Assembly (NCBI GenBank): GCA_013696975.1
Contig: JACCXO010000026.1
Coordinates: forward strand, 1 to 37,948
Length of the DNA: 37,948 nt
Reading direction: 5' to 3'
From: Nocardioidaceae bacterium
GTDB taxonomy: Bacteria > Actinomycetota > Actinomycetes > Propionibacteriales > Nocardioidaceae
Positions 1 to 37,948 of this stretch are shown one piece after another. Below the pieces are notes generated by a model. That model did no database searches, was not told the DNA's origin, and saw only the letters and a list, made by a program, of their open reading frames with translations. The first letter of the stretch is position 1. Every line of letters begins with the position of its first letter. The translations under genes were made by a program, and so were the position numbers.

Positions 1-2454
1 CGAGCGGCATACGACATCGAAGCCACCCAGGAAAAGTGGCTGAAGGTCTGGGCCGACCTCGACCCCTTCAAGGCGGTCGACGACGGCAGCCGAGAGCGTC
101 GTTACCTGCTCGACATGTTCCCGTACCCGTCGGGCGACCTGCACATGGGCCACGGTGAGGTGTTCGCGCTGGGTGACGTGGTGGCGCGATATTGGTTCCA
201 GCAGGGGTATGACGTCCTGCACCCCATCGGCTGGGACTCGTTCGGTCTGCCGGCCGAGAACGCCGCCATCAAGCGAGGCGAGCACCCTGCGGTGTGGACC
301 TACCAGAACATCGACACGCAGGCAGAGTCCTTTCGCCGCTATGCGATCTCCTTCGACTGGTCGACCCGGCTGCACACATCCGACCCGGAGTACTACCGCT
401 GGACCCAGTGGTTGTTCCTGAAGCTGTACGAACATGGCCTGGCCTATCGCAAGGGCTCAGCGGTCAACTGGTGCCCCAACGACCAGACGGTTCTAGCGAA
501 CGAGCAAGTCGTCGGCGGGTTCTGCGAGCGGTGTGGCGCGGAAGTCACCAAGCGCAACCTGACCCAGTGGTACTTCAAGGTCACCGCCTTCGCCCAACGC
601 CTGCTTGACGACATGGAGACATTGAGCGGGAGTTGGCCGGACCGGGTGCTGACCATGCAACGCAACTGGATCGGCCGCTCCGAGGGTGCTCACGTCGATT
701 TCGTCATCGAGGGTCGCGATGAGCCCGTCACTGTGTTCACGACGAGGCCGGACACCTTGTTCGGAGCCACGTTTTTCGTGGTCGCCGCCGACGCACCGCT
801 GGCGGCCGAGCTGTGCGCGCCCCAGCAGCGCGACGCGTTCGAGGAGTATGTGCGCGAAGTGCAACGCACCACCGATGTCGACCGGATGACCGAGGGCCGT
901 GACAAGACCGGCGTCTTCTTGGGGGTGCATGCCACCAATCCCATGACGGGCGCACAGATGCCGGTCTACGCGGCCGACTACGTGCTCGCGGACTACGGCA
1001 CCGGGGCGATCATGGCCGTGCCCGGGCAAGACCAACGTGACTGGGACTTCGCCCGAGCGTTCGACATGCCCATCGTGCGAACTGTGCAGCCCCGCCCCCA
1101 CTTCGACGGGGAGGCTTACACGGGCGAGGGGCCCGCCATCAACTCGTCCAATGACGAGCTGGACATCAACGGCCTGGACGTCACGGAGGCCAAGTCGCGC
1201 ACGATCGCCTACCTGCAGGACAAGGGCTTCGGGCGCGGCACGGTGAACTTCCGGCTGCGGGACTGGCTGGTGTCGAGGCAGCGGTTCTGGGGGGCGCCAA
1301 TCCCGATCGTGCACTGCATCGACTGTGGCGAGGTGCCCGTGCCCGTGGACCAGCTGCCCGTCATACTGCCGGATCTGCAGGGGGCGGACCTGGCTCCCAA
1401 AGGGGTGTCCCCGCTGGCTTCGGCCGCCGAATGGGTCAACGCGTCGTGTCCCGCGTGTGGCGGTGCGGCCAAGCGCGACACCGACACGATGGACACGTTC
1501 GTCGACTCGTCGTGGTACTTCCTGCGTTATCCGTCGCCCCACGACGAGACGCAGCCTTTCGACGTGGAGGCGATACGTCGATGGGGTCCGATCGAGCAGT
1601 ATGTCGGCGGGGTGGAGCACGCCATCTTGCATCTGCTGTACTCCCGTTTCGTCACCAAAGCCCTGCATGACATGGGCTATCTGGACTTCGTTGAACCGTT
1701 CAACGCACTGCTGAACCAAGGTGATGTGCGCAACCAGGGCAAGAGCATGTCGAAGTCGCTCGGCAACGGCGTCGACCTGGGGGAGCAGATCGCCAGGTTC
1801 GGCGTGGACGCCATCCGGCTGACGATGGTGTTCGCGGGTCCGCCTGAGGACGACATCGACTGGGCCGACCTGTCACCGGCCGGGTCGTTGCGGTTCCTGC
1901 AGCGCGCCTGGCGGTTGAGCGGAGATGTCACGAGTGCAGCGGGCACCTCACCGGACGCCGGCGATGTCGGGCTCCGCAAGATCACCCATCGGACGATCTC
2001 CGAAGCGACGCAGCTCCTCGACGGGCTGCGGTTCAACGTGGTCGTGGCCCGGGTGATGGAGCTGGTGAACGCAACCCGCAAGGCGATCGACACCGGCTGC
2101 GGTCCAGCCGATCCCGCGGTACGTGAAGCCGCTGAGACGGTGGCGGTCCTCTTGAGCCTGGTCGCCCCCTTCACCGCTGAGGAGATGTGGTCACGGCTGG
2201 GTCACGAGGCCACGGTGGCCAAGGCGGGCTGGCCTTCGGCGATCGACGAGCTGCTGGTTCAAGAGTCCGTCACCTGTGTCGTGCAGGTGCAAGGCAAGGT
2301 CCGGGCGAAGCTGGACGTGTCGCCTGACATTGACGAGGAGTCGCTGCAAGGCCTGGCGTTGGCCGAGGCCAACGTCATCCGGGCTATCGGCGACTCGTCG
2401 GTGCGCAGGGTAATCGTGCGAGCCCCCAAGGTCGTCAACATCGTCATCGGCTGA
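1..2454 (+). CDS. leuS: Leucyl-tRNA synthetase, 5'-truncated by the window edge
   Basis: Frame is open from base 1 ([53 protein letters not shown]); HMGH class I signature and [11 protein letters not shown] (KMSKS) motif. Confidence 0.97.
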
Positions 2455-2470
2455 CCGATAGTCTCCCCGC

Positions 2471-3367
2471 ATGCCTCGCGCGGTCGCTCTCGTCTCCGAC
2501 TCGACGTCGGTGCACGCGGAGCTCGCGCAGCGCCTCGACGTCATCATCGTGCCCTTGCAGGTCATCATCGGGACGAAGGCGTACGACGAGGGGAGTGGTG
2601 CGAGTCCCGAGACCGTGGCCGCTGCCCTGAAGGCGCGGACGCCGGTCAGCACCAGCCGGCCGTCGCCTGAAGCCTTTCTGCGCGTGTATGAGCGCGCCTC
2701 GAAAGACGGCGCTGACGCCGTCGTCTCCGTGCATCTCTCGAGTGAGGTGTCCGGCACCTTCGATTCGGCCGAGCTAGCAGCCAGGCGGGCATCGATTCCG
2801 GTGTACGTCGTCGACAGCCGTCAGCTAGGCATGGCCACCGGGTTCGCCGTCCAATCCGCAGCGGAAGCGCTGGACCGGGGTGCCGACGCTGAGGAGGCCG
2901 CAGCGGTGGCGAGTTCTCGTGCCGCGGCCATGACCGCGTTGTTCTATGTCGACACCCTCGAGCACCTACGTCGTGGTGGCCGCGTCGGGACAACAGCCGC
3001 GTTGCTCGGTTCAGCTCTTGCGGTCAAGCCGTTGCTCAAGGTCGAGGACGGATGCATCGTCGCGCTGGAAAAGGTGCGAACCTCGGCGAAGGCACTCAAT
3101 CGGATGCAGGAGCTTGCCGTCGCAGCAGCCGGTGATGAGGATGTCGACGTCGCCGTCTCGCATTTGGCGAACGCCGCCGGAGCCGAGGCGTTAGCGAGCC
3201 AGTTGAAAGAACGACTGCCCCAGCTCGATCATGTGGTGGTCACCCAGGTGGGTGCCGTGATCGGAGCGCACGTGGGGCCAGGGATGCTCGCGGTTGTGGT
3301 GGCACCTCGACAACCTCAACGGCTCGACGAAGCGACAGACTCTGCACAAGAGGACGACTCCGGCTAG
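2471..3367 (+). CDS. degV: DegV family fatty-acid-binding protein
   Basis: VALVSDSTSVHAELAQRLDVIIVPLQVIIGTKAYDEG...SRPSPEAFLRVYERASKDGADAVVSVHLSSEVSGTFDSA is typical DegV. Confidence 0.93.
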   Translation: MPRAVALVSDSTSVHAELAQRLDVIIVPLQVIIGTKAYDEGSGASPETVAAALKARTPVSTSRPSPEAFLRVYERASKDGADAVVSVHLSSEVSGTFDSAELAARRASIPVYVVDSRQLGMATGFAVQSAAEALDRGADAEEAAAVASSRAAAMTALFYVDTLEHLRRGGRVGTTAALLGSALAVKPLLKVEDGCIVALEKVRTSAKALNRMQELAVAAAGDEDVDVAVSHLANAAGAEALASQLKERLPQLDHVVVTQVGAVIGAHVGPGMLAVVVAPRQPQRLDEATDSAQEDDSG

Positions 3368-3427
3368 TTGTCCACAGGTCCTCTCGCTGGGCTGTCGTCA
3401 GGCTCGCGTCACTTCTAGCGTGATGGC

Positions 3428-4381
3428 ATGTTCGGACGGCATAGCCCTCGCGATGGTGACGCGGTCGCCGCCGCACAGCGACGTCTGGAGGCCCTTGCGG
3501 CTCAATTCCATCCCGGCTCCCGAATCGATGCCGATCCCGCGGTTGAGCGGCCACCGGATCCGAAGGTGGAACCCGACGACGGTGACGAAGAGACGACTAC
3601 CTCAACGTTCACCACGCCTGACCCTGTCCTCGACCAGTCAGCGAGCGCGACGCCTCGCAAAGGCGGCAGGCACGCAGCGCGGGTGAACCCAGCGAAGGAG
3701 TTTGGACGCTGGGACATCACCACTCACCACGTGACCCTCGTCGCACTCACGGTCGCGCTGCTGATCGCGGTGACTGCATGGTGGGTCCTTCGCGCCAAAC
3801 CGGAGGCGGGCACCGTCTCCAGCGAACGCACGCTTCCCAGCCCTGCCTCAGCACCCGCAGGAACGACGCCGTCGGTGAACCCACCGACGGCGGGTGAGCC
3901 CGCGGCAACGCTGTCGGCGGCGACGATGTCGCCGTCAGCGATCGGCGGCTCTGTCGTAGTGGATGTGGCCGGCAAGGTACGCCGACCAGGGATCGTCGAG
4001 CTGCCTGCCGGTTCGCGCATCGTGGACGCTCTCGACTCAGCCGGAGGAGTGCGCCCGGATGTCGACACCGCGTCACTCAATCTGGCCCGGGTGTTGGTCG
4101 ACGGAGAACAGATCGTCGTCGGGCTGGAGGTGCCCGTCATGCCGCCTACCGCTGCTGCTCTCGGCGGCTCACCGAGCCCGCAGGCCCCCGCCATGGTCGA
4201 CCTCAACACAGCAACCGCCGAGCAGCTCGACACTTTGCCGGGCATTGGCCCGGTCACCGCTGCTGCCATCTTGACGTGGCGCGCCGAAAACGGAGCGTTC
4301 TCCGCCGTCGACGAGCTGCTCGAGGTGTCCGGGATCGGGGACGCCACTCTCGCCGACATACAAGCCCATGTGTATGTATGA
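3428..4381 (+). CDS. comEA: ComEA family helix-hairpin-helix competence protein (TM + SLBB + HhH)
   Basis: Single TM segment, SLBB-like VVDVAGKVRRPGIVELPAGSRIVDALDSAGG, C-terminal VDLNTATAEQLDTLPGIGPVTAAAILTWR HhH. Confidence 0.93.
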   Translation: MFGRHSPRDGDAVAAAQRRLEALAAQFHPGSRIDADPAVERPPDPKVEPDDGDEETTTSTFTTPDPVLDQSASATPRKGGRHAARVNPAKEFGRWDITTHHVTLVALTVALLIAVTAWWVLRAKPEAGTVSSERTLPSPASAPAGTTPSVNPPTAGEPAATLSAATMSPSAIGGSVVVDVAGKVRRPGIVELPAGSRIVDALDSAGGVRPDVDTASLNLARVLVDGEQIVVGLEVPVMPPTAAALGGSPSPQAPAMVDLNTATAEQLDTLPGIGPVTAAAILTWRAENGAFSAVDELLEVSGIGDATLADIQAHVYV

Positions 4382-6702
4382 CCTCGGAACGCCTCGACCT
4401 GCGCCTGGCTCCATCAGCGCTGGCCGCGTGGTCGATGACGGCGATGGGGCTCGGCTGGTCGAGTGGACAGGCTGTGCTGGGAGCGGTCGCGCTCGCGACG
4501 GTTGGGTTCGCTTTGCTCTGCTGGAAGCGGAGGGATGCCGATGAGCTAGCGCGAGACTCCCGATGGGTGCTTGCCGCCGCTTGTGCCCTCATCGTTGCGG
4601 GCTCAGGACTTGCCGTCGCAGGGCTGCGGGCGGGAGCTGTCCAGGTTGGTCCTGTCCCGGTGCTGGCAGAGCAGCAAGCGCAGGTCACCGTCGAAGCAGT
4701 CGTGGTCACGGACCCTGTCCTGCGTCAAGGCAGGTTCAGCACGTATGTGGTGGTGCGCATCAGTGCCCGCCAAGTCACTGGGCGGGGCGAGACCACGCGA
4801 GTGCGTTCACCGCTGCTTGTCATCGCAGACGAATCGTGGATGCAAGTTCATCTTGGTGACAACGTTGAGACGTCGGGCCGGTTGTCGACAGCCGACGGTC
4901 CTGACCTGGCGGCGCTGCTGTCAGCGCGCGAGGATCCGACTGTCTTGTCCGAGGCCAGTTGGGTTTTCGCCGGGATCAGCCAGGTACGCGCTGGGCTGAC
5001 CGAGGCGGCGTCACCGTTGCCGGCAGCGCAGCGGGCGCTCGTGCCGGCCTTGGTCGACGGTGATGACTCGGGAATGCCACCGGACATGGTCGAGGACTTC
5101 AAGACGACCGGGATGACCCATCTGCTGGCGGTCAGCGGATCCAACCTCACGTTGGTGCTCGGGTTTGTGCTCTTCATCGCCCGCTGGTGTGGGGTGCGCG
5201 CACACGGCCTGACGGTTGTCGGTGTCGCCGCAGTCGTCTTCTTTGTGTTGCTGGCCCGACCGGAACCGTCTGTGTTGCGAGCCGCCGCGATGGGCCTGGT
5301 CGCCCTTGCCGGACTGGTGGCTGGGGGGCGCAAGCGCGGTATCAGGGCGCTGTGCGTGGCGGTGGTGGTGCTTCTCCTGCTCGATCCCTGGCTGGCGAGG
5401 TCCGTGGGCTTTATGCTGTCGACGCTTGCCACCGGTGGCATCTTGTTGCTGGCGCCGCCTTGGCGAGACGCTTTGGCCCAATGGATGCCGGTGCCGTTGG
5501 CCGAGGCGATCGCCGTACCGCTCGCAGCTCAGATGGTCTGCACGCCAGTCGTGGCGGCCATTTCTGGACAGGTGAGCTTGGTCGCCGTCGGAGCGAACCT
5601 GCTTGCTGCGCCTGCGGTCGGCCCGACGACGGTCATCGGCCTCATCGCTGGCCTCGTCGCCGTAATGAGCCAGCCACTAGGTCACCTCGGCGGCTTGCTT
5701 GCAGGCATACCCGCGTGGTGGATCATCAATGTGGCGCGTCACGCCGCCGGAGTCGCCGGCGCCAGCGTCGACTGGCCGGCCACTCCATTCGCCATCGCAG
5801 CCCTGGCCCTGCTGTGTGTGTTGTGCGTCTGCGCGATGGCGGCAGTGCTGCGACGTCGCTTGGCTTGCCTTGTCGTGGTCGTAGTTGTCTCGGTGGGGAT
5901 GGCGCAGCCCCTTGGCCGGATGGGGTGGCCTCCCGACGACTGGCTGATGGTCGTTTGCGACGTAGGTCAAGGCGACGGGCTCGTCCTCAACGCAGGAAGT
6001 GGATCTGTCGTCGTCGTGGACGCGGGCCCGGAGCCCAGCGATATCGACCGCTGTCTCGACGACCTCGGGATCAGTGAGGTGGCACTCGTCGTGCTCACCC
6101 ATTTCCATGCCGATCACGTCGATGGGCTTCCCGGGGTGCTCAACGGCCGCGTCGTCCACGAGATCGAGGTGTCCCCGCTGTCTGACCCACCACAGCAGGC
6201 GGCTGAGGTAGGGCAGTTGGCGGCCGCAGCCGACATCCCCCTGAGCATCGCCGTGCCTGGCGAACAATGGCAGGTCGGCCAGCTGCGTTGGGAGGTGCTG
6301 GGACCCTGGCGCGTCTATGGGTCAGGAGAAGAAGGCGACGGTGCCAACAACGCGAGTGTGGTGATGCTGGTGGAAGTTCAAGGTCACAGGATGCTGCTGA
6401 CGGGAGACGCTGAGCCAGAAGAAGAGCTCGACATCCTCCGCTCCGGAGCAGACCTTGCTGTCGACGCCCTCAAGGTCTCCCATCACGGGTCAGCCAACCA
6501 GGACCCGGACTTTGTCGCTGCCACGAGAGCCGCCGTTGCCGTCATCTCAGTCGGGGCGGACAACGACTACGGACATCCGTCGATCGAGACGATGGCACAA
6601 CTCGAAGGCCTCGGTGCGGCGATCTTTCGCACTGACCTCGACGGTGACATCGCCATCGTGGATCAAGGCGACGGCTTGGCGGTCGCTACCTCTGAACCGT
6701 GA
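4378..6702 (+). CDS. comEC: ComEC/Rec2 family competence protein (DNA uptake channel with MBL domain)
   Basis: ATG at 4378 overlaps the comEA stop (ATGA). Multi-TM with TGMTHLLAVSGSNLTLV and C-terminal LTHFHADHVDGLPG and KVSHHGSANQ. Confidence 0.94.
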   Translation: MTSERLDLRLAPSALAAWSMTAMGLGWSSGQAVLGAVALATVGFALLCWKRRDADELARDSRWVLAAACALIVAGSGLAVAGLRAGAVQVGPVPVLAEQQAQVTVEAVVVTDPVLRQGRFSTYVVVRISARQVTGRGETTRVRSPLLVIADESWMQVHLGDNVETSGRLSTADGPDLAALLSAREDPTVLSEASWVFAGISQVRAGLTEAASPLPAAQRALVPALVDGDDSGMPPDMVEDFKTTGMTHLLAVSGSNLTLVLGFVLFIARWCGVRAHGLTVVGVAAVVFFVLLARPEPSVLRAAAMGLVALAGLVAGGRKRGIRALCVAVVVLLLLDPWLARSVGFMLSTLATGGILLLAPPWRDALAQWMPVPLAEAIAVPLAAQMVCTPVVAAISGQVSLVAVGANLLAAPAVGPTTVIGLIAGLVAVMSQPLGHLGGLLAGIPAWWIINVARHAAGVAGASVDWPATPFAIAALALLCVLCVCAMAAVLRRRLACLVVVVVVSVGMAQPLGRMGWPPDDWLMVVCDVGQGDGLVLNAGSGSVVVVDAGPEPSDIDRCLDDLGISEVALVVLTHFHADHVDGLPGVLNGRVVHEIEVSPLSDPPQQAAEVGQLAAAADIPLSIAVPGEQWQVGQLRWEVLGPWRVYGSGEEGDGANNASVVMLVEVQGHRMLLTGDAEPEEELDILRSGADLAVDALKVSHHGSANQDPDFVAATRAAVAVISVGADNDYGHPSIETMAQLEGLGAAIFRTDLDGDIAIVDQGDGLAVATSEP

Positions 6703-6829
6703 ACTCTGCGCCTATGGGTCTTGAGCTGTCGGTGGCTGGCTGTGATGTCAAAGCCCAAGCTGTCGGCGATGCGCTGAACTGCTGGCGAGCCGCTGACCTG
6801 TCGTCGGCGCGTGTCATGCTGAACACATC

Positions 6830-7810
6830 ATGGCCAAACCGACCGCAGCCAGCGTCTTGGGTGTCACCACTTTGATCACCGGCACCAACGAGTTCCTCGC
6901 CGAGCGCACGATCGTCGCGACCCGGGAAGCCGTCATACATGCCGACCCTGACGCCGACGTGTCGGAGTTGGCCGCGGGGGAGCTGGGGGCAGGCACGCTC
7001 GCCGAAATCACCAGCCCCTCTCTCTTCGCGACCATGCGCTGCGTCGTGGTGCGCACCTTGGAAGACCTGCCGTATTCAGCCGAAGCTGACCTGCTCGGCT
7101 ATGTCGCCGGGCCGGCTGACGACGTCGCACTCGTCCTGCACCACACCGGCGGCATGAAGGGCAAATCACTGCTCGACAAGCTCCGCAAAGCCGGCGCCCA
7201 GGAGGTCAAAGCGCAACCCCTCAAGAAGTGGGAGCTACCGACGTGGGTGACGACCGAGTTCCGGCACCACAAGGCCAAGATCGGCGACTCAGCAGCGGCC
7301 ACGCTCATCGATGCTGTGGGCGAGGACATGCGGGCGCTGGCTGGAGCCGCGGACCAGCTCGCGGCTGATGCGCAGGGAGAACCCGTGACGGAGGCCATCG
7401 TGCGGCGGTATTTCGGCGGTCGGGCGGATGTCAAGGGCTTCGCCGTCGCGGATGCCGCCATCGGGGGCAAGGCCCCCGAGGCGCTCGAGCAGCTGCGTTG
7501 GGCCTTCGCCACCAAGACGGATCCCGTGCTCATCACCAGCGCGATCGCAGGTGGACTGCGTGGGTTGGCGCGCTATCTGGCGGCGCCACGAGGTCTCCGT
7601 GAAAGTGACCTAGCGCGCGAGGTGGGTGTGCCGACGTGGAAACTCAGGTCGCTGGCGACTCAAGCGCGAGGATGGAAGCCTCGCGGCGTGGCCATCGCCA
7701 TCCAGGCCGCGGCGCAGGCCGACGCCGACGTCAAAGGAGCGGCCGGTGACCGGGAGTGGGCTTGCGAGCGACTGGTGATCTCTGTGGTCCGGGCAAAGGC
7801 CATCCAGTGA
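6830..7810 (+). CDS. holA: DNA polymerase III delta subunit
   Basis: HolA-like sequence; position between comEC and rpsT is the conserved actinobacterial order. Confidence 0.9.
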   Translation: MAKPTAASVLGVTTLITGTNEFLAERTIVATREAVIHADPDADVSELAAGELGAGTLAEITSPSLFATMRCVVVRTLEDLPYSAEADLLGYVAGPADDVALVLHHTGGMKGKSLLDKLRKAGAQEVKAQPLKKWELPTWVTTEFRHHKAKIGDSAAATLIDAVGEDMRALAGAADQLAADAQGEPVTEAIVRRYFGGRADVKGFAVADAAIGGKAPEALEQLRWAFATKTDPVLITSAIAGGLRGLARYLAAPRGLRESDLAREVGVPTWKLRSLATQARGWKPRGVAIAIQAAAQADADVKGAAGDREWACERLVISVVRAKAIQ

Positions 7811-7830
7811 TCGGCCCGCTGGAACGCGAA

Positions 7831-7860
7831 ACGGGCCGCTCCAGAGAGGAGCCGGCCCGT
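7831..7860. terminator. Probable bidirectional terminator hairpin between convergent holA and rpsT
   Basis: ACGGGCCGCTCC-AGAGA-GGAGCCGGCCCGT, 12-bp stem with one bulged base; no U-tract. Confidence 0.65.
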
Positions 7861-7890
7861 GATTGCTCTGCATGCGCCCAGATGCGCAAG

Positions 7891-8151
7891 TCAGAGAGTG
7901 GCGACCTTCTTGGAGATCGAAGACTTCTTGTTGGCGGCCTGGTTCCGGTGTATCACTCCTGCTGAAACAGCCTTGTCGAGCTTGCGATTGGCGGCCTTGG
8001 CGAGTTGCTGCGCTTGCTCGGTATCCCCAGAGTCAGCGGCCTCGCGGAAGCGACGGATCGAGGTCTTGAGCGCGGACTTGACCGACTTGTTCCGCTCGCG
8101 AGCAGACTCGTTCTGCTTATTGCGCTTGATCTGGGACTTGATGTTAGCCAC
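7891..8151 (-). CDS. rpsT: 30S ribosomal protein S20
   Basis: GTG start at 8151: (M)[34 protein letters not shown]...[19 protein letters not shown]. Confidence 0.97.
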
Positions 8152-8560
8152 GAAGAAATGCCTCTTAGAGTCGAATCGAGTGGGAGCAGCGTCACGCGCC
8201 GAGCCACCTCGCACGCGACGAGAGACAGTACCAGCGCGCTTCTAAGCGGGCCAAATCCGGTCGTGCGCTCGAGTTCCATGCCGGAAGCTGCTCTAACCCG
8301 GCGGCGAGGCGGGCTATCCCTTGGTCAGGGTGCCGGCTGGCATGGCGCACGACTGCCTGTCGCGGTGCGTTTCTAGGGTACGGCGGACAACGAGTTTTAC
8401 CCTCCTCGAAATCGCCTCTGGTTATGAGCTGGCTCGGAACGCGGCGGCAGGGCCGCTGCGAACCGACATGCGCGCCGTTCATCTGATCTCGAGCAGTGAC
8501 CTCAGCCGACAGGAACACGCCCAGCCGGTGCAACCGGGGCCCTTGTCAGAATTGATCTGC

Positions 8561-8929
8561 TCAACCAGCCTGCGGCCGGTGGCTGTCGCGATCGGGATAG
8601 CCGTGCTTGGCCACGGTGAGCAGCACGGCGGAGTCGTCGAGCGCTTCGAGGCTGTGTCGTGCGGCGGGGACGATGAGGAGGTCGCCGGGAGAGCCGTTCC
8701 AGCTGACGTCGCCAGCGACGAGGCGAACCCGCCCGTGCAGCACCTGCACGGTGGCCTCGCCCGGATTGTCATGCTCATCCAGTCCGCGGCCGGCGGCCAG
8801 TGCGATCAGGGTCTGGCGCAGCACGTGTTCATGACCGCCGTACACGGTCTTCGCGCTGCGACCGCTGGAAGCCTCGCGGGCGATCTTCAGCTGCTGACGG
8901 GCGAGGGCGGTCAACGATGACTTCTCCAT
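8561..8929 (-). CDS. Cupin domain-containing protein
   Basis: LDEHDNPGEATVQVLHGRVRLVAGDVSWNGSPGDLLIVPAARHSLEALDDSAVLLTV cupin motifs. Confidence 0.85.
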   Translation of the reverse strand: MEKSSLTALARQQLKIAREASSGRSAKTVYGGHEHVLRQTLIALAAGRGLDEHDNPGEATVQVLHGRVRLVAGDVSWNGSPGDLLIVPAARHSLEALDDSAVLLTVAKHGYPDRDSHRPQAG

Positions 8930-10001
8930 GCATGCACCTTCCCATACCGAGAGTCACGTGCACAGAACTGGACTGGCCCGTCGACGACGGCTGGGTGGCG
9001 TACAACAGTCTGCAGGTCATTGCGTACTTCGTCACCGTCTTCATCGCCGGCCCGTTGGCGATCCTGACCGGCCTGGGGATGTCACCGGCGCTGTCCACCC
9101 GCTTCAGGCGCATCAGCTCCGTACTCAGCATCCAGACCGCCCGCTCGCTGCACTTCCTCGTCATGGTCTGGTTTTTCCTCTTCATCGTGATGCACGTGGC
9201 GCTGGTCTTGACCACAGAAATGCGGGCCAACCTCGGCCACATGTACGCCAGCCGAAACGATGGCTCGTGGGTCGGTTTCTGGGTCTTCGCGGCGTCGATG
9301 GTGATCGTCGTCGGCTGGGTCGCGGCCACACCGTTCACCCTGCGTCACCCTCGCACTGTCCAGCGCATCGGTTACGCGCTGATCGGGCCCGTGCAGCGAC
9401 TATTCGAGCACACGGACGCCAGTACACCGAGAAGGACATCTCGCCCTACCTGTGGCACAACGGGAAGTATCCCGAGACCGACGAGTACACGGCGCTGTAT
9501 GACAACGACTTCGTCGACTACCGGCTGCTGGTCAACGGACTGGTCGACAATCCCGTCGCGCTGGACCTGACACAGCTGCGCGCCCTGCCGCATCACGAAC
9601 AGATCACCCAACACTTCTGCATCCAGGGCTGGTCGGGCATCGCGAAATGGGGTGGGGTGTCCATGCAGACCATCGTGAATCTTGTCCAGCCCAATCCCGA
9701 GGCCAAATGGGTGGTCTTCTACTCGCTCGGTGATGGGCCGGACGGGGGCATCTACTACGACGCGCACCCGATCGAGCAGATGGGCTACCACCTGACGATG
9801 TTGGCCTATGACATGAACGGCGCACCACTCGACTACGGCCACGGCTCCCCACTGCGGCTACGCAATGAGGTCCAGCTCGGCTTCAAGCAGGTCAAGTGGC
9901 TGAGAGGGGTCGAATTCGTTGAAGATTTCTCGCAGGTCGGTGCCGGCTATAGAGGGTATAACCAAGATCATGAATTCTTCGGCTACCGGCAAAGCATCTG
10001 A
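8917..10001 (+). pseudogene. Cytochrome b-type membrane domain fused to a molybdopterin-dependent oxidoreductase domain; frameshifted and probably N-truncated
   Basis: Frame A: ELDWPVDDGWVAYNSLQVIAYFVTVFIAGPLAILTGLGMSP...RLFEHTDA; continues in frame B: QYTEKDISPYLWHNGKYPETDEY...FCIQGWSGIAKWGGVSM...HGSPLRLRNEVQLGFKQVKWLRGVEFVEDF. The frame changes at about 9418-9423. Confidence 0.85.
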
Positions 10002-10034
10002 CCGCCATCAGGGCGGCGGGCGACATGGCGGCAG

Positions 10035-10865
10035 TCAGCTGTCAGGAGACAAGCCCAGCCGGTCTATGAGCTTCAGAGCGTCGTAGGGGGCGTGCACCTT
10101 GGCGTCGTTGTCGAAGTAGACATAGACATCCGCTCCAGCCGCGGACCAGCCGCGTACCTTGTCCGCCCAGCTATCGAGCGTCTGGTCCGGGTAACCGCTC
10201 ACATAGAGCTCTTCGGCGCCATGCAGACGCACGTAGGCGAAGTCTGAGGTCACCTCGTCGAATCGCGGCCATCTGTCGCCGGCATCGGAGCTGACGCACG
10301 CGATGTCATGAGCGCGCAAGAGCGCTAATGCTTCGTCGGACCCAAAACTCTGGTGGCGCCCCTCCAGCGCATGTCGGACCGGCAGATCAGCCGATGCCCA
10401 GATAAGTGCCCGGTCAGGGTCGAGCTTGTCGTCATGACGAGTGGCCAGCTCGGCAGCCGCGATGGTCGTGCGCGGCAGCTGCGCGAAGAACGCCGCCAAC
10501 CGGTCAGCATCAAAGGCCGCGTTTGCAGGCAGCTGCCACAAGATCGGACCCAGCTTGGGGCCGAGGGCCAGCAGTCCGGATGCGAAGAAGTTCGCGAGGG
10601 CGGACTCGACGTCGCTGAGCTTCTTGAAGTGGGTGATGAAGCGGCCACCCTTGACGGCGAACACGAAATCATCGGGGGTCTGCTCAGACCACAGGGCGTA
10701 GCTGGATGGGCGCTGAAGGGAGTAGAACGAGCCGTTGATCTCGACTGAGCTGAAGCGCTGCGCTGCGTAGGTGAGCTCTTCACGCTGTACGAGGCCCTTC
10801 GGATAGAAGTCCCCACGCCAGCCGCGATATCGCCAGCCAGAGATGCCGATACGCACGGTCGTCAC
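10035..10865 (-). CDS. DUF72 domain-containing protein
   Basis: VRIGISGWRYRGWRGDFYPKGLVQREELTYAAQRFSSVEINGSFYSLQRPSSYALWSEQTPDDFVFAVKG is characteristic of DUF72. Confidence 0.93.
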   Translation of the reverse strand: MTTVRIGISGWRYRGWRGDFYPKGLVQREELTYAAQRFSSVEINGSFYSLQRPSSYALWSEQTPDDFVFAVKGGRFITHFKKLSDVESALANFFASGLLALGPKLGPILWQLPANAAFDADRLAAFFAQLPRTTIAAAELATRHDDKLDPDRALIWASADLPVRHALEGRHQSFGSDEALALLRAHDIACVSSDAGDRWPRFDEVTSDFAYVRLHGAEELYVSGYPDQTLDSWADKVRGWSAAGADVYVYFDNDAKVHAPYDALKLIDRLGLSPDS

Positions 10866-10959
10866 TGCTCGAGGTTACCGATTCCCTTGGGTTGCTCCGG
10901 TATGACGGAGAGACGGCTCGGCAGCGACTCCTTCGCATCGCCTCGTGCACACTAGGCGC

Positions 10960-12135
10960 GTGACGGTGCGCAAGATCGGAGTCGAGGAAGAGCTTTTGCT
11001 GGTGGACCCTGAGACGAGGGAGCTGGCTGCCGTCTCGCAACATGTGATTGCCGGTCACCATGCGCTGGAGGCCGAACGGGCACGCGCGATGCACGGAGAC
11101 TCCGGGACAGCTGGTGGAGGCCGCGATGCTGAGGGCACCGAGGCCTTGACGGTTGACCAGGAGATCTTCCTTCAACAACTCGAAACGGCGACGGTACCGT
11201 GCACCTCTCTGGCCGAGCTTGAGAGCGACCTGCGTCGGTGTCGCCGCGTGGCGGCCGAGGCTGCCGCCACCGCCGGGGCGGCCATCGTCGCTGTGGGGAC
11301 CGCGGTGGTGGGGAACGCGCCAGCTGTCGTGACGCCCAATGCGAGATACCAGCGGATCATCGACGAGTTCGGTTCACTCATCCGCAATGTCGTCGTCAGC
11401 GGGATGCATGTGCATGTGAGTATCGAAGACGACGAAGAGGGAGTCGGCGTCATTGATCGAGTGCGACCGTGGCTCCCGATCCTGCTCGCGTTGAGCGCCA
11501 ACTCGCCGTTCGTGCATGGCGTCGACACCGGCTTTGCCTCATGGCGATCCCAGATGTGGGGGAGGTGGCCCAGCGCGGGGCCAACCGAGCCGTACGGCGA
11601 CGCGGCGGGCTACCACGCCGTCGCTGAGGCGATGATGGCCTCTGGTGCGTCGATGGACAGAGGCATGCTGTACTACGACGCCAGGCTGGCCGAGACCTGG
11701 CCCACGGTCGAGATCAGAGTCGCCGACGTCTGCACCGAGGTGGGCGATGCCGTGCTGGTCGCGGCACTGACCCGCGCGCTCGTGGAGACCGCCGCTCGTT
11801 CATGGCGCGCTGATGAGGCGCCACCGGCATGGCGAACCGATCTTCTTCGCGCCGCACAGTGGCGCGCCGCGCGCTATGGCGTGGCTGGGCAGCTGATGCA
11901 CCCACAGACGCGCGAACTGCAGCCCGCGCGGATGGTCGTCGAGAGCCTGATGGCCCACACAGCGGAGGCTCTGGCAGAGGCCGACGACACGGAACTGGTC
12001 GCAGCTACTTTCCAGCGTCTGCTCGCGCGAGGCGCAGGTGCCAGTCGCCAGCGTGCCATTGCAGAAGCTCGAGGCAGCTTGACCGCCGTCGTCGACGACC
12101 TCATCGTCCGGACGAACACGACCTCCAGGGATTGA
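10960..12135 (+). CDS. Carboxylate-amine ligase / GCS2 family glutamate-cysteine ligase (YbdK-like)
   Basis: KIGVEEELLLVDPETRELAAVSQHV...VSGMHVHVSIEDDEEGVGVIDRVRPWLPILLALSANSPFVHGVDTGFASWRSQMWGRWPSAGP. Confidence 0.92.
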   Translation: MTVRKIGVEEELLLVDPETRELAAVSQHVIAGHHALEAERARAMHGDSGTAGGGRDAEGTEALTVDQEIFLQQLETATVPCTSLAELESDLRRCRRVAAEAAATAGAAIVAVGTAVVGNAPAVVTPNARYQRIIDEFGSLIRNVVVSGMHVHVSIEDDEEGVGVIDRVRPWLPILLALSANSPFVHGVDTGFASWRSQMWGRWPSAGPTEPYGDAAGYHAVAEAMMASGASMDRGMLYYDARLAETWPTVEIRVADVCTEVGDAVLVAALTRALVETAARSWRADEAPPAWRTDLLRAAQWRAARYGVAGQLMHPQTRELQPARMVVESLMAHTAEALAEADDTELVAATFQRLLARGAGASRQRAIAEARGSLTAVVDDLIVRTNTTSRD

Positions 12136-12555
12136 GTCAAGGGCGTTCAAAAAGCCACACCTTCCCCAGGCTGGATTCTCATAGCCGTTGGCTTTGGCGG
12201 GGCCGGATCGCCATCCGGTTCGGCAACCGCAAACCCGCTCCGGACAGGGCCGCGGGGTGCTGGCAGTTCCATGGGCACCCTCTCTGCCAATCTCGCCCAG
12301 CCGGCCCAGGCCCGAGGTGGCTGTTGCCAGCACAGTGCCCCATTGTTGCAACGGCACACGTGGCCTTCGGTGTCGCAATTCTCGGGGCTGCGGGGTTGAT
12401 CGGCCCGGTGCCCGGCTTCAGTCAGCATGACTGCGAGCGAAACCCCGTTGCGCGTCGCCCCGCACGACCGCAAATCGTTCACATGCTTGAAAATCCGGCC
12501 AGATTTGGTCCGAGGGGTGCAAAAAGCGTTCATGAGCACCGAAGTGCGGCCAGGT

Positions 12556-13551
12556 CTAGGCGTGCAGGCGTCGTTGAGCGCCTTCGAGCGTGCGCCGCGC
12601 CAGCTCGGCCCTGAAGCACGGAAGGTTCGGGAGACCCATTGGAGCCGGCTGGGTGGACATCATCGCGCTGTAACAGCCGAGCCCAGTCAGGAAGCCCGTG
12701 ACGTCCCGCTCAGCAGTGAGCTGAAGGTTCAGCGAGGCGATCATCTCGTCGAAGAGCGGCGTCTCCACCCACTCCAGGCCGAGACACATGGTGTCGCCCC
12801 ACAATGGTCCCAGCCGACTCATGCCCCAGTCGAGCAAGACGGGCTGGCCGGTGCCCCGCCGCATCAAGATGTTGTCGTGGCGGATGTCCCAATGACAAAA
12901 GGTGTCACCGATCAGCCCGGCTCGAGTATTGAAGAGTATTTCTCGAACACCGGTGAGGTCTTGTCGCACCCACTGCGGCAGCGCCCCAATTTCGCGTTCC
13001 GCCGGCGCCTCGAATGCGGCAAGGTATTTGTCGAACCCCGACACCGCCGTAGCCGTCACGCCCAGGTCAGGCGCCGGGGTGAGTTCTCGTGTCTGCGCCT
13101 GCACCGCTTCGAGCACGCCTGCCTTGTGGTCGTCATCTCCCCACTGCGGGTGATCGCCCTCGATGTCCTCGAGCAGGACCGCGACCCAGTCCCCGTCGTC
13201 ATACGTGCCAAGGAGGTCAGCGCGGTATGGCGCCGGAGCCAGCCGCGACAGCACCTCGATCTCGTGCCGGAAGTGGCTGGGCGTCTCGGGGTTGATGCTC
13301 GCGCTGACCGCTTTGACAAAGGCGCGCGCCCCGTTCGCACCGCGCACGCTGGCCGCCACGGCCGGCGACATTCCACCCGTGCGAGGCGTCACGTGCACAA
13401 CCGGGGCGCCGAGCTGCGTTTCCACCCACGTGTGTACGTCGGACGAGGCGTCGTCGTACGCCACCCGCACCCCGTGCAACCGGATTGCCGCTGAGCCGTC
13501 GGAGACCGATGCGGCCTCGCTGGTCGACGACGACGCTGCAAGCTCGCTCAA
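12556..13551 (-). CDS. APH-fold phosphotransferase family protein (second gene of the pair)
   Basis: TTG start at 13551 overlaps the upstream gene's stop (TTGA). Contains FCHWDIRHDNILMRRGTGQPVLLDWGMSRLGP (kinase catalytic loop and DWG metal-binding motif). Confidence 0.85.
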   Translation of the reverse strand: MSELAASSSTSEAASVSDGSAAIRLHGVRVAYDDASSDVHTWVETQLGAPVVHVTPRTGGMSPAVAASVRGANGARAFVKAVSASINPETPSHFRHEIEVLSRLAPAPYRADLLGTYDDGDWVAVLLEDIEGDHPQWGDDDHKAGVLEAVQAQTRELTPAPDLGVTATAVSGFDKYLAAFEAPAEREIGALPQWVRQDLTGVREILFNTRAGLIGDTFCHWDIRHDNILMRRGTGQPVLLDWGMSRLGPLWGDTMCLGLEWVETPLFDEMIASLNLQLTAERDVTGFLTGLGCYSAMMSTQPAPMGLPNLPCFRAELARRTLEGAQRRLHA

Positions 13552-14582
13552 CGGTTCCGCAACCGTTCGGCCAGCCAGTCCCGAGTGACCTCTTCGTACC
13601 AGGTCTGATGGTCGCGAAGGTGCGGTGAGCCAGGTGGCACCGGCTCGGTGATCTGCAGGCCCCAGAACGACCAGAGCACGGCCAGCAGGCTGTCGATGGC
13701 AATTGGCTCGACATCGCGGCTCAACTGGTGCCCGGCGCACATCGACTCGACGTCGAGACCGTCACCGCGGGCGGACAGCAACAGGCAGACCAAGTCGATC
13801 CACTTCGCCCCGAGGACCGGCCAGTTCCAGTCAACGAACCACACGTCGCCGGCCGGTCCGATCAGGACGTTGTCGTCGCGCAGGTCCATGTGCACGATGC
13901 TCTCGCCGGCAAGGAGCTTTGAGTCGTCCCGGCACAGCTGCTCGACCGTGTCCAGCCACTCGCTGTCGCCGGTGCTCTCACGGAGAAGGGTCATCCGCTC
14001 ATCGAAGTCCGCCATTAGGTGCTCGTCGGCGCGTTCCAGATGGAGTCCGGCGGGGACGCGGGTCAGTGCCGGAGCCGTGGCCGCCAACTTGTCGAGGACC
14101 AGGTGGAGCTGGTCAGACTGCCAGGGTCTCCGGGGAGGCGCTCCTTCGACATACTCGAAGGCCACGATGATCCAGCGCAACCCGGCGACCTCCGCGTCGT
14201 GGTGCCAAAGCAGGGCTGGTGCGCCGATGCCGTCGGGCAGCAGGCTGAGCTTGCGCACCTCGTCTCGATAGGCGTCGCTGAGTGGCCAGCCGTGCAGCTC
14301 GTCGTCCGCCGATGAAGCCGCCTTGACGAACACATCTCGGCCATCGTCGAGTTCCAGCCTGGATGCGAAGCCGGGCGTGAAGCCCGTGCCGGTGGACTGC
14401 GCCGCGACGACAGCGGCTCCGACGGTGTCCGAGATAAGCTCCCGCACACCCGGCGGCAGATCGCGCCATTGGGGTCGGCGCGCGGTGGCACGGACGGGTA
14501 CGACGACACCGTCACGCGTGGTGACCTGGTCGAGCTGCCACTCGGGCGAATCGCGCACCCTGACGCCTACGTCCCCGTTCAT
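13548..14582 (-). CDS. APH-fold phosphotransferase family protein (first gene of the pair)
   Basis: SIVHMDLRDDNVLIGPAGDVWFVDWNWPVLGAKWIDLVCLL catalytic and metal-binding motifs. Confidence 0.88.
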   Translation of the reverse strand: MNGDVGVRVRDSPEWQLDQVTTRDGVVVPVRATARRPQWRDLPPGVRELISDTVGAAVVAAQSTGTGFTPGFASRLELDDGRDVFVKAASSADDELHGWPLSDAYRDEVRKLSLLPDGIGAPALLWHHDAEVAGLRWIIVAFEYVEGAPPRRPWQSDQLHLVLDKLAATAPALTRVPAGLHLERADEHLMADFDERMTLLRESTGDSEWLDTVEQLCRDDSKLLAGESIVHMDLRDDNVLIGPAGDVWFVDWNWPVLGAKWIDLVCLLLSARGDGLDVESMCAGHQLSRDVEPIAIDSLLAVLWSFWGLQITEPVPPGSPHLRDHQTWYEEVTRDWLAERLRNR

Positions 14583-14894
14583 GTGAGGGGAGTCTGCCTT
14601 GTGCGTGACCGCGGCACCAACGGGTTAGACCGGATGCTGTCATGAGGCGCTGGACTGGCGAAGCGCTCGGCGCTTTAGACAATGCGCCCCCTGGTAGCAA
14701 GAGCTGCGCGTCAACGGGATGACCAACACGTCCGGCGGCGGCGTCTCAGTCCGTGCTGCGCCGGGGAGAATTCGTGCGGGTCAGCCAGGAAGCGAGCGGA
14801 GCACTTCGGCCGCCGATCACGGCGGCGGTCACGGCGATGGTGATGATCGACCCGGTCGCCGACGTGAACAAGTTCGGATCGGAACTGTGCGCAC

Positions 14895-15070
14895 GGCCTG
14901 GAACTCAGCGACCATCGCCAGCACGTTGAACAGCAGTCGCCCGACCGGATCGTTCGGGCCGTGGACTGAATGGCCATGCTGAAATCGGACCTTTTCTGGC
15001 GGTCAGGTCGTCAACGATATCGCGTGCATCGGTCAGTGACCACGCCAGGCAGTCGAGGGCGCACGTTCGA
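14895..15070 (-). pseudogene. Fossil serine recombinase (resolvase family), catalytic-domain fragment
   Basis: Minus-strand conceptual translation LDCLAWSLTDARDIVDDLTARK/VRFQHGHSVHGPNDPVGRLLFNVLAMVAEFQA, with a frameshift at the / in an AAAA run; matches the resolvase pattern LDRLARSLxDARxIxDxLTARGVxxxxGGSVxDPxDPVGRLLFNVLAMVAEFE. Confidence 0.8.
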
Positions 15071-15179
15071 TTAGCGTGCAGTCAAAGCCGACTCCGCGCC
15101 AGAGAAGGCAGTACGGGACCGTCCTTAGGACGTGTAACCCGATCGGGTGGGCTCCGGTGATCAGTGGTGGTGCGCGCGG

Positions 15180-15509
15180 TCAGCGGCTCTGCAGTTCTTC
15201 GCGCGCGACGCGGCGGGCAATGTCTTCGACCTCGGCCGAGGTGAGTTCACCGACGGGGCGTTCATGTACGGCCTGCCGGAGCAGGCGGCGCACCAGCGCG
15301 GAAGTAGGAATGTGTTCGGCGGCGGCCTGCCGGCGCAACCGTGCATCCAGCTCTCTGTCGATGCGTAGATGTAACGGGGTGTCCAGCGCGCTGGCCTTTT
15401 CAGCGATCTCAGCCTCAGCGGACTCGGCCTCTTCCTGAGCGACCTCGGCGAGGATCGCTTCATGTCGGTCTCGGCGAGCGGTTCGCGCCTTCTTGGTGGT
15501 GTCAGCCAT
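15180..15509 (-). CDS. Ribbon-helix-helix (CopG/BrnA-like) antitoxin-type protein
   Basis: ALDTPLHLRIDRELDARLRRQAAAEHIPTSALVRRLLRQAVHERPVG is RHH-like; ATG overlaps the upstream stop (TGATG). Confidence 0.8.
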   Translation of the reverse strand: MADTTKKARTARRDRHEAILAEVAQEEAESAEAEIAEKASALDTPLHLRIDRELDARLRRQAAAEHIPTSALVRRLLRQAVHERPVGELTSAEVEDIARRVAREELQSR

Positions 15510-15812
15510 CACTGAGCCTCCTTGCCCTCGAGGTATTCGCGAAGGTCAGCCCCGCGCGACTTCCACGCAGTGACCCCGGACCTATCCCGCGGATCGACAA
15601 TCACGGCGAGCACGAACCAAAGCTAGACGAGTAGCCGATGATCCGGGTATACCCAACCCGACTCTTCGGGTCCGGCACGCGCACTACCCGGTGCGGATCG
15701 CTAGCTGCTTCGAGTGTCCAGCCCCGGTCGATGTTGTCGGGCCGGGATTAGCAAGCCGAACGGCTGTGGATATGTGCAGCACCTCGTCGTTCCACCACAA
15801 CTCTCCAGACAC
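15509..15812 (-). pseudogene. Toxin-like partner gene carrying two frameshifts
   Basis: GTG start; spliced minus-strand translation (V)SGELWWNDEVLHISTAVRLANPGP/DNIDRGWTLEAASDPHRVVRVPDPKSRVGYTRIIGYSSS/LWFVLAVIVDPRDRSGVTAWKSRGADLREYLEGKEAQ*; frames switch at about 15740 and 15621. Confidence 0.7.
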
Positions 15813-15821
15813 ACGCTCTAC

Positions 15822-15840
15822 TGTAGCGCATTACGCTACA
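15822..15840. promoter_or_regulatory. Palindromic operator candidate immediately upstream of the TA-like operon
   Basis: TGTAGCG-CATTA-CGCTACA, 7-bp perfect inverted repeat 10 nt upstream of the GTG start at 15812. Confidence 0.65.
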
Positions 15841-15982
15841 TCACGTTGAGCCGGATCATCGCTCAGGTGAGCTGGCACTTTCGGTAGGCGGGGCGTCATA
15901 CGTGCACAGTGTCCTTCTTCCGCCCGAGCGACGCGATTTTTTTGCCTGTAAAGGGGTTAGGAATCGTTGCCAGCCGATTTCC

Positions 15983-16048
15983 TGGCTGCTCGACGCGCAC
16001 TTTCTGGCTGCTCAACACCGATTCTGTGGCTGCTCAACGAAGGTGAGG
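15983..16048 (+). repeat. Three tandem units with exact 22-nt period upstream of lepA
   Basis: TGGCTGCTCGACGCGCACTTTC / TGGCTGCTCAACACCGATTCTG / TGGCTGCTCAACGAAGGTGAGG starting at 15983, 16005 and 16027. Confidence 0.85.
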
Positions 16049-16140
16049 GGCGTGGGAGAATGGCGGTGCGGGTGCGTCGTACCCGCGCCCAGGAACGTGG
16101 CCCGCTCCGGCCCTCCGACAGAAACGAACGAAAGGCGCTC

Positions 16141-18012
16141 GTGCCCCAGAACCTCGCCTCGGCGCCGCAACCCGGCAGCACCGAGCCGTCGATCATCCGC
16201 AACTTCTGCATCATCGCGCACATCGACCACGGCAAGTCGACCCTGGCTGACCGGATGCTGCAGCTGACAGGGGTGGTCGACGCCCGCCACGCCCGCGCTC
16301 AGTACCTCGACCGGATGGACATCGAGCGAGAGCGCGGCATCACGATCAAGAGCCAGGCGGTCCGGATGCCGTGGACGGCGTCGGACGGCGCCGACGCCGG
16401 CACGACGTTCGTGCTCAACATGATCGACACGCCAGGCCATGTGGACTTCACCTACGAGGTCAGCCGGTCGCTCGAGGCGTGCGAGGGTGCGGTGCTGCTG
16501 GTCGACGCCGCTCAGGGCATCGAGGCGCAGACACTCGCCAACCTCTACCTCGCTCTCGACGCGGATCTCGACATCATCCCGGTGCTCAACAAGATCGACC
16601 TGCCCAGCGCTCAGCCGGAGAAGTATGCCGCTGAGCTCGCCCACATCATCGGTTGCGACCCTGACGACGTGTTCAGGGTGTCGGCGAAGACAGGGGAAGG
16701 TGTCGAGGCGCTGCTCAACAAGATCGTCAGCACCGTGCCAGGGCCGAAGGGCGACGCAGCTGCCGCGCCTCGCGCTCTCATCTTCGACTCCATCTACGAC
16801 ACCTATCGCGGCGTCGTCACCTATGTGCGGGTGGTCGACGGCAAGCTGAGCCATCGAGACCGCATCAAGATGATGTCGACAGGGGCGGTGCACGAGATGC
16901 TCGAGGTGGGGGTCATCTCGCCCGAGCCGATGAAGGCCAAGGAGATAGGAGTCGGCGAGGTCGGCTACCTCATCACCGGCGTCAAGGAGGTCAGACAGTC
17001 ACGGGTGGGTGACACCGTCACCTCGTCGGTCCACGGAGCAACGCAGGCGCTCGGCGGCTATCGCCATCCCAACCCGATGGTCTATGCCGGGCTGTATCCG
17101 CTGGACGGTGACGACTACCCCACCTTGCGGGATGCCTTGGACAAGCTGCAGCTCAATGACGCGGCGCTGGCCTACGAGCCCGAGAGCTCAGGCGCGCTGG
17201 GCTTCGGCTTCCGGTGCGGCTTCCTCGGGCTGTTGCACATGGAGATCGTCCGTGAGCGCCTCGAGCGGGAGTTCAACCTCGAGCTCATCTCGACCGCACC
17301 CAACGTGGTCTACCGCGTCGTCATGGAAGACCGCTCCGAGATCACCGTCACCAACCCGAGCGAGTATCCAGGCGCCGGCAAGATCGCGGAGGTGTTCGAG
17401 CCGGTGGTGCGGGCCACGATCCTCACACCATCGGAATTCATCGGCGTCATCATGGAGCTCTGCCAGACTCGCCGCGGTGCCTTGCAGGGAATGGAGTACC
17501 TCTCCGCGGATCGCGTCGAGCTGCGCTACACATTGCCCATGGCGGAGATCGTCTTCGACTTCTTCGACGCGCTCAAGTCGCGCACCAAGGGCTATGCGTC
17601 TCTCGACTACGAGCCGATTGGCGAGCAGGCAAGCGACCTGGTCAAGGTCGACGTACTCCTGCACGGCGACCCGGTCGATGCGTTCTCCGCGATCGTGCAC
17701 CGCGACGCCGCTTATGCGTATGGCGTCCAGCTGGCACAGAAGCTCAAGGAGCTCATCCCGCGTCAACAGTTCGAGGTTCCGATCCAGGCGGCCATTGGCG
17801 CCCGCGTGATCGCCCGCGAGACCATCAGGGCGATCCGCAAAGACGTGCTGGCCAAGTGTTATGGCGGCGACATCTCCCGCAAGCGCAAGCTCCTTGAGAA
17901 GCAGAAAGCGGGCAAGAAGCGCATGAAGATGGTCGGTCGAGTCGAGGTGCCGCAGGAGGCCTTCATCGCTGCCCTCAACACCTCGGAGACTCCCGAGAAG
18001 GCCAAGAGGTAG
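16141..18012 (+). CDS. lepA: Elongation factor 4 (LepA)
   Basis: GTG start; [59 protein letters not shown]-terminal [22 protein letters not shown]. Confidence 0.97.
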
Positions 18013-18023
18013 CTCAGGCGACC

Positions 18024-18956
18024 TTGCGACACGACGTGACGATCCCACCGGGTCTGGCCGCGCAGGCCCAGCTCGGGCCTGACTGGGTCGACTGGTTCGA
18101 CCGACTGCCGACGATCGCCTCCGACGTCCTCGACGAGTGGCAGCTGACCCTGGACGGGGCCGCCATGCATGGTTTTGCCTCACTGGTACTGCCGGTGCGC
18201 ACCGAGACGGACATTCCCGCCGCGCTCAAGCTCACGTTCGACGAGGACGACGAGTCCCTGCACGAGGGTCTCGCGCTGCAGCGATGGGCAGGTCGCGGCA
18301 CGGTCAAGCTGCTGCGAGCAGACCCGAACCGGCGTGCGCTGCTGCTCGAGCGGTTGCACACCCAGGACCTCAACGGTGTCGACGACCTGGAGGCGTGCGA
18401 GATTGTCGCTCGCTTCTACCCGCGGATCCACGTGGCTGCCTTGCCGCAGCTGCGTACGGTCACGTCGTACGTCGACGAGTGGCTGACCGCCCTGGCGACG
18501 GTGTCGCCCGGTGGTCCGCTGCCCAGGCGCATGGTGAAGCAGGCGCTCTCCTTGGGCCGGGACCTGGTGGAGGACCCGGACAGCACCGGCCGCATCACGC
18601 ACGGCGACCTGCACTACGAGAACGTCCTCGCCGCCGATCGGGAGCCCTGGCTCGTGATCGACCCGAAACCGATGTCCGGGGACCCGCACTACGAATGCGC
18701 CCCGATGCTGTGGAACCGCTGGGGCGAGCTCGTCGCCTCGGGGGACATCCGCTGCGGCCTACGACGCCGCTTCCAAACGCTCATCGACGCGGCAGGGCTC
18801 GACGAGGACAGGGCCCGCGACTGGGTCGTGGTGCGGAGCATCATCAACGCCCACTGGTCGATCGAGGAGGCGGAGCGCGCTCGCCGTGACCTCGACGCGG
18901 ACGAGCACGCCTGGATCACGCTGTGCGTCACCACGGCGAAGGCGGTCCAGGACTAG
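18024..18956 (+). CDS. Aminoglycoside/hydroxyurea-type phosphotransferase (APH(6)-like)
   Basis: TTG start; ALKLTFDEDDESLHEGLALQRWAGRGTVKLLRADPNRRALLLERL, ITHGDLHYENVLAADREPWLVIDPKPMSGDPHYECAPMLWNRW. Confidence 0.9.
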   Translation: MRHDVTIPPGLAAQAQLGPDWVDWFDRLPTIASDVLDEWQLTLDGAAMHGFASLVLPVRTETDIPAALKLTFDEDDESLHEGLALQRWAGRGTVKLLRADPNRRALLLERLHTQDLNGVDDLEACEIVARFYPRIHVAALPQLRTVTSYVDEWLTALATVSPGGPLPRRMVKQALSLGRDLVEDPDSTGRITHGDLHYENVLAADREPWLVIDPKPMSGDPHYECAPMLWNRWGELVASGDIRCGLRRRFQTLIDAAGLDEDRARDWVVVRSIINAHWSIEEAERARRDLDADEHAWITLCVTTAKAVQD

Positions 18957-19158
18957 CCGGGGCCGGCCGACGTGTGGGGGTCGCCCACATCACATCACCG
19001 ATCGACGGATCAGTGCGTCCTTTGCCGCTCAGCCCCGTAGGCTAGACCACATCGGTCCGTACCGTCCTGCCTCGGACCCTGTGTATGTCGACCCCCACGC
19101 GCCGCGACGGCCTCGGCCCGCGCCGGGCAGGACGACCCTTCAACGTTCGGAGTAACCC

Positions 19159-20577
19159 ATGGCGGCTAGCCGCCCCCTGATGCATGCTGCCCAGCGCACG
19201 TCCACCACTCACCCATCGTTCGCCGAGCTCGGCCTTCCTCCTGTCCTCGTCCAAGCTCTCGCCAAGGCAGGGGTCGAGAAGCCGTTCCCGATCCAGAGAG
19301 CGACGCTCCCCGACGCGCTCGCTGGACGCGACGTCCTCGGCCGCGGGCGGACGGGATCCGGCAAGACCTACGCGTTCGTGCTGCCGATGCTGGCTCGCCT
19401 CGCCCAACATCCGGCGAAGCGTCGCCCCAACCGTCCTAGAGCACTCATCTTGGCGCCCACTCGCGAGCTCGCGACCCAGATCGAGGCGGCTATCACTCCA
19501 CTGGCCAAGCCGTTGGGCCTGCGCACGCTGACAGTCTTCGGCGGCGTGGGTGCACACCCCCAGATCAGCGGGTTGAGAGCAGGTGTCGACATCGTCGTGG
19601 CTTGCCCGGGCCGCCTCGCCGACCATGTGCAGACCGGCCACGCAAACCTCGACTCGATCGAGATCACGGTGCTCGACGAGGCCGACCACATGGCTGACCT
19701 CGGCTTCCTTCCCGTCGTACGCCGGCTGCTGGACAAGACACCCGGAAACGGTCAGCGCCTCCTGTTCTCGGCGACGCTGGATGCAGGTGTCGACGTGCTC
19801 GTGAAACGCTTCCTCACCAACCCGGTCACGCACAGCGTCGACTCCGTGAAGTCACCCGTGACGGCCATGTCTCACCACGTGCTGCACGTAGCGGGGGATT
19901 CCAGGGTGCCTGTCCTGGTGGATCTCGCCTCGGCCCCCGGACGCACGCTGGTCTTCACCAGGACCAAGCACGGCGCGAAGATCCTGGCTCGCAAACTGAC
20001 GTCCGCCGGCGTCCCCGCGGTCGAGCTGCACGGCAACCTGTCGCAAAATGCCCGGACCCGAAATCTGACCGCCTTCTCAGACGGCAGCACCAACACCTTG
20101 GTGGCAACCGACATCGCCGCGCGCGGCATCCATGTCGATGACATCGCCCTCGTCATACATGCGGACCCCCCCGTCGAGCACAAGGCATATCTGCACCGCT
20201 CTGGTCGCACTGCTCGAGCAGGCGCTGAGGGAACCGTGGTCACCCTGATGACCGACGCCCAGGTGACAGATGTGAGAGACCTCGCCCGCAGAGCAGGCAT
20301 CAAGCCCACTGTGACCCGCCTGTCGTCCGGTCATCCGTTGCTCGCCGAGATCGCGCCCGGGGATCGTGAGCTCGTTTACCCGACTTCAGCCGTAAACTCA
20401 GCAAGCGTCGTACGCAGTCGAACCGGCGTACGGCGACAGGGTCAGGGTCAAGGCAGCAGACGACGCAAGCCAAGTGAGGGTGCGAGGCGGCCTGGGGGAG
20501 TCACCGCGACAGGAGCTTCCAGCGCTGCTGCTTTTTCGTCCTCATCCCGGCCGAATCAGCGCCGCAGAAGCCGTTGA
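19159..20577 (+). CDS. DEAD/DEAH box ATP-dependent RNA helicase
   Basis: GRTGSGKT (Walker A), PTRELATQ, VLDEADHMADLGF, LLFSATL, HRSGRTARAG motifs. Confidence 0.96.
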   Translation: MAASRPLMHAAQRTSTTHPSFAELGLPPVLVQALAKAGVEKPFPIQRATLPDALAGRDVLGRGRTGSGKTYAFVLPMLARLAQHPAKRRPNRPRALILAPTRELATQIEAAITPLAKPLGLRTLTVFGGVGAHPQISGLRAGVDIVVACPGRLADHVQTGHANLDSIEITVLDEADHMADLGFLPVVRRLLDKTPGNGQRLLFSATLDAGVDVLVKRFLTNPVTHSVDSVKSPVTAMSHHVLHVAGDSRVPVLVDLASAPGRTLVFTRTKHGAKILARKLTSAGVPAVELHGNLSQNARTRNLTAFSDGSTNTLVATDIAARGIHVDDIALVIHADPPVEHKAYLHRSGRTARAGAEGTVVTLMTDAQVTDVRDLARRAGIKPTVTRLSSGHPLLAEIAPGDRELVYPTSAVNSASVVRSRTGVRRQGQGQGSRRRKPSEGARRPGGVTATGASSAAAFSSSSRPNQRRRSR

Positions 20578-20724
20578 AAGCCGCCAGTGCTTGGAGTGTC
20601 TTTGTCTGGTAACCGTGAGTAGAGTGCGAGTAGAAGTTTCGGGTCTAGCACACAGCGCCGCTCGCCTTATTCGCTCTGGTTGCCGACAGACCGGGCAATG
20701 ACTTCAGAGAGCAAGAGCAGGAAT

Positions 20725-21447
20725 ATGAGCAAGGAGACCGAGTCTGTCGCGTTGATGAGAGACGTGGCCGCTTCGTTGCGTGCTCATCCCGAGGACGCTG
20801 ACACTCTGGAGATCGTGACTCGATTGGCAAGCGACAAGTTGCCCAACGTGGACTTCGCGAGCATCTCTGTCATCTCCGCAGATGGCACGCTGAAGACGTT
20901 CGCTCCCACCGACGAGGTCATCACGCAGGCCGACAGCGTGCAGTATGAGCTCGGTGAGGGTCCTTGCATAGAGGCCGCCCGATCCGGCAAGACGGTGTGT
21001 GCCGCGCACGTGGGCTCAGACGAGCGTTGGCCCGGCTATGGTGCCAAAGCCGCCAGTCTCGGCATCGCTGGTCAGATGGCGGTGCACATTTACGCCACCC
21101 GCTCCTCGAGTGCAGCTCTCAACCTCTACTCCGCCACCGAGGGTGCGTTCGAAGATTCGACACACATCGTGGAGCTGTTCGCTTCACAGGCGGCTGTGGC
21201 CTTGGGCTTCTCTCGCAGTATCGAGACTTTGAAAGCGGCGCTGGGTGCCCGTAATGCCATCGGCCTGGCCATCGGGATGACGATGGAACGCTATGGGTTG
21301 GACGAGCAACGCGCCTTCAATTTCTTGGTGCGCGTCTCGCAGACCAGCAACGTCAAGCTTCGGGTCGTTGCCGAAGAGGTTGTCGAGCAAGCCAGTGCTG
21401 GAGAAGCCCAGCCGCATGCGACGGCCAAGGCGGGCACCAGGCCTTGA
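20725..21447 (+). CDS. GAF and ANTAR domain-containing protein (paralogue 1)
   Basis: GAF-like LPNVDFASISVISADG...LGEGPCIEAA; C-terminal ARNAIGLAIGMTMERYGLDEQRAFNFLVRVSQTSNVKLRVVAEEVV is ANTAR. Confidence 0.92.
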   Translation: MSKETESVALMRDVAASLRAHPEDADTLEIVTRLASDKLPNVDFASISVISADGTLKTFAPTDEVITQADSVQYELGEGPCIEAARSGKTVCAAHVGSDERWPGYGAKAASLGIAGQMAVHIYATRSSSAALNLYSATEGAFEDSTHIVELFASQAAVALGFSRSIETLKAALGARNAIGLAIGMTMERYGLDEQRAFNFLVRVSQTSNVKLRVVAEEVVEQASAGEAQPHATAKAGTRP

Positions 21448-22136
21448 GCGACAACGAGACGCAACTCGTCGATGCGATGAATCAGGTCGCCGATGCCCTC
21501 CGCAGCCGCCCGGAGGCCGATGACACGCTGACCAAGATCACGCGCACTGCCTGTGAGGTCATCCCAGGAGTCGACGAGGCGAGCATCTCCATATCGAACC
21601 TCGAAGGGAAGATCAAGACTGTCGCTCCGACGTCGGTCTCGATCCGTAGGCCAGATGAGCTGCAATACGAGCTCAACGAGGGCCCTTGTGTTGATGCCAT
21701 CAAGTTCCAGCAGACGATGCGGTCGGAAGATCTCGGAAATGATCGTCAGTGGCCACGATATGGGCCACAGGCGGTGGCGCTCGGCTTCCACTGCCAGATG
21801 GCCGTTCAGATCTACGAGAGCCAAACCTCGCACGCAGCCCTCAATGTGTACTCCCGCAGGCGAGGAGCCCTCGACGGAGCGGTCCACATCGCGGAGCTGT
21901 TCGCCACCCATGCCTCGGTTGCGATGGGTTTCTCCCGCAGTGTGGAGAACCTCAAAGAAGCCCTCGCCACCCGAGACAGCATCGGCAAAGCCATCGGTAT
22001 CACCATGCAGCGCTTCGGGCTCGACGAGGAGCAGGCGTTTGCCTCCTTGGTTCGCGTCTCACAAACCCGGAACGTGAAACTGCGTCTGGTCGCCGAAGAG
22101 ATCCTCGAGGAGCGCAACCAACAGTTGGCTTCGTGA
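21444..22136 (+). CDS. GAF and ANTAR domain-containing protein (paralogue 2)
   Basis: TTG start overlapping the preceding stop (TTGA); TRDSIGKAIGITMQRFGLDEEQAFASLVRVSQTRNVKLRLVAEEIL ANTAR. Confidence 0.92.
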   Translation: MSDNETQLVDAMNQVADALRSRPEADDTLTKITRTACEVIPGVDEASISISNLEGKIKTVAPTSVSIRRPDELQYELNEGPCVDAIKFQQTMRSEDLGNDRQWPRYGPQAVALGFHCQMAVQIYESQTSHAALNVYSRRRGALDGAVHIAELFATHASVAMGFSRSVENLKEALATRDSIGKAIGITMQRFGLDEEQAFASLVRVSQTRNVKLRLVAEEILEERNQQLAS

Positions 22137-22206
22137 GTAAGCCAGCAATATCGGGGCACAGAACGCACCAGGGTCGCAGGACCGCCCCGGGGCGCCAGCG
22201 GATCTA

Positions 22207-22241
22207 GGCCCTGGTGTTGAGACAACGAGAGCACCAGGGCC
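22207..22241 (+). terminator. Strong hairpin between GAF-ANTAR gene 2 and fadD
   Basis: GGCCCTGGTG (22207-22216) and CACCAGGGCC (22232-22241), 10-bp perfect stem, 15-nt loop; no U-tract. Confidence 0.6.
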
Positions 22242-22305
22242 GCCCCCGGGACGTTAAGGGGGGATGTCTACCGCTTAGCGGTGACTCTGCTCTACGGTCA
22301 AGCCT

Positions 22306-24126
22306 ATGGTGACCACGCGAGACGCCGACTCGATCATCGCCGATCGAGCCAGCACTGTCGGCCGCATGTTCTTCGACCGGGTCGAGTCGAGCCGCGATCG
22401 CGAGGCCTATCGCTACCCAGACGGTGACACCTGGACGTCAGTCACCTGGGGCGAGGCCGCTGACCGTGTCGTCAAGCTGTCGGCGGGGCTGATCGCTCTC
22501 GGCGTACAACCCGAACAGCGGGTCGCCATAGACAGTGGCACCCGCTATGAGTGGGTGCTCGCGGACCTCGCCATCATGTCGGCCGGTGCTGCGACCACCA
22601 CTGTCTACCCGTCGACCATCCCCGAAGACATCGCCTTCATCGTGGGAGACTCAGACTCACACGTCGTCTTCGCCGAGGACGACGAGCAAGTCGCCAAGCT
22701 GCGGGAGCGACGCGCGGATCTGCCGGCGCTCTGCAAGGTGGTGACCTTCGACGGTACGACGGACGGCGACTGGGTCATCAGCCTGCAAGACCTCGAGTCT
22801 CTTGGAACAGCGCTGCTTGCGGAACAACCCAACGTCGTCATGGACCGGGTGGAGGGCACTGGCCCCGACAGCCTCGCCACCGTGATCTACACCTCGGGTA
22901 CGACGGGAAGGCCGAAGGGAGTGCGGTTGCGCCACTCTTCCTGGACGTATGAGGCCGCCGCCGTCGACGCGCTCGGCATCTTGTCCGCCGACGACGTGCA
23001 GTTCTTGTGGCTGCCACTGGCTCATTCCTTCGGCAAGGTATTGCTGACTATGCAGCTCGCCATTGGTTTCCCGACAGCCATCGACGGAAGGGTCGAGAAG
23101 ATCATCGACAACCTGGCTGTCGTGCGTCCCACCTTCATGGGGGCGGCGCCTCGGATATTCGAGAAGGCGCACGCTCGTATTCACCGCACGACCGCCGAAG
23201 AGGGCGGAGTGAAGAAGAAGATATTCGACCGTGCATTCACCGTCGGCAAGGAGGTGTCTCGGCGCGAGATCGCCGGTGAAAAGGTGCCGCGGCGTCTTGC
23301 CGCCCAACACCGGGTTTATGACCGGCTGGTCTTCACCAAGATCCGCGACAGGTTCGGGGGACGGGTGCGATTCTTCATATCCGGTGCGGCCGCGCTCAAC
23401 CGGGATATCGCGGAGTGGTTCCACGCCGCCGGCATCTTGATCCTCGAGGGCTACGGACTGACAGAGACGTCCGCCGGCAGTTGCCTCAACCTGCCGTCGC
23501 ACTACAAGTTCGGCACGGTCGGACCGCCGTTCCCCGGCACGGAGGTCAAGGTGGCCGACGACGGTGAAGTTCTCATCAAGGGGCCGGGAGTGATGGACGC
23601 TTATCACAACCAAGACGGCCCTACTCGCGACAGCTTCGATGACGGTTGGCTCCGCACCGGCGACTTGGGCGAGGTTGACGCGGACGGCTTCCTCCGTATC
23701 ACCGATCGCAAGAAAGACCTCTTCAAGACGTCCAGCGGAAAGTATGTCGCGCCGCAGATCATCGAGGCGCGGTTCAAGGCGGTGTGCCCCTACGTGAGCC
23801 AGTTCGTGGTGCACGGCAACGAGCGCAACTTCTGCTCGGCTCTTGTCACGCTGGACCCTGACTCCATCGACGAGTGGGCGGCACGCAACGGGCTCGGCGG
23901 ATCGTCATACGCTGAGATCGTCTCCTCCGACCACGCTCGCGAGATGGTTCAGGGGTATGTCGACGAGCTGAACTCCCGGCTGAACCGCTGGGAGACGATC
24001 AAGCGCTTCATCATCCTCGACCACGACCTGTCGGTCGAAGCAGGTGAGATCACCCCCAGCATGAAGGTGAAGCGTAAGGTCGTCGAAGAGCGCCACCGCG
24101 ACGAGCTCGACTCCCTCTACCGTTGA
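22306..24126 (+). CDS. fadD: Long-chain acyl-CoA synthetase (AMP-forming)
   Basis: VIYTSGTTGRPKGVRLRHSS, GYGLTETSAG, DGWLRTGDLGEVDADGFLRITDRKKDLFKTSSGKYVAPQ. Confidence 0.93.
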   Translation: MVTTRDADSIIADRASTVGRMFFDRVESSRDREAYRYPDGDTWTSVTWGEAADRVVKLSAGLIALGVQPEQRVAIDSGTRYEWVLADLAIMSAGAATTTVYPSTIPEDIAFIVGDSDSHVVFAEDDEQVAKLRERRADLPALCKVVTFDGTTDGDWVISLQDLESLGTALLAEQPNVVMDRVEGTGPDSLATVIYTSGTTGRPKGVRLRHSSWTYEAAAVDALGILSADDVQFLWLPLAHSFGKVLLTMQLAIGFPTAIDGRVEKIIDNLAVVRPTFMGAAPRIFEKAHARIHRTTAEEGGVKKKIFDRAFTVGKEVSRREIAGEKVPRRLAAQHRVYDRLVFTKIRDRFGGRVRFFISGAAALNRDIAEWFHAAGILILEGYGLTETSAGSCLNLPSHYKFGTVGPPFPGTEVKVADDGEVLIKGPGVMDAYHNQDGPTRDSFDDGWLRTGDLGEVDADGFLRITDRKKDLFKTSSGKYVAPQIIEARFKAVCPYVSQFVVHGNERNFCSALVTLDPDSIDEWAARNGLGGSSYAEIVSSDHAREMVQGYVDELNSRLNRWETIKRFIILDHDLSVEAGEITPSMKVKRKVVEERHRDELDSLYR

Positions 24127-24184
24127 CCGGTCAGTCCCGGCCCGTCGAGTGGTCGGTCCCCGCCCGTTGAGTGGTCGGTCGTGA
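24119..24184. repeat. 22-nt-period tandem repeat at the fadD 3' end
   Basis: ACCGTTGACCGGTCAGTCCCGG / CCCGTCGAGTGGTCGGTCCCCG / CCCGTTGAGTGGTCGGTCGTGA at 24119, 24141 and 24163. Confidence 0.85.
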
Positions 24185-24207
24185 CCCCGGCTGGCTGAGA
24201 GAATGGC

Positions 24208-25428
24208 GTGGTGCCATCGACGTTGCCAGAGGGAGAGCCAAGCCCGATCGATGGCGCGTTGCCACTCCAGGCGTCGGAGACGCTCGGCCAGCGACCGTTT
24301 GGGTTTTATGTGCACGTGCCGTTCTGCGCGGTGCGGTGCGGCTACTGCGACTTCAACACCTACACGTCGGCTGAGCTCGGTCACAGCCCCGGAGCCTCTC
24401 GAGCGGGTTATGCCGAATCGGTGATCGCCGAGATTCAGCTGGCTCGACGGGCGCTCGGCGATCGGGACCTCCCTGTGGAAACCGTCTTCTTCGGTGGGGG
24501 TACGCCGACGTTGCTATCCCCATCGGCCCTGACTTCGATCGTGACAGCGCTTCGGAACGAATTCGGCCTGGAGCCCGACGCAGAGATCACCACCGAGTCC
24601 AACCCCGACAGCGTGTCCGCCACCGATCTCGAGGCTTTGAGAGCGGGTGGGATCAACCGAGTCTCGTTCGGGATGCAGTCTGCCGTGCCGACGGTGCTGC
24701 AGGTGCTCGACCGGACCCACGACCCCCGCCGCGTCCCGCAGGTTGTGGCCTGGGCGCGGGACGCCGGTTTCGAGCAGGTGAGCCTGGACCTGATCTACGG
24801 GACGCCGGGGGAGTCACTTGCGGACTGGCAGCGCAGCCTGGATGCGGTGGTGGCGCTAGAACCCGACCACGTCAGCGGCTATGCCCTGATCGTCGAGGAA
24901 GGTACGGCGCTGGCCAGGCGGGTCCGGCGCGGAGTCGTCCCGAGGCCGGACGACGATGACCTGGCCGACAAGTATGAGGTGGCCGATGCTGTCCTGGAGG
25001 CAGCCGGTTTTGCGTGGTACGAAGTGTCGAACTGGGCGCGGAACGAGTCCGCTCGATGTCGCCACAATCTCGGCTACTGGGCGGGAACTGACTGGTGGGG
25101 TGCTGGTCCCGGTGCGCACTCCCACGTGAGCGGGGTGCGCTGGTGGAACGTCAAACACCCAATGGCGTATGCCGCCCGGCTGGCTGCCGGGGAGAGCCCG
25201 GCGGCTGGGCGGGAGATTCTCGACGGGGAGACGCGCCGGGTCGAGCGGGTGCTGCTCGAGACGCGGCTGGCCACCGGCCTGTCGATCGACGTACTCGATC
25301 GAGCTGGGCGAGCCGGCATCCCTGACCTGGTGGGCGACGGCCTGGTTCAGGTCACCACGGACACGGTCCTGCTCACGCGCCGAGGGCGGCTGCTCGCCGA
25401 TGCTGTCGTGCGCGGGCTGTTGGCTTGA
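24208..25428 (+). CDS. hemW: Radical SAM protein HemW (coproporphyrinogen III oxidase-like)
   Basis: FGFYVHVPFCAVRCGYCDFNTYT (CxxxCxxC), VETVFFGGGTPTLL, INRVSFGMQS. Confidence 0.94.
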   Translation: MVPSTLPEGEPSPIDGALPLQASETLGQRPFGFYVHVPFCAVRCGYCDFNTYTSAELGHSPGASRAGYAESVIAEIQLARRALGDRDLPVETVFFGGGTPTLLSPSALTSIVTALRNEFGLEPDAEITTESNPDSVSATDLEALRAGGINRVSFGMQSAVPTVLQVLDRTHDPRRVPQVVAWARDAGFEQVSLDLIYGTPGESLADWQRSLDAVVALEPDHVSGYALIVEEGTALARRVRRGVVPRPDDDDLADKYEVADAVLEAAGFAWYEVSNWARNESARCRHNLGYWAGTDWWGAGPGAHSHVSGVRWWNVKHPMAYAARLAAGESPAAGREILDGETRRVERVLLETRLATGLSIDVLDRAGRAGIPDLVGDGLVQVTTDTVLLTRRGRLLADAVVRGLLA

Positions 25429-25440
25429 TGCGGCAGCGTG

Positions 25441-25971
25441 CTAGCTGAGAAAGCGGATGCAGAGGGGGTAGCGGAAGTCGTCGCCTTTGCTGGCGGCGAC
25501 GGTGCCCATGATGATGGCCACCAGTGCGAGCAACATGATCACCAGCGCGACTGGGATAATGACAAAAAGGCCCAGGCCCAACGTGAAGACCGCGAGCAGG
25601 GCGGCTATCAGTGAGTAGAGCAGCAACGACAGCTGGAAGTTCAGTGACTCAGTGGCATGGCGCTTGACGAAGGGTGAAGAGCCGCCCTTGATGAGCAAGA
25701 TCACCAGCGGAGCGATAAAGCCCATGGCGAACCAAGCCGCGACGAGCACACCGATGTGTGCGGCGAGTGCCCAGGTCTTGTCGTCGTCTGCGGGAGCTGA
25801 GGTGCCGAGATGGCCCTGGTTGGGCGGCAGATAACCCGTGTGCGGGGCGGGGTAACCCGGGTTCGGCTGTGGATGGCCCTGGTTGGGCGGCGCGGGGTAG
25901 CCCTGGTTGGGCGGTGGATGACCCTGGTCCGGCGGTTGGCTCGGCTGCTCAGGTGACGGTGGGTAGGACAT
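25441..25971 (-). CDS. DUF4870-like membrane protein with Pro/Gln/Gly-rich repeat N-terminus
   Basis: DDDKTWALAAHIGVLVAAWFAMGFIAPLVILLIKGGSSPFVKRHATESLNFQLSLLLY. Confidence 0.88.
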   Translation of the reverse strand: MSYPPSPEQPSQPPDQGHPPPNQGYPAPPNQGHPQPNPGYPAPHTGYLPPNQGHLGTSAPADDDKTWALAAHIGVLVAAWFAMGFIAPLVILLIKGGSSPFVKRHATESLNFQLSLLLYSLIAALLAVFTLGLGLFVIIPVALVIMLLALVAIIMGTVAASKGDDFRYPLCIRFLS

Positions 25972-26076
25972 CGGAACCTCTCTTGGCTAGGAGGCAAGTC
26001 TACGTCTGAGCAGAGCGGCGGCCGGCCTGGCGCTGCGGAGGATCGACGCGGTCTCCGGGCGACGCTTCGTGGGAGA

Positions 26077-26919
26077 TCAGCAAGTGACGAAGTCGATGAG
26101 CTCCTCAACGCGGCCGAGCAAGGCGGGCTCGAGATCGGCGTATGACGACACCCGCGACAAGATGTGCTGCCAGGCGCGAGCGATGTCGGTCTGGCCGCGG
26201 TGCGGCCAACCCAGCTGCTGGCATATGCCGTGCTTCCACGACATGCCACGCGGGACGGTTGGCCACGCGTCGAAGCCGAGTCGAGCTGGTTTGACCGCCT
26301 GCCAGATGTCGATGAACGGGTGGCCGACCACCAGGACGTGCTCGCCCATCGGCCCGCGAGCGACACTAGCCGCGATGCGGCTCTCCTTGGAACCAGCGAC
26401 TAGGTGGTCGACGAGGACACCTACCTTGCGCTCCGGCGCGGGGCCAAAACAGTCGAGGTGCTCGGGCAGGTCGTCGATTCCCTCCAGGTATTCGACCACC
26501 ACACCTGCGATGCGAAGATCGTCACCCCAGACTCGCTCGACAAGCTCGGCATCATGGCGGCCCTCGACGTAGATACGGCTGGCGCGAGCCACCCGCGCGG
26601 TGGCGGTGGGCACGGCCAAGGACCCAGAAGCCGTGTGCGTTATGACGACGGGAGCGGCTCTAGGAGGGGCGCGCAAGACGACAGGTGCTCCCTCGAGCAG
26701 GAAGCCCGGCCCGAGGGGGAAGGCGCGCCGTTTGCCACGCCGGTCCTCGAGGTCAACGGTGCCGAGGTCGCGGTCCACCCGGACGATCGCGCCGCACCAG
26801 TCCGTCGTCACCTCTTCCACCACGAGTCCCACAGCCGCCTCGACCTCGGTCGAGCGGCCTCGTCGGGGGGCTCGCCAATCAGTGGCGAGCACGTCGGAGC
26901 CGTAGCGGTCAGTTGACAT
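26077..26919 (-). CDS. DUF3097 family protein
   Basis: MSTDRYGSDVLATDWRAPRRGRSTEVEAAVGLVVEEVTTDWCGAIVRVDRDLGTVDLEDRRGKRRAFPLGPGFLLEG. Confidence 0.88.
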   Translation of the reverse strand: MSTDRYGSDVLATDWRAPRRGRSTEVEAAVGLVVEEVTTDWCGAIVRVDRDLGTVDLEDRRGKRRAFPLGPGFLLEGAPVVLRAPPRAAPVVITHTASGSLAVPTATARVARASRIYVEGRHDAELVERVWGDDLRIAGVVVEYLEGIDDLPEHLDCFGPAPERKVGVLVDHLVAGSKESRIAASVARGPMGEHVLVVGHPFIDIWQAVKPARLGFDAWPTVPRGMSWKHGICQQLGWPHRGQTDIARAWQHILSRVSSYADLEPALLGRVEELIDFVTC

Positions 26920-26988
26920 GGGGCGGACGCTACTGCGCACCGCCGACAACCTCGTGACGCAACGCCGGGGGTAGCGGCTGAGCCCGTG

Positions 26989-27063
26989 GCCTCAAGCCAA
27001 GGGCAGGACGTCAGCCTCAAGCCAAGGGCAGGGCGTCAGCCTCAAGCCAAGGGCAGGGCGTCA
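26989..27063. repeat. 25-bp x3 tandem repeat spanning the MBL gene stop codon
   Basis: GCCTCAAGCCAAGGGCAGG(A/G)CGTCA at 26989, 27014 and 27039; units differ at one position. Confidence 0.95.
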
Positions 27064-27965
27064 ATACCGGCTGGTGGGCCGGATGAGGTCGTGGCTGGGC
27101 TCTCACCGAGCTGCTCGTAGCCACGAGCGATCCCGTCTGCCAGCTTGTCGGCGGGGAACGGCCAGTCGCCGCTGGACGGCAGTGCCTCACCGACGGGCAC
27201 TCCCTGCGAGTGCAGGGAGCAGATCAGCTGCGCGACCGTCGAGACGTCTTCTCGCTGGTCCTGCACGAACTGCTTGTCGACGGGCACCCCATGACCCGGT
27301 ACGACGACTGACGCCTCCGTGAGCAAGCCCACCACGAAGTCGAGGGAACCGGGCCACTCCAGCGGCCAGCAGTCGCTACCGAAGCCAGGTGGCGCTGACT
27401 GCTCGATGAGGTCACCGGCGAAGATCACTTCGGCATCCGGGACCCGCAGCACCAGGTCACCGTCGGTGTGGCCGCGGCCCGGATGGACGAGCTCGACATA
27501 GCGGTCGCCGAGATCGATGGTGGAGACCGACTCAAACGTCTGATCGGGCGCCCGGAGTGAGGTTGCCAGGACATCCGCCAGCACCTCGGCGGTGATGTCT
27601 GGATAGTCGGGGTCGACCTCGGGACTCCGCGCGATCATCTTCTTGATCCGTGCCGCCGCCACGCCCAGTCCTGCCGCGGCATTGGCGTGGGCGTGGATGG
27701 CGGCGGCCTCGGGCATGGCGATGTTACCGAAGGTGTGGTCGAAGTGTTGGTGGGTGTTCACGACCCAGCGGATCGGCAGGTCGGGGGCGAGCCGACGTAC
27801 GTCATCGAGCAGTTCACGACCCTGCTCGGCAGATGCCCGCGTGTCAACAAGCAGGACCCCGTCTGATCCGATCACCGCACCCACGGTCACGTCCCACTGG
27901 GGATATCGCGCGATGAACACGCGGTCGCCGATCTCGGAGAAGCGGTGAGTCTGGAGGCCTGCCAT
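27042..27965 (-). CDS. MBL fold metallo-hydrolase
   Basis: WVVNTHQHFDHTFGNIAMPEAAAIHAH, HPGRGHTDGDLVLRVPDAEVIFAGDLIE, VVPGHGVPVD. Confidence 0.92.
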   Translation of the reverse strand: MAGLQTHRFSEIGDRVFIARYPQWDVTVGAVIGSDGVLLVDTRASAEQGRELLDDVRRLAPDLPIRWVVNTHQHFDHTFGNIAMPEAAAIHAHANAAAGLGVAAARIKKMIARSPEVDPDYPDITAEVLADVLATSLRAPDQTFESVSTIDLGDRYVELVHPGRGHTDGDLVLRVPDAEVIFAGDLIEQSAPPGFGSDCWPLEWPGSLDFVVGLLTEASVVVPGHGVPVDKQFVQDQREDVSTVAQLICSLHSQGVPVGEALPSSGDWPFPADKLADGIARGYEQLGESPATTSSGPPAGIDALPLA

Positions 27966-28135
27966 GACGCGACCCTAACCCGAGTGCCGTGTCGAGAAGG
28001 TAGCGCGACAGACGGGGCTGAATGACGAGTCGGAACGATATCCCCTGGTCGATGCGGCGCTCAGGTCCAAATCCTTCCGAATCACCGGAGGGTCCCTGGA
28101 GAGGACCATCTCACCGGCTGCTGGGGCTAGTAGAG

Positions 28136-28162
28136 TTGGCACTCCGCGGATATGAGTGCCAA
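28136..28162 (+). promoter_or_regulatory. CIRCE element (HrcA operator)
   Basis: TTGGCACTC-CGCGGATAT-GAGTGCCAA, perfect 9-9-9 inverted repeat; canonical CIRCE is TTAGCACTC-N9-GAGTGCTAA. Confidence 0.93.
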
Positions 28163-28257
28163 GCATCGCAGCGATGATCAGCGCCCGCAGGCATCCGAAG
28201 AAACCGCATCCGGGCGAGACAATGTCCGACCAAGCAATAGGACGAGGAGGCGAACAG

Positions 28258-29280
28258 ATGCTCGATGCCCGCAAGCTCGACGTACTCCGCGCCATCGTCG
28301 AGGACTACGTGCAGACCCGCGAGCCTGTCGGCTCCAAGGCGCTTGTTGATCGCCACCGGCTGGGAGTGTCGCCCGCGACCGTGCGCAACGACATGGCGGC
28401 TCTCGAAGAGGAGGGGTTCATCACCCAGCCTCACACCAGCGCCGGTCGCATCCCCACCGACAAGGGCTACCGACTGTTCGTCGACCAGCTCACAGACATC
28501 AAGCCGCTCTCGGGGGCGGAGAAGCGAGCGATCGCGACCTTCCTCCAAGGCGCCGTCGACCTGGATGACGTGGTGCACCGTAGCGTCAGGCTGCTCGCCC
28601 AGCTGACCCAACAGGTGGCTATCGTGCAGTACCCCACCCTCTCGCGTTCCACGGTGCGCCATGTCGAGGTCGTCACCATGACCAGCACCCGGCTGCTGCT
28701 CGTCGTTATCACCAGCACGGGACGCGTCGAGCAGCGTGTCATCGAGCTGCCCACTGGTCTCGACGATGAGGTGATCGGTGAGCTTCGTGCTCGACTGAAC
28801 ACCGCGGTCGTCGGCCAGCCACTCATCGAGGCCGCGAACCGGGTGGCCAGTGTGCCTGAGAAGTTCCACCTCGTCGACCAGGCGGTCGTCGCTCAGATCG
28901 TCGGCATCTTCGCCGAGGCAGTCGCCGACAACCGCACCGACGAGAAGGTTGCCATTGGGGGCACGGCGAATCTGGTGCGTTTCGGCGATGACTTCGACCG
29001 GTCGATCAAGCCACTCCTCGAAGCGCTCGAGGAGCACGTCGTGCTGCTCAAGCTGCTGGGCGAGTCCACCAGCCCCAGCCTGGTAACGGTGCGCATCGGC
29101 CATGAGGTGCCCCACGACCAGCTTGCGAGCACGTCGGTGGTGGCAACCGGCTACGGACCAGGCGACCGAGCCTTGGCTACCTTGGGCGTCGTCGGTCCCA
29201 CCCGCATGGACTATGCCGGCTCGATGGCCGCCGTACACGCTGTCGCCCGCTACGTCAGCCACATCCTCGCCGACGCATGA
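28258..29280 (+). CDS. hrcA: Heat-inducible transcriptional repressor HrcA
   Basis: [76 protein letters not shown]. Confidence 0.96.
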
Positions 29281-29311
29281 CCACCCGCCACCCTCAGTTG
29301 GAAACCGGAGT

Positions 29312-30475
29312 ATGACGACCGACCTCTACGCCGTCCTCGGAGTCTCGCGCGATGCGAGTCCCGAGGAGATCAAGAAGGCCTACCGCAAGCTGGCGCGCCA
29401 GTTGCACCCCGACGTCAACCCCGACGAAGCCACTCAGGAGCGCTTCAAAGAGGTCACGCGCGCGTATGACGTGTTGAGTGACCAGCGCAAACGCGAGATG
29501 TACGACCTTGGTGGAGACCCCCTGTCTGCGAGCGGTGCGGGCGCAGGCTTCGGGCCAGGCTTTTCCTTCACCGACATCATGGACGCCTTCTTCGCACAAT
29601 CCGGCGGCAGCCGCGGCCCGCGGCCACGCATGCGCCGTGGGCAGGACGCGTTGGTCCGTATTCAGCTTGACCTCGGTGAGGCCGCATTCGGCGTCATGCG
29701 AGAGCTCAAGGTCGACACGGCGGTGACGTGTTCGCTCTGCAAGGGAGCCGGCACCTCTCCGGGCACCGAGGCATCGACGTGCGCCACCTGTCGCGGTCGT
29801 GGCGAGATCAGCCATGTGCAACGGTCGTTCCTCGGCGAGGTCCGCACCATGCGGCCTTGTCCCACCTGTCGCGGTTTCGGCACCGTCATACCGAATCCGT
29901 GCAGCGAGTGCTCCGGCGACGGTCGGGTGCGAGCTCGTCGGGCGGTTCAGGTCAAGGTCCCAGCGGGGGTCGATTCAGGCAACCGGATCCAGCTTTCGGG
30001 CGAGGGCGAGGTCGGCCCGGGCGGCGGCCCCGCCGGTGACTTGTATGTCGAGATCGACGTGGCGCACCACCCGGTCTTCACCCGACATGGCGACGACCTG
30101 CTGTGCCAGATCAATGTGCCGATGACGGCTGCGGCTCTGGGCACAAGCGTCGAGCTGCCGACCCTTGAGGCAGACGTCGCCGAGGGTCCGTCATCGGAGG
30201 TCGAGCGATCGATGACCATCGACATCGAGGCAGGGACCCAGTCTGGTGAGCAGCTGGTCGCTCGGGGCAGGGGAGTGCCACGATTGCGTGGCACGGGTCG
30301 TGGGGACGTGGTCACCACCATCGTGGTCGAGACGCCGACCAAGCTCGACTCGGAGCAGGCTGAGCTCTTGCACCAGCTGGCCGTGTCGCGCGGCGAGGAG
30401 AACCCGACGGGATCGGTCGAGCAGCGGCACAAGGGCGTCTTCGACCGGTTCAGGGGAGCCTTCGGCGGCCGCTGA
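29312..30475 (+). CDS. dnaJ: Molecular chaperone DnaJ
   Basis: J domain [35 protein letters not shown]; four CxxCxGxG-type zinc repeats. Confidence 0.97.
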
Positions 30476-30478
30476 GCA

Positions 30479-31210
30479 GTGACCCTCCCAGTCTTCGTGG
30501 TCGACGCCGAGGCCCTGCAGCGCGACATGATCGAGCTCGGCGGTGACGAGGGTCGGCATGCCGTCGTCAAACGGGTTCGGGTGGGTGAGCGCGTCGTCCT
30601 GACCGACGCCCAGGGCGCTGGCGCCGAGTGCGCTGTGGTGTCTGTGTCGCGGCAGGGGCTCGTTGCCCAGGTGCTTGTACGCCGGTTCGAGCCGGTGGCC
30701 GTTCCCCACCTGACCGTCGTACAGGCGATCCCTAAAGGCGACCATGCTGAGCGGGCTGTCGAGCTGCTCACCGAGATCGGCGTCGACACCATCGTGCCCT
30801 GGGCCGCCTCCCGCAACGTCGTGAGCTGGCGTGGGGAGCGAGAAGCGAAGGCCCTGCAGCGATGGCGATCGACCGCGCATGCCGCCGCCAAGCAGTCGCG
30901 ACGGCTGCGCTTTCCCGAGGTGACAACGCTCCACACCACGGCAGAGGTGGCAGACCTGGTCGACACAGCCGATCTGGCGTTGGCGCTTCACGAAGGTGCG
31001 GCGGAGCGACTCGGCGACTTCGTCATACCCCAGTCCGGAACGGTCATTCTCGTCATAGGCCCAGAAGGTGGCATCACTGAGGACGAACTCGCTGTGCTCT
31101 CCGGGCGAGGCGCGCAGACCGTCAGGCTGGGCGCCTCTGTGCTGCGCAGCTCGACCGCCGGCGTCGTCGGTGCAACCGCTGTGCTCAGCCGCACGTCACG
31201 CTGGACCTGA
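30479..31210 (+). CDS. rsmE: 16S rRNA (uracil(1498)-N(3))-methyltransferase RsmE
   Basis: ALPKGDHAERAVELLTEIGVDTIVPWAASRNVVSW-type region (here AIPKGDHAERAVELLTEIGVDTIVPW), LVIGPEGGITEDELAVL. Confidence 0.93.
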   Translation: MTLPVFVVDAEALQRDMIELGGDEGRHAVVKRVRVGERVVLTDAQGAGAECAVVSVSRQGLVAQVLVRRFEPVAVPHLTVVQAIPKGDHAERAVELLTEIGVDTIVPWAASRNVVSWRGEREAKALQRWRSTAHAAAKQSRRLRFPEVTTLHTTAEVADLVDTADLALALHEGAAERLGDFVIPQSGTVILVIGPEGGITEDELAVLSGRGAQTVRLGASVLRSSTAGVVGATAVLSRTSRWT

Positions 31211-31220
31211 CAAGAGCCTC

Positions 31221-31271
31221 GGTCAACGGGCGGGGAGTGACCGGTCGAGGGGCGGGGAGTGACCGGTCAAC
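31221..31271. repeat. 22-nt-period tandem repeat downstream of rsmE
   Basis: GGTCAACGGGCGGGGAGTGACC (31221) / GGTCGAGGGGCGGGGAGTGACC (31243) / GGTCAAC (31265, partial). Confidence 0.88.
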
Positions 31272-31339
31272 TTGACCTTGGCGTGAGACGGTCCCCGTCA
31301 CGCTGGTGGCTGTATCCGTCGATCACCGAGGCGTCGAGT

Positions 31340-31374
31340 GGAAACTTGAAGCCAAATACTGGCGCCAAGTTTCC
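31340..31374. terminator. Structured hairpin in the convergent rsmE / Gmad2-gene intergenic region
   Basis: GGAAACTTG-aa-GCCA-aatac-TGGC-gc-CAAGTTTCC: 9-bp outer stem, 2x2 internal loop, 4-bp inner stem, 5-nt loop. Confidence 0.55.
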
Positions 31375-31457
31375 AAGTGACGGGCGAGCATCGACTTTCA
31401 CCCGACGGGGAGCCTCACATCGAGAGACAGACTGTGGCTCGTCGCGAGTCGAGGCGG

Positions 31458-32702
31458 CTATTCGACTCGAAACGTCTTGTCGACGATGTTGATGGGACGA
31501 CCGTCCTCCGCGCTGGACTCGAAACAGCGGATCGAGTATGTGCCTTCCTCGAGCATGCCCAGCTCGATGTCCGCCTGTCGCCAGACGCCCATGGCGGTGG
31601 TGACGAAGCCGTCATCCAGCTTCGTTCCCGCCTCGTCGTACAACTCCCAGTTGACGTGGCCCTCGAAGACGTTGGCAGACACCGTCACCGTGACCGGGTT
31701 CGAGACCCTTTGCCCCTCGACGGGGGTGACGATATCGATCCACGCTCGCACCTCCTCATCGGGCATCGCCCGTAATGGGTCGAGGCGTACGCCGGTCGAC
31801 TCGTCGATGATCTCCCCGTTGTAGGCGAACCGTGCCTCGCCCTCGACCCCCGCTGTACGAAGGAGCGCCTGGTAGTACAGGAGAATCTGATCCTGCTGGT
31901 GCTTCGGCGAACCGATGAGGTGATCCCCTTCGAGGAAACCTTGATCCTCTGACGTTGGACCCTCGGGACCTTCGAGTGCGATTGTGGTGGTCTGTCCTGA
32001 CTGGGAGACATCCACGACCTGCAAGTCCGGCCTTCCCATCATTACCGGCATTAGGTCAGGGTCGATGGGAAGGGAGGTCCACCACTCTTGGACAGCAGCG
32101 AGGGCGTCTTCGGGCACGACCGGCAGAGTGTGCGGTTCGGCGTACAGGCGTCCCTCCGGCCCGACGTAGTACATCGTGACCTGGCGGTCCGCTGGAGCAT
32201 TCGGGTCGTAGACCCCCTCGTGTGTACCGGCCGGCTCCACGCCTGTCGGTTCAGTCGCGGTCGGCTCCGCCACAGTTGGTACCTCACCAGTCGGTTCAGC
32301 CTCCGTCGGCTCGGTCCCGGTCGGCTCTGAAGCGGTGGGCTCTGAAGCGGTGGGCTCTTGCTGAGTTGGCTCGGTCTGACTTGGCTCGCTCTGGGTTGGT
32401 TGGGTCGCGGGTGGTGCCGAGTTATCGGCCCCCTGGTTCCCGATCAAGACCACCGTGGTGATGACGGCTGCGGTGGCGAGCCCTGCGCCGAAGGCACCGC
32501 CGAGCCAGCCCCAGCTTGGGCGACCCGCATTCGTCCGGCTCGTCCACCCTCCCGTGCCCCGCGCTCGGTCGGACGAATAGCCGGCGGCGATGCGCTCCTG
32601 GATCCGCTGCAAGGCGTCAGGATGCGGTTGAGTGAAGGCTGCTTCTTCGTTGAGGGCTTGGGCGAGCAGCTCAGCGGTCCGGTCGTCGTCATACGTGTTC
32701 AT
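31458..32702 (-). CDS. Membrane-anchored protein with GerMN-like and Gmad2-like domains and a TEPT-rich linker
   Basis: Cytosolic N-terminus, one TM (WLGGAFGAGLATAAVITTVVLIG), Thr/Glu/Pro repeat linker, VTMYYVGPEGRLYAEPHTLPV (GerMN-like), WIDIVTPVEGQRVSNPVTVTVSANVFEGHVNWELYDEAG (Gmad2-like). Confidence 0.8.
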   Translation of the reverse strand: MNTYDDDRTAELLAQALNEEAAFTQPHPDALQRIQERIAAGYSSDRARGTGGWTSRTNAGRPSWGWLGGAFGAGLATAAVITTVVLIGNQGADNSAPPATQPTQSEPSQTEPTQQEPTASEPTASEPTGTEPTEAEPTGEVPTVAEPTATEPTGVEPAGTHEGVYDPNAPADRQVTMYYVGPEGRLYAEPHTLPVVPEDALAAVQEWWTSLPIDPDLMPVMMGRPDLQVVDVSQSGQTTTIALEGPEGPTSEDQGFLEGDHLIGSPKHQQDQILLYYQALLRTAGVEGEARFAYNGEIIDESTGVRLDPLRAMPDEEVRAWIDIVTPVEGQRVSNPVTVTVSANVFEGHVNWELYDEAGTKLDDGFVTTAMGVWRQADIELGMLEEGTYSIRCFESSAEDGRPINIVDKTFRVE

Positions 32703-33222
32703 CGTTGGTCCTCAAGGGTTGCGCGAAGGGAGCCGATCCCCCGCGAAGCATGGCTTTTCACGGCCCCGCGGCTGATGTCGAGCGCGTCGGCGATGTCGGC
32801 CTCGGTGAGGTCGCTGTAGTAACGGAGCACGAGCACTTCTCGTTGTCGTTGCGGGAGGGCACGCAGTGCGACCAGCATCTCCTGACGAGTCTCTGTAGTC
32901 ATCGTCTGCTGTTCGGCGCTGGGCGCATGCCGTCGAGCGTCTTCGGCTTGCCGGTGGAGATGCTTGTCGGAAACGGTGTGATGACGGTGGGCAGAGCGGG
33001 CTGCGTTGACGACCGAGCGTCGAAGATATGCCAGCGCCTTGTCCGGTTCACGCAGCCTGTGCCACTTGCCGTGCATGGAGACGAAGGCGTCCTGCACGAT
33101 CTCTTCGGCCTCGCCGCTGTGGCGCACGAGCAGGGCGGGGCCAGCCGCACGAGTGAGGTGTAGTGAGCGGCATACAACTGAGTCACCGCATGGTCGGCGT
33201 CCCAGCGCTGTGCAGGCACCAT
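32699..33222 (-). pseudogene. SigE-type ECF RNA polymerase sigma factor with a frameshift near the N-terminus
   Basis: N-terminal frame MVPAQRWDADHAVTQLYAAHYTSLVRLA, then a different frame ALLVRHSGEAEEIVQDAFVSMHGKWHRLREPDKALAYLRRSVVNAARS...LPQRQREVLVLRYYSDLTEADIADALDISRGAVKSHASRGIGSL; switch at about 33130-33144 in a C/G-rich run. Could be a sequencing error. Confidence 0.8.
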
Positions 33223-33255
33223 GGCCGCCCCTCTCATGGCGGTGAGCCCAGCTAG

Positions 33256-33276
33256 CGTGTACATGTCCTGTACACG
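33256..33276. promoter_or_regulatory. Dyad operator candidate upstream of the sigma factor gene
   Basis: CGTGTACA-TGTCC-TGTACACG, perfect 8-bp inverted repeat about 34 nt upstream of the ATG at 33222. Confidence 0.6.
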
Positions 33277-33365
33277 TGCAGTCGAGTGCTCAGGTTTACA
33301 TCATCGGCCAGCCGATCGTGTGCAAGCTTCGACACGGCTGTGTCGTCTGACGAGGAGAGTCAACG

Positions 33366-33713
33366 ATGACTGAGAAGTCCTGCCTGTTCTGCCGGATCAT
33401 GGCGGCGGAAATTTCCAGCGACAAGGTCGGTGAGTCCGACGACGCGCTCGCCTTTCGTGATGTGGATCCGAAGGCACCGACGCACGTCTTGGTAATCCCA
33501 AAGGTGCATGTGCCGACGCTGCCTGAACTGGCTGCCTCGCATCCGGAGGCTGCCTTGGCCGTCTTGACCTTGGCTCGACAGGTGGCGGAAGACGACGGTG
33601 TGGGCGATGCCTATCGACTGGTGTGCAACAACGGCGCTGATGCCGGCCAGAGCGTGTTTCACGCCCATGTGCACGTCCTCGGCGGACGCCCGCTGGCATG
33701 GCCACCAGGCTGA
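33366..33713 (+). CDS. HIT domain-containing protein (HinT-like)
   Basis: CLFCRIMAAEISSDKVGESDDALAFRDVDPKAPTHVLVIPKVHV...GQSVFHAHVHVLGGRPL. Confidence 0.95.
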   Translation: MTEKSCLFCRIMAAEISSDKVGESDDALAFRDVDPKAPTHVLVIPKVHVPTLPELAASHPEAALAVLTLARQVAEDDGVGDAYRLVCNNGADAGQSVFHAHVHVLGGRPLAWPPG

Positions 33714-33769
33714 ATGTGGCTCGCGGGGCGGTGGGTCTCGTCGGCGCCAGCCCGTAGCATGTACGCACG

Positions 33770-34774
33770 ATGACAGAACAACAGGCGCCGCGACACACGA
33801 TCGTGATTCCCAACAGTGTTCCGGTGGTTGCCGTGCTCGGGGCGCGTGACGAGTTCGTCGACATCATCGAGCGCGAGTTCGACGCCGACATCCACGTGCG
33901 AGGCAACGAGGTCAATGTCGCGGGTGACCGCGGCGAGGTGGCGCTCATCGAGCGGCTGATCGACGAGCTCGTCACCATGGTGCGCACCGGCCAGGGGCTG
34001 ACCGGGGAAACCGTCGAGCGAGTCATCACGATGCTGCGCACCGAGACCAAGGAGCGCCCAGCTGAGGTGCTCACACTCAACATTTTGAGCAACCGTGGCC
34101 GCACCATCCGGCCCAAGACTCTCAACCAGAAGCGATACGTCGACGCGATCGACAAACACACCCTCGTCTTCGGTATCGGCCCGGCAGGCACGGGCAAGAC
34201 CTACCTCGCCATGGCCAAGGCTGTGCAGGCCCTGCAGAGCAAGCAGGTCACCCGCATCATCTTGACCCGCCCTGCCGTCGAGGCCGGTGAGCGGCTGGGC
34301 TTCTTGCCCGGCACCCTGAGCGAGAAGATCGACCCCTACCTTCGGCCCTTGTATGACGCTCTGCACGACATGCTCGACCCCGAGACGATTCCCAAGCTGC
34401 TGACCGCGGGCACGATCGAGGTGGCACCGCTCGCCTACATGCGCGGCCGCACCCTCAACGACGCGTTCATCATCCTCGACGAGGCGCAGAACACCTCGCA
34501 GGAGCAGATGAAGATGTTCCTGACCCGGTTGGGCTTCGGCTCCAAGATCGTGGTCACCGGAGACGTGACCCAGGTCGATCTCCCGATTGGCACCAAGAGT
34601 GGCCTGCGCGTCGTGCAGGGGATCTTGGACGGCGTCAAAGACGTGAGCTTCTGTCGGCTGAGCGCTCAAGACGTCGTACGCCACCGATTGGTCGGCAAGA
34701 TCGTCGCCGCCTACGACAGCTATGAGGCTGCCCGGGAGGCTGGTGTGCCCACTTCGTACGTCGAGGGCAGATGA
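33770..34774 (+). CDS. phoH: PhoH family protein
   Basis: FGIGPAGTGKTYLAMAKAVQAL, LTRPAVEAGERLGFLPGTLSEKIDPYLRPLYDAL, FIILDEAQNTSQEQMKMFLTRLGFGSKIVVTGD. Confidence 0.96.
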   Translation: MTEQQAPRHTIVIPNSVPVVAVLGARDEFVDIIEREFDADIHVRGNEVNVAGDRGEVALIERLIDELVTMVRTGQGLTGETVERVITMLRTETKERPAEVLTLNILSNRGRTIRPKTLNQKRYVDAIDKHTLVFGIGPAGTGKTYLAMAKAVQALQSKQVTRIILTRPAVEAGERLGFLPGTLSEKIDPYLRPLYDALHDMLDPETIPKLLTAGTIEVAPLAYMRGRTLNDAFIILDEAQNTSQEQMKMFLTRLGFGSKIVVTGDVTQVDLPIGTKSGLRVVQGILDGVKDVSFCRLSAQDVVRHRLVGKIVAAYDSYEAAREAGVPTSYVEGR

Positions 34775-34805
34775 TCGGGCGGTCAACGATCCCTTGCCAG
34801 GGCCG

Positions 34806-35276
34806 ATGAGCGTCGAGATACTCAACGAGTCGGGGGTGGAGCTCGACGTTGCTGAGTTCGCCAGGCTGGCCCGTTTCATCATGCGTCAGATGCGAGTTCA
34901 CCCTCAAGCGGAGCTGTGCCTCAAGCTCGTGGATGAGGCGACTATCGCCGAGTTCAACCACCGCTATCTCGACACAGAGGGCCCGACAGACGTGCTGTCC
35001 TTCCCCATGGACGAGCTGCGGCCAGGTCGAGAGGGGGAGCCCGAAGGAGAGGGCATTTTGGGTGACATGCTGCTGTGTCCGCAGTATGCCGCCCAGCAGG
35101 CCCCGACTTCCTCGCGCTCGGTCGAGGACGAGCTACATCTGCTGACCATTCACGGCATCTTGCACCTACTCGGTTACGACCATGCTGAGTCTGACGAGAA
35201 GCAGGAGATGTTCGCCCTGCAGGACCGCCTTCTCGCCGATTGGCGACGTGTCCGGGCCGGTGAGGCAGTTCCGTGA
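34806..35276 (+). CDS. ybeY: Endoribonuclease YbeY
   Basis: TDVLSFPMDELRPG, LLTIHGILHLLGYDHAESDEKQEMFALQ (HGxLHLxGYDH). Confidence 0.96.
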   Translation: MSVEILNESGVELDVAEFARLARFIMRQMRVHPQAELCLKLVDEATIAEFNHRYLDTEGPTDVLSFPMDELRPGREGEPEGEGILGDMLLCPQYAAQQAPTSSRSVEDELHLLTIHGILHLLGYDHAESDEKQEMFALQDRLLADWRRVRAGEAVP

Positions 35277-35322
35277 CCGCATGGGCAAAGGCACGGAATC
35301 CGCGAGGCGGTGAGCCGACACT

Positions 35323-36666
35323 GTGACATCGAACGATGTCATCCTGCTCGTCGTTGCCGCTTTACTCGTGGTGCTTGCCGGGCTTTTCGCGAGCGCTGAG
35401 ACGGCTTTGTCGTCGACATCCCGGGCGCGTGCCAACGAGCTCGCCCGAGGCGGCAGCAAGAGTGCGGCCAAACTATCGGCGATCCTCGCTGACCCGCCGC
35501 GATTCCTCAACACCGTGATGCTCCTGCGCGTCATGTGCGAGATCACGGCCACTGTCCTCGTAGCCGTCACGGTGGCGCATCTGTTCAGGCCGGCGCTGGG
35601 CACTGCTGACGAAATGGATGGATCCACCACGGCCTTGGAGGTGCTGATCGCAGCAGCCATCATGGTGGTGGTCTCCTACATCGCGATTGGTGTCGCTCCC
35701 CGCACGATCGGACGTCAGCACTCGGAGAGGGTGGCGCTCGCGTCCGCGACTCCGGTGGTTGCGTTGACCGCTGTGCTTGGCCCCATCCCTCATCTGTTGA
35801 TCATGATCGGCAACGCTCTCACACCCGGACGAGGCTTTCGAGAAGGACCGTTTGCCACCGAGGCCGAGCTGCGTGAGCTGGTCGACATGGCGGAGGCCAG
35901 TCGGGTGATCGAGTCCGTCGAGAGCCAGATGATCCACTCCGTTTTCGAGTTCGGCGACACACTGGCGCGCGAGGTCATGGTTCCCCGCACTGACGTGGTC
36001 TTCATCGAGCGCTACAAGACCTTGCGGCAGATGATGTCGCTCGCCTTGCGGAGTGGGTTCTCTCGCATCCCAGTGATCGGTGAGAATCTCGACGACATCA
36101 TCGGCGTGGCTTATCTCAAAGACGTGACCAAACGCGTCTACGACAGGCACGAAGCCGAGACCACGGAGCGCATCGAAACCGTCATGCGACCGTCCTTCTT
36201 CGTGCCGGATTCCAAGCCCGCTGCCGAATTGATGCGCGAGATGCAGGCCCGCCGCATGCACGTCGCCGTCGTCGTCGACGAGTACGGCGGCACGGCTGGC
36301 CTCGTCACCATTGAGGACCTGCTCGAGGAAATCGTTGGTGAGATCACCGATGAGTATGACGTCGAGCCGATCGCCGTAGAGCGCCTCGCCGACGGCGCGG
36401 TTCGGGTCAGCTCCCGCCTGGACATCGACGAGCTGGGTGCATTGTTCGGGATCGGGATCGAAGACGAGGACGTTGAGACGGTGGGTGGTCTGATGGCCAA
36501 GCACCTCGGCAAGGTGCCCATCCCTGGCGCCGAGGTGGTCTGCAAGGGACTACGGCTGCAAGCCGAGTCCCTGGCCGGGCGGCGCAACAAGGTGGTCACC
36601 ATCGTCGTGACCTCCTTGGATGCGAATGGCGAGACGGGTGAGGACCGGCCTCCGGTGGGTGCGTGA
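35323..36666 (+). CDS. Hemolysin/CorC family protein (CNNM + CBS pair + CorC_HlyC)
   Basis: VMVPRTDVVFIERYKTLRQMMSLALRSGFSRIPVIGENLDDIIGVAYLKDV; VDEYGGTAGLVTIEDLLEEIVGEITDEYD. Confidence 0.94.
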   Translation: MTSNDVILLVVAALLVVLAGLFASAETALSSTSRARANELARGGSKSAAKLSAILADPPRFLNTVMLLRVMCEITATVLVAVTVAHLFRPALGTADEMDGSTTALEVLIAAAIMVVVSYIAIGVAPRTIGRQHSERVALASATPVVALTAVLGPIPHLLIMIGNALTPGRGFREGPFATEAELRELVDMAEASRVIESVESQMIHSVFEFGDTLAREVMVPRTDVVFIERYKTLRQMMSLALRSGFSRIPVIGENLDDIIGVAYLKDVTKRVYDRHEAETTERIETVMRPSFFVPDSKPAAELMREMQARRMHVAVVVDEYGGTAGLVTIEDLLEEIVGEITDEYDVEPIAVERLADGAVRVSSRLDIDELGALFGIGIEDEDVETVGGLMAKHLGKVPIPGAEVVCKGLRLQAESLAGRRNKVVTIVVTSLDANGETGEDRPPVGA

Positions 36667-36697
36667 GAGGCCGACTCAGACGTCTTAGGCTGACGGG

Positions 36698-37045
36698 ATG
36701 TCGATCGACCTGACCGATCCTGAAGACGCCAAGCTGGTCACGTTGGCGAGAGCCAACTGGGCGCGGGCAAACGCAGCACAAGGAGCGGCTGTCCGCGACA
36801 CCGACGGCCGCACCTACAGTGCCGCAGCCGTGACGCTGCCGTCCCTGAAGCTGACTGCCCTTCAGGTCGCTGTCGCGATGGCCTGGAGCAGCGGAGTCAC
36901 TGGCCTGGAGGCCGCTGTCGTCGTCGGTGACCTCGACGCCGTGGCAGGTGTCGATCTTGCGGTCGTGGCTGAATTTGCCGGCAGCGGCGTGCCGATCTAT
37001 CGCGTCGATACCTCCGGAGCTGTGCTCGACTCGGTCACCACGTGA
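36698..37045 (+). CDS. Cytidine-deaminase-like protein lacking recognisable zinc-ligand motifs
   Basis: MSIDLTDPEDAKLVTLARANWARANAAQGAAVRDTDGRTYSAAAVTLPSLKLTALQVAVAMAWSSG; resembles the deaminase-like gene found beside ybeY/hlyC/era in actinobacteria. Confidence 0.7.
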   Translation: MSIDLTDPEDAKLVTLARANWARANAAQGAAVRDTDGRTYSAAAVTLPSLKLTALQVAVAMAWSSGVTGLEAAVVVGDLDAVAGVDLAVVAEFAGSGVPIYRVDTSGAVLDSVTT

Positions 37046-37948
37046 TCTTTCGGCCGGGTAATTCGGGCACCGGTTCGCTGCTCGTTATCTCAGGAGCGGC
37101 CTTGTTCGGCACGGTCGGCACAGCTAGGTTGCTCGGACCGGCCGCACCAGCCGTGTCGGTGAGCGCTGTTCGGCTGGCTTTGGCGGCTGCGGTCCTGCTG
37201 GTCCTGGCTGGGATGCATGGTGCAGCTCCGCTCGTCGCCGCCTCACGGTTGCCTGCGGTATGGGTCGCGGGCGTCGCTCAGGCCGCCTTCAACGTCACCT
37301 TCTTCGGGGCGGTGACTCGATCTGGGGTTGCGCTTGGCACCTTGGTGGCGATCGGCTGTACGCCGGTTCTCACGGGTCTGATCGCTGGGCGGGTGACACG
37401 AGCATGGGCAATGGCAACAGGTCTCGCTCTCGTGGGCCTGGCGGCGTTGCTCGGCGGCGACCTGGGCAACGGTGCCACCATCAGCGGACTGCTGTTTGCG
37501 TTGGGAGCTTCAGCGTCATACGCCATCTTCATCACGGCGAGTTCAGCCCTCGCGTCCTCGCCGGTGGCGATGCCGGCCAAGCTGGCGGCGATCTTCGTCG
37601 TCGCAGCGCTGAGCCTGTCCCCGGCGCTCGGCGTGTCTGACCTCGCCTGGGTGACGACGGCTGACGGCTTCGGAATGGTCTTGTACCTCGCGGTTGCGGC
37701 GACGGTGTTGGCCTACAACCTGTTCAATCGCGGGCTCCGCACCGTCGAGCCGGGGACAGCAGCCACGTTGGCGCTCGTGGAACCGCTGGTGGCGGCGATG
37801 CTCGGCGTGGTGGTCTTGAGTGAGCAACTTTCGCCGCTGAGCTGGCTCGGCGCCGGCGTCGTGCTGGTGGCGCTGTTGCTGATGGTCCGCGTTGCAGCGC
37901 CTGAGCTTGCTCAGTCCAGCGCCCCGCCGACGGGCCACCCGTCGCGTT
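37042..37948 (+). CDS. EamA/DMT family transporter, truncated by the window end
   Basis: GTG at 37042 overlaps the preceding stop (GTGA); repeated hydrophobic helices, ending AATLALVEPLVAAMLGVVVLSEQLSPLSWLGAGVVLVALLLM. Confidence 0.85.
   Translation, partial: MIFRPGNSGTGSLLVISGAALFGTVGTARLLGPAAPAVSVSAVRLALAAAVLLVLAGMHGAAPLVAASRLPAVWVAGVAQAAFNVTFFGAVTRSGVALGTLVAIGCTPVLTGLIAGRVTRAWAMATGLALVGLAALLGGDLGNGATISGLLFALGASASYAIFITASSALASSPVAMPAKLAAIFVVAALSLSPALGVSDLAWVTTADGFGMVLYLAVAATVLAYNLFNRGLRTVEPGTAATLALVEPLVAAMLGVVVLSEQLSPLSWLGAGVVLVALLLMVRVAAPELAQSSAPPTGHPSR

Follow-up and report, generated by a model that had tools for sequence, protein, structure and literature searches.

The window analysed here (37,948 nucleotides, contig JACCXO010000026.1 of a Nocardioidaceae bacterium) contains three short tandem arrays with a common unit, which consists of the core GTYGASNRGYCR followed by a variable 10-nt tail. 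The reverse complement of the core includes CTCRAC. The arrays are:

Array 1, 15973..16038, minus strand: three 22-nt units (16038-16017, 16016-15995 and 15994-15973) of subtype A (GTYGAGCAGCCA+N10)
Array 2, 24122..24187, plus strand: three 22-nt units of subtype B
Array 3, 31206..31271, minus strand: subtype B, two good units (31271-31250 and 31249-31228) and a degenerate third unit (31227-31206)

Array 1 is located in a divergent gap of ~550 bp, with a CopG/RHH gene (15180-15509, minus strand) on one side and lepA on the other. The lepA assignment had been made in the earlier note and was confirmed by a match to the LepA_C domain. On the minus strand the three units of this array (the lepA array) read GTTGAGCAGCCACAGAATCGGT, GTTGAGCAGCCAGAAAGTGCGC and GTCGAGCAGCCAGGAAATCGGC. 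Upstream of Array 2 is an AMP-binding gene (22306-24126) whose stop codon, TGA at 24124-24126, falls within the first unit of the array, and a radical-SAM (hemW-like) gene is found downstream. Array 3 lies between two convergent genes, an RNA methyltransferase gene (30479-31210, plus strand) and a Gmad2-domain gene (31458-32702, minus strand). Subtype A, represented by the lepA array, is characterized by NAGCCA and an A/T-rich tail, and subtype B, represented by the arrays at 24122 and 31271, by NGGTCA and a C-rich tail.

The earlier note had described a triple repeat, TGGCTGCTC(G/A)AC at 15983, 16005 and 16027, and the 22-nt spacing was found to be exact when re-read on the window sequence. 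The repeat is present as described, but a minus-strand reading fits better and the full array extends over 15973-16038. The other two intergenic loci, which had been assigned to the same family, fit the unit GTYGASNRGYCR plus tail at 24122-24187 (plus strand) and 31228-31271 (minus strand). In the window there are 6 occurrences of the pattern GTYGA-N17-GTYGA as compared to 0.53 expected, and none of 100 shuffled sequences reached 6.

Other repeats were also seen in the window. A near-perfect array of three 25-nt units (GCCTCAAGCCAAGGGCAGGGCGTCA, 98% matches) at 26989-27063 overlaps the 3' end of a minus-strand gene (27042-27965); its unit differs from that above and it possibly represents another array family. 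A compound 21/45-nt array of the CCTGGTTGGGCGG type (25809-25936) is contained within an open reading frame (25441-25971, minus strand), and an inverted repeat, GGAAACTTG...CCAAGTTTCC, is located at 31338-31378 between the convergent genes near Array 3.

Distribution and gene context of the arrays

In the source genome (a 1.88-Mb assembly that is 82.5% complete; counts were obtained from pattern searches and fetched stretches) the three-unit pattern gave 12 matches and the reversed control 0, and a two-unit motif with 2 mismatches allowed gave 48 matches as compared to 0 for the control. The idea of one repeat family with a 22-nt period was thus borne out by many further arrays in the genome. 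When the search was carried on to relatives, GTYGA arrays were found in 25 of 99 genomes, some of these being single chance-like matches; the second half of the unit was often different while the period was kept. The array-bearing genomes include members of Nocardioides, Aeromicrobium, Serinicoccus, Humibacillus, Intrasporangium and Sinomonas, with up to 35 array matches per genome and 0 control matches in ten of the genomes from these genera. Outside the actinobacteria there were a few scattered matches that look like unrelated microsatellites. The array periods in relatives were mainly 22 nt and also 21, 31-32, 17 and 34-38 nt. In line with the helical phasing proposed in the earlier note, most of them (21, 22 and 31-32 nt) nearly equal whole helical turns, and periods of 17, 34 and 38 nt are exceptions.

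Gene context was assigned with a simple, home-made gene finder, and among 89 intergenic arrays 43 were found in convergent, 39 in co-directional and 7 in divergent gaps, as compared to 22, 47 and 21 expected from gap counts with gap length left out (chi-square test, p = 2×10−7). Arrays lying in sense behind a gene mostly start no more than 40 bp past its stop codon, and in 12 cases, including 24124-24126, the stop codon TGA is contained in the first GTTGA. Within co-directional gaps there were 26 sense and 13 antisense arrays (p = 0.05). A promoter function, which had been suggested for the arrays, was not supported, because few arrays are found in divergent gaps and gene 3' ends are preferred; the lepA array, a solitary copy in a divergent gap, is rare and atypical for the family. 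At loci L071-L089 and L226-L241 a C-rich, G-poor stretch often separates the stop codon from the first unit.

With regard to RNA structure, inverted doublets of a relative were predicted to fold strongly (z = -7.7 and -10.4), and the three window arrays gave z = +1.4 (the lepA array), -1.25 and -2.8, with no consistent fold. No known RNA family in Rfam matched the arrays and no tRNA was found.

The AbiEi-EDxHD gene and its matching arrays

The arrays are associated, in a cognate-specific manner, with a partner gene that encodes a ~300-aa protein, one half of which is of the AbiEi DNA-binding type and the other of the EDxHD/Vsr endonuclease type. In the source genome (G000) this gene has an intact open frame (312 aa) and is located on a contig other than that of the window (C133:10657-11547), with a clear subtype A array on one side only and degenerate units on the other. 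A gene matching subtype B was not found in this 82.5%-complete assembly. In a genome of the same genus (G002) the gene is flanked by a unit very similar to subtype B.

The PADLOC AbiEi models matched residues ~12-180 of the protein (E down to 1×10−15) and Pfam MTES_1575/DUF559 matched residues ~225-296, several of the latter matches being below the curated cut-off. In an AlphaFold2 model built from five homologues (pLDDT 85, pTM 0.82), the N-terminal half matched AbiEi (6y8q, E = 1.4×10−5) and the C-terminal half matched the catalytic domain of I-Bth0305I (3r3p, E = 0.014, probability 1.0, TM 0.67 on the target). With residues numbered as in the L104 protein, members flanked by arrays show conservation of E200, D232, E243, D245, H250 and D259; in these members the catalytic E/D/E/D/D residues are nearly invariant and the histidine is present in 45 of 53. 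AbiEi and Rv2827c monomers bind 23-bp repeats, without cross-reaction (PMC7319586), in agreement with each 22-bp unit being bound by one protein. The suggestion in the earlier note that proteins are bound at phased units thus gains support at the level of homology, from the likeness to AbiEi and from an AbiEi-type gene adjoining arrays of the same unit.

Gain and loss of gene and arrays between species was observed at one convergent junction compared across 16 Sinomonas species. Species-specific arrays are located behind both convergent genes wherever an extra gene, encoding a ~300-aa protein and sitting at that one junction in many species, intervenes; in three species (L236, L239 and L241) the junction has neither the gene nor the arrays. 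In one species (L230) there is one unit per side and the two together form a perfect hairpin. The gene was seen between inverted arrays in Sinomonas, in G002 and in Nocardioides J54, and homologues near arrays in other genera, as found by profile search, were mostly flanked by inverted arrays. The association was also evident for homologues chosen by HMM alone with arrays ignored: 21 of 57 had arrays on both sides as compared to 2 of 192 control genes (Fisher's Exact Test, p = 2×10−13), and inverted matching units were present beside 13/57 homologues and 0/192 control genes. Among the 20 members scoring at least 260 bits (a set that includes a few loci originally obtained from array searches), arrays were found on both sides of 17, on one side of 3 and on neither side of 0, and more distant paralogues were often without arrays. 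In a phylogenetic profile, 6 of 7 genomes with a close homologue contained at least 5 GTYGA arrays as compared to 0 of 30 without one (p = 3×10−6). Outward-facing arrays were seen at a single locus, L201, and at L251 (in G004, where no GTYGA arrays were found in the genome) a homologue reported with an in-frame TAG is flanked by 22-nt arrays of another unit. No relative was found in viral contigs, and carriage by viruses was rejected.

The units flanking the AbiEi-EDxHD genes are entirely different from genome to genome, and a gene's own unit was predictive of the dispersed arrays in the same genome, and vice versa. In a forward prediction across 59 genomes, the unit flanking the gene of G008, which is without GTYGA, had 92 matches in G008 and at most 1 in each of the 58 others. 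Most of the matches in G008 are inward-facing pairs that fill the space between convergent genes, and gene-less pairs are abundant; the CGAGGTGT units flanking a second gene of G008 match a second array family of the same genome. In the reverse prediction, all five tandem-array families at one convergent junction (from G008, G270, G286, G288 and G301, four of them independent given that the G008 match was already known from the forward search) matched a homologue of their own genome and no other locus, with scores of 30-40 as compared to at most 18 for any other locus. G270 has three array-flanked genes and the junction unit picked exactly one of them. Palindromic elements at the junction in G296 and G300 matched no flank of AbiEi-EDxHD genes. 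These GGTTGAG...CGAAACC palindromic doublets (L388 in G296 and L399 in G300) occupy the same convergent junction and may represent an additional family of repeats that has a different partner.

Unit similarity tracks protein similarity (Mantel r = 0.45), part of which linkage alone would give. At the convergent junction used for the reverse prediction, a comparison of G008 with 20 congeners showed the two stop codons almost adjoining in nine (-4 to 31 bp apart) and arrays of other units in others. In G008 the similarity of units is higher within one arm (0.88) than between different loci (0.70), which indicated that arms also expand locally. Neither a target-site duplication nor a fixed spacer was found, the spacers of doublets being variable. 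Two arms resemble each other no more closely when they share a doublet than when they come from different loci, and copying between arms is thus not supported. A fixed mobile doublet with a conserved spacer was rejected, given the variable spacers and the dissimilar arms, as were insertion sequence ends, given that the genes between distant inverted arrays at several loci are ordinary chromosomal genes.

Interpretation and comparison with known systems

The arrays in the window are probably dispersed copies of a family that belongs to an AbiEi-EDxHD gene elsewhere in the genome and has spread by nuclease-linked copying. One AbiEi-type winged-helix domain would bind one ~22-bp unit and the EDxHD half would nick or cut at or beside the array. 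Repair of the break may then place copies of the array at new sites, either alone or together with the gene, and insertions would survive only behind stop codons. Each array of the window would then be an old arm of such a pair, now solitary. With somewhat less confidence, we favour the view that these are an undescribed class of actinobacterial mobile repeats, in which one AbiEi-EDxHD gene lies between inverted tandem arrays, gene-less pairs are dispersed in trans to gene 3' ends and each nuclease lineage recognises its own ~22-bp unit. No description of such an array-nuclease system was found in the open literature, subscription papers being outside the search. To call the class categorically new rests on no system being described in the searchable literature, and the milder term variant would apply if any pair of an enzyme and dispersed repeats is regarded as one kind.

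The main rival to nuclease-linked copying is homing. Pairs of arrays would be resident, perhaps terminator-like sites with some other means of spreading; the endonuclease would cut pairs that lack the gene, and recombination between the arms would copy its gene into them. In favour of homing are the likeness of the C-terminal half to I-Bth0305I, an EDxHD homing endonuclease, the abundance of gene-less pairs in G008 and the situation in Sinomonas, where many species have the gene at one junction and three others lack both gene and arrays there. However, the arms are inverted and are not a split direct site, the Sinomonas gene and arrays are gained and lost together, and it would be left unexplained how arrays with the unit of the resident gene reach many loci; we therefore consider homing unlikely. 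It is less likely still that the arrays serve the host as 3'-end elements (bidirectional terminators or supercoil/nucleoid sites), with the AbiEi-type protein as a regulator and the nuclease secondary or a defence sparing, or titrated by, self arrays. Such a role agrees with the strong preference of the arrays for positions just past stop codons and between convergent genes, with the strong RNA folding of doublets and with the PADLOC AbiEi matches, but the junction is nearly gapless in nine congeners and occupied by unrelated sequences in others, which indicates that no particular array is needed, and the lepA array is without RNA structure.

The exact helical-scale period and the conserved core agree with the reading in the earlier note, i.e. 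phased binding sites acting as a promoter, regulatory or nucleoid element with no mobile partner. This appears highly improbable given that divergent gaps hold 7 of 89 arrays as compared to 21 expected and that the one-to-one match with a gene would be unexplained. Neutral tandem slippage, with unrelated local duplications sharing a 22-nt period by chance, agrees with the local expansion of G008 arms, but the same motif occurs at many unrelated loci per genome with 0 control matches and equals the flanks of one gene, so that the probability of this explanation is negligible.

If nuclease-linked copying is true, a part of the large unexplained actinobacterial AbiEi/DUF559 family would have a role, and the pairing of array and nuclease would account for one class of the repeats found between genes in these genomes. 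Since the presumed recognition unit stands in tandem at the flanks of each gene, dozens of natural pairs would allow protein-DNA specificity to be deduced from sequence, and these pairs make the long-standing question of what AbiEi/DUF559 proteins recognise directly testable.

Repeated ~20-bp subterminal sites are also present at the ends of Tn7-type and IS21-type transposons; in contrast, the gene enclosed here is the AbiEi-EDxHD fusion and no DDE transposase was found among the enclosed genes examined. The N-terminal ~170 aa match AbiEi of the AbiE type IV toxin-antitoxin systems and share its fold, but here a nuclease domain is fused to it and the arrays are dispersed genome-wide. No adjacent AbiEii nucleotidyltransferase toxin was found, with one gene only between the arrays at the Sinomonas loci. 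EDxHD homing endonucleases (I-Bth0305I) and Vsr-fold restriction endonucleases (MTES_1575, DUF559) have the same C-terminal fold and the catalytic E, D, H and D; EDxHD homing endonucleases sit in a group I intron or intein, whereas the gene here is free-standing between inverted arrays at a convergent junction.

REP/REPIN-RAYT systems have in common with the arrays an enzyme gene flanked by the repeat, dispersed extragenic copies and inverted doublets. REPIN doublets form hairpins and singlets have been read as remnants (PMC3116915); here the repeat-flanked gene and the inverted doublets are likewise found, the doublets in G008, and the window arrays are solitary. REP/REPIN sequences are short palindromes, whereas the arrays are direct tandem repeats, mostly with a 21-32-nt period and with no consistent palindrome by inspection. 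RAYT is a Y1 transposase, whereas the enzyme here is an AbiEi-EDxHD fusion, and the Y1 (HUH) transposase domain PF01797 was found in 0 of 9 array-bearing genomes and in 5 of 14 control genomes. Given that no Y1 transposase is present and that the repeats are not palindromes, the arrays do not belong to REPIN/RAYT. The resemblance is one of logic, and if nuclease-linked copying is true the REPIN/RAYT way of life, with one enzyme and many short dispersed repeats, would have evolved again with an unrelated nuclease.
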